Source: Funiculus sociatus GB2-C1
GTDB taxonomy: Bacteria > Cyanobacteriota > Cyanobacteriia > Cyanobacteriales > FACHB-T130
Direction: 5' to 3'
DNA length: 64,000 nt
Assembly (NCBI RefSeq): GCF_039962115.1
Contig: NZ_JAMPKJ010000009.1
Coordinates: 1 to 64,000, forward strand
Position numbers and translations under genes: made by a program. This document shows positions 1 to 64,000 of the stretch, piece after piece. Numbering within the stretch: the stretch's first letter is position 1; each line of letters begins with the position of its first letter. The notes beneath the pieces are model-generated. The model saw nothing but the letters and a program-made list of their open reading frames with translations, was not told the DNA's origin and did no database searches.

Positions 1-101
1 TTGTCATGAATAGATGGCTGTTGTGTGGTAACTCTAGCCTCTCATGTCCCTCTACCCTTTTTCACAAATTCCCCGCGGCTATTGGCTTTCACCTACTTCT
101 G

Positions 102-284
102 TCAGGCAGTCAGGGTAAGAACCTGCTTGTGGTAATCAATAGCTTGTGAAAACTGAAACAGTCCTGCATAGGTCTCTGCCAGATGGCTCAGGCAAGCCAG
201 CTCTTCTTGCCTATCTTGGGTTTGGCGGCAGGCGGACAACCGTTCTAGGTAGTAATCGATTGCTTGTTGAGCTTCTTGAGTCAT
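102..284 (-). CDS. Short TPR-type protein or remnant
   Basis: A short frame of about 60 residues. It reads as one and a half tetratricopeptide helices: the segment around LAETYAGLFQFSQAIDYH matches the usual TPR pattern (A at 8, Y/F at 11, A at 20). Such repeats normally mediate protein contacts as part of much longer arrays, so this looks like the surviving end of a TPR protein. I chose the ATG at 284; an in-frame codon at 296 is also possible. No promoter or partner gene is visible. It could be a free-standing small TPR protein, but a decayed fragment is more likely. Confidence 0.4.
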   Translation of the reverse strand: MTQEAQQAIDYYLERLSACRQTQDRQEELACLSHLAETYAGLFQFSQAIDYHKQVLTLTA

Positions 285-318
285 GACTAATCTCACAGAT
301 ATTAAAAGGCTGACATAT

Positions 319-420
319 TTAGTATTCCCAATTCGGCACAGGTTCTAACACACCCGGTAATTGTAAGTAATAAATCGCGTCTTCTGGCATAACGGAACCA
401 GGAAGAGAGATCGCGTCCAT
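319..420 (-). pseudogene. 33-codon gene fragment, unrecognised
   Basis: A minus-strand frame of 33 codons ends in a stop at 319 and is rich in Pro, Leu and aromatic residues (it contains MPEDAIYYLQLPGVLEPVP). It lies between the TPR remnant and the PIN-domain toxin and stays open upstream through a HIP1 site. It looks like the C-terminal end of a decayed gene. I do not recognise the family, so no function is proposed. Confidence 0.2.
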
Positions 421-460
421 CTTCCCCAGAATGCGATCGCTTCTACTAATATGGCGAGCG

Positions 461-850
461 CTAACTATCAAATGGATTCAACACAATCAACCCATTGATG
501 CGCTGAAAATCATTAACATTGCGAGTTACTAACGTACAACCCTCAATCAAGGCGCAAGCTGCTATTAAAGCATCTCCTAATTTAGTACGATAATCACGAC
601 GGATTTGAGCAGCACCATCTAAAACTGATTCAGTTAGTAATACACATCTGAGATTCCGCAAAAATTCTCGCATTTCTAACGCTTCAGTGTCGCTCAACGC
701 AGGGTAACAGAGTAACTCTACCCAAGTAATGGGACAGTAAAATCCTGTAGCATCGCTCCTTTCAATTTCGTCAAAGATAAATTTTACAGCTAACTCTCCT
801 TTAAAGAAGCCAATGATAATGTTAGTATCCAGTAGATATTTACTACTCAT
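461..850 (-). CDS. PIN-domain ribonuclease toxin (VapC-like)
   Basis: A 129-residue PIN-domain protein, the usual length for VapC toxins, which are Mg-dependent RNases that cut tRNA or mRNA when not held by the partner antitoxin. Visible acidic positions are Asp8 in LLDTNIIIGFF, the Glu in WVELLCYP, the Asp in KLGDALIAACA, and the final TRNVNDF element. Its start ATG overlaps the stop of the upstream small gene by 8 nt (ATGAGTAG), the tight coupling typical of toxin-antitoxin operons. The PIN fold is well supported; the RNA target is unknown. Confidence 0.85.
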   Translation of the reverse strand: MSSKYLLDTNIIIGFFKGELAVKFIFDEIERSDATGFYCPITWVELLCYPALSDTEALEMREFLRNLRCVLLTESVLDGAAQIRRDYRTKLGDALIAACALIEGCTLVTRNVNDFQRINGLIVLNPFDS

Positions 851-1073
851 CCCATTCTGATCTGAGTTGCAACTGGAATTCTAGAGAATCAATGCGCTCA
901 GGTAAAAATCCAAACCATTGGTCAAAATTTTTCCCTGGTGATTTTTGGCTGCTAGTCTGATGCTCTGATATTGCTCGCTGATGAATTAGTGCTGCTAATT
1001 CTTCTAACAGCCGTAGTTGTTCTTCAGCACTGAGGTTTTCTACCTGATGGCGTACCTCGTTATAAGTAGACAT
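843..1073 (-). CDS. Antitoxin partner of the PIN-domain toxin
   Basis: A 76-residue protein beginning MSTYNEVRHQVENLSAEEQLRLLEEL. The N-terminal half is a predicted amphipathic helix pair; the C-terminal half contains WFGFLPERID, an aromatic tail of the kind that wraps around a PIN toxin. It is assigned as antitoxin mainly from position: it lies directly upstream of the PIN gene and overlaps it by 8 nt. The frame is open further upstream, but that part is HIP1-repeat DNA, so I chose the ATG at 1073. Similar small proteins are common in cyanobacteria; I cannot name the antitoxin family with certainty. Confidence 0.65.
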   Translation of the reverse strand: MSTYNEVRHQVENLSAEEQLRLLEELAALIHQRAISEHQTSSQKSPGKNFDQWFGFLPERIDSLEFQLQLRSEWDE

Positions 1074-1116
1074 AGACTTTCTTCTGTAACTCTCGCGTCC
1101 TGATTCCAATATACAC

Positions 1117-1206
1117 AGAGTGCGATCGCACCTGCCAAAATAGCGATCGCATCCATGTTTCCGAGAGTGCGATCGCATCCATGTTTCCGAGAGTGCGATC
1201 GCAACC
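1117..1206. repeat. HIP1-centred tandem repeat between divergent genes
   Basis: Four GCGATCGC octamers occur within about 90 nt. From 1143 a 26-nt unit (GCGATCGC plus ATCCATGTTTCCGAGAGT) is present twice head to tail (1143-1168, 1169-1194), followed by the start of a third copy. It lies between the divergent antitoxin gene and the methyltransferase gene at 1267. Confidence 0.8.
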
Positions 1207-1266
1207 CGAATAGAGCATGGTAGAGTATTTATTTCTATATAAATAAGCACAGCAGCTAGTCTCAAT

Positions 1267-2055
1267 ATGAGTAGGCAAGATTCACAAACTACATTTCAGA
1301 ATCAGTGGAATGCAGAACTCTACGATCGTAAACATTCTTTTGTCTCGCAGCTAGGATCAGATGTGGTAGAAATGCTATCTCCAAAACATGGGGAATTTAT
1401 TCTCGATATCGGCTGCGGAACAGGTCATTTATCCGAAAAAATTACAAATTTTGGTGCTAAAGTAGTTGGCATTGATAGTGCAGCCACGATGATTGAGCAG
1501 GCACGAAAAAATTATCCTGCTTTACAGTTTGAGGTAATAGATGCAACTAATTTACAATTTACAGAACAGTTTGATGCTGTCTTTTCAAACGCGGCACTTC
1601 ATTGGATAAAAGAGCCTGAAAAAGTTGTGTCTGGTATTTATGGAGCGTTAAAACCAAAAGGGCGTTTTGTGGCTGAATTTGGCGGGAAGGGAAATGTTAA
1701 AGCAATCGTTACAGCTATCTATAATGCCATTCAAGCTGCCGGTTATCCTGTCGAGGAAGCTCTAAATCCTTGGTATTTTCCCAGTATTGGGGAATATGGT
1801 GCTTTATTAGAAGAACATAGTTTAGAGTTAACTTTCGCAACCCTATTTGACCGTCCAACACCATTAGATGATGGAGAACAAGGGATGCAAAATTGGATAA
1901 AAATGTTTGCAAATAATATTTTGACTGCATTTCCTGCTGATCAAAAAATGAGCATTATTGCTGATATCGAAAAGCAGTTGCGTCCAACACTGTATAAAAA
2001 TGGCACTTGGTTTGCAGATTACAGACGAATTCGAGTAATTGCCATTAAAGATTAG
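1267..2055 (+). CDS. Class I SAM-dependent methyltransferase
   Basis: A 262-residue methyltransferase. The SAM-binding motif I is clear: FILDIGCGTGHLSEKI at about residues 45-60, followed by the acidic end of strand 2 (VVGIDSAATMI) and the motif IV-like FDAVFSNAALHWI. The layout resembles trans-aconitate 2-methyltransferase and related small-molecule enzymes (ubiE/Tam group), but the substrate cannot be read from sequence. It stands alone on the plus strand, divergent from the toxin-antitoxin pair, with the HIP1 repeat cluster in its upstream region. Confidence 0.8.
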   Translation: MSRQDSQTTFQNQWNAELYDRKHSFVSQLGSDVVEMLSPKHGEFILDIGCGTGHLSEKITNFGAKVVGIDSAATMIEQARKNYPALQFEVIDATNLQFTEQFDAVFSNAALHWIKEPEKVVSGIYGALKPKGRFVAEFGGKGNVKAIVTAIYNAIQAAGYPVEEALNPWYFPSIGEYGALLEEHSLELTFATLFDRPTPLDDGEQGMQNWIKMFANNILTAFPADQKMSIIADIEKQLRPTLYKNGTWFADYRRIRVIAIKD

Positions 2056-2207
2056 CTCGTTTTAGCTTCAATTAAGCGATGGCACTACCTTGGTGTACCT
2101 TTCCCAAGCTTGCGATCGCGCACATTTTCCCCAGAATGCGATCGCATTTCCCGAATTGGAACTATATTAAGCGAATACCCAAATTGCTGAATTTAAAATT
2201 AAATTCT

Positions 2208-3002
2208 ATGAAAATTCGCAACTATATCAGTTTGTTGGTGCGGCGAACTTTACCGGAAGTCTACAACACTTATCACGGGTACCAAAAGCTTAAACTTCCC
2301 GAAAACATCCAACGGATTAACAATCTAATCATTCAAAAATACGGTTTAGTTGTTCAAAGTGGCCCTTTTGCTGGCATGGTTCATGTAGGACGCAAGGGAG
2401 GCGCAGCATTAGTACCAACGCTTATAGGTTGTTACGAGGAAGAATTGCATGAAATTTTAGGCTCTGTAATTCAAACAAACTACGACAACATCATCAATGT
2501 TGGTAGTGGCGAAGGTTACTATGCAGTTGGATTTGCTTTAAAGATACCTACCGCCAAGATTTATGCTTTCGAGATTAACCCCATTGCTAGGCGAATGTCT
2601 AAGGAAATGGCACGAGCTAATGGTGTTTTTGACCGTATATTTTTTGCTGGAGAATGCGATATAAAAGCATTGAATGAGGCAATAGATAAAAAATCGCTAG
2701 TATTTATGGATTGTGAAGGCGGTGAAGTTGATTTACTACAACCGGATCTGGCACCTAATCTTAGATACAGCGACGTGTTAGTTGAATTACATGACTTTTT
2801 AAACCCAACAATTTCAGAAACTATTCTGTCCCGCTTTAAAGAAACTCATGATATCACGTTAATAAGTAGTACAAAGCGCGAGCCAGAAGCATATGCAGCA
2901 ATTGGCTTCCTCAATGAAGAAGACCGTCAAATTGCTGTTAGCGAGTTTCGTCCAGCAGTAATGCAGTGGGCATTTATGACTGCTAAATCTTATCAAAAAT
3001 AA
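2208..3002 (+). CDS. FkbM-like / class I methyltransferase-fold protein
   Basis: The frame is open from 2079, but residues 1-43 derive from a HIP1-rich stretch. I prefer the ATG at 2208, which gives 264 residues beginning MKIRNYISLLVRR. A Rossmann SAM-binding signature is visible in NIINVGSGEGYYAVGFAL, then KIYAFEINPIARRMSK, and the acidic motif VFMDCEGGEVDLL resembles the catalytic region of FkbM-type O-methyltransferases. It follows the preceding methyltransferase on the same strand, so the two may be cotranscribed. The substrate is unknown; a sugar or natural product is possible. Confidence 0.6.
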   Translation: MKIRNYISLLVRRTLPEVYNTYHGYQKLKLPENIQRINNLIIQKYGLVVQSGPFAGMVHVGRKGGAALVPTLIGCYEEELHEILGSVIQTNYDNIINVGSGEGYYAVGFALKIPTAKIYAFEINPIARRMSKEMARANGVFDRIFFAGECDIKALNEAIDKKSLVFMDCEGGEVDLLQPDLAPNLRYSDVLVELHDFLNPTISETILSRFKETHDITLISSTKREPEAYAAIGFLNEEDRQIAVSEFRPAVMQWAFMTAKSYQK

Positions 3003-3069
3003 GAGTATATTCAGCAACACAAAGATAAATTATGCCAAAATTATTACAGCTAAATAGCCTTTGTTGCTG

Positions 3070-5007
3070 ATGAAACGGTTCACAATTTTTCGCTACGCAG
3101 CGACAGTATCCGTACTGGCTCTACTGGTATTGGCTTGTCGCGATCGCACTATTCTCGTATCCAGCGCCAATACACCTAGTCCAGATACTTTAAACTTACT
3201 TCAGGCGGAGCCGCCCCCTGCAAAGGCATTTAAAAACCAGTGGACACCTGAACTTGAAAAAGAATTTCAGCAACGAGCTAAAGAAGTTATTAAGTATTAC
3301 GCAGGCAAAAAATATGGCAACACCTATGGAGAGAATGAAAAAGCGTCTTATCCTAATGCCATGTTTGACTTTTTGGATGGAAATCGGGAGAAAGCGATCG
3401 CATTTCTTGAAAATGAAGATAATCAAGCCAAAGATAACGCCCACACCGAAGGGATTGACTATTACTATTCTTTCACTCTCAAAGGACAAATTCGCAAATA
3501 CTTCTTCTTCGGTAAATTCCTAGATCCTGCCTACAAACAACGAATGTTTTTAGGTGCAAAAAAGTGGACGCAGCAAGATCCCAATGGTCGTCCTCACCCA
3601 ATTTATGGGCAAGGTCGTGGCGGTGACGGTTGGGGGCCAGAGGTGCGCGGTAGCTGGGTGGATGGACGCAATACAGATAATCTCAGGGCGATGCGAGAGA
3701 TATCCGTTTATCTAATGGCGGAGGAAACTGGAAATGAAGATGTGCGACAGCTTTATAAAAAGAGAATTCAGCGGTATGTTTGGGCGCTTTATCATATTGG
3801 TATGGGCGAGTGGGATTCGGAAAATTATCACGGTCATACCCTAGCTGCGTATCTTAATCTTTACGATTTCGCTAAAGATACAGAAGCGAAAATGTTAGGT
3901 AAAGCAGCTTTAGATTGGCTTTGTGCTGCGGGGGCATTGAAGTATTATCACGGTGGTTTCGGGGGGCCATCTAAACGAGATTATGGTAATAGTAATGTAG
4001 TTTATGGTTCATCTGCCGCACGTTTGCTATGGCTATATTTTGGGGATAATTCGCTACCTAATCCTAAACCTGAACGCGATTCAATTCACGTAGTTACTAG
4101 CAGTTACCGTCCTCCATTGGCAGTTGTAGCATTAGCCAGAAAACAGTTTAAAAAGCCGATTGAATTACTTAGTACCAAGCCAGTTTATGAAAATTGGAAA
4201 CCTGGAGGTGAAGATAAACCTGGTTATTGGGAAACCACATTTTTCGGTAATACTTATCAACTGGGTAGTGTTGTTGCAGAGTTTAGCGATGGTGATGTTG
4301 GAACTTTCAAATTGATGGCTGAAAATTCTCAGCGTGGGGTGGATTATTTTGTAGCCAATACTGGTAGCGACAGGCTAAAGCCTGGAAAAAATAAAGGCGA
4401 TCAAATAGGACAATACCGCAATCTTTTGATTTGGCTACGGCCAGCCTCAAACCAACCCTTTTATTTTCAGATTCCTAAAACTGCCGTATCAGAAATTGAA
4501 GATGGAATTTGGTTCTTTAAGTTTGAAAAGACTTGGCTGGCTGTTCATCCCATAAACCTAAATAATTACACAAAAATTCCTATTAAAGGAAAAAAACTAG
4601 AGGAGTTATACCGCGATGAAGTAATGCTGAAAGCCACACCTCAAGGGAATCAATATGCTGGATTTACGCTGGAGGTGGGAGATAAAATTACAAGCAGTTA
4701 TGCTAGTTTTAAAGAATCTGTGAAGAAAAAAAGTAAGTTGGACTTGAGCCAGATAGCAGCTGGTACAGTACAGCTAAAAGGAGTTAATGGCGATAATCTG
4801 AAAGTAACTCATAATTCTCAAAATGAGCTGCCAACTATTGTTCGCAATGGTGTCAAGTATGACTGGTTTAAAAATTATGCTTTATACAAGCCAACTGAAG
4901 GAAATAGCCCTATCTCTCTAGGTTGGAAACAAGGTAAACTGCGGGTAGAAGCTGGCGGTTTAGTGTTTGAAGAGACGGTTTCACGTGATGGAAAGGTGAG
5001 TTTATAA
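3070..5007 (+). CDS. Large secreted lipoprotein of unknown function
   Basis: A 645-residue protein with an N-terminal lipoprotein signal: basic start, hydrophobic run and lipobox LVLAC with Cys at 23 from the ATG at 3070. A TTG at 3061 is also in frame. The mature part begins with a charged helical stretch. A central region rich in Trp, Tyr and His (residues about 150-330, with GDGWGPEVRGSWVDGRNTDN and NYHGHTLAAYLNLYDFA) looks like an alpha/alpha-barrel. A C-terminal beta-rich half follows. That combination is seen in polysaccharide lyases of the heparinase/alginate-lyase type, but I see no diagnostic catalytic motif, so the function stays open. Confidence 0.6.
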   Translation: MKRFTIFRYAATVSVLALLVLACRDRTILVSSANTPSPDTLNLLQAEPPPAKAFKNQWTPELEKEFQQRAKEVIKYYAGKKYGNTYGENEKASYPNAMFDFLDGNREKAIAFLENEDNQAKDNAHTEGIDYYYSFTLKGQIRKYFFFGKFLDPAYKQRMFLGAKKWTQQDPNGRPHPIYGQGRGGDGWGPEVRGSWVDGRNTDNLRAMREISVYLMAEETGNEDVRQLYKKRIQRYVWALYHIGMGEWDSENYHGHTLAAYLNLYDFAKDTEAKMLGKAALDWLCAAGALKYYHGGFGGPSKRDYGNSNVVYGSSAARLLWLYFGDNSLPNPKPERDSIHVVTSSYRPPLAVVALARKQFKKPIELLSTKPVYENWKPGGEDKPGYWETTFFGNTYQLGSVVAEFSDGDVGTFKLMAENSQRGVDYFVANTGSDRLKPGKNKGDQIGQYRNLLIWLRPASNQPFYFQIPKTAVSEIEDGIWFFKFEKTWLAVHPINLNNYTKIPIKGKKLEELYRDEVMLKATPQGNQYAGFTLEVGDKITSSYASFKESVKKKSKLDLSQIAAGTVQLKGVNGDNLKVTHNSQNELPTIVRNGVKYDWFKNYALYKPTEGNSPISLGWKQGKLRVEAGGLVFEETVSRDGKVSL

Positions 5008-5017
5008 ACTTTTCATG

Positions 5018-5836
5018 TCACCTTTTACGTTCTGTAACTAAGGTGAGGCTAACCCATTCCCCTTTATTGTTATAGCTGCGAATCATCCGTTGGCGCAAAT
5101 TTGGTTGCAATAACCATCCTGCTTCTAGAAAAAAGGCTTGACCACCTTTCACTTGTAGGGGACAGTTGGAAGAGGCACCATCTGGTAATAATAATACTTG
5201 AATTGGCAGGTTATTTTGGTCAAAGTGAAGAATGGAACCGTTAATTTTAGCGGTTGAAGTGATGGTTCTGTCGCCAAAAGTCAATTTCTGAAATAAGCGA
5301 TCGCTTTCTTTTTGCTCTACCTTCAGCGTGCTAGAATAAGTATCAGTGTTTTGATTGTCTGGATAAATTGTCACCGCTTCTCCCTGCCATTCTCCCACCA
5401 AATCATTAACAGTTAAGGCTGGGCGTTCTGGGGAGTCTGTCTCGGCTAATTTTTCCCGTATTAAGGTAATTCTATCTAACTTCCCTTCACGGTTAAATAG
5501 CTGCACCAAGCGCATCCTTCTGGTGCCATCAATCAAACCTAATTCCGCCCCAAATTCTGAGAAAGGAGCTTGTTGAATTGAGCCTTGAGAAAATGCCCCA
5601 TTCTCAAAAAATAAAACGCTTTTTCCAAGAGAACTATATTCTAAAACTTTCTCTTCTGCCTGTTGACCGGGTGGTAAGCGGCGGATAATTTGGCGAATGG
5701 TTTGGTTATTGTTTAAACCTTCCAGGGAGACAACTGTAGGCGTGTCTTCCAGTAACTCTACTTGGGGCGAAAGTCGGGTAAATGAGCCTTGCCATTCCCC
5801 AAGATTTTGTAGTAAAGATTCCCATTGCGATCGCAT
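5018..5836 (-). CDS. DUF3598-type protein
   Basis: A 272-residue protein with two related beta-barrel-like halves. Each half starts with a W(Q)G motif: GEWQGSFTRLSP near residue 13 and GEWQGEAVTIYP near residue 148. This matches the cyanobacterial DUF3598 family, which shares the calycin-like fold of phycobilin lyases (CpcS group). No catalytic residue can be assigned. It lies 25 nt downstream of ftsX on the same strand, so the two may be cotranscribed, and it converges with the lipoprotein gene. Confidence 0.7.
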   Translation of the reverse strand: MRSQWESLLQNLGEWQGSFTRLSPQVELLEDTPTVVSLEGLNNNQTIRQIIRRLPPGQQAEEKVLEYSSLGKSVLFFENGAFSQGSIQQAPFSEFGAELGLIDGTRRMRLVQLFNREGKLDRITLIREKLAETDSPERPALTVNDLVGEWQGEAVTIYPDNQNTDTYSSTLKVEQKESDRLFQKLTFGDRTITSTAKINGSILHFDQNNLPIQVLLLPDGASSNCPLQVKGGQAFFLEAGWLLQPNLRQRMIRSYNNKGEWVSLTLVTERKR

Positions 5837-5861
5837 AATTTAATTTTAGATTTTGGATTGA

Positions 5862-6764
5862 TTATCGTACAGCAAAGCGACGGACAGCAAACAAACTCCC
5901 GATTAAGCCTACCGAACCGCCGAGACACAGGAGAATCACAGGTAACATAAAAATTTGTATTGGACTAAGTTGCAAACCGTTGACCAGAAATTGGATAAAA
6001 TTCGGTTGAGAAGTAAGCAAGTTATTCAAAGTACGTCCAACGGTGCTGATGAGAAGCCAAGCGATCGCAGCCCCAACCAAACCAAAGGTAATTCCCTGTA
6101 AAATAAACGGCAGGTAAATCCATACCGTAGTTGCTCCCACCAGCTGCATTATCTCAATTTCCCGCCGTCGTGCCATCACAATCAGACGAATTGTTGTTGT
6201 AATTACTGCAACTGCCGTCAAAGTAAGTAAGGTGGTGATAGTAAGGCTAACGTAGCTCAGACCTTTATTCAGCTGAGCTAATCGTTGCAAAGCTTCATCC
6301 ATATACTGTACGCCATCCACACCTGGGATTTTTACCAGCTTTTGGGCTAAAATTGGCACTATCTCAGAGTTACGTACCTTGACTTTTAGCTCATCCACGA
6401 GAGGATTTCCCTCTAGCTGCTGGGTAGCACCGTCGATATCGGAAATTAAGAGTTCTTTAACTAGAGATTTCCAAGCTTGCTCTTTGGAAATCGTTTTTAT
6501 CTCAACCACTTCTGGCATTTTTTCCACAGCCGGGGCGACCATTTCCACTCGCGCCCCAGGATCTAAATATACAGATACTTCCAGTTGGCTGCCAAATTGA
6601 GTCAGCAGGCGTTCCATTTGCCAAGATGCTTGCAGACTCATGCCAAATAGAAACAGTAACACGGTGACTGTACTAACCGCCGCCCAGTTCATCCAACCGC
6701 CGCGTCGCAAGCCCCGCAATGTTTCGCGCAGTAGGTAATCTAATTTACTTAGGAATTTAAACAC
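5862..6764 (-). CDS. ftsX: Cell-division ABC transporter permease FtsX
   Basis: An FtsX permease of 300 residues. It has a short cytoplasmic N-terminus, a first membrane segment near residues 22-45, a periplasmic domain of about 120 residues (LEVSVYLDPGARVEMV onward), and three more membrane segments. FtsX works with the ATPase FtsE at the divisome to control peptidoglycan hydrolases. I chose the GTG at 6764 because AGGAGG lies about 6 nt upstream of it; the frame extends five codons further, to a TTG inside that ribosome-binding region. No ftsE is adjacent, as often seen in cyanobacteria. Confidence 0.9.
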   Translation of the reverse strand: MFKFLSKLDYLLRETLRGLRRGGWMNWAAVSTVTVLLFLFGMSLQASWQMERLLTQFGSQLEVSVYLDPGARVEMVAPAVEKMPEVVEIKTISKEQAWKSLVKELLISDIDGATQQLEGNPLVDELKVKVRNSEIVPILAQKLVKIPGVDGVQYMDEALQRLAQLNKGLSYVSLTITTLLTLTAVAVITTTIRLIVMARRREIEIMQLVGATTVWIYLPFILQGITFGLVGAAIAWLLISTVGRTLNNLLTSQPNFIQFLVNGLQLSPIQIFMLPVILLCLGGSVGLIGSLFAVRRFAVR

Positions 6765-6906
6765 GAATTTCCTCCTCAACCACAGCCATCATCAGAGAGT
6801 TTATAGCACGGGCGTTCGATTCTTTGAAGAGTAGATTTTAGAGCTGCATTAGATTCTACTCTCCCGAATCGCTCCCCATTGCCTCTAATATGTTGTAGTA
6901 TTTGTA

Positions 6907-6975
6907 GTATCTATAGCATTCCTAAATGATTCGTGAAGGCGAAATACCGGACTTCTTTAAGGAGTTCGGTATCTG
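6907..6975. repeat. Dispersed repeat family A, copy 1
   Basis: A stretch of about 70 nt starting GTATCTATAGCATTC and ending in a hairpin (GATACC..GACTTC / GAGTTCGGTATC). Its reverse complement recurs at 46402-46472 with few differences. It lies in the divergent gap between ftsX and the GNAT gene. Confidence 0.75.
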
Positions 6976-7003
6976 AACCGCTGACAATAATTATGGTGAA
7001 GTT

Positions 7004-7879
7004 ATGAATCAGTATCGCTTTAAACAGTCATTCTCTGCTGACTCCAATTTAAGTAATAAGTTGTTTGACTTGGTTGAAGTCGTGTTTCCTGGATTAGGGG
7101 AATTAACAGAATGCGGCAGAAAATTAGGCGCATCGTGGGAAGATGCTTCAACTCCGTTTATTCGCTTTCAGGACGACATAGCTGTTACCCATGTAGGAGT
7201 GTTAGAAATTCCTATGCAAATTATGGGACAAGCGGTGACTGTAGGGGGAGTACATGGAGTATGTACGCGGACGGAATTTCGCAGGCGCGGCTACTACCGC
7301 GAAGTGATGGAGGAGGTGCTGGAATACTGCGATAAATGCTATCAAACGCTGGTATTGACAACGCCGAACCCGGATTTTTATAAGCCTTTTGGCTTTCGCA
7401 AACTAGAAGAATTCGTGTTTAAAATCAGATGGGATTCCCAGAGCAGCAGGGATGGTTTTAGAATACTGAATTTTGATGATGCCAAAGATTTAAAATTGCT
7501 ACACCGACTGTTGGAAACGCGGACACCTGTTTCTAATATTGTTGGAGTTGTGAAAGAAAAAGCCGTATTTTGCTTCAACGAAGGAACTCGCCCTTTATAC
7601 TATGCAGAAGATTTGGATTTAATCGCTTGCATGGAGATAAAAGATACCCAACTCCACCTTTTTGATATAGTGGCAACGCAGATATGCCCGTTGAAAGAAA
7701 TTATCGACAGAATACCCCAAACCATTGAAGAGGTAACGATATACTTTAGTCCTGAACTTTTGGATGCGGGAGATATCAGGGCATTTCCCCACGTATTTGA
7801 TGAGACGGTGCTGATGGTGAGGGGTAAATTTGCCGCAGAGGGGGAAAAATTTATGCTACCGCGTTCGGCGCGTTGTTGA
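7004..7879 (+). CDS. GNAT-family N-acetyltransferase
   Basis: A 291-residue protein with a GCN5-related acetyltransferase domain in its first 150 residues. The acetyl-CoA signature reads VGGVHGVCTRTEFRRRGYYREVM (RRRGY is the R/Q-x-x-G-x loop), followed by TTPNPDFYKPFGF, the usual late GNAT strand. The C-terminal 130 residues form a second, unassigned domain, as in Eis-like two-domain GNATs. The acceptor substrate is unknown. It is transcribed divergently from ftsX, with dispersed repeat copy A in the gap. Confidence 0.75.
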   Translation: MNQYRFKQSFSADSNLSNKLFDLVEVVFPGLGELTECGRKLGASWEDASTPFIRFQDDIAVTHVGVLEIPMQIMGQAVTVGGVHGVCTRTEFRRRGYYREVMEEVLEYCDKCYQTLVLTTPNPDFYKPFGFRKLEEFVFKIRWDSQSSRDGFRILNFDDAKDLKLLHRLLETRTPVSNIVGVVKEKAVFCFNEGTRPLYYAEDLDLIACMEIKDTQLHLFDIVATQICPLKEIIDRIPQTIEEVTIYFSPELLDAGDIRAFPHVFDETVLMVRGKFAAEGEKFMLPRSARC

Positions 7880-8004
7880 TGAAAGTACGTGTTGGGGGAC
7901 GAGAGTAAGGGAGTTAAGTAGCAAGGGAGCTAACAACTGAGAACTGTTAAGATATAAGAAAATCGCAATGTTTAAAATTTAGCTGTCTTGCGAGTCGCAA
8001 TACC

Positions 8005-8583
8005 ATGACCATGACGAGTGAAGTTGCCGTCGAAAAGAAAAAGTTAGAAAAACCGCCTTTAGAGATTCACTATATGGGCGATCGCGTCCTGCGTCACCCT
8101 GCCAAGCGTATTGCCAAGGTAGATAACGAAATTCGGCAACTCGTGCGGGAAATGCTGCAAACCATGTACAGCGCAGATGGTATCGGTTTGGCAGCCCCCC
8201 AAGTGGCAGTGCACAAACAGCTGATTGTCATTGACACCGAACCGGATAACGCCGCTAATCAGCCTTTAGTGCTGATTAACCCGGCTATCAAGAAATTCGG
8301 GCGCGACTTGTGTATGTTTCAAGAAGGCTGTCTTTCTATTCCTGGTGTTTATATCGACGTGAAGCGCCCGGAAATGGTTGAAGTCACTTACAAAGACGAA
8401 CAGGGCCGTCCGCGTAGTATGAAGGCAACTGGGCTGCTTTCCCGCGCCATTCAGCACGAGATGGATCACCTGAATGGGGTGCTGTTTGTTGACCGCGTAG
8501 ACAATGCTTTGGTGTTAAATGAAGAGTTGAAAAAGCACGGCTTCTCGGCTCAAGCTGTCAATCCCGCACCCAAGGGATGGTAG
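8005..8583 (+). CDS. def: Peptide deformylase
   Basis: A peptide deformylase of 192 residues, which removes the N-formyl group from nascent proteins. All three family motifs are present: GIGLAAPQ (59-66), EGCLSIPG with the metal ligand Cys109, and HEMDHLNG with metal ligands His151 and His155 and catalytic Glu152. About 20 residues precede the conserved core, as is common in cyanobacterial and plastid-like forms. A small membrane-protein gene follows after 9 nt and may be cotranscribed. Confidence 0.95.
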   Translation: MTMTSEVAVEKKKLEKPPLEIHYMGDRVLRHPAKRIAKVDNEIRQLVREMLQTMYSADGIGLAAPQVAVHKQLIVIDTEPDNAANQPLVLINPAIKKFGRDLCMFQEGCLSIPGVYIDVKRPEMVEVTYKDEQGRPRSMKATGLLSRAIQHEMDHLNGVLFVDRVDNALVLNEELKKHGFSAQAVNPAPKGW

Positions 8584-8592
8584 TATTCCGTC

Positions 8593-8790
8593 ATGATGAC
8601 TCCGAAAAGTGGTGTATTTTTGCTTGGTTCGTGCGTAGCAGGGATAGCAGCTGTTGGTTCCGTCTTTGAACTTGCTTCTGGAGACCCCCGGCTGGGTAGT
8701 CTGACTACGGGAATTATTCTGGCTGCCAGCATTCCCTTAGTGGGATTTCTATTTTATGCCGCCGTTCGAGATGCAAACCAAAATTCATGA
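8593..8790 (+). CDS. Small two-TM conserved cyanobacterial protein
   Basis: A 65-residue protein with two hydrophobic stretches (about residues 7-25 and 37-57) separated by the polar turn SGDPRLGSLTTG. This gives a hairpin membrane topology. No function is known to me. It begins 9 nt after def and ends directly at a strong intrinsic terminator, so def and this gene probably form one transcript. Confidence 0.6.
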   Translation: MMTPKSGVFLLGSCVAGIAAVGSVFELASGDPRLGSLTTGIILAASIPLVGFLFYAAVRDANQNS

Positions 8791-8832
8791 AAAGGTGTGG
8801 AGATGTTGTATCCAGCGTCTCCACACCTTTTT
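8790..8832 (+). terminator. Rho-independent terminator after def operon
   Basis: A perfect 14-bp stem: AAAAGGTGTGGAGA at 8790-8803 pairs with 8818-8831. The loop is 14 nt and the structure ends in TTTTT (8828-8832). Confidence 0.9.
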
Positions 8833-8940
8833 ATGGTTAGCCGCAACTTTAGTCGCCCTGTAATTTTTGCCAGAACCCTACTCGATAATCAGCGGTAATT
8901 GCTAAGCTAATCGCTAACGCTTTCTCCCAATCTCTAAAAA

Positions 8941-10347
8941 ATGACTGGTCAGAGTTACGCAAATGGGTTTCTCCGGCTACTGTCCAGCGGTGCCACTACT
9001 ACGCCTTTGCCGCCTTACGCGCTACCTGGAAATCGGGAAGTAACGATAGGGCGCGAACCAAGTTGTCAAATTGTCTTAGATTCTACCCAGCACGGTATTG
9101 TATCCCGTCGGCATGCCACTATTCGTCCTCTCTCGCAGTCGGGAGGCGCATCAGTAGGCTGGGAAATATGCGACATGAATAGTGCCAATGGCACCTATGT
9201 AAATGGGACACGCTTGCAGGGATGGCAAAAATTGCTGTCAGGCGATCGCATTATGTTAGGGCAAAACGGTGCCGAATTCATGTTTGAGTACCAAGTTGCC
9301 TCCGTCAAAACTCAACTGTCCTCGCCACCAGTAACGCCGCCGCCGCAGCTTCAGACGAAGGCAGTAATTGCGTCAGTAACGCCACCGCCACCTCAGCCAG
9401 AGGGGGTAACTTTTACCCAGTTATTTCCCATCCTTTCCACAGGAAGAGATTTAACTAAAAAAGCTTACTTGGTACCAGGCATTCTCACAGTCGCATTTGT
9501 AATCTTGCTGTTCGCCGCCGTAGGGACACCAATAGTATTTAATCTGGTGCTGGCATCTTATCTGGCTGGGGCGGCTTATTATTTTGTCTACCAACTTTGC
9601 GGCAAACATAAGCCGTGGTGGGTGCTACTGTTTTCAGCTTCAACTACCGCCTTAATTCTCGTCAGTCCGCTGTTACTAGGATTTATCTATGTTTTTCGCG
9701 TTATCCTGCCTGGGGACGTGGATACAATACTTAGAGGTGCCGAACAGGTAAGCTTTAGGGAATTTCCCAGTCTACTTGTGCGAATGTTTTTCGGCGCAGG
9801 GTTGATGGAAGAATTGCTGAAGGCGTTGCCAGTGCTGGCATTGTATTTAATTGGACGCAGGCTTCCTTCTAAGAAGTGGCGCGATCGCATCGGAGTTTGG
9901 GAACCCCTGGATGGTATTCTGCTAGGAACGGCTTCCGCAGTCGGCTTCACCCTGTTGGAAACCCTGGGACAATACGTTCCCAATATTATTCAAAACATCA
10001 CGCTGCAAGCTGGGGAAGGGGCGGGAGAATTGGTAGGATTGCAACTTCTAATTCCCCGTATTTTAGGCTCAGTGGCAGGACACATGGCTTATAGTGGCTA
10101 TTTTGGGTATTTCATTGGATTAAGTGCGCTCAAACCTAGTAAGCGTTGGACAATTCTAGTAGTAGGGTATTTCACCGCATCTGGACTCCATGCCCTCTGG
10201 AACGCCACAGGATCTGTCAGCGGTTTGCTGTTAGCAGTCGTGGGAGTGCTATCCTATGCCTTTTTGACAGCAGCAATTCTCAAGGCGCGTGCTTTGTCTC
10301 CAACGCGAAATTCCAACTTTGCTACCCGGTTTGGTAACTTACCGTAG
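8941..10347 (+). CDS. FHA domain fused to PrsW-type membrane protease
   Basis: A 468-residue fusion. Residues about 31-117 form an FHA phosphothreonine-binding domain (TIGREPSCQIVL, SRRHATI, NSANGTYVNG). A Pro-rich linker (about 125-155) leads to a multi-pass membrane domain of the PrsW intramembrane protease family. Its signature is visible: Glu290-Glu291 in GLMEELLKAL, Glu340 in GFTLLETLG, His381 in GHMAYSGYFGYFIG and His417 in GLHALWNATG. In Bacillus, PrsW cuts an anti-sigma factor. The FHA domain suggests recruitment or control by Ser/Thr phosphorylation (inference). Its last 9 nt overlap the convergent hydrolase gene. Confidence 0.85.
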   Translation: MTGQSYANGFLRLLSSGATTTPLPPYALPGNREVTIGREPSCQIVLDSTQHGIVSRRHATIRPLSQSGGASVGWEICDMNSANGTYVNGTRLQGWQKLLSGDRIMLGQNGAEFMFEYQVASVKTQLSSPPVTPPPQLQTKAVIASVTPPPPQPEGVTFTQLFPILSTGRDLTKKAYLVPGILTVAFVILLFAAVGTPIVFNLVLASYLAGAAYYFVYQLCGKHKPWWVLLFSASTTALILVSPLLLGFIYVFRVILPGDVDTILRGAEQVSFREFPSLLVRMFFGAGLMEELLKALPVLALYLIGRRLPSKKWRDRIGVWEPLDGILLGTASAVGFTLLETLGQYVPNIIQNITLQAGEGAGELVGLQLLIPRILGSVAGHMAYSGYFGYFIGLSALKPSKRWTILVVGYFTASGLHALWNATGSVSGLLLAVVGVLSYAFLTAAILKARALSPTRNSNFATRFGNLP

Positions 10348-11400
10348 CTTAAAAAACTCTAAAATTCGATTCCACGCCCACCAAGGATCAGGATCTTTTG
10401 CTTGATGCTGACATTCTCGACTGCTGATGTAGCCGACATGACCACCGTATTGAGTTAGCACTAAGTGGATGTTAGGATTGCGATCGCTTTCCTTCTTCAA
10501 ATCTGCCACAATTGACGGATCGAACATTGGATCATCGGCAGCATATAAAATCAAAGTTGGTTTTTGCAGGTGAGGCAATATGTGTAATGCACTGCTAGCG
10601 TCATAATAGGCCTCCACTGAGGGAAAGCCCAAGCGTCCGATTACCAGTTCGTTATCAAAACCCCAAATACTATTAGCCCGTTCTATTGCTGCGGGCTCTA
10701 TTGCCCCAGGATGAGCATCATACATCCGAATCGCCAGTTTTTTCAATTCTCGTGCGATCGCTTGTTCTAAATATCTGCCCAAGGGATCTTTCACTAAATA
10801 AGACAGCGAACGGTTAGAATCCAAACTCGGACAAATAACTGCCGCGCCCCCAATTTCCTCTTCCTGCAACCCTAAATCCTGACCTTCCTTCGTTAACTCC
10901 TGTGCAGCTTTTACCGCCCACAGTGCCAGTTGTCCCCCTAAAGAATACCCCGTAAACCAAAACGGTGCCGGACAACCCATTCCCTTCGCCGTCGCCGCAA
11001 TACGGACAAAATCTTCCCCCTCGTACAAACCATCAGAAGTTAAGGTAGGAGACAACTCTGCTGTTTTGCCGTGCGCCCTCCAGTCAAAAAGTACCACTGC
11101 ATAACCTTGGGCAAACGCTTTGCGTCCCAGCAGTCTTAGAAACCACTGGTTATCCAAACTGCCCGTAATGCCATAAGTGCCAACAATTGTACTGTGCGCC
11201 TTTTCTGGAATCGCCACCCAGCCAAAAATTGGCACGTTACCCGCACCTGTAAAAACTGTTTCTCGATAAGGTGGTTCCGGGTCTACAGTAGTCTTTTCCC
11301 ATTCCTTACCTGCCTGCAAAGCAGTGTAGAGAGTCATTGATAGACCATTTCTTAGCAGCCAAGGCGGAGTGTAGGGAGGATTCTGCATGAATAAGCGCAT
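10339..11400 (-). CDS. YheT-like alpha/beta hydrolase
   Basis: A 353-residue alpha/beta hydrolase of the YheT/ABHD1-3 type. The nucleophile elbow is GYSLGG, the acid is in AADDPMFDP and the His in GGHVGY, which completes the triad. DWRAHGKT and the GTYGITGS oxyanion-hole region also fit. The family includes esterases and lipases; the substrate here is unknown. It is convergent with the FHA-PrsW gene and overlaps it by 9 nt. An alternative start is the ATG four codons in (11388). Confidence 0.75.
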   Translation of the reverse strand: MRLFMQNPPYTPPWLLRNGLSMTLYTALQAGKEWEKTTVDPEPPYRETVFTGAGNVPIFGWVAIPEKAHSTIVGTYGITGSLDNQWFLRLLGRKAFAQGYAVVLFDWRAHGKTAELSPTLTSDGLYEGEDFVRIAATAKGMGCPAPFWFTGYSLGGQLALWAVKAAQELTKEGQDLGLQEEEIGGAAVICPSLDSNRSLSYLVKDPLGRYLEQAIARELKKLAIRMYDAHPGAIEPAAIERANSIWGFDNELVIGRLGFPSVEAYYDASSALHILPHLQKPTLILYAADDPMFDPSIVADLKKESDRNPNIHLVLTQYGGHVGYISSRECQHQAKDPDPWWAWNRILEFFKLR

Positions 11401-11468
11401 TTAAAGCCGATTGTTGCCAGCATTGCTTAATACATTTTAACAAAGCAATATTTATTTATTTTGATTTT

Positions 11469-12080
11469 CTACTGCTGAAAAAATTGTTGCATAAACAGAC
11501 TAAACGCTTGCCAAAACGTGCCTGCAATGAATACAAAGAACAAAGTAATCGCCCCAGTTAACCCATAGCTGACGCACATCAAAAAACCATCAGCTTCCAA
11601 AGTGGCAACGACAAACAACAAAATGCCAACTGCGGGAATCGGATTAGTCAACGGGATGGGTGACATCAACAATACCGTCAGCCAAGCAATACACACTCCA
11701 TTCAATCGCCACGCATGGGGATTCTCTGCCACCCTACGAAAACGGGGACGAGTCAATTTTTCTAGCACACCTGTGACTCGTTGCAGGTTTTTCAACAGTT
11801 GCAGAATAAACCAGCGAGGAAATTTGAACTGACGAATTCGTTTCGGTAGCCAAGGAGAACGCCATCCAAAAGCCATCTGTAGCGCTAAAAGTAAGCTACC
11901 GCTACCTAAAACTACGGTAAATCCAGGCGGCATTGGAAACAGAAACGGCAGAGTGAGTAAGCCGATAACCAGGCTAAACCCTCGTTCAGAGGTTTCTGCC
12001 AGAATGTCTGCTAGGGTTAGCGGCTGATTGGCTAACCTCTCAAGCAGAGACTTAATATCTTGAGAAAATCTCAGGCGCAT
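11469..12080 (-). CDS. ExoD-family membrane protein
   Basis: A 203-residue membrane protein of the ExoD family. The N-terminus reads LANQPLTLADILAETSERGFSLVIGLLTLPFLFPMPPG, followed by hydrophobic segments near residues 65-85, 130-160 and 175-200. Rhizobial exoD is linked to exopolysaccharide production and alkali tolerance, but the molecular activity is not established. It lies downstream of nothing obvious on its strand and is followed by the hydrolase gene 68 nt further on. Confidence 0.8.
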   Translation of the reverse strand: MRLRFSQDIKSLLERLANQPLTLADILAETSERGFSLVIGLLTLPFLFPMPPGFTVVLGSGSLLLALQMAFGWRSPWLPKRIRQFKFPRWFILQLLKNLQRVTGVLEKLTRPRFRRVAENPHAWRLNGVCIAWLTVLLMSPIPLTNPIPAVGILLFVVATLEADGFLMCVSYGLTGAITLFFVFIAGTFWQAFSLFMQQFFQQ

Positions 12081-12622
12081 TGGGTGTTAGGTATTGGGTG
12101 TTGGGTGCCTACTGCGGTTGTCTTGTACCAGCCGATAAATAGTTTTATCCCATTCAGTCCAAACAAACATCAAAGCACTCAAGGATATGCCAGTAGCAAT
12201 TTCAAATTTTAGATACGGCGGTTAGCCTTGTCTGTAGTCGGTATCCAAGAAATCTCGCAGCAGTGCCAGGTACATTATTTTCAGTTTTAACATAGTAGTC
12301 AAGGTAACAGATCCCACTAAGTAGGGATTTATGGTGGGGGCTGGGGCTAGGGGCTGGGGACTGGGTACAGGGGACTGGGTACAGGGGACTGGGGACTGGA
12401 GATTAGGTACTGGGAAATACGGTTCACTTAAAGCTAAAAGTCTACAACCTGTATAGGTTGAGGGGCATGGCGTTTAAGGAACCTCGCCCAACAAATGTTT
12501 ATGTCTGTTGTGTGAGGTTCCAAAGACCCAACCTACAACTGGGGACTGAGTAAAAGAAGAATGCAACTCTTTCCTCTTCCCAGTTCCCAGTCCCCATTCC
12601 CCAATCTGCTTTATTCGCTATG
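12081..12622. repeat. Intergenic heptamer repeats and hairpins
   Basis: A 542-nt gap with no convincing gene. It holds GGGGACTGG/GGGTACA heptamer-like tandem repeats at about 12332-12410, with complementary CCCAGTCCCC blocks at about 12576-12602. A hairpin at about 12478-12522 has arms ending GGAACCTC and GAGGTTCC. Such low-complexity repeats are frequent in cyanobacterial spacers. I see no RNA gene here. Confidence 0.6.
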
Positions 12623-13081
12623 CTATTTGGCATTCATGTGGCGAATAATCCAATAACTAATTGAAAGAGATAAAAGGGCAATTCCCAACCCAATTATGTC
12701 AACGCCTGATGTTTTTTCTAAATCTAGAATGATGATTTTCCGGGCAACAGCGATTAAAGAAGTAACAATAACTAACTCAACTTGAATAACGTGTTTTTTT
12801 AGATATGCAGTGATATTCTCTAAAATTTCAAGAGCAATTAAAACATTCAAAAATAATCCGAATATTTTGAATAATGTTTTGGTAAAAGGCTCTTCCGGTT
12901 GACCAATCAGCATTTGTACCAAAGAAAGGCCTAGATTCCAAATTGCTAACAGGATAACCAAAATCATCGCAACCGAAAGAACCTTGGAAACTATGCCCTC
13001 TATATTTTCCAGTGCGTGCAGAAAATTTTCATCTTTGAAAGCTGATCTAATTTGTTTGTTTAGCTTCTTACCTATCCACAT
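12623..13081 (-). CDS. PsiE-like membrane protein
   Basis: A 152-residue protein with four predicted membrane segments. It carries the conserved PsiE core FGLFLNVLIALEILENITAYLKKH followed by VELVIVTSLIAVARKIIILD. In E. coli, psiE is phosphate-starvation inducible, but its molecular role is unknown. It lies downstream of the nitrate transporter genes on the same strand, separated by a strong hairpin, so it is probably transcribed on its own. Confidence 0.75.
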   Translation of the reverse strand: MWIGKKLNKQIRSAFKDENFLHALENIEGIVSKVLSVAMILVILLAIWNLGLSLVQMLIGQPEEPFTKTLFKIFGLFLNVLIALEILENITAYLKKHVIQVELVIVTSLIAVARKIIILDLEKTSGVDIIGLGIALLSLSISYWIIRHMNAK

Positions 13082-13156
13082 TTTGCCAGTCTCTTTTTAT
13101 AGACACACTATTCATATTATTTTAAAATTGCTAGTATTTTTGATAATTAACACGAT

Positions 13157-13203
13157 AAAAGGCAAAAGGAAAAAAAGGTAGGTTATTTTTCCTTTTGCCT
13201 TTT
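13157..13203. terminator. Bidirectional terminator hairpin after nrtD
   Basis: A perfect 18-bp stem (13157-13174 with 13186-13203; AAAAGGCAAAAGGAAAAA arm) with an 11-nt loop. It lies 4 nt past the nrtD stop and gives A/T-rich tails on both strands, which separates nrtD from the PsiE-like gene. Confidence 0.8.
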
Positions 13204-13206
13204 GCT

Positions 13207-14067
13207 TTATTCGTCGTCGTGGGCGAAGCGATTGTAGAGAAAATCCAGAGCGTGATTCCGCAGTTTGTAGTATTGCGGATCTTCCATAATGCGAGCGCGA
13301 TCGCGCGGACGCGGAAAAGGAATTTCCAGCACTTCGCCAATTTTAGCATGAGGCCCATTCGTCATCATCACCAATCGATCTGCTAGAAATAGAGCCTCAT
13401 CAATATCGTGAGTGATCATCAACACCGTCGCCCGGTTGTCGTTCCAAATTTTCAGCAGTTCTTCCTGTAATTCTTCCTTGGTAATCGCATCCAACGCTCC
13501 AAAAGGCTCATCTAGAATTAAGACTTGGGGACGAATCGCCAAAGCACGGGCAATACTTACTCGCTGTTTCATCCCGCCAGATAGTTGGGGCGGCTTTTTG
13601 TCAGCAGCTTCTGTGAGTCCCACCATCGCTAGATGATCTCTTACAATCGCCCTTTTTTCAGCTTCCGGCTTATTAGGATAAACTGCGTTAACCGCCAGGT
13701 AAATGTTTTCAAACGCAGTCCGCCAAGGCAACAAAGCGTAATTCTGGAATACTACCATGCGGTCTGGCCCTGGCTGAGTGATGCGCTTAGAGCCAACCCG
13801 CACCTCGCCGCTGCTAGGCGTATTAAAGCCCGACACCATATTCAACAGTGTTGATTTGCCACAGCCAGAGTGACCGATGAGGCAGATAAACTCGCCTTGC
13901 TGTACGGTGAGGTTAACGTCTTCCAACACCGTGTAAGGGCCTTTTGGTGTTGGATAAACTTTGGAGACGTTCTCAATCACCAAAAACGGTGAACTAGGGG
14001 ACTTTTGAGTTTTGAGTTTTGAGCTTTGAGTTAAAGAAGTTGAGGTTTGAAAGTTGAAGGCTTGCAT
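13207..14067 (-). CDS. nrtD: Nitrate ABC transporter ATP-binding subunit NrtD
   Basis: A 286-residue ATPase. It carries Walker A GHSGCGKST (65-73), Q-loop VVFQNYALLPW, signature LSGGMKQRVSIARAL and Walker B VLILDEPFGALD. With NrtC it forms the ATPase pair that powers nitrate (and nitrite) uptake through NrtB. It is the last gene of nrtABCD. The first 27 residues form a Ser/Thr/Lys-rich extension encoded by TTTTGAG-type heptamer repeats, so the true start may lie at or near the domain edge (SPFLVIENVSKVY); no better start codon is obvious. Confidence 0.92.
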   Translation of the reverse strand: MQAFNFQTSTSLTQSSKLKTQKSPSSPFLVIENVSKVYPTPKGPYTVLEDVNLTVQQGEFICLIGHSGCGKSTLLNMVSGFNTPSSGEVRVGSKRITQPGPDRMVVFQNYALLPWRTAFENIYLAVNAVYPNKPEAEKRAIVRDHLAMVGLTEAADKKPPQLSGGMKQRVSIARALAIRPQVLILDEPFGALDAITKEELQEELLKIWNDNRATVLMITHDIDEALFLADRLVMMTNGPHAKIGEVLEIPFPRPRDRARIMEDPQYYKLRNHALDFLYNRFAHDDE

Positions 14068-14437
14068 GGCTGTTGAAGAGTTAGGAGTAGGGTGGGATTG
14101 TTTCGCTTACTTACTCAGCTTGTAGGCTTAAATTGCCAGATAAGGAACCGCTTCAGATACAGAAGACCTCTTGCCTAAATGCCTTGAACTAAAACTACTT
14201 GCAAAGCGAGAAGCAAGCTACAGGCTTAAAGCTAAAATCCGTTAAAACGGGCTGAAAATGTCTGCCAGTTAGCTAAAGCTAACTTTGGCGTTCAGCCCGA
14301 AATTTATTTCAGGGCTGACTTTTGCCAGAGGTCTAGAAAACGCAGAGGAGAGATAGCTTTAAGAGAAGCATTTGAGAGAATCAGTAAAAGGCAAGAGTAA
14401 AAACAGGAAATTCTTTCTTCTTGCCTTTTGCCTTTCT
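14068..14437. repeat. nrtC-nrtD spacer with hairpin repeats
   Basis: A 370-nt spacer without a gene. It contains a hairpin at 14292-14318 (TCAGCCC / GGGCTGA arms), a GTTAGCTAAAGCTAAC palindrome near 14268, and an inverted repeat (AAAAGGCAAG / CTTGCCTTTT) close to the nrtC stop that could act as a partial terminator. Confidence 0.5.
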
Positions 14438-16441
14438 TTAAGCTGCTGTCTTCGTCCTTGAATCGATGACAACTTCCGCAACTGAAAAATCCTGTTTAAT
14501 CGCCAGACTGTTGAGGTAGGCAATTGGGTCATCGGCATTAAAGGGAGTGCCATCGAACAATTGAATTGGGCCGCGAGTGTAACTAATATCAAGACCCAGT
14601 TCTCGCGCTGCTGTGCTGAACGCACCAACTCGACAGACTCGTTCCAGAATTTCTACCCAATTTCTGGGGAAAGGAGTATCGCCCCAACGCGCTAGCTGCG
14701 TCATAATCCAAAGTTGTTCAGTGCGACTGGGACGGTTGACACCACCTTCGCCGTAAAACTGGTGATGGGCATACTCGCGCATCGGATGCTCTAAGCTACA
14801 GGCAGAGTAGTTTGGTTCTCCCATCTGGATGTAAGCCAAATCGGTACTTACATACTCTCGCCGCGCCAATATCTCCCGAATTTCTTGGGCATTCGCTGTA
14901 TCTGCACAGTATTTGCAAGCTTCTAAGAGAGCTTTAACTAAGGCAATGTGGGTGTTAGGATAAGCTGCTGCCCAATCTTCCCGCACCCCTAGAACTTTGC
15001 CTGGGTGTCCCAGCCAAATTTCTAAGTCTGTCGCAATCGTAAAGCCAATTTCTTCCTCGGCGGCGCGGAGGTTCCAAGGTTCGCCGACGCAGTAACCGTC
15101 AATCGTTCCGGCTTGCAAATCTACCACCATTTGGGCGGGAGGGATGGTTTTGAGGGATACGTCGCGGTCGGGGTCAATGCCACCTGCTGCTAGCCAATAA
15201 CGCAGCAGCAGGTTGTGCATGGAACTGGGATGCACCATTCCCATCCGGTGCTGACGATCGGGAGTGCGACGCAGGTAATCTTTAAAATCAGATAAGGTGT
15301 ACACGCCTTCCTCGTAGAAGTGCTTGGCGAGGGTGATGGCGTTGCCGTTACGGGTCATAGTCAGGGAGGTGACGACCGGAACGGGGCGGTTCTCATGACC
15401 TCCCAGGGTTAACCAGATGGGCATTCCGGAGGGCATCTGGGCAGCATCTAAATATCCGCCAGTCATGCCGTCGGTGATTCCCCGCCAGCTAGTTTCGCGC
15501 ATCAGGTTGACTTCATCAAGTCCATGCTTGGTAAAGAAACCTTTTTCTTTAGCGATCGCTAGAGGCGCACAAGCGGTGAGAGGTAAGAAGCCAATATCGA
15601 GATTAACTTTTTCTAGTCCGTGACGCGCGATCGCGGTCGTCTTCCTGGCGCGAATTTTCTTAATCCGTTTCTGCTGATTGAGGAAGTAAATCATCTCACT
15701 CCGCAAACTGTAGTAGCTGGGATGTTCTACTACTTCCATCCGCTTGCGGGGTCGGGGAATATCAACTTCCAGAATTTGACCAATCTTGGATTCTGGCCCG
15801 TTGGTCAGCATTACAATTCGGTCAGACAACAGCACCGCTTCATCGACATCGTGAGTCACCATGACGGCTGTGACTTGGTTTTCTTCGCAGATTCTCATCA
15901 GCTGTTCTTGCAAGTTACCCCGTGTCAGTGCATCTAATGCACCAAACGGTTCATCTAATAGCAGTAACTTGGGACGAATCGCGAGGGCGCGTGCGATCGC
16001 TACCCGCTGTTTCATTCCACCCGATAATTGAGCTGGTGGTTTATCGGCAGCATGGCGCAACCCTACCATATCAATATGCTGCTCGACGATTGCTTTGCGT
16101 TCCCCGGCTGGCAAATCTTTCATCACCGAGTTCACAGCTAACGCAATATTTTCCCGTACCGTGCGCCAAGGCAATAGTGAATAATTTTGGAATACTACCA
16201 TCCGGTCAGGGCCAGGTTTAGTAATGCGTTGTCCTTCCAACGTCACTACACCTTCAGTTGGCAAATCTAAACCCGCCACCATATTTAATAGGGTGGATTT
16301 ACCACAACCGGAGTGACCAATTAGAGAAACAAATTCTCCCTTTTTTATCTGAAGGTCAATTCCTTTGAGGGCGACATAGGTGCCACCTCCGGTTAACGAA
16401 AACACCTTATCAATTTGGTCAACAGCAACAAAAACGCTCAT
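14438..16441 (-). CDS. nrtC: Nitrate ABC transporter NrtC (ATPase plus NrtA-like domain)
   Basis: A 667-residue two-part protein. Residues 1-270 are an ABC ATPase: Walker A GHSGCGKST (42-50), signature LSGG (139-142), Walker B around 159-164 with DEPFGALD. Residues from about 285 to 660 resemble the substrate-binding protein NrtA ([23 protein letters not shown]). In Synechococcus this C-terminal domain regulates transport in response to ammonium. The full-length fusion distinguishes NrtC from NrtD. It lies 84 nt from nrtB. Confidence 0.95.
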   Translation of the reverse strand: MSVFVAVDQIDKVFSLTGGGTYVALKGIDLQIKKGEFVSLIGHSGCGKSTLLNMVAGLDLPTEGVVTLEGQRITKPGPDRMVVFQNYSLLPWRTVRENIALAVNSVMKDLPAGERKAIVEQHIDMVGLRHAADKPPAQLSGGMKQRVAIARALAIRPKLLLLDEPFGALDALTRGNLQEQLMRICEENQVTAVMVTHDVDEAVLLSDRIVMLTNGPESKIGQILEVDIPRPRKRMEVVEHPSYYSLRSEMIYFLNQQKRIKKIRARKTTAIARHGLEKVNLDIGFLPLTACAPLAIAKEKGFFTKHGLDEVNLMRETSWRGITDGMTGGYLDAAQMPSGMPIWLTLGGHENRPVPVVTSLTMTRNGNAITLAKHFYEEGVYTLSDFKDYLRRTPDRQHRMGMVHPSSMHNLLLRYWLAAGGIDPDRDVSLKTIPPAQMVVDLQAGTIDGYCVGEPWNLRAAEEEIGFTIATDLEIWLGHPGKVLGVREDWAAAYPNTHIALVKALLEACKYCADTANAQEIREILARREYVSTDLAYIQMGEPNYSACSLEHPMREYAHHQFYGEGGVNRPSRTEQLWIMTQLARWGDTPFPRNWVEILERVCRVGAFSTAARELGLDISYTRGPIQLFDGTPFNADDPIAYLNSLAIKQDFSVAEVVIDSRTKTAA

Positions 16442-16484
16442 CTACTTGTCCTATATCCTTTGTCAGGTGTCAGTTGTCAGTTTC

Positions 16485-16510
16485 TAATGGCTAATTGCAA
16501 TTAGCCATTA
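16485..16510. repeat. TAATGGC-type palindrome between nrtB and nrtC
   Basis: A perfect 26-nt palindrome (arm TAATGGCTAATTG) followed by another ATTAGCCATTAG unit. Related units appear at about 34010-34048, 40103-40176 and 58090-58135, so this is a dispersed heptamer family. Confidence 0.75.
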
Positions 16511-16525
16511 ACTATTAGCCATTAG

Positions 16526-17362
16526 TTACTTTTGTGCTTCAGGTACAATCCGCCTTTCGATCCAAGCCATCGCTTTATCTAGCACTAGACCAACAACACC
16601 GATGTAGATTAAAGCCAAGATAACTTCACTAACTGCGTTATTCTGATAAGCTTCCCAGATAAAGAAGCCAATCCCGACAATCCCGGACATCACAATTTCT
16701 GCTGCGATAATTGCCAACCAAGCCAAACCGATTGCAATTCTCAAACCTGTGAAAATGTAGGGTAAAGCAGCAGGAATGAGAATATTGAAGAAGTATTCTT
16801 TCCGTGAAAGCTGCAAAACTTTGGCGACGTTGTTGTAATCTTGAGGGATTTGCTTCACTCCCACCGCTGTATTAATCAAGATAGGCCAGATAGCGGTGAT
16901 AAAAATTACGAAAAGGGCGGCTGGTTCGTTTTGGCGCAATGCTGCCAAAGAAATTGGCACCCAAGCTAGAGGCGGTACAGTTCGCAATAACTGGAAGAGG
17001 GGGTCTAAAGCTTTGGACATCAATTTATTCGTACCAATCAAGATGCCCAAGGCAATACCAATAATCGCTGCTAAGGAGTAACTAATAGCCACCCGCTGTA
17101 AACTAGCGAGAATTTGCCAAAACAAACCTTTGTCCGTACCACCTTTGTCATAAAAAGGCCAGAAAATTAGTATCCAAGTGTCTTTAACTACCTGAATAGG
17201 TCCTGGTAGCGTTGCACCCGGAGTCCAAGAAAACAGCTGCCACACGAGGAGGAAGATAGCGATCGCGATAAATGGCGGTATCAGGTCGGGGAATTGCTTG
17301 TTTAGGCGGGAGAACCAGGCGTTCTGGGAAGTAGTTGAAGGGCGTCTTTGTAGCGTTGTCAT
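16526..17362 (-). CDS. nrtB: Nitrate ABC transporter permease NrtB
   Basis: A 278-residue inner-membrane permease with six or seven predicted membrane segments, starting near residue 33 (FIAIAIFLLVWQLFSW). The cytoplasmic EAA-like loop that contacts the ATPases lies around AKVLQLSRKEYFFNILIPAALPYIFTGL. The length matches the NrtB/SsuC/TauC group; NrtA upstream and NrtC downstream fix the assignment. It forms the membrane channel for nitrate import. Confidence 0.93.
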   Translation of the reverse strand: MTTLQRRPSTTSQNAWFSRLNKQFPDLIPPFIAIAIFLLVWQLFSWTPGATLPGPIQVVKDTWILIFWPFYDKGGTDKGLFWQILASLQRVAISYSLAAIIGIALGILIGTNKLMSKALDPLFQLLRTVPPLAWVPISLAALRQNEPAALFVIFITAIWPILINTAVGVKQIPQDYNNVAKVLQLSRKEYFFNILIPAALPYIFTGLRIAIGLAWLAIIAAEIVMSGIVGIGFFIWEAYQNNAVSEVILALIYIGVVGLVLDKAMAWIERRIVPEAQK

Positions 17363-17463
17363 GGACAGTCTTCTCCTAAAGTTGGGTAATGGTAATGGGT
17401 GATTGGTCTACTATTTTTTGTCCGTTGTCTGCTATTTGTTACCAACTAACTGCTGATAACAGA

Positions 17464-18837
17464 CTAAGCTTTCACTTTCTTGATTTTCAGTTGTTGCAGG
17501 TAAGCTGTGGGATTTTCTGGGTCAAACTTGACACCATCAAAAAACTCTTCAACGCCACGAGATGTACTGGTGGGGATATCAGCAGCAGCGATTCCTGCTT
17601 CCTTAGCCGCTTCTCTCCAAATATCCTCCTTGTTGACTTTATCAATAATGGTTTTAGCATTTGCCAACGTAGATTCAGGCAAAAAGCCCCAGCGGACGCT
17701 TTCTGTGATAAACCAAAGATCGTGGCTCTTATAGGGATAAGAAACACTACCTTTTTCATCTTTCCAGTAATAAGGTGCCATTGATTTATCGTCAATGACA
17801 CGACCATCGCCCATATCGTATTTGCCCATCATTGGGTTTTCAAGAATTTCTGGTGCAAGGTTGAAATAATTCCGTGAACCGAGAATTTGTACTGCTTCTT
17901 TCCGGTTATCAAAATTATCTAACCACTGTTGCGCTTCCATGATACCTTTCAAAATCGCTTTAGTTGCCTTGGGATTTTTATCAACCCAATCTGCTCTTAA
18001 AGCCAAGTATTCTTCAGGATGATTTTTCCAAATTTCTGCGGTTAATGCCGCCATGAAGCCAATCTTATCTTTAACAATTCGATAGGGCCAGGGGTCACCT
18101 GTACTGAAAGCATCCATCGTCCCCGTCTTCATGTTGGCAACAGTTTGAGCAGATGGTACGGGAATTAATTTCATATCAGCATCTGGGTCAATGCCGTTTG
18201 CTCCTAACCAGTAGCGAATCCAGAAATCTTGGTTAACTTGAGGAAAAGTATGGGCGGCTGTAAACGGAGTATTTGCTGATTTGAGTTGGTTGAAGAATGC
18301 AGTTGCGCCGTTCATTTTTAATGACATTCCTTTCCCTAGATGCTTGCTAGCAAGGGCAATTCCATTCCCATGAGTATTCAACTGAGCTAGTAAGTACATG
18401 GGAATTTTTTGATTACCTTTGGTGATAATACCTTCAGAAATCAAATGCGGCATTGGCATCTGATATTGGCCGCCATCAACACCGCCACCGGCTGAACCAA
18501 TCTCGGTGTTATCCCGCATGGAACCCCAGGAAGCTTGCTTGGAAAGTTCAACTTCCGCCATGCCGTATTTAGCGAAGAAACCTTTTTCTTTAGCAATAAT
18601 TAGGGGAGCAGATTCTACAATGGGGACAAATCCTAGTTTTACTTTAGAAGTTTCTGGCGCTTGTTCTGGGCTGATGTTAGCAGCAGGAGCAGCACCCGTA
18701 GTTGTCTGTGCTAGAGTGCCGTTGCCTGGTTCGGGGGGATTTCCCAAACAGCCTTTTAGCAATACAGAACCTACAGCAGATGCTCCAACAGTTAAGAGAA
18801 ATTTGCGGCGGGAAACTTGATTGGAAAACTGGCTCAT
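17464..18837 (-). CDS. nrtA: Nitrate-binding lipoprotein NrtA
   Basis: A 457-residue periplasmic binding protein. The N-terminus carries a twin-arginine-like start ([16 protein letters not shown]) and a lipobox ending in Cys30 (VLLKGC), so it is likely anchored in the membrane. A Pro/Ala-rich linker follows, then the binding domain ([36 protein letters not shown]). It captures nitrate/nitrite for NrtBCD. It is the first gene of the operon. No nirA nitrite reductase gene precedes it here, unlike the classic nirA-nrtABCD-narB arrangement. Confidence 0.95.
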
Positions 18838-19829
18838 AACATCTCCTCGGAATGGATTCCCTGTGATTTTGTAGGCAGCAGATACTTCTTAAAAAGATGC
18901 TTTTTAAACGCAAACGGCTATGCCAATTAGATACAGCAAAGCCCTATTTCCTATAAAGGTTAAAGGTTTACTGCAATTGATAATTGGTCGCTATAAGCTA
19001 GCCGCTAACCTACTTATAGGTGTGCGGCAATTAGCTTCAAAAAAGTTTGCTAAATTCAGTTGCGTTAACTGCTAGATGTCAGTCAACTCTGCTGTATCTC
19101 TGCGTTAAATGTAACTTTATCACCTTTAATAGAGGAATGGTTAACCTACAACCCTAGCTTATGAATGAAAGATCCAATGGTATGTATAGAATTTTTCTTG
19201 GGGAGACTAATTTATCAATAAAATTAAGATAGGGGTTAAGTTGGAGTTATCAAAACGATTGAATTATATCTCTTACTCTCTAGGGATCAACGCGATCGCG
19301 CAAACTTTCCTCCCTTACTAGACAACCACAAGGTTACGTGGTAATCGTAAGCCATTCCTTAAAAGGGCGAACATATGGCTCCCCCACTACAACCTGAAAT
19401 ATAGCAATTCAAGAATTGGGTGCTATACATCTCTGTAGGGATATGGCATTGCCATGCCTCTACCAAGGTAGCCGGAAGGTCAGAACGGCAATATATTCCA
19501 CCCAACTGAGAAACGCTATATCATGCCTTCTCTTTATCAAAGCCATCAAAATTCAAAATAGTATTTCTCATTTCCTTGAGGCGACAGGAAAAAAGTTACT
19601 CAAATTCTAAATATAAATTTCTCTCAAAAATATATAACCGGTGGTATTGATATACTCACCGGTCTTATGGAACGCGACGCACACCACACAGTAGCTAGAG
19701 GTGTAAAGTCCACATCACCCATCCTAAGCAAATTGCTCTATATGGTTTTTGTTGATTTCAAAACAAAAGGCAAGTTCCTGACGATCGCTCTTGCGGCTTA
19801 AAGCCAATCTTATATGTCAATTAGTCAAC
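18838..19829. other. Long upstream region of nrtA
   Basis: 992 nt with no supported gene. It should hold the nrtA promoter. By eye I find no exact NtcA box (GTA-N8-TAC); the nearest is GTA-N9-TAC at 18871-18885. Dispersed repeat B copy 1 lies at 19398-19521. The rest is A/T-rich and unassigned. Confidence 0.5.
19398..19521. repeat. Dispersed repeat family B, copy 1
   Basis: An element of about 124 nt with inverted ends ATATAGC / GCTATAT. Inner blocks are shared in the same order with 39491-39610: TTGGGTGC.ATACATCT, CATTGCCATG, TCCACCCAACTGAGAAACGC. It has no coding capacity and is MITE-like in size and ends. Confidence 0.75.
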
Positions 19830-20447
19830 TTACTGTTCGCTTTGTGCAGTTAGCTTGTTGAATTCGTTTATAGCATCGTGAGCGATCGCTAAACTCAAAC
19901 GCGCCTGCTCAGTCTGAGATAACTCACTCCAATCTACTTGGCGGACGTTTTTTACCTCAGCTTCTCGCATAGAGAATGCTAAAGGACGCGCCCATACCTG
20001 CAAAACATCTTCACCCCATTCAGGTAAAAGATCCTGAACGCACTGCACCATCTTATCTGTAAGTGACAATTGACTTGACACCACATCTTGGGCTTTTGAA
20101 AATATCGTATCCAGCCACTCTTGGGGAACACAAGCTGCAAACCGTTCGGCAATTTTAGCTCTAACCGAGACTGCGGCTGATTCGGTAGCAACTGCTACGG
20201 CTGTATTTCTAACCCAGCATTCGTCGAATTTAGCATACAGCGATCGCGATCTAGCTGTAATTTCCTCATCCAACCAATCAAGCTCAAACCCTTGTTCCAA
20301 CTCTGCCCAATACGCTTCCGTGTTTGGATCAGTAGGATTCCAAGGATAAGTAGACTCATCTGGCTGTAGGAGAGCTTCTAGTAGGTCGGCTTCCACTTGT
20401 GAGCGAGAATCTTCAAAACATTCAAATTCCATTGATTTTACCGCCAT
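19830..20447 (-). CDS. Unknown acidic protein next to FHA-CHAT gene
   Basis: A 205-residue, acidic, Trp-rich, helical protein with no membrane segment or signal peptide (for example YAKFDECWVRNTAVAVATESAA). I do not recognise a domain. It lies 85 nt downstream of the FHA-CHAT gene on the same strand, which suggests cotranscription and a shared role, perhaps as a partner or substrate of the CHAT protein (inference). The M at residue 6 is an alternative start. Confidence 0.6.
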   Translation of the reverse strand: MAVKSMEFECFEDSRSQVEADLLEALLQPDESTYPWNPTDPNTEAYWAELEQGFELDWLDEEITARSRSLYAKFDECWVRNTAVAVATESAAVSVRAKIAERFAACVPQEWLDTIFSKAQDVVSSQLSLTDKMVQCVQDLLPEWGEDVLQVWARPLAFSMREAEVKNVRQVDWSELSQTEQARLSLAIAHDAINEFNKLTAQSEQ

Positions 20448-20532
20448 TTTGATGCTCCTGTGTGTATTGTTTTACCAACGTCGGCAGGGATAGCTACACT
20501 GGCACCTTAACCCGTTCCGTAAACATTAATCA

Positions 20533-22182
20533 TTACTCAATATTGTCTTGAATAACAAATTCCCAGGTTTGTCCCTGGATACTTCCAAACTTTAACTGGG
20601 TTCCAGATTGTAATGGTACTTCCTGATGGAATACTTTTTGCCAACCATTGGGGCCTAAAATAAACGTCCCAAATGTAGAATCATCACTTAAGAAATAAGT
20701 AGGTTTACCTCCCCCAAGAGAATCGCGGCAGAAGATTTCAGCATGTTTGCGAGAAACCTCTTGTTTTTCAATTACCAAGTCATTCTCCCGGTGGCGTCCT
20801 ACACGCATATGCCCGCCTTCAATTTGCTCAACTTTAGAAAGCCCTCCGATTAAACGCAAATAAGCTGATTGAGTGGTTGATTCAGGCGTTGGTAGAGAAT
20901 CTACCGGGAATTGCGTGGGGTTCTCCTCAATAGGTCTAATTAGCTCACCATCAAACTGTGGGTGCATATATAGAACTGGCAAAGTCCAAGCTGGTTGGTT
21001 GAATTTGTACAGCGTTAACAGCTTCTGCCTTGCCACCGCCACCGCCTCATCAATTGAGTTTTGTGCTGCCAAAGCTTGGGCAAAAGCCTGAATAAAGGAG
21101 AGAGCTTCCTCGTCGGCAATTGGCTCCCGCATTCCTAACACTGCTGGGACACCGTGATGGATCAGCACCTCTGCCAAACTGCTGCGAGGTAGACTGTGCT
21201 GGTTGTACCGCTCTGGTTGAGCGCCCCAACAAGCATTAAACACTGCCAGCTTGACATGACAGCGAACCAAAACCTGCGCTAATTCTGTGCCATTAATTCG
21301 GGCATCTGATCGCAAAAATAGTAAGCCGCCATCTGGCGCTCGTTCACCATGACCTGCATAAAACAAGATGTTATATTTTTCATTTTCCAGGCGGGAAATC
21401 AGTTCTGCTTTTGTGGGTTGCAGAAGCGTATCCACTTGGCACAGCACTGTGCGGCTGGAATTTTCACCTTCTTGAGAGTCATTTTTGCAACATTCGAGAA
21501 TTTTAGCAAGAGCTTTTGCCTCTTGTTCAAGCTGCAAAGCGGAACCTGTTTTATGTCCGCCATTATTCTGGTTTGGGTCAGGATCTCCCAGTATCAGCAG
21601 AATATTTAAAGACTGTTCTAAGCGCTGGGGTGGCAGGGGGTCAACATTGCTGGTGGTGCGACTAAAAAGAATTTGTTGCGATCGCGATATCGCTGGTTTC
21701 CCTGTCTCTGGTTGCATAATTTCCCAAGGCACAGCGATTAAATCCGGATCGCGAATTTCTAGCCGCAGCCGCAGCTGTTTTTTCTGCCCTCTGGCAAATC
21801 CTTCGCTTTGATCCAGACTTCTTTTAATCGCTCCATCAAATAGCCACTTCCACAGGCTAATTCCTAAATCTTGCATCAACATTGCCGTATACGGAAGCAC
21901 CTGACCGTTCGCAGAGGGGCTTGTGTTTACGGATTTAGGGGCTAGAGGTGGCAAGGAAGCTTGATGTATCTGGGGAACATCAGGCAGTTCGCGTGTGGAA
22001 AACATTTCTTGCCATGCTCGCCAGGACTGCGTTAAAGTCTCGGGCCAAACACACTCGTTGAGGACTTGCCCATTTGGAAAGGGAGCCTTCAGAACCCATA
22101 TGGCAAAACGTTCTGCCCCAGTAGTGGTTCTGGAGAGAGGATCGATCGCTAAACTAAGGCAGGGATTCTCAGATTGGTGCAT
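20533..22182 (-). CDS. CHAT caspase-like domain fused to FHA domain
   Basis: A 549-residue protein. Residues about 135-400 form a CHAT domain (caspase HetF-associated with TPRs) with the catalytic pair visible: His278 in FYAGHGERAPDGG and Cys318 in VFNACWGA. Residues about 458-543 form an FHA domain (RVGRHRENDLVI, SRKHAEI, DDSTFGTFILGPNG) that binds phosphothreonine. This is a candidate phospho-directed protease. The PP2C phosphatase gene lies upstream on the same strand, so phosphorylation could gate its recruitment. The substrate is unknown. Confidence 0.88.
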   Translation of the reverse strand: MHQSENPCLSLAIDPLSRTTTGAERFAIWVLKAPFPNGQVLNECVWPETLTQSWRAWQEMFSTRELPDVPQIHQASLPPLAPKSVNTSPSANGQVLPYTAMLMQDLGISLWKWLFDGAIKRSLDQSEGFARGQKKQLRLRLEIRDPDLIAVPWEIMQPETGKPAISRSQQILFSRTTSNVDPLPPQRLEQSLNILLILGDPDPNQNNGGHKTGSALQLEQEAKALAKILECCKNDSQEGENSSRTVLCQVDTLLQPTKAELISRLENEKYNILFYAGHGERAPDGGLLFLRSDARINGTELAQVLVRCHVKLAVFNACWGAQPERYNQHSLPRSSLAEVLIHHGVPAVLGMREPIADEEALSFIQAFAQALAAQNSIDEAVAVARQKLLTLYKFNQPAWTLPVLYMHPQFDGELIRPIEENPTQFPVDSLPTPESTTQSAYLRLIGGLSKVEQIEGGHMRVGRHRENDLVIEKQEVSRKHAEIFCRDSLGGGKPTYFLSDDSTFGTFILGPNGWQKVFHQEVPLQSGTQLKFGSIQGQTWEFVIQDNIE

Positions 22183-22359
22183 TCAAAGCCATCAACCTTA
22201 AAATTGGCAATTTATGGGGCTTTTTATTCAGTCTACCTGAACAGCTAGGAAATACTTATAGGATATATCTCTCCAGCTGTTATCGCTCAGCTTGAGAGCA
22301 AAGATTTTTATCTAGTGCAGTTCGGTAGAAGTTGCTGACTATGATAATCTGTCGATGTT

Positions 22360-24810
22360 CTAAGGTGAAGGTGATGCTGTGGTGGCTGGCGTTGGTGAGG
22401 CAGTCTTAATGGCACATTCACCCAAATTACTAGACGTAGCTGTGAAATTTTGCACCAGTACAGGTGTAAATTCCGACTCTCGTATCCAGCCGAGATCGCC
22501 TTGTTTCACTGGACGATAGGTGATAACAGGTGACTTAGAACCAGTTGTCTGTGAGGGTTGCCAAACGACTCCTGGCGGTTGTTTTTTTGGCTCTGGGGCG
22601 GCTGGTGGTTTTTGGGTGTCAGCATTTACTTTGGGAGACGGAACTGGAGGTTCAGGGGTAGCAGGTGTTGAGCAAACCTGTACCTGTAGCCAGGTGTCTA
22701 GGTTTCCATTTCTTTGAATTGAGCTGACTTGCAAAACACTACCGGGCAGGATTATACCGTTTACTGATTCGTTTTGAGGTTGCTGAGTACCGCGCCTCAG
22801 TAAAACGGGAACTTCGTTATCTTGAGAGTTCCTGGTTGTGAAACTGTTGATTTGCACTATAGTTCCCGCTTCTATATCAGCAGCCGGGGTGGGGGTAGTG
22901 ACTGGTGGTTCTGTTGACTGTGGTATGGTAGTCGGCGTTGCGGCGGTGGGGGTGGGAGTGGAATCCAGACCAATTAGGGGATTCACCCAAGCTTGGACTT
23001 CTGGAAGAAACCAGTAAGCGATCGCTCCCCCTATACCTGCCAAAATAATTAGCATCAGTAGGGGCAACCAGGGACTCCCAGAGGAAGATCGCTGCGGAAT
23101 AATCTTCGTTTTAATTCTGGAAGAAGCAGCTTGGGGAGAAGCCAAATTTCGCGTTCCTCCAGCTTCAGGTTCTGGAATGGCTGCCATCTGTAGCGCGGTG
23201 GCACTTTGTCCAGCCTGTGCCTCTCTTACCTGGCAGTAAACTAGGCCAATGGTCGTATTATCGTGTCCATTTTGGGTATTGGCAATCTCCATTAGTCGCG
23301 ATCCAGCTGTTGCTAAATCAATCTGACCTTCCAGAACTGGCAGAATCTCTGTTTCCCAATATTGTTCTACTCGGTCGTTGTCACTCAGACCATCCGAGCA
23401 GAGTAAAAATATAGAGTCTTCATCCAGAACAAAGCGCTGTACAGTGGGATGCAACATTAATGATGAACCCATACCCAAGGCTTGCACTAGAGAACCAGCG
23501 CCTGCTTGTTCCACAGCAGCTCGATAAAGAGAATATCCCAGGCGCACCTCTCGCGAAGCAATGTCATCATCCAGTGTTACCTGACGGCAACCAGTGCGAG
23601 TAATCCAGTAAGCTCGACTATCTCCTACATGGGAAATATACATTTCATGAGCGTGGGCTAGTGCCATCACTAACGTAGTTCCCATGCGTTGTCGGTCTTG
23701 GCGCTGTTCTAAGTCGTTGCGCTGGCTGATGACATCATTGGCAGCACAGGCAAAGCTTTCTAATTCCAGATTAATAGTTGTCGGGTTTATATTGTTCGGG
23801 TTTTCCAGCAGATGCTCTACCCGCTCCCGGATGGTTTCAATTGCTAGATTCGAGGCTACTTCGCCGCCTTCGTGGCCGCCGATGCCGTCGCAAACAATCG
23901 CTAAGGGATGCTCTTGTGTCTCCTGACTACCTGGAGAAGGTGGGTAGCAGGAATCTTCGTTTTGCTTGCGGATAGGCCCGGTGTCGGTACGGGTGACAAT
24001 TTGATAGCTGTATGAAAGCGATCGCCCAATTTTAGCGAGTCCCGACTCCAAATGTACCACCAGTTGATCTGATGACGGTATTGTTCCTTGTACCAGCTCC
24101 TGACAAACTTGTGCTAAAAAGTTGGCAACTGTTGGGTGTGCGGAACTCACCCATTGCGACCATAGTTGACCTAATTTTTGCAGCGTGGCTGGTTGATTTT
24201 GGTCGTCGCGTAATTCCAACAATCTGAAGATTGAACCTTCTATTCGCAGCAGTTTTGGTGTCAGCAAAGTAGAAGCTACGCGGTTACTTTGCAAAGGCGA
24301 CCACAAAGAAGCCATTTGCCAGAGAAAGGAAAGTTGGCTCATGGCAGACGCATTTTTCCAGACGCTGACCAATTCTGGCATTAGCTGCCCTTCAACGTTA
24401 CCAGTGGTGTAGATGGGTGAGTTTTCTAGCAGCCAAATTTCGCTGTTACGTCTTCCCTCGCCCGATGTTATTTGCCCGTATACTTGGGGAACGTGCAGTT
24501 GATAGGAAGAAAGCTTGAGATACGGTATGAGGCTATTTGGTATCTCCGGCGGCATCTGTGGCAATAGCCCTGGTCTAGTATCTAGAACAATGCGGTAAGC
24601 GAAGCTATCCCGAAGGGAATCGCTCTTGTGCAAGTATCTCTCAGCAATCAGGCTTCCAGTTTTATAAGCTTCTATCCCTTCACCCATCGCCCACAGGTAG
24701 CGTTTTGCAAGCGGCGTGCGGCATTGCTGGCAAAAGTTATGGCTCTCAAGGTTTGGAGCTTGACAGTTGGGATTTGAGCAGTATAGCGTTGCCGCAGGAT
24801 TTTTCATCAA
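22360..24810 (-). CDS. PP2C-type Ser/Thr phosphatase with zinc ribbon and TM anchor
   Basis: An 816-residue protein. An N-terminal zinc ribbon has Cys11, Cys16, Cys27 and Cys30. A poorly defined region (about 40-260) follows, perhaps a degenerate kinase-like lobe. The PP2C domain starts near 270: TRTDTGPIRKQNEDS, VCDGIGGHEGGEVAS with metal ligand Asp308, HVGDSRAYWI, CSDGLSDND, GHDNTTIGLVYC. All metal-binding Asp motifs are intact. A single TM (PWLPLLMLIILAGIGGAIAY) is followed by a Thr/Pro-rich linker and a C-terminal SH3-like region. Residues 62-74 (KSDSLRDSFAYRI) match a small dispersed DNA repeat inserted in frame. Confidence 0.88.
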   Translation of the reverse strand: MMKNPAATLYCSNPNCQAPNLESHNFCQQCRTPLAKRYLWAMGEGIEAYKTGSLIAERYLHKSDSLRDSFAYRIVLDTRPGLLPQMPPEIPNSLIPYLKLSSYQLHVPQVYGQITSGEGRRNSEIWLLENSPIYTTGNVEGQLMPELVSVWKNASAMSQLSFLWQMASLWSPLQSNRVASTLLTPKLLRIEGSIFRLLELRDDQNQPATLQKLGQLWSQWVSSAHPTVANFLAQVCQELVQGTIPSSDQLVVHLESGLAKIGRSLSYSYQIVTRTDTGPIRKQNEDSCYPPSPGSQETQEHPLAIVCDGIGGHEGGEVASNLAIETIRERVEHLLENPNNINPTTINLELESFACAANDVISQRNDLEQRQDRQRMGTTLVMALAHAHEMYISHVGDSRAYWITRTGCRQVTLDDDIASREVRLGYSLYRAAVEQAGAGSLVQALGMGSSLMLHPTVQRFVLDEDSIFLLCSDGLSDNDRVEQYWETEILPVLEGQIDLATAGSRLMEIANTQNGHDNTTIGLVYCQVREAQAGQSATALQMAAIPEPEAGGTRNLASPQAASSRIKTKIIPQRSSSGSPWLPLLMLIILAGIGGAIAYWFLPEVQAWVNPLIGLDSTPTPTAATPTTIPQSTEPPVTTPTPAADIEAGTIVQINSFTTRNSQDNEVPVLLRRGTQQPQNESVNGIILPGSVLQVSSIQRNGNLDTWLQVQVCSTPATPEPPVPSPKVNADTQKPPAAPEPKKQPPGVVWQPSQTTGSKSPVITYRPVKQGDLGWIRESEFTPVLVQNFTATSSNLGECAIKTASPTPATTASPSP

Positions 24811-24962
24811 GGTTATGCGCTCCTATCAGCCAGTTGCGATTTAGCTTGCCCTCAAGATTGGCTACCTACACAAAGCAGCTTTTTCTTAAATTGCCAAATC
24901 TGAAGCGTTACTCTGGATTGTAGCGTCTGGCACCCTATAGATTAGTAATTTTCTAATTAAAA

Positions 24963-25202
24963 TCATTCTTCCCTAATAGAATTTTGCGTTTGTTGGTAAT
25001 AAAGCTTCATCAATCGGGGCCAGAATAACAAAAAGTATGACATCCAGATGAGGATAGGAATTGACACGCCAACCGTTATCCAAATACTTTTCGCCAGCAC
25101 CCAAGATGCACCGATTATCGCTATACCAGTCAGCAGGATCGACCAAGGCTGACACCACCAAGGTTTATATTTCCAAGGGCTTTCCGACGATTCTTTATAC
25201 AC
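24963..25202 (-). CDS. Small two-TM membrane protein (DUF6737-like)
   Basis: A 79-residue protein with a Trp-rich start (WKYKPWWCQPWSILLTG) and two hydrophobic segments (about 20-38 and 42-62), ending in a basic/polar tail. The pattern matches a family of small cyanobacterial membrane proteins, likely DUF6737, of unknown role. The start codon is GTG at 25202; no ATG is available upstream of the conserved part. Confidence 0.55.
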   Translation of the reverse strand: MYKESSESPWKYKPWWCQPWSILLTGIAIIGASWVLAKSIWITVGVSIPILIWMSYFLLFWPRLMKLYYQQTQNSIREE

Positions 25203-25435
25203 TATAGTTACGAAATAATCAAGTTGCTATTTATAAGTTTATCGGTTCATGGGTAGACCGGGTGTGAGGAAATTTGCACGGTAGCGTTAGATTGAAATTA
25301 GGCTGTGTTCCCAGCACTAGCATTTTGGGAAATGCTCGCGGAGCCATCTTGCTTGATGCGTATATCCTCAATTGCAGCTTTCCGTTGATTTTTGTGCTGC
25401 TTAACTCTTGTCATACTATCTTCTTTGCGATCGCT

Positions 25436-25768
25436 ATGCCGAAGCCTGAAACCAACACCTCTGGTGAACCGAACTTCACAGACCTTAACTCTCCTGCTAG
25501 TGCAGAGATTAAGCAATTAATTTCTAATTTACAGCAGTCTCACCACCTGCGTTCCAAGATGATGAATCTCGAAGCTTGGGCGCTTGCTGAAACGATGGAT
25601 CATTTTCTTCCTGGGTTTTGGAGCCGCTTTTTGGACAATCGTCGCACGGCTATGAAGCAGTTTTTGGAGCGGAAGCGAACTGAGCGATCGCAAACTGCTG
25701 CTACAACTAACCCGCCTTCGGACGGTATCGATATTCCCCAAAACCCGCAGGATGCCCCTCCTAAATGA
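25436..25768 (+). CDS. Conserved hypothetical protein
   Basis: I place the start at the ATG at 25436, which gives 110 residues; upstream codons of the frame encode an unlikely Cys/Leu-rich stretch. The core SAEIKQLISNLQQSHHLRSKMMNLEAWALAETMDHFLPGFW is helical, then a basic segment (RRTAMKQFLERKR) and a disordered Pro/Thr tail follow. No known domain is seen. It is cytoplasmic by composition. Confidence 0.5.
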   Translation: MPKPETNTSGEPNFTDLNSPASAEIKQLISNLQQSHHLRSKMMNLEAWALAETMDHFLPGFWSRFLDNRRTAMKQFLERKRTERSQTAATTNPPSDGIDIPQNPQDAPPK

Positions 25769-25875
25769 CGGAATTAATCAATACTTGACTTACGCCCGCA
25801 GAAAGATGCGATCGCGCCTTCATTCTTCTAATCTAAAACAAGAAAACCATAAATTTTTAAATCTTCAGGAGTTTT

Positions 25876-26148
25876 ATGGAAACCCCATCCAAAGATACAA
25901 AAAATAGAACTACCAATCCAGGCGATACTATCTCCGAAGAACCTCAAAGCATTGAAGAAAAAAGAGAGCAAATCGCTGTAGATGCACCAGATATCACTGG
26001 CGATCATATCGTTGTTCCCACTTACTTTGAAGTAGATGAACCTGATGGCGAACACAAGGCTTTACACCATGTTAAAGATGCCGAAGAAATCTCTGACGTG
26101 ATTCGCCAAGCTCGCGTGGACGAAAATGGCGAACGAGTTTGGTGGTAA
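25876..26148 (+). CDS. Small acidic conserved protein
   Basis: A 90-residue acidic protein with a disordered N-terminal half and a conserved-looking C-terminal half (GDHIVVPTYFEVDEPDG, ending GERVWW). An AGGAG ribosome-binding site lies 5-9 nt before the ATG, which supports translation. Function is unknown. It ends shortly before a hairpin that also terminates ndhM from the other side. Confidence 0.55.
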   Translation: METPSKDTKNRTTNPGDTISEEPQSIEEKREQIAVDAPDITGDHIVVPTYFEVDEPDGEHKALHHVKDAEEISDVIRQARVDENGERVWW

Positions 26149-26159
26149 GTTACTTCAAG

Positions 26160-26211
26160 TAATTAGTTGTTAGAAGTTGTTTTAAATACAATTTTATCTA
26201 ACAACTAATTA
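26160..26211. terminator. Bidirectional hairpin between convergent genes
   Basis: A perfect 15-bp inverted repeat (26160-26174 with 26197-26211; TAATTAGTTGTTAGA arm) between the 90-residue protein gene and ndhM, which converge on it. Confidence 0.7.
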
Positions 26212-26217
26212 TTCTTA

Positions 26218-26562
26218 TTACTCAGCAGTTTGAGCACTTACTTGGGGTAGCCCCATACTGTAATTGAGAACCCTGCTGTTCAAGTTATAACTAATTTGAC
26301 CTTGTTGCAGCATGAATCTCATGAAATGCTCTAAATCAGAACCGATGCGCCGCAAATTATATTCTGTCAAGTCTGCACCATTGTAGGATTCAACCAATTC
26401 ATCAAACTTGCGATAAATTCTTTGCAGAGCGTCGTCATTCCAATTAAATTCATTATCTGGGTCGATATCCAGAGTTAATACTTTATCACTTTCGACCAGT
26501 TCGTTGTTCTTAACCTCAGCAGTGTAAATACGGATGTGGCGGGTGGTACACTTCAGCAGCAT
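26218..26562 (-). CDS. ndhM: NAD(P)H-quinone oxidoreductase subunit M
   Basis: A 114-residue NdhM, one of the subunits specific to the oxygenic-phototroph NDH-1 complex, which takes electrons from ferredoxin for cyclic flow and respiration in thylakoids. The whole protein matches the family: MLLKCTTRHIRIYTAEV at the start, then DPDNEFNWNDDALQRIY and LRRIGSDLEHFMRFMLQQG. Length is typical. It is a single gene, convergent with the small acidic protein gene. Confidence 0.95.
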   Translation of the reverse strand: MLLKCTTRHIRIYTAEVKNNELVESDKVLTLDIDPDNEFNWNDDALQRIYRKFDELVESYNGADLTEYNLRRIGSDLEHFMRFMLQQGQISYNLNSRVLNYSMGLPQVSAQTAE

Positions 26563-26714
26563 AGTTGTAAATTCTTCTTAGAAGAAGGACACTCTAAGTA
26601 TTGTAAATTATTGTAAAAACAATAGCTGTCAACTTGAAAAATTTTGAGTGTGGTATTTTGAGTTTTGAATTAAAAAAATTAACTCAAAACTCATAGCTCA
26701 TAATTTTTTGACCG

Positions 26715-27257
26715 CTACCGGGAAATCATCCCTGTCTGACGAGCATAGGCAAAAATTCCGCCAGCATCAATCACCGGGCCTACTTCGCCTAACGGTTTCA
26801 GCGAGTAGGTTTTGCCTAGCGTATGGTTAATCAGCTGATTTTGTTCAAAATCAATTGAAACTTCTTGTCCCGTCTCAAATTCATCACACAGCCGTTCTAC
26901 AGATTCCCAAGGGTAGAGTTCTCCGGTTGCTGCACAGTTACGGAAAAATATCCGAGCGTAACTTAGAGCCACTACCGCTTTTACTCCGCTAGCACCAAGA
27001 GCTATCGGTGCGTGTTCCCGTGAAGAACCACAGCCAAAGTTTTCTCCAGCGATAATGATGGGATACTGTGTTTTTATTTCGCCCGGCTTCACGAACTCGC
27101 CGTAACGATCTGGCAACCCAACGAGAGCGTAACTACCCAGTTTTTCGTACTCGTCAGGCTTTGAGGGAACCAGAGTCAGGTATTCAGCTGGGATAATTTG
27201 ATCGGTATCGATGTTGTCATCCAGAACAAAAATTGCGCCGCGAATTAATGCGCCCAT
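26715..27257 (-). CDS. leuD: 3-isopropylmalate dehydratase small subunit
   Basis: A 180-residue LeuD. With LeuC it isomerises 2-isopropylmalate to 3-isopropylmalate in leucine synthesis. Family hallmarks are DDNIDTDQIIPAEYL near the start, GENFGCGSSREHAPIAL (the swivelling substrate loop) and ARIFFRNCAATGELYP. This short form with RGAIFVLDDNIDTD is the cyanobacterial/archaeal-like type. leuC is not adjacent. Confidence 0.93.
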   Translation of the reverse strand: MGALIRGAIFVLDDNIDTDQIIPAEYLTLVPSKPDEYEKLGSYALVGLPDRYGEFVKPGEIKTQYPIIIAGENFGCGSSREHAPIALGASGVKAVVALSYARIFFRNCAATGELYPWESVERLCDEFETGQEVSIDFEQNQLINHTLGKTYSLKPLGEVGPVIDAGGIFAYARQTGMISR

Positions 27258-27544
27258 GAGCAGTATCCCGGTTTTCCCATCTTGGAGTTTAGCTATTTCA
27301 CTTTATCATCCAAGAGCGACATCCGCCCTCTTAAAGAGAGCGCAGGTTGTCAAGAACGCGATCGCGCACCACCAACGGCAAAAATTCGCTTTGCCAGAGA
27401 GCAAGTACGGTTTTGTCTGACTAGCAGTAAAGTGGGCATGGGCAATCAAACAAAATTTATCTTCGGATCTTCAACAAAAACACTGATACTCTAATAAATA
27501 AAAAAAACTCAGGTTGAACTACCGCATCATTTGCTCAAATAAAA

Positions 27545-28435
27545 ATGGTTGATCCGATGGATGACATCGCCAAACAGGCTCGCCAGGGCAGCGTCGCGGC
27601 GATTATTCAAATACTCAATGAAAAGCTGGCAGAGTTTGGTATCAGAACCAGAGCGATGTTTGTCGATGGTGTCTTGCAACTTTTGTGTGAGGCGGCTACT
27701 CCCCAGCAACTCGAACAATCTACCCTGGTGCAGCGAATCCGGCAGATTCTGGAGTCAATTGCTCCGCACAATATTCGGCGCGTCAACATCAACAGTCGGA
27801 TTGTCCGAGAGCAACAATTACTCTGGTTAGAAGAAATTAGCCGCGATCCGGACGCTCAACTGCTCTGGGCAGAAGAAATTATCCTTGCCAAGCCAAACAT
27901 TCTCCGCCGTCTAGGGGAGGATTTAAAGGATCGCAAACCTGCCAAAAATAAGGCACCCCTTCCGCAACCTTCTTCCCGTTCAGGGCGAGAAAAACGCCAA
28001 TTCTGGCGCGGCATTGTTGGGGGTGCAAGTTTATCGTTATTTTTAGTGCTAGTTGGCTGGGCTATTTATGATTGGCTAGGGCCTTTTACGATTGCTAGGG
28101 TACCAACCGGATCACCAAACTCTCCGGCGCAGCCGACTACACCGCCAGCAACATCCCCCACCCCATTGTCAGGGGCTACCACTACCCCTGTATCTGCCTC
28201 GTCAGATCCTTTTGCTGAAGCTGTACGACTAGCTGAACAAACTGCTGGGGCTGGGAAAGATGCTCAAACTTCGGCTCAGTGGTTGGATTTAGCAGCTAGG
28301 TGGCAACGAGCGTCCGATCTGATGGCTGCTGTCCCCCAGAGCGATCCCCGCTATCCGACAGCTCAAAATCGGGTCACAGCCTATCGCCAAAAGAGCGAGA
28401 TTGCACAACGGGAAGCGCAGAAAAGGCGTTCTTAG
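27545..28435 (+). CDS. Conserved cyanobacterial single-TM protein
   Basis: A 296-residue protein. Residues 1-130 form a compact helical/beta domain (DDIAKQARQGSVAAIIQILNEKL, RTRAMFVDGVLQLLCEA) seen in several cyanobacterial proteins. A basic linker, one TM near 155-178 (GASLSLFLVLVGWAIYDWL), a Pro/Thr/Ser-rich stretch and a C-terminal helical region follow. Topology is probably N-in with the C-terminal part across the membrane. Function is unknown. ATG 27557 is an alternative start. Confidence 0.6.
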   Translation: MVDPMDDIAKQARQGSVAAIIQILNEKLAEFGIRTRAMFVDGVLQLLCEAATPQQLEQSTLVQRIRQILESIAPHNIRRVNINSRIVREQQLLWLEEISRDPDAQLLWAEEIILAKPNILRRLGEDLKDRKPAKNKAPLPQPSSRSGREKRQFWRGIVGGASLSLFLVLVGWAIYDWLGPFTIARVPTGSPNSPAQPTTPPATSPTPLSGATTTPVSASSDPFAEAVRLAEQTAGAGKDAQTSAQWLDLAARWQRASDLMAAVPQSDPRYPTAQNRVTAYRQKSEIAQREAQKRRS

Positions 28436-29336
28436 TTGGGTAATGGGGGCTGGGGACTAGGTAAGACTTTTTCCGAATTCTCATTCCCCAATCCCCAGTT
28501 CCCGTTAATTTCAGTCTTTAGGTAGAGGATAAATGCGATCGCGATCGCATTTATCCTCTTAACGTGTCACTGCAATAACCATAGCTATGACTTAAAGTAT
28601 TTCTAGCTTTCTACCAGGTCAACGCAAGCCGCGATGTCTGGTCAGCAAGCCTAAAAATATCCCGTGCTTGGAGGCGGAGAAAATTCTAGAATAATCAGCT
28701 CTTTGTGTAGAACGGTTGATAAAAACAGTAATTTTCACCCCTTACACTTTGCATTTTGAATCACATCTATTTTGGGGGGCTAGCGATTGGGAAGTTAGAT
28801 GTAGGCAATCAAAGTATTTTAAATCACCTTTTACTAAGTAAAATCACGAAAAATTTGAATATGCCAGTTGAGGGCGGGGAATATGGGTTGAGAACTTTGA
28901 GAATTTCGCTAATCAAGCTGGTAGAAAACTGCAAATTCTGGGAATCCTAATCTAGAGAGGGGGGAGCTTAGGATCTGGTTTACCCAGTCATAGTTGTAAG
29001 AAATTTGCTGCGGAAAGCTCTGTGGTAAACCGCTGCTTCTATTACCGCTGTGTCCAAAGCCTGCCCTCTATACAGTAACAGTGTCTCTTAGACACTCACT
29101 TAACGATCCCCTATTTAAGCTCGGCGAAGATGAATGATGCACAAGCGGATATGGATGTAGCCAGTGGCATAGCGAAGCATACGCACGTTAGCGTTAGCGG
29201 ATGCGAAGCGGTTCCGGAGAATCTAGCGGCTTCGGAAGGGCGATCGCTACTAGCACCTCGGAGGGTAGATTCTTTTACCTCAAAGCTGTCTAGCCCTTCC
29301 AGTCCAGTTTTCACGCAGGAACATAAGGGCGCAGTC
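28436..29336. other. Intergenic region with repeats, no clear gene
   Basis: About 900 nt. It starts with GGGGACTAGG / CCCCAGTTCCC-type heptamer repeats (28440-28505), then a HIP1 palindrome (28524-28559). A 64-codon frame at 28756-28950 has no recognisable features. The region 29150-29260 is made of GCGAAGC/GTTAGCG-type small repeats that read in frame into the next gene. Confidence 0.5.
28524..28559. repeat. 36-bp palindrome built on overlapping HIP1 sites
   Basis: A perfect palindrome whose centre is GCGATCGCGATCGC, two overlapping HIP1 octamers. The arms read AGAGGATAAAT outward on each side. It could form a hairpin downstream of the 27545-28435 gene, but lacks a T-run. Confidence 0.85.
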
Positions 29337-31325
29337 ATGAACTATAAGGGCGATCCGATTCAAATCGGGCAACAGATTACTCAAATCCTCCTCAATAGCC
29401 CCGATCCGGAAACGGTGTTGCTAAAGATAGCGGATGTTTTGGGCAAGAGTTTTCAGGCAGACACGTGCTTAATTTCATCTGTTGCTAGCCATCAGGCAAC
29501 GCCGCAGACGGTCGTGTGGTGTGCCGATGACCACACAAGTTTAGCGGGAAATTTGAGTGAGATTCGCTCTAAGCTGTGGATGCTGTTGAACCCATTGCTA
29601 GAAGATAACTTGAGCAATAGCGAGCCGCTAGCCATTTCTGATATTCATGCAATTGAAACTAGGTTTGATGTAGAAGATCCGGTACGAGCAGTGCTGGTAA
29701 TTCAAACCCAGTTTCAATCACAAGCAAATGGGTTGATTGTCATAGGGCGATGGCAACCCTTTGAGTGGACAGACGTTGAAAAAGGATTGCTCAAAGCCGT
29801 AGCAGATTCAGTAGCGATCGCTATTTCTCAAGTGCAACTCCAGCGGCAGCTACGCATCGCCACTCAATACCAAACTCTGATTAACCAGCTAACGATGGCA
29901 ATCCGTAGTGCCATTGAAGTAAATCAGATTCTTCAGATGGCGATCGCTGGTACCGCCCAAGCTCTTGAGGTTGAACGTGGCTTTATTCTGCTGTTGAAAT
30001 ACGTCGATCCGTTATTCAAAACTCGTTCTTTAACAAAAGCTCTTCCCAAAGCTAAGGTTACGGTTGCTTGTGAATACAACACAGGGGAACAAGCCGCTAT
30101 TTCGGAGCCGGGGAGCGCTCTAGAGGAGAGCTTTGCTGACAATATTAGCAGCGAACAAACATCTTCGATAAACCCGCTCTCTTCAACGCTCCCAAGTTCC
30201 TTTTTGCTGTCAGACTGTTACCTGTGCCAACAAGCCTTCCAAAAGGCACCTGAGCCAGTTATTATTACCGATAAACAAGATATTACCACTTCTAATGGTT
30301 TTGACCTTTTTGACCTGGAAACCATGCCAGCTTTGCTGATGGTTCCCCTAGAAAGTCAAGGTACTGTGCTGGGATTTCTGGTGCTACAACATCGTCAGCC
30401 TCGTTCCTGGCAGTCAGAAGAGTTAGAGCTAGTAAAATGGGTGAGCGCCCAAGCGAGTACGGCAATTATTCAACATCAATCAATACGGGTGAGGCAGGAT
30501 CTCGTCGAGGAACGCACCGCTCAACTACAAAGGAGTTTAGAAGTCCAAGCGAAGTTGTATGACAAAATGCGCCAACAGGTTGAGCAGCTGCGGCAACTCA
30601 ATCAAATTAAGGATGAGTTCATCAACGCTATCAATCACGAGTTGAAAACACCGCTCACTACTATGAGTGTAGCGATTCGGATGTTGCGTCAAGCGGAGCT
30701 GCCGACCGAACGCCGTGCTAAGTACCTGGAAATCTTAGATCAGCAGTGTACTCAGGAAATTAATCTGATCACCGACTTACTGACGCTGCAAAAAGTAGAG
30801 TCTAAGAAATCTCCGATTGAGCTGCAAAAGATAGACCTTAAGCAAGTAATTCAGAATTTGGCTGAGCCGTTTGCCAAAAAATGGGCGGATAAGGGATTAA
30901 CCTTGGAGATAGACTCCCCTACGCGATCGCTGATGCTGCAAACCGATTCCGACAGCCTGAACCGCATTCTAGAAGAACTATTGACCAATGCTGGAAAATT
31001 TTCCGAGCCTGATTCTATAGTTAGTTTGCGAGCCACTCACCAGGTCAGTCAACAAGTTAATCAAATTGTGCTTTGCTTGACCAACACTGGTGCTTGCATT
31101 TCACCGACAGAAGTGGAGCATATCTTTGAAAAATTCCGTCGCGGTCAAGTTGCGATCCAAAATGCCGTTCAAGGTACTGGGTTGGGCTTGGCTCTGGTAA
31201 AGTCTTTAGTACAGCACATAAATGGCGCGATCGCACTCACTAGCTGTCCTATTGAGGATACCCAATCTTGTGAAACCTGCTTTACTCTCACCCTACCTCT
31301 AGTTTTTGACCTTACCAAAATCTAA
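29337..31325 (+). CDS. GAF-domain sensor histidine kinase
   Basis: A cytoplasmic histidine kinase of 662 residues from ATG 29337. Two GAF-like segments precede the kinase core: about residues 10-170 (QITQILLNSPDPETVLLKIADVLGKSFQADTCLI) and about 195-400. The DHp domain has INHELKTPLTTM with the phospho-acceptor His; the ATPase domain has ELLTNAGKFSEPDS and TGLGLALVKSLV. No membrane segment is seen, so the ligand is probably cytosolic. The frame extends to an ATG at 29130, but those 69 codons are small-repeat DNA; I judge the shorter form more likely. No response regulator is adjacent. Confidence 0.88.
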   Translation: MNYKGDPIQIGQQITQILLNSPDPETVLLKIADVLGKSFQADTCLISSVASHQATPQTVVWCADDHTSLAGNLSEIRSKLWMLLNPLLEDNLSNSEPLAISDIHAIETRFDVEDPVRAVLVIQTQFQSQANGLIVIGRWQPFEWTDVEKGLLKAVADSVAIAISQVQLQRQLRIATQYQTLINQLTMAIRSAIEVNQILQMAIAGTAQALEVERGFILLLKYVDPLFKTRSLTKALPKAKVTVACEYNTGEQAAISEPGSALEESFADNISSEQTSSINPLSSTLPSSFLLSDCYLCQQAFQKAPEPVIITDKQDITTSNGFDLFDLETMPALLMVPLESQGTVLGFLVLQHRQPRSWQSEELELVKWVSAQASTAIIQHQSIRVRQDLVEERTAQLQRSLEVQAKLYDKMRQQVEQLRQLNQIKDEFINAINHELKTPLTTMSVAIRMLRQAELPTERRAKYLEILDQQCTQEINLITDLLTLQKVESKKSPIELQKIDLKQVIQNLAEPFAKKWADKGLTLEIDSPTRSLMLQTDSDSLNRILEELLTNAGKFSEPDSIVSLRATHQVSQQVNQIVLCLTNTGACISPTEVEHIFEKFRRGQVAIQNAVQGTGLGLALVKSLVQHINGAIALTSCPIEDTQSCETCFTLTLPLVFDLTKI

Positions 31326-31420
31326 AGTCTAGAAGCCACAAAATTAAGAATTAAAGATGCCAAATTACAAACTTTTAATTTTTAATTCTTTTCTGACTTC
31401 TGGCTTTAATCACCAATATT

Positions 31421-33103
31421 ATGCTTAAAAAGGCGGAGCCTAAACCACTACGTTGGCAACGAAATAAATATTCTCCACTAGCACGACAACTAGACATTTT
31501 TGGCTCAGCAGCAGCGTTGATGTTTTATTTGTGGTGGGATAGTGTATTTAAAAACGATTCCACTTTACATAGGAAACGCCGCGCTCAGTGGTTAGTTAAT
31601 ACTCTGCTAGATTTAGGGCCGACATTTATTAAGATTGGACAGGCATTGTCCACTCGTGCTGATTTGCTACCCCTAGAATATGTGGAGGCGTTGGGACAGC
31701 TACAGGATCGGGTTCCTGAGTTTAGCGACATACAAGCGATCGCTTTAATTGAATCCGAACTCGGCAACTCTATTCATGCTTTGTATCGGGATTTCGATCG
31801 TCTTCCCATTGCTGCTGCGAGTCTAGGACAAGTACACAAAGCACGACTGCACACCGGGGAAGATGTAGTAGTTAAAGTACAGCGTCCGGGATTAGAAAAG
31901 TTATTCAAATTAGATTTTCAAGCTTTGGGTAAACTTGTCCGGTTTTGTCGGCGCTATTTGGCTTGGACAAGAAAGTATGAATTAGAAGCAATTTATAGTG
32001 AGTTTTTTAACCTTCTTTATCAAGAAATTGACTATATCCAAGAAGGGAAAAATGCCGAACGCTTTGCTACCAACTTTAGCGATTATCCTCGGATTCTTGT
32101 CCCAAAAGTTTATTGGCGTTACACCACAACCAAAATTTTAACGGCGGACTATTTACCGGGAATAAAGATAAACGATCGCAAAACAATTGAAGCCTGTGGT
32201 TTAGATCCTAAGAAAATTAACCAGCTTGGTATTTGTTGTTACTTAAAACAATTATTACTAGATGGCTTTTTTCAGGCAGATCCCCATCCGGGAAATATGG
32301 CTGTAAGTCAAGATGGTAGTCTGATTTTTTATGATTTTGGCATGATGGCAGAGTTGAAGTCACTTGCTAAAGATCAGATGATTAGGACGTTTTTTGCAGT
32401 ATTAAAAAAGGACACGGACGAGGTACTTGATACCTTAATTGACATGGGGTTAATTGTGCCAGTGGCAGATATGACCCCGGTACGTAGACTATTAACTTTT
32501 ATTTTAGATAAATTTACGGAAAAGCCTATAGATATAAAAGCTTTTAGTCAAATGAGTACAGAAGCTTATGCCATGTTTGAGCAGCAACCCTTTCGTTTGC
32601 CTGCTCAGATGACATTTATATTAAAATCGTTGACTACTCTGGATGGCATTGCTAGGGCGTTAGATCCTGAATATAACCCAGTAGCAGCTGCTCAACCTTT
32701 CATTAAAAGTATCACTATCTCTCAAGGAAAAGGAACGCTAATCGGAGAATTAGCCAGACAAGCTAGGGATTTCGTTAAATATAAATTGCGACAACCTAAC
32801 CCAACCCAAATTGTAATCCGACGTTTAGAAGAACGAATTGAACGGGGTGAATTGCAGTTGCGGGTGCGAACAGTTGAAAGCGATCGCGTCCTCAAACGTA
32901 TTAATCTAGCTATTAAAAGCCTAATTTATGCCTGTTGCACTGGTTTTAGTTTGATAGGTGGCGTGATGCTGCTGTCACTGCCTGGGTATAGTGGCTTGGG
33001 TGTAGCTATTCTGACCTTATCTGGAATCTGGTTCTTGGTGCTGTTGCGATCGCTACTTCTTCTAGGCGTTAAAGAAAAACTTGACAAACTCACTGAGAAA
33101 TAG
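31421..33103 (+). CDS. ABC1/UbiB-family atypical kinase
   Basis: A 560-residue member of the ABC1 (UbiB/COQ8/ABC1K) family, linked to quinone and prenyl-lipid metabolism. Motifs: KxGQ in FIKIGQALSTRADLLP, the Ala-rich loop AAASLGQVHKA, the lysine in VVVKVQRPG, catalytic ADPHPGN, and YDFGMM for the metal site. Two hydrophobic segments near the C-terminus (about 500-550) anchor it to the membrane. Cyanobacteria and plastids encode several paralogues, so the exact one cannot be named. Confidence 0.92.
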   Translation: MLKKAEPKPLRWQRNKYSPLARQLDIFGSAAALMFYLWWDSVFKNDSTLHRKRRAQWLVNTLLDLGPTFIKIGQALSTRADLLPLEYVEALGQLQDRVPEFSDIQAIALIESELGNSIHALYRDFDRLPIAAASLGQVHKARLHTGEDVVVKVQRPGLEKLFKLDFQALGKLVRFCRRYLAWTRKYELEAIYSEFFNLLYQEIDYIQEGKNAERFATNFSDYPRILVPKVYWRYTTTKILTADYLPGIKINDRKTIEACGLDPKKINQLGICCYLKQLLLDGFFQADPHPGNMAVSQDGSLIFYDFGMMAELKSLAKDQMIRTFFAVLKKDTDEVLDTLIDMGLIVPVADMTPVRRLLTFILDKFTEKPIDIKAFSQMSTEAYAMFEQQPFRLPAQMTFILKSLTTLDGIARALDPEYNPVAAAQPFIKSITISQGKGTLIGELARQARDFVKYKLRQPNPTQIVIRRLEERIERGELQLRVRTVESDRVLKRINLAIKSLIYACCTGFSLIGGVMLLSLPGYSGLGVAILTLSGIWFLVLLRSLLLLGVKEKLDKLTEK

Positions 33104-33105
33104 CC

Positions 33106-33125
33106 TAGGGTGGACGCCCACCCTA
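33106..33125. terminator. Small hairpin after ABC1 kinase gene
   Basis: TAGGGTGG at 33106-33113 pairs with CCACCCTA at 33118-33125 around a 4-nt loop, just after the stop codon. A near-identical hairpin follows the gene ending at 48117. Confidence 0.5.
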
Positions 33126-33168
33126 TATCTATCTAGTTTGTCTGGCATATTCCCTATTCACCTTTATA

Positions 33169-33216
33169 TAAATTACGTCCCTGTAAGGCTTTAAATTCTT
33201 ACAGGGACGTAATTTA
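33169..33216. terminator. 19-bp hairpin between ABC1 kinase and tRNA-Glu
   Basis: A perfect stem (33169-33187 with 33198-33216; core ATTACGTCCCTGTAAG) with a 10-nt loop. It lies downstream of both the kinase gene (plus) and tRNA-Glu (minus), so it may terminate both. Confidence 0.7.
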
Positions 33217-33232
33217 GATTATTTAGTTTTAG

Positions 33233-33305
33233 TACCCCCAGGGGAATTCGAATCCCCGTCGCCTCCGTGAAAGGGAGGTGTCCTAGGCCTCTAGACGATG
33301 GGGGC
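33233..33305 (-). tRNA. trnE: tRNA-Glu (UUC)
   Basis: A 73-nt tRNA on the minus strand. The acceptor stem is GCCCCCA / TGGGGGT with discriminator A. The anticodon stem CCTCC / GGAGG encloses loop CTTTCAC with anticodon TTC. The T-arm contains GGGGATTCGAATTCCCC. CCA is not encoded. In cyanobacteria this tRNA serves both protein and tetrapyrrole synthesis. Confidence 0.96.
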
Positions 33306-33513
33306 CTGTCCTTTGCACTTTTATTAAGATAGCCAATAAAAATGGTTATGTCAACACTTTTGTAGAATTTTTTTTCTGGTGGGCGAGGGAAGGAAGCGAT
33401 CGCTACTCAGCAAGACGTGATTTAAAGCAAGACGTGATTTAATAAGACGATCCCTAGAATTGCCCTCCGTAGAGCTGTTAGAACAGAAATAGTATTCTAT
33501 CTCCTCACAGTCA

Positions 33514-34005
33514 ATGCTGACCCATCACCGCAAACCAGTCTGTTTATCACTTGTATCTACCAATCTTCCGGTTTGGTCTACAGTTGAAACCTCTGCCACA
33601 CTCTATCAAAAAGACAAAGAGCGGTTTCACCTACTGCTCACGGAACCGTCAATCGGAGAATGGGAACCTAGCGCCAAAAAGCCTGCCCCTGGTGGCGACC
33701 AAACGGCGGTAACTCCACGACTCTTGTGGCTAGAAATCTCGCCTTACAGGGTAATTATGACCATGCAGGGAAACGGCAAGTTGAGTTATCGTCACCTGTG
33801 GGAGCGCGGCATTTATGGGCTAAGCCGCTATTGGCTGCACAGCGAGTCATTAAGCGGTTCTGGACAGCTGCGTTTGAGGAATTTTACCCGGAGTTTGACG
33901 CTAGAGGGGCGCGTTTTACCGGAGCATCTGCGGCTAGAGTACGAGTTGTGGTCAGAGAAGGTTGAGTTGGGTAGCTATATTTTGAACCTGGAAATTCATC
34001 ATTAG
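33514..34005 (+). CDS. Conserved hypothetical protein
   Basis: A 163-residue soluble protein, beta-rich, with RLLWLEISPYRVIMTMQGNGKLSYRHLWERGIYG-like alternation in the middle and LRLEYELWSEKVELGSYILNLEIHH-like strands at the end. It has no signal peptide, membrane segment or recognisable catalytic motif. It stands alone and converges with the porin gene, the gap being filled by TAATGGC-type repeats. Confidence 0.55.
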   Translation: MLTHHRKPVCLSLVSTNLPVWSTVETSATLYQKDKERFHLLLTEPSIGEWEPSAKKPAPGGDQTAVTPRLLWLEISPYRVIMTMQGNGKLSYRHLWERGIYGLSRYWLHSESLSGSGQLRLRNFTRSLTLEGRVLPEHLRLEYELWSEKVELGSYILNLEIHH

Positions 34006-34009
34006 TTTT

Positions 34010-34048
34010 TGGCTAATGGCTAATGGCTGATAAACAATTAGCCATTAG
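34010..34048. repeat. TAATGGC-type inverted repeat
   Basis: GGCTAATGGCTAATGGCTGAT and a complementary ACAATTAGCCATTAGCC block form a hairpin between two convergent genes; same family as 16485-16510. Confidence 0.65.
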
Positions 34049-34055
34049 CCACTAG

Positions 34056-35840
34056 CTAAAAACTAAACGTGGTGCGGACGGTGCCAATAAAAATATCATC
34101 ATTGGCAGCGTTGTGGTCGGGAGCCGTCAGCCAAATTATTCCTGGTGTAAGGGCGATATTATCGGTCAGCTGGTATTGATAGAAAGCTTCTAGATGCAAT
34201 GAGGTGTCGGGGTCTTTGATACCTAACTGGCTGAGGCTTTCAGCCTGATTTGTGACTTTCGGCTCCATGCCAATAATTAAACCCGCCAGATTGCCTTTTT
34301 TCCCCAAGTCAGGAAACGCCAGCGTCACAGCCCAGTTCCAAATACTAGCATCCCCTCGCTCGATTACTCGCGCCGCTGTGTAACCAGCCCATCCCCCCAC
34401 TACAAACTGGGGACTAATTTGAAAGGAAGCTTCTACGCCATAAGAATTGGTAACAACTGAGAAACCTAGTGGATTTAACAAATTAGCTAGGTTAGCATCA
34501 TTGCTGCCCGTTTGCAGGTCGTTGTTATAAGCGTGAACATAGGTTAAGCCAATGCTGGCGCGATCGCTTGGCTTAAATAATACTTGTGCTAAGGCACCAT
34601 AAGAGCTATTAAACAAACCACCGCCAGCAGCAGGATTATCAGCGTCACCACCTAAATAGCCTAAACTTAGTTCCAATTTGTCGCTGAAGTTGTGCCTGAC
34701 ACCCACACCAGCCCCTTCAACTTGATAATAAATGGAAGGGCGCGTCCCAAAGCGAGACAAAGCACCTCTGGCACCATCGCCGTCTAGGTAAGGATTAACG
34801 GTATTGGTAAAATCTGCGGCATCAGCATTAGCAGCTACAACGACTTGCGTGTTGTTGTTAATTGGGAACTGGTACAGCAACTCATCGATAACCACATCAC
34901 TGCTAGTATCGCCAGCAAAAGCCAAGTCGCCTTCGGGTGTGAGGGTGCGGTTAGAAAGAGAACCAAGTCCTTCTGCCTGAAGTCGCGTCAAGAGTAAGTC
35001 TCTACCTGTCAAGCTGGTTTTTAAGTTTAGGCGCGTCCGATGACCGAAAATCGTCGCGTCGTCGATATCTTTACCAGTCGCATCTTCTCCTGTGGGAATA
35101 GTGGCAACTCCAAAGATGACTTCTCCGGCGAGTTTGGTGGTTTTGGAAAATGCAGTCAGTTCTAGTTCCGCAGTTCGCGCTGTTGCTGCATCGACTTTCC
35201 CGCGTAGGATGGCTAGTTCTAGGGTATATTCTGCTTCTAAGCGTTTTAAAATCGCTAAGTCTTCTTTGCGGATGGCATTCGGGCCTGGTACAGCCAGCAC
35301 TTGAGTAATCCGATCTAAGGTGGCTTTTACGGCGGCGGCAAATTCATAACGGCTTAAGGATCTGTTGCCCCGAAATGTGCCATCTGGATAGCCGCTGATT
35401 ATACCATATCTCTCTACTAACGAGCGCAGCGCTTCATAAGCCCAGTCACCGGGTTGGACATCCCTAAGCTGGGAAATGTTGGTGACTTGACTCATGGGGT
35501 CAGTGTCTTGGTCAATTTCTTCCAAGCTTTGTTGGTCAATTTGTTCCAAAATTGGTGTTTCGTCGATTGGCTTATCTGAAGCCATCAGAGTCACTGATGT
35601 TTCTGCCTCTGGTGGGGTTTCCTCTGGAGGGGAGTATCCGAATTTTGTTATATCGCCCCTCTGCCCTACCGCCTCACCCACAAGGGGAGAGGAGGCAGAA
35701 AACGTCACTTCCCCATCAGGGGGTGTTGCTGCTAATACTGGATGGAAGATCAAGGTAGGGGAAAGGTAAAAAGGCAAAAGCCAAAATAAATTAGTTGTTA
35801 CTTTTACTTTGTTGAGAGGATTAGGTAAGATTTGAGACAT
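34056..35840 (-). CDS. SLH/OprB-type outer-membrane porin
   Basis: A 594-residue cyanobacterial porin (Som/iron-uptake-porin type). It has an N-terminal hydrophobic signal region, an acidic Pro/Glu-rich spacer, and one SLH domain (about residues 126-174: DVQPGDWAYEALRSLVERYG, GYPDGTFRGNRSLSRYEFAA) that binds the peptidoglycan-linked polymer. A coiled-coil stretch and a long OprB-like beta-barrel ending in a C-terminal Phe follow. Proteins of this kind pass inorganic ions, including iron. I used ATG 35840; a GTG four codons upstream is also in frame. It is divergent from the iron-related genes. Confidence 0.9.
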   Translation of the reverse strand: MSQILPNPLNKVKVTTNLFWLLPFYLSPTLIFHPVLAATPPDGEVTFSASSPLVGEAVGQRGDITKFGYSPPEETPPEAETSVTLMASDKPIDETPILEQIDQQSLEEIDQDTDPMSQVTNISQLRDVQPGDWAYEALRSLVERYGIISGYPDGTFRGNRSLSRYEFAAAVKATLDRITQVLAVPGPNAIRKEDLAILKRLEAEYTLELAILRGKVDAATARTAELELTAFSKTTKLAGEVIFGVATIPTGEDATGKDIDDATIFGHRTRLNLKTSLTGRDLLLTRLQAEGLGSLSNRTLTPEGDLAFAGDTSSDVVIDELLYQFPINNNTQVVVAANADAADFTNTVNPYLDGDGARGALSRFGTRPSIYYQVEGAGVGVRHNFSDKLELSLGYLGGDADNPAAGGGLFNSSYGALAQVLFKPSDRASIGLTYVHAYNNDLQTGSNDANLANLLNPLGFSVVTNSYGVEASFQISPQFVVGGWAGYTAARVIERGDASIWNWAVTLAFPDLGKKGNLAGLIIGMEPKVTNQAESLSQLGIKDPDTSLHLEAFYQYQLTDNIALTPGIIWLTAPDHNAANDDIFIGTVRTTFSF

Positions 35841-36093
35841 TTTTAACACCACTTCTCACACTATTCAACTTTCTCGTACATTGTCGATTTTCAGGCTGTT
35901 TGTGGCGTTGTGGAGAAATTAACGAATTTTCTTAAGCGCAGAGATACACGTAAAAAAGGCAAATCGGCGGTGTCCCAGCCAATACATCTTTTGATAACAA
36001 TAAAAAACATCCTTGGAGATTATCCTTGGGAGGTGGGAAATATAAGCGCGATCGCTGCTAAAACAAAGAAATAACCACCACCATAAAACAACT

Positions 36094-37068
36094 ATGACAC
36101 CAAAAACTACGCGCCGTGTTTTCTTGGCGACAAGTATGGCTGTGGCGGGGGGAATCGTCGGGGGTGCGGCGCTGAAACAACAATCTACAGCATCATTAGA
36201 TGGGGTGCCAGCGACGGCGACAATGCCAGAACGGGTACTGGGTAGTACAGGGGTGCGCGTTCCTATTCTGGGTTTGGGTGGTGCGGGTCAGACACCGCTA
36301 TCTTGGGAAGGAAAGGAAAAGGAAGCGATCGCTCTGATTCAACGTGCTTTAGACTTGGGTATTCGCTACTTTGATACGGCTGATAGCTATGGCCCTAGTG
36401 AAGACTATCTAGGCAAAGTGCTGCCAGCACATCGGGCGCGGCTCTTCCTTGCTAGCAAGACGGCTCAAAGAGATAGAGACGGTGCTTGGCGTGCATTAGA
36501 GCGAAGTCTAAAACGTCTAAACACAGATTACCTTGACTTGTGGCAACTCCACCACGTCTCTTTTGAAGAAGAACTAGATACAATCTTTGGGCGTAACGGT
36601 GCGGTTCAAGCTTTGGAAGAGGCAAAGCAGCAAAAACTGGTGCGTTTTGTGGGCATCACCGGACACCACGAAGGGACAATTATTGCTGAAGGTTTGCGTC
36701 GCTATGCCTTTGATACAACACTCATCCCGGTGAATGCCGCCGATAAACACCACCCGCGTCCGTTTATACCTGCGGTGCTGCCTGTGGCGCGAAGCAAGCA
36801 GGTGGGAGTAATTGCCATGAAGGTTCCAGCCTACGGGCGATTGTTTAAGCCTGGGGTGCTGGACGGGATGCACCAAGCATTGGGGTATACGCTTTCAGTC
36901 CCCGGTGTTCATTGTGCTGTGATTGCTGCTGAAGATATTGCACAGTTAGAGTCGAATGTCAAGGTGGCGCAGGCATTTGAACCACTGTCTGAGAATGCGA
37001 TCGCCCAAATTGAGCAACGCACTGCGGCTGCTTGGCAAGATAACACTTTCTTTCGCGCCTGGACTTAA
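36094..37068 (+). CDS. Tat-exported aldo/keto reductase
   Basis: A 324-residue aldo/keto reductase with a twin-arginine signal (TTRRVFLATSMAVAGGIVGG) at the N-terminus. The reductase core follows: LGLGGAGQTPLSW, GIRYFDTADSYGPSEDYLG (catalytic Asp and Tyr), FLASKTAQRD (Lys), and DYLDLWQLHHV (His). Export through Tat suggests the enzyme folds with NADP bound before crossing to the periplasm or thylakoid lumen. The substrate is unknown. It lies 238 nt upstream of the multicopper oxidase. Confidence 0.85.
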   Translation: MTPKTTRRVFLATSMAVAGGIVGGAALKQQSTASLDGVPATATMPERVLGSTGVRVPILGLGGAGQTPLSWEGKEKEAIALIQRALDLGIRYFDTADSYGPSEDYLGKVLPAHRARLFLASKTAQRDRDGAWRALERSLKRLNTDYLDLWQLHHVSFEEELDTIFGRNGAVQALEEAKQQKLVRFVGITGHHEGTIIAEGLRRYAFDTTLIPVNAADKHHPRPFIPAVLPVARSKQVGVIAMKVPAYGRLFKPGVLDGMHQALGYTLSVPGVHCAVIAAEDIAQLESNVKVAQAFEPLSENAIAQIEQRTAAAWQDNTFFRAWT

Positions 37069-37230
37069 ATTTTGAACTGCAAACAAGTCGCTTTAGGTGC
37101 GATCGCGTTTTGGTTTACTTGGCCTAATTCGATATTTCAATCAACCTGTCGTTTGGATCGCGCAGGTAAATAGAGTTAATTGCTCTTGTGGCTAACGAGA
37201 CCATACAGAAGGTCTACAAGGCATGAGCTA

Positions 37231-37269
37231 TTGACAATAATTGATAATAACTACTCTGACATATATACT
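37231..37269 (+). promoter_or_regulatory. Promoter with weak Fur-like box before multicopper oxidase
   Basis: TTGATA (37241-37246) and TATACT (37264-37269) are spaced by 17 nt, a good sigma-70 promoter about 40 nt before the start codon. The -35 overlaps GACAATAATTGATAATAAC (37233-37251), which matches 11 of 19 positions of the Fur consensus; this part is tentative. Confidence 0.5.
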
Positions 37270-37306
37270 TCAATAGTAAGGAATTATTTTCAATAACAAT
37301 CGGTTC

Positions 37307-38308
37307 ATGACAGACCGTCCGCACAACAATACTGACTGGAACCGTCGCACATTTCTCAAGGTGGGAATGGCAGGAATCGGTTTAACCGGAGCAGCGATCG
37401 CTCTTAAACAGTTATCCGAGCTGAACTCCAAAGCACGGGTAATAATACCACCTTTGCCGAGCGATGCGGCGATGGCTAGTGGTATTAATCCAATGGCGGT
37501 GCTGCGGGATTTTGATTATGGCACGATAAAGCAGGAAAACGGACGGCAAATCCGGGAATTTCGCATTATTGCTGATAATTCCACGCTTCAGCTCAATAGT
37601 GCTGTTACTTTCAACACCTGGAACTTCAACAATCGCGTACCGGGGCCAACGTTAAGAGCCAAAGAAGGCGATCGCATTCGAGTTCTTTTCCTCAACCAAG
37701 GTGGACATTCCCATTCAATGCACTTTCACGGTTTCCATCGCTCGGAAATGGATGGGGTGAAACCTGTGCGTCACGGTGCAGCAACAGTTTATGAGTTTGA
37801 CGCGGAACCTTTTGGGGTACATTTGTACCACTGTCACACTGAACCAGTTACGCGACATATTGGTAAAGGACTCTACGGGATGTTTATCATCGACCCGCCT
37901 AAAAGTCGTCCCCCGGCGGATGAAATGGTGCTGATGATGGCTGGCTATGACATTGACGACGATCGGCACAATGAACTCTACGCTTTCAATGGTCTGCCAG
38001 ACTACTACATGATGCACCCGATCCCGATTTACCAAAATCAACTGATTCGGCTATATCTCCTGAACATGATTGAATTTGATGTGGCGGCAACGTTTCATCT
38101 TCATGCGAATATGTTTCAGGTTTATCCCACAGGAAGGACTCTCAAACCTACGGAGGAAACCGATGTAATTACGATGGGAACTGCTGAACGACACATTCTG
38201 GAATTTAGCTTCCGGTATCCAGGGAAGTATATGTTTCATCCCCATCAAGATTACATTGCCGAAGCAGGCTGCATGGGTGTCTTTGATGTCATCGAACGTA
38301 ACGCTTAG
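37307..38308 (+). CDS. Two-domain multicopper oxidase, Tat-exported
   Basis: A 333-residue two-cupredoxin multicopper oxidase with a twin-arginine signal (NRRTFLKVGMAGIGL). Four HxH copper motifs are present: His139/His141 (HFHGFH), His175-Cys-His177, His264/His266 (FHLHAN) and His311/His313 (FHPHQD). The blue-copper site is therefore in domain 1 (Cys176, His184), with Leu189 at the usual axial Met position, as in laccases and Fet3. The set is complete for a trinuclear centre formed between subunits. Given the downstream ferritin-like and FTR1 genes, ferroxidase activity is likely (inference); laccase or copper tolerance is possible. Confidence 0.88.
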   Translation: MTDRPHNNTDWNRRTFLKVGMAGIGLTGAAIALKQLSELNSKARVIIPPLPSDAAMASGINPMAVLRDFDYGTIKQENGRQIREFRIIADNSTLQLNSAVTFNTWNFNNRVPGPTLRAKEGDRIRVLFLNQGGHSHSMHFHGFHRSEMDGVKPVRHGAATVYEFDAEPFGVHLYHCHTEPVTRHIGKGLYGMFIIDPPKSRPPADEMVLMMAGYDIDDDRHNELYAFNGLPDYYMMHPIPIYQNQLIRLYLLNMIEFDVAATFHLHANMFQVYPTGRTLKPTEETDVITMGTAERHILEFSFRYPGKYMFHPHQDYIAEAGCMGVFDVIERNA

Positions 38309-38333
38309 TGCCTCTATGTTAGTCAGATATTTA

Positions 38334-38370
38334 TCTCAAACTGTTGACAAAAATTATCAACAGCTTGAGA
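38334..38370 (+). terminator. Hairpin after multicopper oxidase
   Basis: A 14-bp stem with one mismatch (TCTCAAACTGTTGA at 38334-38347 with 38357-38370). A second partial repeat (CTGTTGATAAGC) ends in a T-run at about 38398-38403. Confidence 0.5.
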
Positions 38371-38456
38371 ATGATTCATGCTTAGCTGTTGATAAGCTTT
38401 TTTAAAAGTCAGCGCTAGCACCCTCCCGGTTTGATCAGAAATTGTGAAGAATTAAT

Positions 38457-39473
38457 ATGAAATCTATCTTTCGTTTTTTCGCTCTTGCCTTTGCTGTCGC
38501 TAGTCTGCTAATTCTGAGCAACTGTAGTCAGACACCTTCCACAAGTGACACCTCAAACACAAACACGGCACCTGTTGCTAGTTCCAGTCCGGTCGCCACA
38601 ACAACCCACAGCAATCATGGTGGACGGAAAATTAACATCAACAGCGCCATCCTATCCGAGTTGGATAAGTTAGAAGCAAAGTTAGGCGTTCCAGCACTGT
38701 CGAATAAAATTCAGGCGAGCCGTCCCTACGGTAGCACTGAAGAATTAGTATCTAAAAAAGTGATTAGCCAAGAGCAATTTGACCAAGTTAAAGATATGGT
38801 CACAATTGAGGATGTAGTGCTGACTGGAGAAGCGAAAGATGTTGATTATATGACAAAATTAGGTTTGATGAAAGGTCATCTTGTGGTTGCCAAAGAACTA
38901 CTAGATCAGCAAAAACCAGAACAGGCAGAACCTCACATCGGACACCCAGTAGAAGAGATTTATGTTGATGTGGAAGACCAACTCCAAGAGCGAAACGTCA
39001 AAGAATTTAAGACAACTTTGATCGGTTTGCAAGATTTGGTGAAGTCTAAACCTAAAGATCCCCAAGTAAAGAATAATTTTAAAGTTTCCATGCAGGCGGT
39101 TGATGGAGCAATTCAAGGTTTGCCAGAACAACAGCGCCAGTCACCGGAATTCGTGCTACAGGTAGTTAATGGGTTGCTAGATGCGGCAAACTCAGAATAT
39201 GGAGCAGCGATCGCTAACGGTAAAGTGTCCGCCGCAATTGAGTATCAGGACTCGCGGGGATTTGTTAACTATGCTGACCAATTGTTAAACAATGTCTCTG
39301 ACCAAATGGCAAAAGAGAATCCGGAAGCTCAAAAAGCGATCGCATCTAGCATGACTGAACTCAAAACCGCGTGGCCCTCGGCTGTTCCTCCCGCTGCACC
39401 CGTGAAAACTCCAGAGCAAGTTTCCCAATTGGTTAAAACAATTGAGCAAAACGCGCAAAAAGTAATTAAATAA
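38457..39473 (+). CDS. Lipoprotein with HhH motif, likely iron-locus component
   Basis: A 338-residue lipoprotein: signal peptide and lipobox ILSNC. A Thr/Ser-rich linker and a ComEA-like helix-hairpin-helix follow (KININSAILSELDKLEAKLG, SRPYGSTEEL), then a helical domain of about 220 residues with GLMKGHLVVAKELLD, EPHIGHPVEEIYVDV and EYQDSRGFVNYAD. The helical part resembles periplasmic domains found beside or fused to FTR1 permeases. The HhH half normally binds DNA, which is odd in this setting. It sits between the oxidase and the ferritin-like gene. Confidence 0.65.
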   Translation: MKSIFRFFALAFAVASLLILSNCSQTPSTSDTSNTNTAPVASSSPVATTTHSNHGGRKININSAILSELDKLEAKLGVPALSNKIQASRPYGSTEELVSKKVISQEQFDQVKDMVTIEDVVLTGEAKDVDYMTKLGLMKGHLVVAKELLDQQKPEQAEPHIGHPVEEIYVDVEDQLQERNVKEFKTTLIGLQDLVKSKPKDPQVKNNFKVSMQAVDGAIQGLPEQQRQSPEFVLQVVNGLLDAANSEYGAAIANGKVSAAIEYQDSRGFVNYADQLLNNVSDQMAKENPEAQKAIASSMTELKTAWPSAVPPAAPVKTPEQVSQLVKTIEQNAQKVIK

Positions 39474-39477
39474 GTTG

Positions 39478-39619
39478 TAGAGACGCAACAAATAGCCATT
39501 CAAGGGTTGGGTGCGATACATCTGTAAGGACATAACATTGCCATGTCCCTAGCAAAACTGCCCGAAGGACAGAATTGCGATATACTCCACCCAACTGAGA
39601 AACGCTATATTGCGTCTCT
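39478..39619. repeat. Dispersed repeat family B, copy 2
   Basis: A relative of 19398-19521 in the same orientation. It is framed by an outer inverted repeat (AGAGACGCAA / TTGCGTCTCT) that the first copy lacks. It lies between the HhH lipoprotein gene and the ferritin-like gene. Confidence 0.75.
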
Positions 39620-39663
39620 ATTCAAAACTCAGACGCGATATATCACGTCTTTACTAAAAACTG

Positions 39664-40098
39664 ATGAAAGAGCTTGACCAAAAAAAGACCACCGACCTGC
39701 TGAACTCAATCATGGAATTTGAGCTAGCTGGTGTCGTGCGCTATACTCACTATTCCCTAATGGTGACTGGCCCAAACCGGATTCCAATTGTAGACTTTTT
39801 TAAGTTGCAAGCAACAGAATCTTTAACCCACGCTCAGCAAGCTGGAGAAATTCTCACAGGCTTAGAAGGTCATCCTAGCCTAAGAATTGCTCCGATGGAA
39901 GAAAGCTACCAACACTCAGTGCAGGATATTTTGCGGGAAAGTCTGAACCACGAGAAAAAAGCTTTGGATTTGTATAAAGCTTTACTCGAAACGGTGCAAG
40001 ATTGCAGCATTTATCTGGAAGAATTTGCCCGCACTATGATCGGCACAGAAGAAATGCACAACATTGAAATTAAAAAGATGTTGCGTGATTTTAGTTAA
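39664..40098 (+). CDS. Bacterioferritin-like ferritin-family protein
   Basis: A 144-residue four-helix protein of the ferritin-like superfamily, close to bacterioferritin in length. Candidate di-iron ligands are Glu20 (MEFELAG), Glu52 and His56 (TESLTHAQQAGE), Glu97 (NHEKKA) and Glu129 with His132 (TEEMHNIEIKK). The Glu52-His56 spacing is one residue longer than in E. coli Bfr. It probably oxidises or stores iron in the cytoplasm, in line with the FTR1 permease gene 86 nt downstream. Confidence 0.8.
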   Translation: MKELDQKKTTDLLNSIMEFELAGVVRYTHYSLMVTGPNRIPIVDFFKLQATESLTHAQQAGEILTGLEGHPSLRIAPMEESYQHSVQDILRESLNHEKKALDLYKALLETVQDCSIYLEEFARTMIGTEEMHNIEIKKMLRDFS

Positions 40099-40102
40099 AA
40101 GC

Positions 40103-40176
40103 TAATTGCTAATGGCTAATCGCTAATTGTAACTAGCCATTAGCAATAAACAATTAGCAATGAACAATTAGCAATT
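40103..40176. repeat. CTAATTG/CTAATGG heptamer repeats
   Basis: Tandem and inverted AGCTAATN-type units fill the gap between the ferritin-like and FTR1 genes (GCTAATGGCTAATCGCTAATT and complementary ATTAGCCATTAG-like blocks). Confidence 0.65.
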
Positions 40177-40184
40177 AGCAAATT

Positions 40185-41153
40185 ATGGATTTTACTTCTG
40201 CCTTACCGACGTTTGTAATTACCTTGCGAGAAGGTGTCGAAGCCGCTTTGGTGGTGGGAATTGTGCTGGCTTGTCTGAGAAAAGCTAAACAGAGCCAGCT
40301 TAATTCTTGGGTTTATGCTGGGGTGGTGGCGGGACTGGTGGCGAGTGCTTTGGTGGGAGTGCTGCTTGGGGGGGTAAGTCAAGCCCTCTCGAAATCAAAC
40401 AGTCCCTATGCGCCAGTTATGGAGACGTTGCTGGAGGGTATATTCAGCGTGATAGCGATCGCTATGCTCAGCTGGATGCTGATTTGGATGACGAAGCAAG
40501 CACGATTTCTGAAAGCTCAAGTTGAAGGATCTCTAACTGATGCCTTGAATCAAAATGCTAATGCTGGTTGGGGTGTCTTCAGTTTAATTTTTATTGCAGT
40601 GTTGCGAGAAGGATTTGAAACTGTTCTGTTTATTGTTGCCAAATTTGAACAAGGTTTGATTCCAGCCTTGGGAGCAATTAGCGGTATAGTTGTTGCTGTT
40701 CTGATTGGCGTAGGGTTATTTAAGTGGGGAGTTAAAATTAATATTCGCCTGTTTTTTCAGGTGATGGGCATATTATTACTTTTCATTGTAGCTGGTTTAG
40801 TTGTCTCAGCTATGGGACATTTTGACGCAACGGTTGCCACCCTTTCTAAGATGGATCGCAAATCAGCAAGTTTGTGTTTCTATTACGAAAGATTTGCCAA
40901 AGAAGCATCGTGTATTTTGGGGCCGATGGTTTGGAATACTACCAAAGTTTTGCCCCAAGAAAAGTTTCCTGGGCTGCTTCTTAATGCTTTATTTGGTTAT
41001 ACAGATAGGCTTTATCGGGTGCAAGCGATCGCTTACGTTCTTTTTTTAGTCAGCATCGGCGGCATTTATTTGAACAGTTTAAAAGGTCGCCCCAAGGTGG
41101 CAGCAGCCCAAGATAAATCAGTCCAAAACACAATCAGTTCCGGACAGGAATAA
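40185..41153 (+). CDS. FTR1-family iron permease
   Basis: A 322-residue membrane permease with about seven segments. Both REGxE iron-binding motifs are present: LREGVEAALVVG (Arg15-Glu19) and LREGFETVLFIV (about residues 145-150). These Glu residues carry iron through the membrane in yeast Ftr1 and bacterial EfeU. In those systems an oxidase hands Fe(III) to the permease; here a multicopper oxidase lies three genes upstream on the same strand. It lies in the plasma membrane, probably as an iron importer; export or vesicle roles are less likely. Confidence 0.92.
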   Translation: MDFTSALPTFVITLREGVEAALVVGIVLACLRKAKQSQLNSWVYAGVVAGLVASALVGVLLGGVSQALSKSNSPYAPVMETLLEGIFSVIAIAMLSWMLIWMTKQARFLKAQVEGSLTDALNQNANAGWGVFSLIFIAVLREGFETVLFIVAKFEQGLIPALGAISGIVVAVLIGVGLFKWGVKINIRLFFQVMGILLLFIVAGLVVSAMGHFDATVATLSKMDRKSASLCFYYERFAKEASCILGPMVWNTTKVLPQEKFPGLLLNALFGYTDRLYRVQAIAYVLFLVSIGGIYLNSLKGRPKVAAAQDKSVQNTISSGQE

Positions 41154-41427
41154 ACTGTTGGTTTTTTGTTCGCTGCTTGCGTCAACCTATAGGTGTTTTT
41201 TGAAGGGGTCAATTTTTGCGGCTGAAACACTTATCCCGCTTGGATTTGAGCAAGATGACACCATTCCAGGGATTGGCCCAAACGCTGTAATTCATACTGT
41301 GCCTTGCTTTGAGGCGGTTTATGAAAATGCAATCTTGACATCCTGGTGCTTGAAACAGTACATTCACTTTAGGTTGACGTAAACGAACCTCGAAAACTCC
41401 ATATATCAATGTTTCCAGAACCCGGCG
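41154..41427 (+). other. Candidate CRISPR leader region
   Basis: 274 nt between the FTR1 gene and the first repeat. A 74-codon frame here has no recognisable features. By repeat polarity (ATTGAAAC at the 3' end) transcription should enter the array from this side, so the leader and promoter are expected here. The last 60 nt (AAACGAACCTCGAAAACTCC near 41381) are the best leader candidate. This is inference. Confidence 0.45.
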
Positions 41428-43242
41428 TCGGAAAACCTCTAAATCCCTATCAGGGCAAAGTTAGCGGGACTAGGGGAAGGCGATGGATTAGGAGAAGGTC
41501 GGAAAACCTCTAAATCCCTATCAGGGCAAAGTTAGTTTTTATTAAGATTTTCAAAAAGCCAATCATAGTCGGAAAACCTCTAAATCCCTATCAGGGCAAA
41601 GTTAGCTCCACCTTTGCGAATTTGAGCAAGGTCAGCTCGTCGGAAAACCTCTAAATCCCTATCAGGGCAAAGTTAGAAATAAAATTACAGAATCTTCTAT
41701 CGATAAAATATTCGGAAAACCTCTAAATCCCTATCAGGGCAAAGTTAGTCTGCCCCGGCAAAATCACCCCGTTTGCCGCATCGCCGCACTTGAGTCGGAA
41801 AACCTCTAAATCCCTATCAGGGCAAAGTTAGTTATCTAAGTTACGCTGAAATAATGCAAACTGATCGGAAAACCTCTAAATCCCTATCAGGGCAAAGTTA
41901 GCAGACATTAAGATCGTCAACGCCAACGACTTCAGTTCGGAAAACCTCTAAATCCCTATCAGGGCAAAGTTAGAGGAAAGTAATAGACAACTCTTGCCGG
42001 AAAACCTCTAAATCCCTATCAGGGATTGAAACATGGGAGCGCACATTTGACGCTCGATTCCCCAGAGCCGGAAAACCTCTAAATCCCTATCAGGGATTGA
42101 AACCCAACCCAGTAAAAAAACGGTTGGAGAAATTAGGTGCCGGAAAACCTCTAAATCCCTATCAGGGATTGAAACTCTCTTCAATCATCTAAATCCTCCA
42201 TTTCAAAAAAGCCGGAAAACCTCTAAATCCCTATCAGGGATTGAAACACCTAAATGACTTTATAGAGACAGCACCTTGAGCCGGAAAACCTCTAAATCCC
42301 TATCAGGGATTGAAACGTTGAATTTCGGGAGGTACTGATTCAAACCGCATCGGCGCCGGAAAACCTCTAAATCCCTATCAGGGATTGAAACTCCCAGACA
42401 AACACGCCGCTAACACCGGAAGCCGGAAAACCTCTAAATCCCTATCAGGGATTGAAACCGCGCCAAGGTTGGCAGCATTGTTAGCTATTTCGGCCGGAAA
42501 ACCTCTAAATCCCTATCAGGGATTGAAACGATTGAGCGCACATAAGCCCATAGCCGCGCCGCGTCGGAAAACCTCTAAATCCCTATCAGGGATTGAAACC
42601 TATAATGAGAAAAAACAACAATAGATAATGCCTTCGGAAAACCTCTAAATCCCTATCAGGGATTGAAACTATTAGCTTCAACATTATTCAAAGGAACCTG
42701 ACCAGTCGGAAAACCTCTAAATCCCTATCAGGGATTGAAACGCTTTAGTAACACCATATTGGGCAGCCAAATCTGGTCGGAAAACCTCTAAATCCCTATC
42801 AGGGATTGAAACACAGCGCTCCGGCGAGAAATACCCACCGCAACCTAAGCCGGAAAACCTCTAAATCCCTATCAGGGATTGAAACAAACCTAAGTTGCTC
42901 CGATGATGGAGCGACTCATGCCGGAAAACCTCTAAATCCCTATCAGGGATTGAAACGAGGTTAGGATATCTATTTTTCCTGCTAAAGTTACGCCGGAAAA
43001 CCTCTAAATCCCTATCAGGGATTGAAACATACCCGGATTGGGTGCTAGACGAAACGTTCTGGCCGGAAAACCTCTAAATCCCTATCAGGGATTGAAACCG
43101 CCTCATCTCGGAAGCGGCCGCCGAAATCTACGGCCGGAAAACCTCTAAATCCCTATCAGGGATTGAAACCTAAAAATCTTAGAGTATAGTAGAAAACCTT
43201 TATAAGCCGGAAAACCTCTAAATCCCTATCAGGGATTGAAAC
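41428..43242 (+). CRISPR. CRISPR array, 26 repeats, two repeat types
   Basis: 26 repeats and 25 spacers. All repeats share the core CGGAAAACCTCTAAATCCCT plus ATCAGGG, with a CCCT/AGGG hairpin. Repeats 1-8 (to 41973) end in CAAAGTTAG; repeats 9-26 end in ATTGAAAC, the usual 8-nt crRNA handle of type I/III systems. The base before CGG is T in repeats 1-8 and 17-20 and C in 9-16 and 21-26; in the C blocks the base before it is always G, giving a 37-nt repeat. Spacers are mostly 32-36 nt, with exceptions of 46 (41749-41794), 38, 30 and 22 nt (41974-41995, at the switch). No cas gene lies in the window. Confidence 0.98.
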
Positions 43243-43398
43243 CTCTATTCTCCGACCTCGCGATGGAAACGATAGGGATGCTCATCCGGTAGCGTGTAAA
43301 ATTAGCAATCGGAAATTTTAGGAATCAGTGCCAACATCTTCTCAAATTCCCAAATTGACGGTAAGTTGACATTGCGGGGGATGGGATGAGACTTTGGC

Positions 43399-44874
43399 AT
43401 GAATGCAAATCAAGATTTAATCAGAGCAGCTAAAAAGGGCGACATCAAACGGATACAAGCATTACTCCACCAAGGCGCTGATGTCAATACCACTGATAGA
43501 GAAGGCACCACTGCTTTAATGTTTGCCGCCCAAAACGGCAACACCGAAATCGTGCGTGTGTTGCTAGACAAAGGCGCTAATATCAACCTTGCCAGAAAAC
43601 AGTATGGTCTGACAACCTTGATGTTAGCAGCGGCAGCAAATCAGCTTGACGTGGTGCAAACTTTGGTGGCTAGAGGCGCTGACACGAACGCCAAAAACGA
43701 AGATGGGAGTACGGCGCTAATGGTAGCGGCGTTTAAAGGTCATGCTTCCGTGGTGCAAATTTTGCTGGATGCGGGTGCGGAAGTAAATGTAAAAGATAAA
43801 GTTGAGGATACCGCTTTAATCTTGGCTGTCCAAGAAGGTTATGCAGCAATTGTGCAAGCTTTGCTGGATGCTGGTGCTGAGGTGAATGCAAGTAGAAATG
43901 ATGGTGTCTCTCCCTTGTTCCTCGCTGCTGGCTTCGGTCACGCTGACACCGTAAGAATTTTATTAGAACGAGGGGCGGATGCGAATTGTAGCAGAAATGA
44001 CGGCAGAACTGCCTTAATGCAAGCTGCGGAATTTGGTCATAAAGATATCGCCCAGTTGTTGTTAGCGAATGGTGCTGATGTTAATGCACAAAACCAAGAC
44101 GGTGAGACAGCTTTAATCTTGGCAATAGATGAAGGTGACGTTGAAGTAGTGCAAGTAATGCTTTGTGCTGGTGCGGATGTGAATGCTAAAAATCCGGATG
44201 GTTCAACAGCGTTGATGGCTGCGGCGGCGGTTGGCGATACGGACATCGTATCAGCTTTACTCGAAAAAGGCGCTGAAATCAACGCTCAAGATATAGATGG
44301 TGAAACAGCTTTAAACTTTGCGGTTGTCGAAGGTTATGACGAAGTTGTGGAGATTTTACTCAATCGGGGGGCTGATGTCCAAACGCGAAATAAGTTAGGG
44401 GATACGGCTTTATTAGTGGCGGCGTTGCATGGGAGAAACGCGATCGCATCCTCATTATTGCAAAAAAAGGCTGATTTCAATGTCCGAAATTTTGGCGAAA
44501 CACCTTTAACGCTGGCAGCATTTCACGGACACAGCGAAACTGTCAAAGTGCTGCTGGATGCTGGTGCGAAGCCGAATACACGCGCCAGTGACGGGAAAAC
44601 GGTGCTAATGAAGGCAGCTATGGCAGGACATACGGGCGTAATGCAACAGCTGCTTTCCTTGGGTGCAGATATCAATCTTCAGGATGATGTCGGTGCGACT
44701 GCTTTGATGTGGGCAGTACAGCGTCATCATGTGGAAGCTGTCAAAGTCTTACTTGATGCTGGTGCAGATGTAAATTTAAAAAATCAAGGCGGCTACACAG
44801 CTTTGATGATGGCACAAATGAATCGATTTCGGGATATAGTGCGATCGCTTAAGGCAGCAGGCGCTGTGGATTGA
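43399..44874 (+). CDS. Ankyrin-repeat protein
   Basis: A 491-residue protein made almost wholly of about 14 ankyrin repeats of 33 residues, with the usual G-x-TALMxAA and VxxLLxxGAD-N signature in each (for example DGSTALMVAAFKGHASVVQ). There is no signal peptide or extra domain. Such proteins mediate protein-protein contacts in the cytoplasm; the partner is unknown. It starts 157 nt after the last CRISPR repeat, but nothing ties it to CRISPR function. Confidence 0.93.
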   Translation: MNANQDLIRAAKKGDIKRIQALLHQGADVNTTDREGTTALMFAAQNGNTEIVRVLLDKGANINLARKQYGLTTLMLAAAANQLDVVQTLVARGADTNAKNEDGSTALMVAAFKGHASVVQILLDAGAEVNVKDKVEDTALILAVQEGYAAIVQALLDAGAEVNASRNDGVSPLFLAAGFGHADTVRILLERGADANCSRNDGRTALMQAAEFGHKDIAQLLLANGADVNAQNQDGETALILAIDEGDVEVVQVMLCAGADVNAKNPDGSTALMAAAAVGDTDIVSALLEKGAEINAQDIDGETALNFAVVEGYDEVVEILLNRGADVQTRNKLGDTALLVAALHGRNAIASSLLQKKADFNVRNFGETPLTLAAFHGHSETVKVLLDAGAKPNTRASDGKTVLMKAAMAGHTGVMQQLLSLGADINLQDDVGATALMWAVQRHHVEAVKVLLDAGADVNLKNQGGYTALMMAQMNRFRDIVRSLKAAGAVD

Positions 44875-44883
44875 AACAAAAAT

Positions 44884-44910
44884 AGAGTGCTAGGTATTGC
44901 CTAACACTCT
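44884..44910. terminator. Hairpin after ankyrin gene
   Basis: AGAGTGCTAGG (44884-44894) pairs with CCTAACACTCT (44900-44910) with one G-U-type mismatch, between convergent genes; no strong T-run. Confidence 0.55.
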
Positions 44911-44969
44911 AACTGAACTCTAAAAATTTGCGATCGCTTAATCAGTGCTGAAAGCTACTGATTATCGTC

Positions 44970-45878
44970 TTACTTGCGCTTCTTACCATAGCGCAGTAAT
45001 GCCAAACCACTCAGCACGATTGCACCCATTGTACTTGGCTCAGGTACTGGTTCCGGTGTTGGAGTCGGAGTTGGGGTTGGAGTCGGTGTTGGAGTTGGAG
45101 TTGGAGTTGGAGTTGGAGTTGGAGTTGGGGTTGGAGTTGGGGTTGGAGTTGGAGTTGGAGTTGGTGTTGGGGTTGGAGTTGGAGTCGGTGTTGGGGTTGG
45201 AGTTGGAGTCGGTGTTGGAGTTGGGGTTGGTGATGGAGTTCCCTGACCCGTTCCGCTGGCATCGTTAAAACCATTACCCTCAATACTTTGGAAGCGAACC
45301 CCGAAGTTACTTAAGGTAAAGCTATTAACGCTGCCGCTGAACGCCAGAATAGGAGAAAAAATACCAGAACTACCAGTAGTAACACCACCATTTGATCCGC
45401 CTTGGCAGGTATTACCATCGGTGAAACATACATCAATATCACCGAAGCCATTAGGAAATTGGCCGCTTCTGTCGTTATCAAAAATCCCAGATACGCGGGT
45501 GTTTCCAGAACCACTAGGATTTCCGACTCCCAGCAGTGGTAGGTCAACATCAAAACCCAAGGCAGAAGTTCTAGAAGTGATGCCACCACTTGATGTATTG
45601 CGTAGCAATATATCAAAAGCCGCCTCGGTAGTGTCTCCAACCGTTGTGAATCCTAGAAAGGTAAATACCGCTTCCGATGAGAGACCAGAAACATTATTTC
45701 CGTTTACGTTGCCACCGAAGAAAACGTTAAAAGATTGATTAATATCATTACTATTAATTGTAACGCTATCCCCGCTGAAGGTAAACGCTGAAGCCGGGAG
45801 AGCTACTGCTAAAGAATAAACTCCAACTACAGACAGTGCAGATATCAAATGTTTTTTGTGTAAGTTAAATATGGTCAT
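44970..45878 (-). CDS. PEP-CTERM exosortase-target protein with Thr-Pro tract
   Basis: A 302-residue exported protein. Signal peptide at residues 1-29 ([18 protein letters not shown]). The beta-rich domain ([17 protein letters not shown] onward) is typical of surface proteins. A low-complexity Thr-Pro tract of some 70 residues follows. The C-terminal sorting signal is [18 protein letters not shown] then RYGKKRK: the PEP-CTERM motif, TM and basic tail cut by exosortase. It is thus a likely surface or matrix protein. I chose ATG 45878 because AAGGAAAAGAG precedes it. Confidence 0.88.
45046..45237. repeat. Hexamer/dodecamer microsatellite in PEP-CTERM gene
   Basis: About 190 nt of GGAGTT / GGTGTT / GGGGTT hexamers that encode the Thr-Pro tract on the minus strand. 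The synonymous third-base variation shows the tract is kept in frame. Confidence 0.85.
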
Positions 45879-46602
45879 CTCTTTTCCTTTGTTTCCGTGC
45901 AATCTCTTACTTATGAAACTTTATCCCACTCAAATTAGTCTGTCTATACTTAATCGGTTATTTCATCGTATCTTTACGTAATTCTTTCGGATTAAAAATT
46001 TCCTATAAACTAATGGCTGTAAGTTTTTATAAGGTTTACTGTAAGTTCATGTGAATGTCTGTATTTATGAAATTTTCGTAAAATCAATACGTATTTTGAT
46101 GATTTGTTTATGAGAAAACATGGAAAGCCCTCGTAAAAACAACTTTTTTACGTAGATTTACGCATGATTTCATTAAGCCATGAAGAGCTAATGTAGTTTT
46201 TACTTAAAAAATATAGTCAAAAACTAGGAAAGTTCCGGCAAAGACCTTTTAGGCTAAGTGTATTTACATAAACTGTTAGCAGCTACAACAAAGGACAGTG
46301 AGCCAGAAGCAAGCTAAGCTAACCTTTGAGCCTCGCGGATGGTATCGAACCGCTAATGCACAAGCTATAGCAATCCTGGGCAGAGTTGTGATACAGCCTT
46401 TCAGATACCCGACTTCGTAAGAGAAGTCAGGTATCTCGCCTTCACGAATCATTTAAGAATGCTATAGATACCGGTAGAAAATAATTGGCAAGCTAAGATT
46501 TAATGAAAGTAACCTATAAAATTGGCAATCAGCTAAGCCTTGGGCGTTATCCAGGCTTTCTTCCGGTTGTCTGATTCACTATTTTTTTTCCAAGGCGGTT
46601 TT
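45879..46602. other. A/T-rich intergenic region
   Basis: 724 nt upstream of both the PEP-CTERM gene (minus) and the mannosyltransferase gene (plus), so it should hold both promoters. It contains dispersed repeat A copy 2 (46402-46472). I see no gene in it. Confidence 0.55.
46402..46472. repeat. Dispersed repeat family A, copy 2
   Basis: The reverse complement of 6907-6975 with few differences, including the GATACCCGACTTC / GAAGTCAGGTATC hairpin and the CTTCACGAATCATTTAAGAA block. Confidence 0.75.
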
Positions 46603-48117
46603 ATGAATTTATCTAAAGATCGTTCCCAGTCGTCTGTCCCCTGGTTCTGGATTGGGATGGCTGGGGTCTTTTTGCTGTCAGCGTTTTTGAGGTTCTGGGG
46701 ATTAAGCCGATTTAACACCCTGGTATTTGATGAGGTTTACTTTGCCAAGTATGGGAATAACTACTTAACCAATACGCCCTTCTTTGACGTTCACCCGCCC
46801 TTGGGTAAATACTTAATCGCCATTGGTATTTGGCTAAGTCGCCTGCTTCCCTTGGGGAACGATGCACGTAACGAGTTAACGGGTTCTCTGCTTTCTCCTT
46901 GGAGTTACCGTTGGCTAAACGCCTTTACAGGTTCTTTAGTTCCGTTGGTAGTGGGAGCGAGCGCTTATCAGTTGAGTCACCGCCGCAGTTATGCTTTGAT
47001 TGCAGCCCTATTTATGGCAGCCGATGGTCTGTTCTTGGTAGAGTCCCGCTATGCTTTGATAAATGTCTACCTAATTACCTTTGGGCTACTGGGGCAATTA
47101 TTGTTCTTGCTGGCGTTGAATAGCGGTGCTGGACGACGCAGGATTTGGTTGGCTTTATCTGGTATCTGCTTCGGTGCTTGCGTTTCTGTCAAGTGGAATG
47201 GTCTGGGATTTCTACTTGGTATCTATCTGGTTTGGATATCTGCTTGGGTAATTCGATGGGTAGAAAAGAATAAAGATAAAAAATTAAATATTAAAGAGGA
47301 AAATTCTGTACTCAATACAGGCGAGGAAATACCCCTACAAGAGTTAGAAAATTTAACTTTCATCCAAAAGCTAACGCAGATTGATTTTAGGCATATGCTT
47401 TTTGAGTTGGGTGCTATTCCCGCGGTCATTTACCGCCTAGCTTGGATTCCCCACATACAACTAAATCCAGAACGCGGATTCTGGGAAATGCAAAAGCAAA
47501 TCCTGGGCTATCATCAACGGGTTGGCGGAGATTTAAGTATACATCCTTACTGTTCTGCCTGGTACACTTGGCCCTGGATGATTCGCCCGGTTGGGTATTT
47601 TTTTGAAAAAGTTGGTAAGACTCCAGAACCAGCTTCATCTTTAATTTCTCCTTTCCCCCCTAGCCCCCCAAAGGTGGTTTACTTTGATGTACACGCGATG
47701 GGGAATCCGGCTTTATGGTGGCTTTCAACGGTAGCGATCGCGATATTACTATTGATATTATCCCAGCGAATCATCAGGGCAACTACAAATCATAACCTTT
47801 CTTTAGTTCAATCAACTGAGTTTGGTGTTGCCCTATTTTTGATATTAAATTATGTTGCTAACCTGCTGCCTTGGGTAAAAGTGACTCGCTGCGCTTTTCT
47901 GTATCATTACATGGGTGCTGCTATTTTTGCCTTTTTGGCGATCGCGTGGATAGTCGATAGCTACCTGCAAAGTTATAATCTCTGGCTTCGGGCTGTAGGA
48001 GTCACTATTATCTTTGCGATTTTGCTAGCTTTTGTATACTGGATGCCACTATATTTGGGACTCCCCTTGTCTCCGGAAAGCTTTGGAAGTCGTATGTGGT
48101 TCCGTTCTTGGATTTAA
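46603..48117 (+). CDS. PMT-family protein mannosyltransferase (GT39-like)
   Basis: A 504-residue multi-pass membrane glycosyltransferase of the GT-C fold. It begins near residue 15 with a TM, then RFWGLSRFNTLVFDEVYFAKYGNNYL and the HPPLGKYLIAIGIWL region, which hold the catalytic Asp-Glu and the loop typical of dolichyl-phosphate-mannose protein O-mannosyltransferases. It likely moves a lipid-linked sugar to exported proteins. ATG 46603 is preferred; the frame is open 21 codons further upstream. It is the first gene of a three-gene set. Confidence 0.85.
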   Translation: MNLSKDRSQSSVPWFWIGMAGVFLLSAFLRFWGLSRFNTLVFDEVYFAKYGNNYLTNTPFFDVHPPLGKYLIAIGIWLSRLLPLGNDARNELTGSLLSPWSYRWLNAFTGSLVPLVVGASAYQLSHRRSYALIAALFMAADGLFLVESRYALINVYLITFGLLGQLLFLLALNSGAGRRRIWLALSGICFGACVSVKWNGLGFLLGIYLVWISAWVIRWVEKNKDKKLNIKEENSVLNTGEEIPLQELENLTFIQKLTQIDFRHMLFELGAIPAVIYRLAWIPHIQLNPERGFWEMQKQILGYHQRVGGDLSIHPYCSAWYTWPWMIRPVGYFFEKVGKTPEPASSLISPFPPSPPKVVYFDVHAMGNPALWWLSTVAIAILLLILSQRIIRATTNHNLSLVQSTEFGVALFLILNYVANLLPWVKVTRCAFLYHYMGAAIFAFLAIAWIVDSYLQSYNLWLRAVGVTIIFAILLAFVYWMPLYLGLPLSPESFGSRMWFRSWI

Positions 48118-48121
48118 TAGC

Positions 48122-48144
48122 TAGGGTGGGCATTATCCACCCTA
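48122..48144. repeat. Small hairpin between two operon genes
   Basis: TAGGGTGG (48122-48129) pairs with CCACCCTA (48137-48144), like the hairpin at 33106-33125. It could lessen read-through inside the operon. Confidence 0.5.
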
Positions 48145-48164
48145 CTTATCTATTTATCTGGATT

Positions 48165-49883
48165 ATGAAGTCATTACTGAAAATTTACCAATCTCATAAA
48201 AAAGCCCTTTTAGTTCTCTTTGCAACCTGGGGACTTTACTTCTTTCTTGTATTTATTCGGATGATTGCATATAAACCATCCGGTTTATATGTAGGTCACA
48301 AAAATGTGTGGGGAGACTGGGCGCTACACATTGGCATGGTTTCAATTTTTGCTTACAAAGACCCGCAATATTGGTTTGCTTATCACCCCGTATATGCTGG
48401 AGGGAAATTAACTTATCCATTCCTGGTTAATTTTATTTCTGGAATGCTAGTAAGAGTTGGATTTTCGATGGATATGGCATTTATTATTCCATCGTTGATT
48501 TATGTTTTCTTTTTGCTAACTGGTATGTATGCACTATTTTATATAGTGTTGAAATCTAAAAAGCAAACTCTTGTTGCCATATCTATCTTCTTTCTTTCAG
48601 CCGGATTGGGTTTTATCAACTTCTTAAGAGATTTTTCCAAGAATCCCAGCCTAAAGCTGCTTCTGTATCCAGAACAGGAATACAGTAATGCCATTCCTTA
48701 TGAAGTATATTCCGGAAATTTTGTTGTCGGGATGCTGATACCACAACGAGCATTTTTGCTGGGAATGGCACTATCGCTTTGGATAATGACTGGTTTAGTT
48801 TATATTCTTTTAAATAGAAAGCAAGCTATAGGTAATAGAAGAATTTTGCTTGTATTAGGAACATTAGCAGGATTATTGCCAATTATTCATATCCATAGCT
48901 TTATAGTCATTATTGTTGTTACAGGCTCTCTATGCCTGATCTCCTATGAAAGATGGAGAGAATTGTTATTTTATGCTGTTCCCGCTGCAATTATCTCAAT
49001 CTCCCTCTATTTGATGTTTATCTCTGGAGGAATTGAGAATCCACAATTTTTTCAGTGGTTGCCAGGATGGACATCTACAGGTGGATTAATTGGTTGGTTA
49101 AAAATGTGGATACAGTTATGGGGAATCATGTTACCTATAGCCGTTTTCGGATTTTTCTTGCTGAGAAAAAAGCCTCTAATTATTAAAACCTTCTTTTTTA
49201 GCTTTTTCTTATTATTTATACTTGCCAACTTCTTCTTATTCCAGCCCATGAGATTTGATAATACTAAAATATTTATGTGGGCATATTTAGGGTTTTCCGG
49301 CTTAGCCGCTGTTACTCTTTCCTGGGGCTGGAGAAGAGGTGGTAGAACTTTTAGCCGATTTGATGTCGTGTTGATGGCAATTGTACTCACCTTTACAGGT
49401 TCGCTGGAACTCATACGCCTTCAGAGAATTGACCGCAATCAAGTTCAGCTGGCTAACGCTGAAGATATTAAGCTAGGAGTAGAAATTCGAGAAAAAACTG
49501 ATCCTTTAGCTATATTTCTGACTTCAACAGACCATAATCATCCAGTAATGATGTGGGGTGCAAGATCAATCCTAATGGGCTACCCTGGATGGGTGTTTAC
49601 CTATGGTTTTTTGTATCAGCAAAGAGAAAAGGATATAGCAGTCATGTTTAAAGGAGGTGCAGAGGCAGAGAAATTGTTAAAGCAATATAAAATAAGTTAT
49701 GTAGCTATTGGCCCTAGCGAGTTAAAAAATCTTCAGGCGAATGAATCTTACTACGCACAAAATTATCCCGTTGCCATTCAGAATCAAAACTATCGGATTT
49801 ATGATGTGAGGAAATTAGGGTTAAATTCCAACGGCGAACAACAGCTAAATGCTAGGGGCAAAGATTGGAGGGAAAATTATTGA
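48165..49883 (+). CDS. Polytopic membrane protein, probable GT-C glycosyltransferase
   Basis: A 572-residue membrane protein with ten or more hydrophobic segments and a soluble C-terminal domain from about 420 (LANAEDIKLGVEIREKTDP onward). An acidic loop after the first TM (HKNVWGDWALHIGMVSIFAY) with a Trp-Gly-Asp core resembles the catalytic loop of GT-C enzymes. The C-terminal part (MLKQYKISYVAIGPSEL-like) is often found in such proteins. No closer family can be named. Its TGA stop overlaps the next gene's TTG start. Confidence 0.65.
   Translation: MKSLLKIYQSHKKALLVLFATWGLYFFLVFIRMIAYKPSGLYVGHKNVWGDWALHIGMVSIFAYKDPQYWFAYHPVYAGGKLTYPFLVNFISGMLVRVGFSMDMAFIIPSLIYVFFLLTGMYALFYIVLKSKKQTLVAISIFFLSAGLGFINFLRDFSKNPSLKLLLYPEQEYSNAIPYEVYSGNFVVGMLIPQRAFLLGMALSLWIMTGLVYILLNRKQAIGNRRILLVLGTLAGLLPIIHIHSFIVIIVVTGSLCLISYERWRELLFYAVPAAIISISLYLMFISGGIENPQFFQWLPGWTSTGGLIGWLKMWIQLWGIMLPIAVFGFFLLRKKPLIIKTFFFSFFLLFILANFFLFQPMRFDNTKIFMWAYLGFSGLAAVTLSWGWRRGGRTFSRFDVVLMAIVLTFTGSLELIRLQRIDRNQVQLANAEDIKLGVEIREKTDPLAIFLTSTDHNHPVMMWGARSILMGYPGWVFTYGFLYQQREKDIAVMFKGGAEAEKLLKQYKISYVAIGPSELKNLQANESYYAQNYPVAIQNQNYRIYDVRKLGLNSNGEQQLNARGKDWRENY
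49867..49882 (+). promoter_or_regulatory. RBS and TTG start deciding the kinase start
   Basis: GGAGGGA at 49868-49874 lies 5-6 nt before a TTG at 49880, and the upstream gene's stop is TGA at 49881-49883. The TTGA overlap implies translational coupling. Confidence 0.7.
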
Positions 49884-51805
49884 AAATTTTTGTTCCAGGT
49901 CGCTTGTGTTTGTTTGGCGAACACAGCGATTGGGCGGGTGGCTATCGCCGGGTCAATCCTAATGTAGAGAAAGGCTACACGCTGCTGGTTGGTACAAATC
50001 AAGGACTTTATGCCGAAGTTAAGGCGAATCCAACCCAGCTGATTTTACACGCTTCTCTGAGTAACGGCACTCGTAAAACGTTGAATCTACCGATGGAAAC
50101 AGAGGTTTTACTTGCGGAAGCTCAAAAGGGCGGTTTTTGGAGTTATGCTGCTGGTGTTGCTTACCAACTTCTCAACCACTACCAAGTTAAAGGGCTGGAA
50201 ATCGACAATTATCTGACAGATTTGCCGATTCAAAAAGGGCTATCGTCGAGTGCGGCAATTTGTGTCCTGGTGGCGCGGGCCTTCAATCGCGTGTATGACT
50301 TAAAGATGACGGTTCGGGAAGAGATGGAGTTTGCCTATCTAGGTGAAATTACCACGCCTTCCGGATGCGGACGGATGGATCAGGCTTGTGCTTACGGAAA
50401 TCAACCAATCCTGATGATCTTTGATGGCGATCGCGCTGATGTCATTGAGCTTAAAATACGAAAGAATCTGTTTTTTGTAATTGTGGATCTTGGTGCTGGC
50501 AAAAATACGCAGGAAATACTACGTCAGCTAAATCAGTGTTATCCCTTAGCCACCAATGCAGTGCAACAAAATGTACAGAAATATCTTGGTTCAATCAGTT
50601 CTCAAATTACTCTACAAGCAGTAGACGCGCTACAAAAAGGAGATGCTGAAGAAATTGGTACTTTGATGCAAATTGCCCAAACCCAATTTGACAAACATTT
50701 AATTCCCGCCTGTCCTTCCCAGTTAACCGCTCCTATCTTACATCAAATTCTCAATTATGAGCCACTTAAACCCTATATTTTAGGGGGAAAAGGTGTTGGT
50801 TCGCAAGGGGATGGCACAGTACAATTTATTGTTAAAGACGAAGAAAGCCAGCAACAAGTCATAGAAATAATTAAACGGGATTTTCCTCAAATGCAAGCTT
50901 TAAGTTTAACAGTTAATTCGGATAAAAAAATTCGCAAAGCCGTGATTCCGGCTGGTGGTTTCGGCACTCGTTTGTTTCCAGCTACCAAAGCGGTGAAAAA
51001 AGAACTTTTTCCAATTATTGATAACGATGGTCGTGCTAAGCCTGTAATTATGGCGATTGTTGAAGAAGCCATTAGTGGCGGTATAGAAGAAGTTGGGATA
51101 GTTGTGCAACCAAGCGATCGCGCACTTTTTGAAGATTTTTTTAAAGCGCCACTCGCACCAGAACTTTACAAGAAGCTATCACCCCAAAATCAGGAATACA
51201 GCCAGTATCTCCAAGATTTAGGGAGCCGAATTACGATTTTAAATCAAGACAAACCGGAAGGCTACGGTTATGCTGTATTCTGTGCCAAAGAATGGGTAAA
51301 AGATGAGCCATTTCTGCTGATGCTGGGCGATCATGTTTACTCATCTGACACGGAAACATCGTGTGCGGGTCAAATATTAGATATTTACGAACAAGTCAAT
51401 CAAAGCGTTGTTAGTTTGACTACGCTTCCAGCAGAAAGCCTTTATAAATCTGGCTGTGTTACAGGAAATTGGCAGGAGTTAAACTCAATTCTTTCCGTGA
51501 CTCAACTCTCCGAAAAACCGACAATTGAGTATGCACTCCAGCATCTTCGTGTAGAGGGAATGGCAGAAGATCAGTTCTTATGTATATTTGGTTTGTATGT
51601 ACTAACACCGAAAATTTTTGACTTTCTGGAAGAAAACATCAACAACAACACCCGCGACGAAAAAGGTGAATTTCAACTAACATCCTGTCTCGACAAATTG
51701 TGTAAAGAGGAGGGAATGACAGGATATGTTGTCAAAGGTAAATGTTATGACACTGGATTACCAGATCCCTATCGGCAGACGATGATTGATTTTAGAAATG
51801 TATAG
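49880..51805 (+). CDS. Bifunctional GHMP sugar kinase / GalU-type nucleotidyltransferase
   Basis: A 641-residue fusion. Residues 1-345 are a GHMP-family sugar kinase: PGRLCLFGEHSDWAGGYRR (6-24), GLSSSAA (120-126) and GGKGVGSQGDG. Residues about 350-641 are a nucleotidyltransferase of the GalU/UTP-glucose-1-phosphate type: VIPAGGFGTRLFPATKAVKK (signature and Lys), KPEGYGYAVFCA and LMLGDHVYS. It would phosphorylate a free sugar at C1 and then activate it to an NDP-sugar, as FKP does for fucose, but the domain order here is reversed. The sugar is unknown. Its start is TTG 49880; ATG is absent. Confidence 0.85.
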   Translation: MKIFVPGRLCLFGEHSDWAGGYRRVNPNVEKGYTLLVGTNQGLYAEVKANPTQLILHASLSNGTRKTLNLPMETEVLLAEAQKGGFWSYAAGVAYQLLNHYQVKGLEIDNYLTDLPIQKGLSSSAAICVLVARAFNRVYDLKMTVREEMEFAYLGEITTPSGCGRMDQACAYGNQPILMIFDGDRADVIELKIRKNLFFVIVDLGAGKNTQEILRQLNQCYPLATNAVQQNVQKYLGSISSQITLQAVDALQKGDAEEIGTLMQIAQTQFDKHLIPACPSQLTAPILHQILNYEPLKPYILGGKGVGSQGDGTVQFIVKDEESQQQVIEIIKRDFPQMQALSLTVNSDKKIRKAVIPAGGFGTRLFPATKAVKKELFPIIDNDGRAKPVIMAIVEEAISGGIEEVGIVVQPSDRALFEDFFKAPLAPELYKKLSPQNQEYSQYLQDLGSRITILNQDKPEGYGYAVFCAKEWVKDEPFLLMLGDHVYSSDTETSCAGQILDIYEQVNQSVVSLTTLPAESLYKSGCVTGNWQELNSILSVTQLSEKPTIEYALQHLRVEGMAEDQFLCIFGLYVLTPKIFDFLEENINNNTRDEKGEFQLTSCLDKLCKEEGMTGYVVKGKCYDTGLPDPYRQTMIDFRNV

Positions 51806-51849
51806 TAGATAAGGATTTATACTTTTATCACCCTTTTAGGCTTTCCAAT

Positions 51850-51898
51850 GAAAAAGCGCCTGGGAGTCTTGCCGTGTTTCGACCCCAGGCGCTTTTTC
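51850..51898. terminator. Bidirectional terminator, copy 1
   Basis: A 15-bp perfect stem with A5/T5 ends. It can end the plus-strand kinase-nucleotidyltransferase transcript and any minus-strand transcript from purH. Confidence 0.85.
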
Positions 51899-52005
51899 TT
51901 TTAAACTTGCTCCTCACACAAGAAGAGCATATCCCTGTTCAGTTCAAGAATAAGTCTGGAGAGTGACACTTTAGAAAGTGGACGCTGTTAACATTTCTGT
52001 CCAAT

Positions 52006-52054
52006 GAAAAAGCGCCTGGGAGTCTTGCCGTGTTTCGACCCCAGGCGCTTTTTC
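52006..52054. terminator. Bidirectional terminator, copy 2
   Basis: Identical in stem and loop to the first copy, 156 nt away; the closest terminator to the purH stop. Confidence 0.85.
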
Positions 52055-52143
52055 CTTTAAGCTCGCTCCTCACACAAGAGAAGCATATCCCTGTTGAATC
52101 CAACCAAGGGATATGGCAAGTGACACTTTGATAACTGACACTC

Positions 52144-53691
52144 TTAATGCAAGAAATGACGCACACCAGTGAATACCATCACCAAACCTAATTCATCCGC
52201 TGCTTGAATCGAATCTTGATCGCGCATACTGCCCCCCGGCTGAACAATAGCCACAATTCCCGCCGCTGCTGCTGTTCGCACCGAATCATCAAACGGAAAG
52301 AAACCATCGCTGGCAAGGGTGGCACCTTGGGACTTTTCCCCAGCTTGTTCTAGGGCAATTTTAACCGAGCCGACACGATTCATTTGTCCTGCACCAACTC
52401 CTAAGGTGGCGCGATCGCGTGTTACTACAATTGCATTAGACTTGACGTGCTTGCAAATCTTCCAGGCAAAGAGCAATTCTTCTAGTTGATCTGGAGTCGG
52501 TTGCTTTTGGGTGACAACTTGCCACTCGGTGGGGGTTTCCACAACATCATCGGCAGCTTGCACCAGAAAACCACCAGCGATCGCTTTCACTGTATTTTCT
52601 GGCCCAGCACCCATATCTGGTAAAGTCAAAACCCGCACCTTAGACTTAGCTGCCAGAATTTCCTGCGCCTCTGGGGTACAACCCGGTGCTACCACACATT
52701 CTAAAAATGTTTTCGTCAGCGCTGTTGCTGTCGGTTCATCAATCGGCTTGTTTAGGGCTACAATTCCACCAAAAGCCGAAACTGCATCCGCATTGAAAGC
52801 CTTTTCATAAGCCTCAGACAGGCTATCTCCCACAGCCACACCGCAGGGATTGGTGTGCTTGAGAATCGCCGCCGCTGGCTTATCCGTAAATTCAGCAATA
52901 ATTCGTCGCGCTGCTTCTAAATCAACTAAATTGTTGTAACTCAGTTCCTTTCCCTGGAGTTTTGTCGCCGCCGCCCATCCAGAGGCAACTGTTCCACTTT
53001 GATACCACGCTGCCGCTTGATGGGGATTTTCGCCATAACGTAGAGATTGCAGCTGGTTTCCAGAAAGGGTAAAGCTTGTTCTTTCGCTTTCTTCCCCCTG
53101 TTTGCTGGTAAAGAGGTGGAGGTAGGATGCGATCGCGCGATCGTAGTCCGCAGTATGGGAAAATGCCTCGCAAGCACAAGCTTGCCGAAACTCTAAAGAT
53201 GCCTCTACACCATACTCTTTTAATTCTTGCAAGTAAGCATCGTACTGAGCTGGATTACACAGCACCGTTAGATGCTGGAAGTTTTTTGCAGATGCCCTTA
53301 ACATAGCAGGGCCACCGATGTCAATCTGCTCAATCGCCTCCGGCAAAGTTACACCCGGTTTAGCAATAGTCTGCTCAAATGGATATAAATTCACCACCAC
53401 TAAATCAATCGGACGAATTTGGTGATTTTCCAAATCTGCCACATCTTGCGGCAAATCCCGACGCGCTAAGATACCGCCATGAATCCGGGGATGCAGCGTT
53501 TTGACTCGTCCCCCCAAAATCTCCGGAAACCCCGTGTAATCAGAAACTTTCGTTACTTTTAGCCCAGCATCTTTTAGGGCTTTGGCTGTTCCACCACTGC
53601 TGATGATATCAAACTCAAATTCCACTAGCTGACGGGCGAAATCGATTAGCCCGGTTTTATCAGATACACTCAGCAGCGCTAAACGTGGCAT
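52144..53691 (-). CDS. purH: Bifunctional AICAR formyltransferase / IMP cyclohydrolase
   Basis: A 515-residue PurH, which performs the last two steps of IMP synthesis. The N-terminal IMP cyclohydrolase domain (about 1-190) has SVSDKTGLIDFARQL, ISSGGTAKAL, GFPEILGGRVKTLHPRIHGG and NLYPFEQT. The C-terminal AICAR transformylase has RYGENPHQAAAWY, HTNPCGVAVGDS, SAFGGIVALN and the ending GGSMRDQDSIQAADELGLVM. I chose ATG 53691; the frame continues upstream without homology. It is a single gene, ended by the duplicated terminators. Confidence 0.96.
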   Translation of the reverse strand: MPRLALLSVSDKTGLIDFARQLVEFEFDIISSGGTAKALKDAGLKVTKVSDYTGFPEILGGRVKTLHPRIHGGILARRDLPQDVADLENHQIRPIDLVVVNLYPFEQTIAKPGVTLPEAIEQIDIGGPAMLRASAKNFQHLTVLCNPAQYDAYLQELKEYGVEASLEFRQACACEAFSHTADYDRAIASYLHLFTSKQGEESERTSFTLSGNQLQSLRYGENPHQAAAWYQSGTVASGWAAATKLQGKELSYNNLVDLEAARRIIAEFTDKPAAAILKHTNPCGVAVGDSLSEAYEKAFNADAVSAFGGIVALNKPIDEPTATALTKTFLECVVAPGCTPEAQEILAAKSKVRVLTLPDMGAGPENTVKAIAGGFLVQAADDVVETPTEWQVVTQKQPTPDQLEELLFAWKICKHVKSNAIVVTRDRATLGVGAGQMNRVGSVKIALEQAGEKSQGATLASDGFFPFDDSVRTAAAAGIVAIVQPGGSMRDQDSIQAADELGLVMVFTGVRHFLH

Positions 53692-53867
53692 GACAGTAAA
53701 ACTTTCCCTTTGTCCAACATCATTAAGGATAAATGCGATCGCTCTCCTTCTGCACAAAAAGACGAACCCTGCCCTCACGGCATGGGCAGGGTTCATTTAG
53801 TAGTCTTTAATACTGAAAGCCTTTTATAACAAAAGGTTTCCAGGCTACTGTTCGCTCTTTTACAGAA

Positions 53868-54386
53868 TTACCCATTAAAGAGGTTCTGGAGGATTTCTAC
53901 ATTAGAAATCAACAGGTAGGCGAATGCCGCGCCGCCAATTCCACCAATCAGAAAACCACTGCCATACTCATTCCAACCTTCCTGTGTTTTCAGGGCAGCG
54001 TCGGGAGCAGGCGTTGTAATCGTTTGCGTGGGTTCGGGAGGATTACTAGAGGCATACAGAGATAGGGAAATTGTCAAAATGACAATCAAGCCCACCGTTG
54101 ACATCAAACCAGCCAAGTTCGCCACATCGGTGTCCCGCAGTGGGCCCAGCTTAGCAAACGGGCCAATCAGCCAATAACCATGAGCCATGCCAACTTCTAG
54201 TCCCCGGCGGAAGGGTGACAGACCTTTGCGATAGGCTGGCAAGTTATTGATGAAAGCTTTCGTGAAACCGGAAGCATTAATCGGTGTTGCTAAATTGCCA
54301 TTTTGCGGGTCGCCAGCGATGTGAACAACTTCCCGATTTCTGATATCGCTGGGACGATTTTTTGATTCACTAATTGCTTGTACCAT
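53868..54386 (-). CDS. psaL: Photosystem I subunit XI, PsaL
   Basis: A 172-residue PsaL, the photosystem I subunit that holds monomers together. Visible: DPQNGNLATPINASGF, LPAYRKGLSPFRRGLEVGMAHGY, then TMs at about 85-105 and 140-160. The loop between the last two helices is proline-rich (NPPEPTQTITTPAPD), a feature reported in cyanobacteria with tetrameric photosystem I. ATG 54386 gives the conserved N-terminus. It follows psaJ and psaF on the same strand rather than pairing with psaI. Confidence 0.96.
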   Translation of the reverse strand: MVQAISESKNRPSDIRNREVVHIAGDPQNGNLATPINASGFTKAFINNLPAYRKGLSPFRRGLEVGMAHGYWLIGPFAKLGPLRDTDVANLAGLMSTVGLIVILTISLSLYASSNPPEPTQTITTPAPDAALKTQEGWNEYGSGFLIGGIGGAAFAYLLISNVEILQNLFNG

Positions 54387-54420
54387 AATTTTCTTCACCT
54401 TTAGTGAGGGTAATTTCATT

Positions 54421-54475
54421 CTATTAGTCATTAGTCATTAAAAGCAGCTAATAACTAATGACTAATGACTAAAAA
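54421..54475. repeat. TTAGTCA inverted heptamer repeats between psaL and psaJ
   Basis: TTAGTCATTAGTCATTA pairs with TAATGACTAATGACTAA to form a 17-bp stem. It may modulate read-through between psaJ and psaL. Confidence 0.65.
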
Positions 54476-54477
54476 GC

Positions 54478-54612
54478 TTACGGCATTGGATGGAAAAGCA
54501 GGTCTGGGAAATAGTAGATAAAGAAAGCCAAAAGAGCCGCTTGAACGGATATCCAAACAATACCTAGAACCGGGGCTAGGGAAAGATACTTGATGAAATA
54601 TTGCAACTGCAT
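54478..54612 (-). CDS. psaJ: Photosystem I subunit IX, PsaJ
   Basis: A 44-residue single-TM protein starting MQLQYFIKYLSLAPVLGIVW and ending FPDLLFHPMP. The TM spans about residues 12-33. This is the full typical length of PsaJ, which binds chlorophyll at the edge of photosystem I and stabilises PsaF. It is easily missed because of its size. It lies 39 nt after the psaF stop, so the two are cotranscribed. Confidence 0.95.
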   Translation of the reverse strand: MQLQYFIKYLSLAPVLGIVWISVQAALLAFFIYYFPDLLFHPMP

Positions 54613-54651
54613 GAATTATTCTCCAAAACAAGTCAAAGATTTCAATGAAAC

Positions 54652-55149
54652 CTAGCGAATTGAGACAGGAATCTCATCTTCTTTGGCAGTCAATTTACCT
54701 GTGAGTAATTCGTTGACTGCTGCCAAAGGCCAAGTGAAGCCGGAGAGCATCAAGCTTACTGCCCGTGGAACATCAATGATGATTTCTCTCATCTCTGGTG
54801 AAGCTTCTTTTTTCACCGATTGGATGTAAGAGCGACCAACCCAACCAATCCAACCTGCGATATATAGAAACAGAATGCCAGGAATGATAAAATCACCAGC
54901 ACGATTTAGGCGACCATCTACAATCAAGTGGGGTAAACCCTCTGGACCGCAGTATGCCTGAGCATAACGCTCAAAGCGCTTACGTCCGGAATCTGGGTCG
55001 AAGTTAGTGTTACGGGCGTTTTCAGCACGTTGCTGGAACGCTGGGGACTCACTACAAGGCACCAGTCCAGCCACTTCATCAGCAGATGCACTTGGGGCAA
55101 AGTTAGCCCAAATACAAATGGCAAAAATCAAAGCTAACAATCGTCTCAT
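54652..55149 (-). CDS. psaF: Photosystem I subunit III, PsaF
   Basis: A 165-residue precursor of PsaF, on the lumen side of photosystem I. It has a cleavable signal ([23 protein letters not shown]), the conserved Cys pair in [10 protein letters not shown] and [15 protein letters not shown], and a TM ([19 protein letters not shown]). ATG 55149 gives the proper signal peptide; 24 upstream codons lack homology. First gene of psaF-psaJ-psaL. Confidence 0.96.
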
Positions 55150-55251
55150 AGGATTGTTTCCTTTTGTTACAACTTGACAATGTTTGTGTACAAAACAGGG
55201 CGCTCGTTTGTACGAAAGCAATCATGTATCGATATATTAAAGTACCAGTGA

Positions 55252-55326
55252 ATGGTGACCGTATTAGCGATTGAAACAAGTTGTGACGAAACAGCGGTAG
55301 CGTTTGTTAAAAATCGTCATATTTAA
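55252..55326 (+). pseudogene. Truncated duplicate of the tsaD 5' end
   Basis: A 24-codon ORF that repeats the first 22 codons of tsaD with few changes ([20 protein letters not shown]) and then stops. The similarity starts before the ATG (TTAAAGTACCAGTGAATG versus TTAAGTAGCAGTAAATG), so it is a tandem duplication with an 85-nt period. It may be a relic or may act as an upstream ORF for tsaD. Confidence 0.85.
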
Positions 55327-55336
55327 GTAGCAGTAA

Positions 55337-56374
55337 ATGACAACAGTATTAGCGATTGAAACAAGTTGTGACGAAACAGCAGTAGCGATTGTTAAAAATC
55401 GTGAAGTTTGCAGTAGCGTCGTTTCCTCCCAAATCTCTGTCCATCAGCAGTATGGCGGCGTTGTGCCGGAAGTAGCTTCGCGTCAGCACGTCGAAACTAT
55501 TAACTTTTGTGTAGAACAAGCGCTCCAAGATGCTCAAGTTGAATGGGGGGCAATTGATGGAATTGCAGCAACCGCAGCACCGGGTTTGGTGGGAGCGTTG
55601 TTAGTAGGTTTGACTACTGCTAAAACTCTTGCTATCGTCCACCAGAAACCTTTTGTCGGCATCCATCATTTGGAGGGTCATATTTATGCTTCGTATCTAA
55701 GCGACCCAGCTTTACAACCGCCTTTTTTGTGTCTGTTGGTTTCTGGCGGACACACTAGCTTGATTTATGTCAAAGATTGTGGTGTGTACGAAACGCTGGG
55801 GGAAACCCGCGATGATGCTGCGGGTGAAGCTTTTGATAAGGTGGCGCGATTGTTAAATCTTGGTTATCCTGGGGGGCCAGTAATTGACCGACTGGCACGA
55901 GAGGGAAATCCCCAAGCTTATCCTTTACCAGAGGGAAATGTGGGGTTGCCTGGTGGCGGTTATCATCCCTACGATTCTAGTTTTAGTGGCTTAAAGACGG
56001 CAGTGTTGCGGCTGGTGCAAAAGTTGCAGCAGCAGGGCGGATCGTTGCCAGTGAAAGATATTGCTGCAAGTTTCCAAGAGAGTGTATCGCGAAGTTTAAC
56101 TAAAAGAGCGATCGCTTGCGCTGTTGACTACGGTCTTGACACTATTGTTATCGGTGGTGGTGTCGCTGCTAACAGCGGACTGAGAAGCCATCTAGCTGCC
56201 GCTGCTGGCACTCGCAACTTGCGGGTACTATTCCCGGATCTCAAGTTTTGCACCGACAATGCGGCAATGATTGGCTGTGCCGCCGCTGAACACCTTAATC
56301 GAGGTCATACCTCCCGGCTGACTTTGGGTGTTCAGTCCCGCCTTGCTATTACTGATGTCATGCAGCTTTACTAG
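55337..56374 (+). CDS. tsaD: tRNA threonylcarbamoyladenosine transferase TsaD
   Basis: A 345-residue TsaD, which transfers the threonylcarbamoyl group to A37 of ANN-reading tRNAs, with TsaB and TsaE as partners. Visible: [15 protein letters not shown], the metal-binding [44 protein letters not shown] and [10 protein letters not shown]. Length is standard. The acceptor intermediate is made by TsaC, whose gene lies at 63237. A partial copy of its own 5' end precedes it. Confidence 0.96.
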
Positions 56375-56377
56375 AGA

Positions 56378-56490
56378 TTGGGAATTGGGGATTGGGGATT
56401 GGGAATTGGGAATTGGGAATTGGGGATTAGTAACTCTCTCATTCCCCCACTTTTCCCAGTCCCCAGCCCCCAGCCCCTAGTCCCTTCATC
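56378..56490. repeat. GGGAATT/GGGGATT heptamer tandem repeat
   Basis: Eight or so heptamers of GGGAATT, GGGGATT type are followed by a complementary CCCCAGTCCCC-like block; this is the common cyanobacterial long tandem heptamer class. Confidence 0.8.
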
Positions 56491-56524
56491 TAATAATGTT
56501 TTGTATAGTTTCCGAAAACGGAGA

Positions 56525-56881
56525 CTAGCAGGCAACTTTGCTCAACGCGATCTCCCGATTTCTTTCGGACAGCTGTTGCAGATTTAGCTGATTATCCTCA
56601 TCTATGAGGTTTTCTTTCTGTAAAAGCTCATAAATAGTTAAACACAGTAGCATTTCCACCTGACTAACCTGTTCGCTAAGCCAGTGATGAGTAGCAGCAT
56701 TGTCCGGAAAGTGGTCGATACATTCCTTGGTGTAGCGGCGAAATTCTCTCACCTGGTTCAAAATTTGTACCAAATAGCTAGGACACTCACAGGCGATCAC
56801 ATCCGCTGCCTCACAAATAGCCAGTAGCTGTTCGTCAGGAAACTCTGGTGAGATTTGGATTGTCTGGCTGCGATCGCTCAT
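56525..56881 (-). CDS. Conserved cyanobacterial helical protein
   Basis: A 118-residue helical protein (SPEFPDEQLLAICEAADVIA, VREFRRYTKECIDHFPDNAATHHWL). It contains three Cys (CEAADVIACECPSYL) that could bind metal or a haem. No signal peptide or membrane segment. I do not recognise a named family; it is convergent with tsaD across the heptamer repeat. Confidence 0.6.
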   Translation of the reverse strand: MSDRSQTIQISPEFPDEQLLAICEAADVIACECPSYLVQILNQVREFRRYTKECIDHFPDNAATHHWLSEQVSQVEMLLCLTIYELLQKENLIDEDNQLNLQQLSERNREIALSKVAC

Positions 56882-57094
56882 AATGCTTAAATCTTTGTAA
56901 ACTTTTCTTGTTTAACAATTTTAGCTTGATAAAATATAAAGCTGACTTAATTTATGGGTTATCTATCTTAAGTCTGAAAGCTAAACAAAGCAAAAAGCCC
57001 AGAATTCTTGATAAAAGCATAAGAGGCAGTCTTGTTCCAAGGATAGGATTAGCGATCGCTACACCTACCCTATCTTTGGGATGGTTTATTCTTT

Positions 57095-58048
57095 CTACGA
57101 AGAATGAGCCGCCAGAATATTGCGAATTTGGGTAGCAACTGTCTCTGGTTGCTCCACCATCGACAAATGTCCGCAATCAGGAATTTCCATAACGTTATAA
57201 CCGCAAGCCTGAAACAGCGGATGAAAGCTTGCCAGATGGCGCACATACTGGGGTTCCATCACCGTATCCTTAGCACCAGCAATGAAATAAACAGGCTGCA
57301 ATAGGCGCGAAACCACTTGCGGTAAGCGGTTCACTTCTGCTTCCGTCGTCGAATCCAGCAAAGTCAAGAGCGCCGCTTCCTGGTCAGCCGTGAGGAAATC
57401 AATCAGCCGCTGCCGTCCCCAAACCCTAGCAATCGGACGCGCCACCTGCGCCCGCGTAAAGGGCAAATCAATCCCCGGCACATAGCACAGCCAACGCGGG
57501 CGCACTTTCAACAACTGCTGACCAGCAGCCCGAAACCGATCAAATGCTTCCTTAAGATAAATCCCACCGCCAGCATTGATGCAGACAACGCCCTTGACAC
57601 GATCGGGGTGCTGATCTGCTGTCCAAAGGGCAATGCTACCGCCCAACGAATGACCAATCAGCCAAGCATTAGAAATATTCAGCTTTTGTAACAAAATACC
57701 CAAATCGCGGCCATAGGCAGCTGGAGTGTACTGCCAAAGGCTTAAACTGAGAGATTCTTGATTTTTCCCAGTTTTAGACAAAAGCGATCGCGTCTCGGCA
57801 AGATTCTCCCTGTTTCTATTTTTTATTGCTTCCTGCCTATGTTCTTTTGGCGGAGGTTGGGAACCCCCAAACCCTCGTAAATCATAAGATAGACACTGAT
57901 AATCTGGCGAGAGTCGGTCAATTAACGGTTGCCAATACCGACGGCTTAAGAGCCAGCCGTGAATGAAGACCAAGACAGGGGTAGATGTTGCAGTGGGAGC
58001 CGTCAAATCGTAGGTGTGCCGAACTCCCAGGATTTCTATAGTTGCCAT
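57095..58048 (-). CDS. Alpha/beta hydrolase
   Basis: A 317-residue alpha/beta hydrolase. The oxyanion region is VFIHGWLLSRRYWQPLI, with the nucleophile elbow GHSLGGSIALW, an acidic residue in IAGAKDTVMEPQY and the His in DCGHLSMVEQPE. DLRGFGGSQPP after the second strand fits the lipase/haloalkane-dehalogenase-like group. A 40-residue charged insertion (EHRQEAIKNRNRENLAETR) lies before the nucleophile. The substrate is unknown. Confidence 0.8.
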   Translation of the reverse strand: MATIEILGVRHTYDLTAPTATSTPVLVFIHGWLLSRRYWQPLIDRLSPDYQCLSYDLRGFGGSQPPPKEHRQEAIKNRNRENLAETRSLLSKTGKNQESLSLSLWQYTPAAYGRDLGILLQKLNISNAWLIGHSLGGSIALWTADQHPDRVKGVVCINAGGGIYLKEAFDRFRAAGQQLLKVRPRWLCYVPGIDLPFTRAQVARPIARVWGRQRLIDFLTADQEAALLTLLDSTTEAEVNRLPQVVSRLLQPVYFIAGAKDTVMEPQYVRHLASFHPLFQACGYNVMEIPDCGHLSMVEQPETVATQIRNILAAHSS

Positions 58049-58142
58049 ATATTGATCCTATCCTGAAGTTCCGCCTTCCTTAGTTAACAGGTCAGTCGCT
58101 AATGGCTTGTCAAAAGCCATTTACCTATTAGCCGTCAGCTTA

Positions 58143-58868
58143 TTAAAATCTGCGCCCCAGCAATCGCTGTCGCACACTTTCAGCAATTTTCTGCCCCAAA
58201 TACTCCGGAATTATGCTTTCATTAGGCCCCAATAAGTAGAGAATCAAGCGGGTTCGCCCCCGCCAGACTAGCAAGTTGGCATTGACCACCAATAAATCCT
58301 CTTGCCAGATAGCGTACATCACCTTATAAAACAAACCAGGCTGGTTGTCTGCTTCAATTAACAGCGCTGGCAGATGGAATACAGGATCTACATAAAATTC
58401 CGTTTCCACCTGTTCTAAACCAGCGTCTAGGTTAAATTCCACGGCCAGCATCTCTTCTACTTCAAAACGCCCAGCCAAAGCCTCCCGAATGGCGCGGCAG
58501 ACATTTTCTGAAGTTTTGTCTGTCAGTGCTTTGCTACCACGAGACACCACAAGTTTGATAAAAACTAGCATGGGCGGGGATATCTGACCGTACAGACTGA
58601 GACTGTGGATAGTCAGCCCATAGGCAGCCAGAACCCCAAAAATATCACTTAGTAGAAAAGATTGGTTACGGTAAGCAAAATGCAAGGCACTTTTATTACC
58701 TTCAGGTTTCAGCTCAATTACAGCTCTCCTAGTTTTGTAGAGCCGATAGGCGAGTCTAAGATTTTGTAGCTGGATCTCACTGCTGACAAACTGCTCGTAA
58801 AACTGAGGAAACGCTCGATTAAAGCGCTTCAGGAGTTCCATTGTCGATGATTTTAAACCCGCTGCCAT
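58143..58868 (-). CDS. ACT-domain protein
   Basis: A 241-residue protein with two ACT-like regulatory domains: residues about 65-135 (YRNQSFLLSDIFGVLAAYGL, SLYGQ) and about 170-235 (ADNQPGLFYKVMYAIWQEDL). The spacing resembles the tandem ACT tail of GlnD, but no nucleotidyltransferase or HD part is present. ACT domains bind amino acids, so a sensing role is likely. It is found alone in cyanobacteria; the ligand is unknown. Confidence 0.7.
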   Translation of the reverse strand: MAAGLKSSTMELLKRFNRAFPQFYEQFVSSEIQLQNLRLAYRLYKTRRAVIELKPEGNKSALHFAYRNQSFLLSDIFGVLAAYGLTIHSLSLYGQISPPMLVFIKLVVSRGSKALTDKTSENVCRAIREALAGRFEVEEMLAVEFNLDAGLEQVETEFYVDPVFHLPALLIEADNQPGLFYKVMYAIWQEDLLVVNANLLVWRGRTRLILYLLGPNESIIPEYLGQKIAESVRQRLLGRRF

Positions 58869-59633
58869 AGATGGGGGTCAAGACTCGCTTGCCAGATTAA
58901 AAGCATTTTGGGACATAGAGCCAAGTCCCTTTCACCAAAGAACCTTCTCTTCTGGTTAATCTCTCACAAATCCTAAAAAAATTACCTACGCGATACCCGC
59001 TTCCGGTAAAGTTTCCTAAGTTGGTGCCAATAGCCGTTACGGGTTTTGTTCTAAAACTCCTCAAGGTGAAGTAACTAAACAGTAGTATCATTAGAAGCTG
59101 CCCGTACATAATTTTCTTTTTTAAGCCTACTACTTAAGTCATGAGGAACTGGTGCCTTCTGCCCTTCCAACAACAGAGGTAGGTTAGGATTTAGAGAAAA
59201 GCTGCGGAGTGTGAACCCTCAAGACCCCAGTCTAACTAAAGTCTTGCCTGATTGCGCTGTACTTGCTCCAACACCGCAAGCGATGTGGATAAGCAACGCT
59301 TGTAGTGGGTTAAAAGACAGGGCAATTGTGTTATCATCTATTTCGTGATGTTTGGCTCAGATTCGCAGCAATAAGAGGTATCTCAGATACTGAAACTATC
59401 TCACTATCAAAAAGTGTACGCGATTCTGGCAATATCAATTGATTTATTAGATTGCTTCGTTACTCTCATTCGTACATGGGCATTAATACCTGTGAAGATG
59501 GGGTGATTGGCGCTAGAAGTTAAGCTTCTTTCAGCGTTAACTGGGATCAGTAAATCAGCAAGTCTCATCTGTAAGGTGGGAATTCTACCGATCGGTAGGA
59601 ACAGGAAAATATAAATACCTTAGCCACACCTGC
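58869..59633. other. 765-nt region without a supported gene
   Basis: Divergent gap before the Ycf52-type acetyltransferase. A 70-codon minus-strand frame at 58897-59109 has no credible features. I find no tRNA and no known RNA signature (tmRNA, RNase P, SRP). Promoters for both flanking genes should lie here. Confidence 0.5.
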
Positions 59634-60161
59634 ATGGGTTTTTGGAAAAGCTTGTTTAGCGGTTCTGACAGCAGCACCGCGTCGAAGATGACGCCTGGTG
59701 AAGGTTATGCTATGGAAGGTGCAGGCGATCGCACAGGCAATGGTTCTCGCATCTTTTTTAGCACTGAGCGTGACATTGACCTGTATGAACTGGAAGAACT
59801 CTGCGATGCGGTTGGCTGGTCGCGGCGACCGTTACGCAAGGTAAAGAAAGCTATTGAACACAGTTTCCTCGTAGTTTCAATGTGGGACGTGCGGGGAACT
59901 CAGCGACGGCTAGTTGGCTTTGCTCGTGCCACTTCTGACCATGCCTTCAATGCCACTATCTGGGATGTGGTAGTTCACCCAGATTTCCAAGGCAAGGGGC
60001 TGGGTAAGGCATTAATGAAGTACGCTATCAAGAAACTTCGCAGCGAAGATATAAGTAACATTACTCTATTCGCTGATCCTCAAGTTGTGGATTTTTACCG
60101 GGGAATAAATTTTATTGCAGACCCGGAAGGGATTAAAGGAATGTTTTGGTATCCAGATTAA
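59634..60161 (+). CDS. Ycf52-type GNAT acetyltransferase
   Basis: A 175-residue GNAT close to the plastid ycf52 product and the cyanobacterial serotonin-N-acetyltransferase-like proteins. A disordered N-terminal 45 residues precede the domain. The acetyl-CoA loop is [18 protein letters not shown] (QGKGLG), and the tail has [19 protein letters not shown]. Substrates in this family include protein N-termini or Lys and arylamines; which applies here cannot be told from sequence. Confidence 0.85.
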
Positions 60162-60279
60162 TTTGAAAATTGGTGAGCTAAAAGTCAGCAAGTACGCTAT
60201 AATAAGCAAAGGTCGCTGGCGCAGTATTAGTACACAAACTAATGTACAAAATATTCAAAATGCGATCGCTCAATTTGAA

Positions 60280-60353
60280 CGGGATGTAGCGCAGCTTGGT
60301 AGCGCGCCTGCTTTGGGAGCAGGATGCCGCAGGTTCAAATCCTGTCATCCCGA
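60280..60353 (+). tRNA. trnP: tRNA-Pro (UGG)
   Basis: A 74-nt tRNA. Acceptor CGGGATG / CATCCCG with discriminator A; anticodon stem CCTGC / GCAGG with loop TTTGGGA and anticodon TGG; T-arm CAGGTTCAAATCCTG. CCA is not encoded. Confidence 0.97.
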
Positions 60354-60355
60354 TT

Positions 60356-60408
60356 AAAATAAAAACCCCAAAACCCTTGATTAGTCTGGGTTTTGGGGTT
60401 TTTATTTT
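60356..60408 (+). terminator. Strong terminator after tRNA-Pro
   Basis: A 21-bp perfect stem (60356-60376 with 60388-60408; AAAACCCC-type arm) and an 11-nt loop; A/T-rich ends make it work on both strands. Confidence 0.9.
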
Positions 60409-61249
60409 AGGAGAGCCGGGTCAAAGGAGTAGTGGCGTTCTCTTAGGAGGAGTATTTTGTTAATCGTTCTGGTAGCACACTTGAGAAAAAGTCAACAAGT
60501 GCTAGAAAATGAGTATGCAAGCAAACTCAAGTAATAAAAGTACGGCGGTTGGCTCCGTAGTAGTTGATAGCACAACTGAAAAAATCGCTAGATGCTGCCT
60601 AATGAACCTCTCAGTAGCCTGTAAATTGGGTATCAAAAAGGAGCTATTAGCTAGTAACCGCATTCATTACCTTACAGGGATTACAAGCGCTAGAACACCT
60701 CAATACTGCGGACATTTAAACTTACAGACTCTTCTTAAATCCGGTCATCCTGATTCTTGGTAGTAAAAAGAATTAGCGCCTCAAGGCAACCGAAATCGGA
60801 GAGCTTTCTTATAATTTTGGTGTGTGGATTTCTCAGGATCTGAGCAGCTATGTAACAATCAGATGCTGCCGTGGGAAAAAAGCGGATAACCTAGCGAAGT
60901 AGGGGCTGGAACCGAGGCGAAGCTTAGATAGTCATTGTAATGTGACAATTGGCCGTCATGACACAGCACCACTACTTAGGGAATCCTATTTTCCAGTAGA
61001 AGGCATTGAGGATGAGAATATTAGCGATCGCTAATATTGTATTGACATTAGGTGTCAGGAAGTAGTATATGGGGGATTAAAGTATTCAAAAATGGCAGTC
61101 GCCACAAAACAGCAGAACAGATACAGTTTAGTTAGAAACAAAATTTGACCCGGATGAACGGGGGCTGCTTGAAAGAGGAAACATTTCGCCTGGTCTGGAC
61201 TCTATTTGGTAAGACGAGGTATCCAAAGGAAAAATTTGAGGGAATTCTG
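60409..61249. other. Region between tRNA-Pro and Tic22-like gene
   Basis: About 840 nt. An 84-codon frame at 60509-60763 has no recognisable domain, and I do not call it. A HIP1 palindrome (AATATTAGCG arms, 61017-61038) and a promoter-like pair lie just before the Tic22-like gene. Confidence 0.5.
61042..61071 (+). promoter_or_regulatory. Promoter-like pair upstream of Tic22-like gene
   Basis: TTGACA at 61042-61047 and TATATG at 61066-61071 are spaced 18 nt, about 180 nt before the start codon and right after the HIP1 palindrome. Confidence 0.45.
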
Positions 61250-62095
61250 ATGAAATCATTAGTTCGTTTGGGCGCAACACTGGGTCTAGTTGGCGGTATC
61301 CTCCTGGGAGGACTACCCGCAATGGAAAATCTGCGGGCGATCGCATTGCCAGAAGATCAGGTCGTAAAAAAGCTAGCTGAAGTACCCGTATTTACGCTCA
61401 CCAATGCTCAAGGTGACTTCGTGGTTCGCTCGATAAAGAACGAAAACCAGACTGTTTCACAGGTGGGCTTTTTTGTCAGCAAGCAGGATGCTCAAAAATT
61501 TCTCGACGACCGGCTGAAGAAGGAGAATCCTCAGCTGGCAAACACAATGAAGGTGGTTGCCGTGTCCTTGGCAGACTTTTACACGATGGCTCAAGCCAGT
61601 AAAAAGAAGCCAGATGGTACAGTTTTTACTCTAGTTCCCGCGCAGCAACAGGTTGAATTGGCAAGAACGCTGCTGACTCAGAGCGGCCAACAAGGGCAGC
61701 AATTTAATGGTATTCCCCTCTTTGTACCGAAGTTTAAGAAAGATAATAATTATCTGACTATTCCACTGGGCAATGAGCGGTTTATTCCTTTCTACTTTGA
61801 CAAACAGCAAGCGATCGCTCTCATAGACCGTTTTAAGCAAGCTGTCCCTGCTGAAGCCGCTAACACTGAGATTCAGGTAGTGGATTTGCAAAGTGTTATT
61901 CAAACCTTGCTAACCAGCAATGATCCTGGTCTAAGCAAAATTGTCTTGTATCCATCGCAGGAGTCAATACAATTTATCCGCACCCTGCAACCCGCAGCTG
62001 GGCAGAATCAAGCTCAGCCAGCAAGACCTCAACAACAGCAGCCAGCAAGACCTCAACAACAACAGCCAGCAAGACCTCAACAACCCAGACGTTGA
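61250..62095 (+). CDS. Tic22-like protein
   Basis: A 281-residue protein related to the chloroplast import component Tic22. Signal peptide (RLGATLGLVGGILLGGLPAM), then the Tic22 core: VPVFTLTNAQGDFVV, VGFFVSKQDAQKFLDDRL, VAVSLADFYTMAQ, GIPLFVPKF and FIPFYFDKQQA. In cyanobacteria it is periplasmic and needed for outer-membrane biogenesis. A C-terminal Q/P-rich tail made of repeated ARPQQQQP units is unusual. ATG 61250 is preferred because GAGGG precedes it and it starts the signal. prmC follows after 3 nt. Confidence 0.88.
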   Translation: MKSLVRLGATLGLVGGILLGGLPAMENLRAIALPEDQVVKKLAEVPVFTLTNAQGDFVVRSIKNENQTVSQVGFFVSKQDAQKFLDDRLKKENPQLANTMKVVAVSLADFYTMAQASKKKPDGTVFTLVPAQQQVELARTLLTQSGQQGQQFNGIPLFVPKFKKDNNYLTIPLGNERFIPFYFDKQQAIALIDRFKQAVPAEAANTEIQVVDLQSVIQTLLTSNDPGLSKIVLYPSQESIQFIRTLQPAAGQNQAQPARPQQQQPARPQQQQPARPQQPRR

Positions 62096-62098
62096 GAT

Positions 62099-63016
62099 AT
62101 GAACGACCCGCAGTCGCCAACAGTTTCAGGTGGGGAACTCTTGTCTTGGCGCAACTGGGCAAGAGATGCGGCTAAGTCTGCTGATGTTGACCCAACTGAA
62201 GTGGACTGGCTGCTTTTAGAAGTTGCCGATGTAAATCGGTTGGCGCTGCGGTTAGATTCTTTCCAAGGCAGAACCCAGATAAAGGTAAAGCTGCCGTTAT
62301 CAGTGTTAACCGAGATGTGGCAACGGCGAATTTGCGATCGCTTGCCGATACAGTACATCGCTGGTGTTACACCTTGGCGTAATTTTTCTTTGGCGGTAAC
62401 TCCGGCGGTGTTGATTCCCCGACCGGAGACAGAATATCTGATTGATTTGGCAGTTACTGCTGCTGAAAAAGGCCAAGTCACCCCAAGCTTAAAGCAAGGA
62501 CACTGGGCAGATTTGGGAACAGGTAGTGGCGCGATCGCTCTTGGTTTAGCAGATGGGTTAAGACAGGCAACAATTCACGCCGTCGATTTTAGCCCTGAGG
62601 CTCTTGCGATCGCCCAATACAATGCTCTTAATCTGGGTTTTGCCACTCGGATTCATTTTTATCAAGGTTCCTGGTGGGACCCTTTACATGCCCTCAAAGG
62701 CAAACTCAGCGGCATGGTTTCCAACCCGCCGTACATTCCTAGCAGTCTGGTGCCTTCTCTACAACCGGAAGTGGCGAAGCACGAACCCCATCTCGCCCTT
62801 GATGGGGGCAAGGATGGGCTTGATTGCATTCGCCACTTGGTAAAGAAAGCACCCGAATACCTGCATCCGGGCGGTATTTGGCTAATTGAAATGATGGCGG
62901 GACAAGCCGATGCTGTTGTTCAATTGTTGCAAGAAGAAGGGCGTTACTGCGACATTTCAATTCATGCCGATTTCGCTGGAATTGAACGTTTTGCTCTTGC
63001 TTATATTAAAAATTAG
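62099..63016 (+). CDS. prmC: Peptide chain release factor N5-glutamine methyltransferase
   Basis: A 305-residue PrmC (HemK), which methylates the Gln of the GGQ motif in RF1/RF2. An N-terminal helical domain (residues 1-90) docks the release factor. SAM binding: ADLGTGSGAIALGLAD. Catalytic NPPY: MVSNPPYIPSSL. It begins 3 nt after the Tic22-like gene, so the two are likely cotranscribed. Length and motifs are typical. Confidence 0.95.
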   Translation: MNDPQSPTVSGGELLSWRNWARDAAKSADVDPTEVDWLLLEVADVNRLALRLDSFQGRTQIKVKLPLSVLTEMWQRRICDRLPIQYIAGVTPWRNFSLAVTPAVLIPRPETEYLIDLAVTAAEKGQVTPSLKQGHWADLGTGSGAIALGLADGLRQATIHAVDFSPEALAIAQYNALNLGFATRIHFYQGSWWDPLHALKGKLSGMVSNPPYIPSSLVPSLQPEVAKHEPHLALDGGKDGLDCIRHLVKKAPEYLHPGGIWLIEMMAGQADAVVQLLQEEGRYCDISIHADFAGIERFALAYIKN

Positions 63017-63236
63017 GAATTTTCTTGAACTGCCTATTTTTATATGGTATATTTAACTTTATAATAAGATTTTAAGTAGTTTTCTTCATACTAGAAATAT
63101 GTAAATCTTTCAAAAAAAAAGGACGGATTTCCATTATCTAAATATACCATAAAAGGCCTATAGCGAAAAATAAAAAGTTAATAATAGTAAGTTAATTTTA
63201 AAGCAGAAAATCAAGATAAATTCAATCCAAAATCGA

Positions 63237-63836
63237 ATGGCACAAGTTTCAATCGATGCCCTGATAAAAGGCGCTCTTTCTGGGTGTTTGGTGAGCTTTC
63301 CCACAGATACAGTACCAGCATTGGCAGTACAGCCGGAACACTCAGAGCTAATTTTTGCGGCAAAACAGCGGAGTGGAGATAAACCGTTGATTTTGATGGG
63401 AGCAACGCCAGCAGATTTATGGACTTTTGTAACTGGAAGTGCGGCGGAATGGGAGATTTGGCAACAAGTTGCTTTGCAATATTGGCCGGGAGCGATAACG
63501 TTAGTATTGCCAGCTTCAGAGCGCGTCCCAAGAACCATGAACCCGACTGATCCCAGCACAATAGGAGTGAGAGTGCCAAATTGCGCGATCGCTCGTAAAA
63601 TTCTGGCGCAAACTGGCCCCTTAGCAACTACTAGCGCCAATCGTTCTGGGGAGCCACCCCTCGAAACAATGACCGAAATCGAAGCGCAGTTTCCCGATGT
63701 CTTAACTCTACTACCCTCGGAATTAAAGACTGAAGAATTGGCGCTTGGCGTTCCTTCCACCGTTGCCAAATGGACAGACAGTAAATGGGAAATTTTGCGG
63801 CAAGGAGCAGTTAAATTGGAAGGAACTGGGAATTAA
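63237..63836 (+). CDS. tsaC: Threonylcarbamoyl-AMP synthase TsaC
   Basis: A 199-residue YrdC/TsaC-type enzyme that makes threonylcarbamoyl-AMP from Thr, CO2 and ATP, the substrate of TsaD (55337). Motifs: SFPTDTVPALAVQPEHSE, KQRSGDKPLILM (ATP-binding Lys-Arg), TIGVRVPNC and TSANRSGEPP. It lacks the Sua5 C-terminal domain, so it is the short TsaC type. Confidence 0.93.
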   Translation: MAQVSIDALIKGALSGCLVSFPTDTVPALAVQPEHSELIFAAKQRSGDKPLILMGATPADLWTFVTGSAAEWEIWQQVALQYWPGAITLVLPASERVPRTMNPTDPSTIGVRVPNCAIARKILAQTGPLATTSANRSGEPPLETMTEIEAQFPDVLTLLPSELKTEELALGVPSTVAKWTDSKWEILRQGAVKLEGTGN

Positions 63837-63935
63837 AGACCCTTGATTAGAGATATTTTCTGATGATTAATTTCTAATTCCCCCTACAGGGTAACTTTTA
63901 CCCAACCCTCAAAATCTAAAAACCGATATATTTTT

Positions 63936-64000
63936 ATGCCCCAAGACGCTAACTCAAACTTGGAAGCCATTTTAGAGGAACTCAAGCAAACCCAACTTGC
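63936..64000 (+). CDS. Start of a further gene (truncated by window end)
   Basis: An ATG at 63936 opens a frame that runs to the window end. The first residues (MPQDANSNLEAILEELKQTQ) suggest a helical start. Too short to assign. Confidence 0.45.
   Translation, partial: MPQDANSNLEAILEELKQTQL

Follow-up and report, generated by a model that had tools for sequence, protein, structure and literature searches.

The CRISPR array of the window, by which we mean the whole stretch of 64,000 nucleotides (64 kb) analysed here, carries an altered repeat end in its eight leader-proximal units, and this end was probably captured from a spacer. We propose that CAAAGTTAG, the new repeat end, was once the 5′ end of spacer 8 and would have been fixed in the place of the handle ATTGAAAC by mis-integration or deletion and then copied as part of a 37-bp unit.

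The array comprised 26 repeats (41428–43242), a number that was reproduced when counting from the core alone. The constant core of 27 bases was present in the array in 26 exact copies, which rules out chance and establishes that the array is real. Counted from this core, without the handle in the search pattern, 8/26 repeats ended in CAAAGTTAG and 18/26 in ATTGAAAC. Repeats 1–8 read TCGGAAAACCTCTAAATCCCTATCAGGG followed by CAAAGTTAG (variant), and repeats 9–26 read YCGGAAAACCTCTAAATCCCTATCAGGG followed by ATTGAAAC (canonical). The type switched at a single point, between repeat 8 (41937–41973) and repeat 9 (41997–42032), with no mixed or intermediate units, and the eight copies of CAAAGTTAG were identical to one another. 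The recount (8 + 18, no mixed unit) agreed with the preliminary description of this DNA, in which two repeat types were separated by a complete change at one point. The same description gave the preceding 28-nt core as identical throughout; 27 bases were indeed constant, but the first base varied, being T in repeats 1–8, C in 9–16, T in 17–20 and C in 21–26. It also held that the types differed only at the handle, which did not stand, as a 5′ G was rarer before the variant repeats and the leader-repeat junction was shorter. The T, C, T, C blocks of the first base would correspond to three changes in the leader-proximal repeat, or to exchange with a T-type array such as that on contig C4.

The canonical repeats were 37 nt long including a 5′ G, which was present in 17 of the 18, and the canonical unit from this G through ATTGAAAC had the same length, 37 bases, as the variant unit from its T through the last G of CAAAGTTAG. 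The canonical repeat was predicted to form a hairpin with a 7-bp stem (centroid −7.8 kcal/mol), with a z-score against shuffles of only −1.8. The centroid of the variant repeat retained 4 pairs (−3.3 kcal/mol, z +0.33), the nine bases of CAAAGTTAG following the stem. Outside the array, the CAAAGTTAG nine-mer was found only three times in the 64-kb window, twice on the + strand and once on the − strand, and no local donor stood out. The features are listed in Table 1, in which G062 is a genome labelled as the same species.

Table 1. Features of the array and its flanks, in positions of the window.
Feature	Positions	Strand	Basis
Leader, extent taken as about 220 bp	41208..41427	+	Aligns with the leaders of G062:C65, the C4 I-D array, the C21 solo repeat and G062:C3
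Promoter-like TTGACA-18-TACATT in the leader	41335..41364	+	10/12 matches
Leader-repeat junction CCCGGCG/T, shorter than in relatives	41421..41428	+	Shorter by one base vs C4, G062:C65 and G062:C3 and by two vs C21
Repeats 1–8, variant, 37 nt each, with spacers 1–7 (34, 33, 34, 35, 46, 33, 35 nt)	41428..41973	+	Repeat parsing
Spacer 5, unusually long, 46 nt	41749..41794	+	0/64 canonical-unit spacers reach 46 nt
CAAAGTTAG in repeat 8, proposed to be the former first nine bases of spacer 8	41965..41973	+	Inferred from the 23-nt spacer after it and the constant 37-nt repeat length
Spacer 8, short junction spacer, 23 nt; last G may belong to repeat 9	41974..41996	+	0/64 canonical-unit spacers this short
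Repeats 9–26, canonical, ATTGAAAC end, with spacers 9–25	41997..43242	+	Repeat parsing
Repeats 17–20, older block with first base T and canonical handle, with spacers 17–19	42564..42812	+	Repeat parsing
Putative trailer-end remnant, CTCTATTCTCCGACCTCGCGATGGAAAC, of a degenerate terminal repeat	43243..43270	+	Compared by eye with the degenerate last repeat of G062:C65

The polarity of the array was assessed from its two flanks. The G062:C65 array is syntenic with that of the window, its flank being 93% identical over 827 bases, and cyanobacterial type I-D leaders measure 202–220 bp in the excerpted text of PMC10212523. The scanned region held four promoter-like sites against 3.4 in shuffles, which is weak alone. 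Because the scan finds about as many sites as the shuffles do, the weight of the promoter-like element rests on the presence of the same TTGACA/TACATT pair, at the same spacing, in the G062:C65 and C4 leaders; the pair was absent from the C21 and G062:C3 leaders. Degenerate terminal repeats were also seen by eye at the right end of the G062:C65 and C4 arrays. The left flank aligned with four related leaders and the right flank retained a degenerate repeat remnant, and as judged from these alignments, the leader is on the left and repeats 1–8 are the youngest. The left leader had already been deduced from polarity in the preliminary description, and its position supports the suggestion made there that an altered first repeat was copied into all later acquisitions; transcription from the right, the opposite case, is not indicated by the sequence.

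Variant repeats at the end of an array are often old and decaying, and this counts for reading repeats 1–8 as a decayed trailer end that is transcribed from the right. The leader on the left, the degenerate terminal repeats on the right both here and in G062:C65, and the eight identical copies of CAAAGTTAG, which are unlike decay, all speak against it, and this highly improbable reading was rejected on polarity.

The 5′ edge of the repeats was altered as well. A G stood directly before 64/66 canonical repeats vs 4/7 variant repeats (Fisher p 0.005, the units not being independent), a count from which the leader-adjacent repeat of every array was left out.

The related arrays illustrate how a change at the leader end can be passed on. 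All repeats ended in ATTGAAAC in the C4 array (24/24), which is T-type at its first repeat base, and in the syntenic G062:C65 array (18/18), both counted from the core. The G062:C3 array (L065, − strand) displayed two repeat types, repeats 1–6 reading GAAGACTCC...ATTGAAAT and repeats 7–9 reading GAAAACTCC...ATTGAAAC; 579 bases separate the start of its repeat 8 from repeat 9. It resembles the window array in that a change in the first repeat was inherited by later units. The spread of leader-end changes is therefore ordinary, as G062:C3 demonstrates with two point changes, whereas in the window the whole handle was replaced and the junction spacer was shortened. Further members of the repeat family were observed elsewhere. 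On C21 (L009 near 9355; G000:C21:73355), a leader preceded just one repeat of the family, apparently an emptied or never-filled array, and the leader of the nine-repeat array on G062 contig C3 was similar to it. Isolated single CCCTATYAGGGATTGAAAT-like repeats occurred on G000:C53, C2, C35 and C40, away from any array seen, and two CCCTATYAGGGATTGAAAT-like copies lay beside the cas3′ gene (C4:61805–61898).

Spacer lengths were compared between the variant and canonical units. Canonical units in four arrays contributed 64 spacers (17 from the window, 23 from C4, 17 from G062:C65 and 7 from G062:C3); parsed with a 36-base canonical repeat, these measured 31–42 nt, with a mean of 35.6 and an sd of 1.9. 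The last repeat of each array contributes no spacer, the spacer lengths exclude the 579-base gap that follows repeat 8 in G062:C3, and degenerate terminal repeats were excluded from every count. Published type I-D spacers are most often 35 nt long and vary by five to six (PMC10212523, in excerpt). Spacers 1–8 of the window measured 34, 33, 34, 35, 46, 33, 35 and 23 nt. The shortened spacer 8, overlooked in the preliminary description, sits exactly at the switch of repeat type. When the nine bases of CAAAGTTAG are added to it, the length becomes 23 + 9 = 32 nt, at the lower edge of the canonical range; only 1/64 canonical-unit spacers was 32 nt or shorter. The long spacer 5 was compared by eye with spacer 6, the neighbouring spacers and the leader DNA as possible sources of its extra length by duplication, and no similarity was seen.

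An altered repeat end, an adjoining spacer shortened by about the same amount, and an unchanged repeat length were thus found together. CAAAGTTAG is read as the former start of spacer 8 because a 23-nt spacer lies at the switch and because 23 + 9 gives 32. In the model for type I-D integration, the non-PAM end of the incoming DNA joins the leader-repeat junction first, the PAM end joins the repeat-spacer border second, and host repair follows (PMC10212523, as excerpted). With spacer 8 as the newest spacer, the repeat on its leader side would have lost its last eight bases, ATTGAAAC, and the sequence beginning with CAAAGTTAG would then have abutted the stem-loop. This could have happened along two routes. 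The second strand transfer, that of the PAM end, may have hit the repeat about eight bases before the repeat-spacer border, or 10–12 bases may have been deleted soon after integration. Measuring a constant 37 bp from the leader cut, the integrase would then have copied CAAAGTTAG as the repeat end at each duplication, and at least seven acquisitions with the new end would have followed. If the first cut keeps its distance from the leader, the loss of one base at the leader-repeat junction would have shifted it by one, so that it falls after the G, and it is because of this move that 37 bp would reach nine, not eight, bases past the stem. The joint between spacer 8 and repeat 9, the product of the first step, was canonical (...CTCTT/GCCGG), and both edges of repeat 8 were altered. 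This combination would fit an error in the second step, an error in the gap repair of a single intermediate, or a small early deletion.

Several observations count against this proposal or restrict it. The full spacer of 32 nt would itself be short, which weakens pure mis-integration and favours a deletion that included a few spacer bases. The 46-nt spacer 5 shows that odd lengths arise in this stretch for another reason. The G was kept before 4/7 variant repeats, above the quarter expected for a free base, and the leader change calls for either an event of its own or a second trace left by the same repair error. No protospacer was found in which CAAAGTTAG is contiguous with spacer 8. The literature on other types adds two cautions. 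The position of the second cut in types I-E, I-B and II-A is fixed by an internal repeat motif that lies 8–10 bp upstream of it (PMC6895254, in excerpt); a ruler of this kind would give eight bases past the stem, not nine, which counts against the proposal. In type V-A, an altered sequence or length of the terminal repeat lowered full integration, according to the portion of PMC13034035 consulted, which counts against easy tolerance of a new repeat end.

A partial precedent is provided by type II-A in vivo, where deletions near the 3′ end of the repeat led to the first base of the neighbouring spacer being taken in while the length was kept (PMC6895254, in excerpt). An altered repeat 3′ end, a kept length and the uptake of spacer bases are shared with the window array (PMC6895254, with types I-E and I-B as cited there). 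In the II-A case, as far as that excerpt describes it, one or two bases had been engineered in the laboratory, and the ruler sat within the repeat. In contrast, the window array is natural, the change covers eight to nine bases and was kept through seven later units, and the lengths fit counting from the leader cut.

The occurrence of the variant repeat in other genomes was also surveyed. With at most two mismatches, the CAAAGTTAG repeat was found in 1/291 genomes of the order, the window's own, so that the search for this repeat type called for by the preliminary description returned no second genome among the 291. The window core, also with at most two mismatches, was found in 1/100 relatives, again the window's own; G062 lies outside that set, and its syntenic core differs from the window core at 3/27 bases. 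The stem sequence AAATCCCTATYAGGG followed by a non-A base occurred in 3/386 genomes of the phylum, being repeated only in the window's own and present in one copy each in the two others; the 386 are all genomes scanned, whether or not they carry the canonical repeat. Neither of the two single matches reads as an array, and the 3 kb examined around each contained no perfect CCCTATTAGGGATTGAAA, although one of them had a copy of CCCTATCAGGGATTGAAA about 60 bases before the match. A scan of genome contigs, from which the window's own genome was possibly absent, returned no member of this repeat family in which a base other than A follows the stem.

These distributions bear on the recombination of two arrays, in which the left eight units and their leader would derive from an array with native CAAAGTTAG repeats. 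The abrupt and complete switch is what such a fusion would produce, and the T/C blocks of the first base could reflect exchange between T-type and C-type arrays, C4 being T-type. An array with native CAAAGTTAG repeats was, however, not among the genomes just described, where CAAAGTTAG repeats and repeated AAATCCCTATYAGGG with a non-A base both occurred solely in the window's own genome. The core with CCTCTAAATC is common to all 26 repeats and, with at most two mismatches, was present in none of the 99 other genomes (G062, with three differences, being outside the set), and the leader is the syntenic one. Exchange within a repeat should moreover have left a hybrid T...ATTGAAAC beside the variant block, whereas repeat 9 reads C...ATTGAAAC, and the joint falls in a spacer that was cut short. 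The fusion put forward as an alternative in the preliminary description is consequently quite unlikely, with no hybrid repeat and with an array-specific core and a native leader spanning both parts.

A somewhat less improbable alternative, to which we still attach only a small likelihood, is that the repeat end was changed independently, by conversion or templated replacement, while repeat 8 was the first repeat, the short spacer 8 then being coincidental or reflecting a loss of its own. In this clade, point changes of the repeat next to the leader are indeed passed on, as in G062:C3, and no protospacer backs the origin of CAAAGTTAG from a spacer. Against this, an independent change needs both a replacement of eight to nine bases and an unrelated shortening of exactly the junction spacer, to a length seen in 0/64 canonical-unit spacers.

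Capture from spacer 8 and its alternatives differ in what the protospacer of spacer 8 should look like. If mis-integration occurred, GTN would stand directly before CAAAGTTAGAGGAAAG...; if a deletion occurred, a few extra spacer bases would lie between the PAM and CAAAGTTAG; and if the handle is unrelated to spacer 8, GTN would stand directly before AGGAAAG. Exact scans of viral contigs gave no match to any of 8 patterns taken from spacers 8, 7, 3 and 22 and one C4 spacer, those for spacer 8 consisting of exact 20- and 22-mers and two degenerate coding patterns. The exact 22-mer of spacer 8 was not found in genome contigs, and CAAAGTTAG plus spacer 8, with at most three mismatches, was found in 388 genomes of the order only in the array itself. 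A BLAST search of the whole array against phages and plasmids, judged by coordinates and E-value, gave no convincing spacer match among 20 of 50 phage records and 11 of 11 plasmid records; among the rows listed, those of highest coverage were cyanobacterial phages and plasmids, which were taken as repeat-to-repeat matches. BLAST with the 32-mer returned one weak match from each, an Enterococcus phage (bases 1–25, 88%, E 3), which spans handle and spacer and is at chance level, and an Agrobacterium plasmid (bases 16–32, E 9). The spacer search in phages and plasmids proposed in the preliminary description has thus yielded no convincing protospacer by whole-array BLAST or by exact scans of spacers 3, 7, 8 and 22.

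The cas genes of the genome were examined to identify the system that may serve the array. PsaL and PsaF of photosystem I were encoded in the window and the cas models matched were of cyanobacterial type, which point to a cyanobacterium as the host. The sequence ATTGAAAC is taken here to be the type I-D crRNA handle, and such handles occur in type III too. The type III RAMP family PF03787 had 0 matches in the window's own genome, with 4/14 controls positive. The only cas1 match of the genome was located in a type I-D operon on contig C4, away from the window array on contig C9, and the sole PF10040 match, used to search for Cas6, lay in the same operon. Eight of the nine proteins submitted from this operon matched NCBIfam models (Cas3′, Cas10d, Csc2, Csc1, Cas6, Cas4, Cas1 and Cas2), the Cas3′ frame being cut by the end of the DNA stretch analysed; the ninth, of 202 aa, had no NCBIfam match. 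Beside the window array, 0/10 frames between 36094 and 51802 matched PADLOC cas models at E 0.001. The Cas1-Cas2-Cas4 proteins of this type I-D operon most likely serve the window array in trans.

In type I-D, the repeat-derived ends of the crRNA are 8 + 29 nt, adding up to 37, with an 8-nt 5′ handle (PMC10212523, in excerpt). Repeats 9–26 conform to this type, being about 37 nt long with a stem-loop and an 8-nt 3′ part, and repeats 1–8 depart from it in their nine bases after the stem and their 4-pair hairpin. Compared with the Synechocystis-type I-D array, as characterised in the excerpt of PMC10212523, the window array shares the 37-nt repeat, the stem-loop before the handle, spacers near 35 nt, a leader of about 200 bp and a cas4-cas1-cas2 I-D operon in the genome. 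It differs in lying away from the cas genes, in the nine-base non-canonical handle region of 8/26 repeats, and in the variant stem of 4 pairs instead of 7.

Two frames lie to the right of the array. That at 43399–44874, next to the array, encodes a 491-aa ankyrin-repeat protein that matched the PADLOC candidate-defence model PDC-M72A (E 2.8e-150), probably owing to ankyrin repeats in both. The frame at 44970–45902 carries, as seen by eye, an extended Pro-Thr repeat and then a PEP-like C-terminus, and had no Pfam match; the Pro-Thr repeat is much shorter in the syntenic G062 frame (310 vs 248 aa).

The altered repeat end may influence the crRNAs made from it. Cas6 cutting of the variant repeats may be weaker, with the predicted hairpin reduced from seven to four pairs, and the variant handle would consist of nine bases of other sequence. 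If it is processed, the crRNAs of units 1–8 are expected to begin with CAAAGUUAG. The PAM of type I-D is GTN (PMC10212523, in excerpt); the variant repeat ends in TAG, not GTN, so self-avoidance that relies on the PAM should be unaffected. Adaptation remained functional after the change, as seen from the later acquisitions, which bear on adaptation only and not on interference. It would go considerably further to hold that the array rewrote its own crRNA handle with invader DNA, that this handle is still processed and used, and that the 3′ end of type I-D repeats is free to evolve by capture as adaptation reads only the distance from the leader; we regard this wider reading as doubtful.

The open-licence literature searched yielded no description of a natural case in which a whole handle was replaced and the junction spacer lost a corresponding length. 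If capture from spacer 8 is true, the seven later units would indicate that the type I-D integrase can duplicate a repeat whose last eight bases no longer have the original sequence and whose stem is shorter. The integrase would count 37 bp from the leader cut, and the array would constitute a natural record of how repeats are measured. It would further reveal a route by which an abrupt change of repeat can be seeded by spacer sequence. The need for the canonical handle in interference would also become directly testable within this one array, in which units 9–25 provide an internal control.
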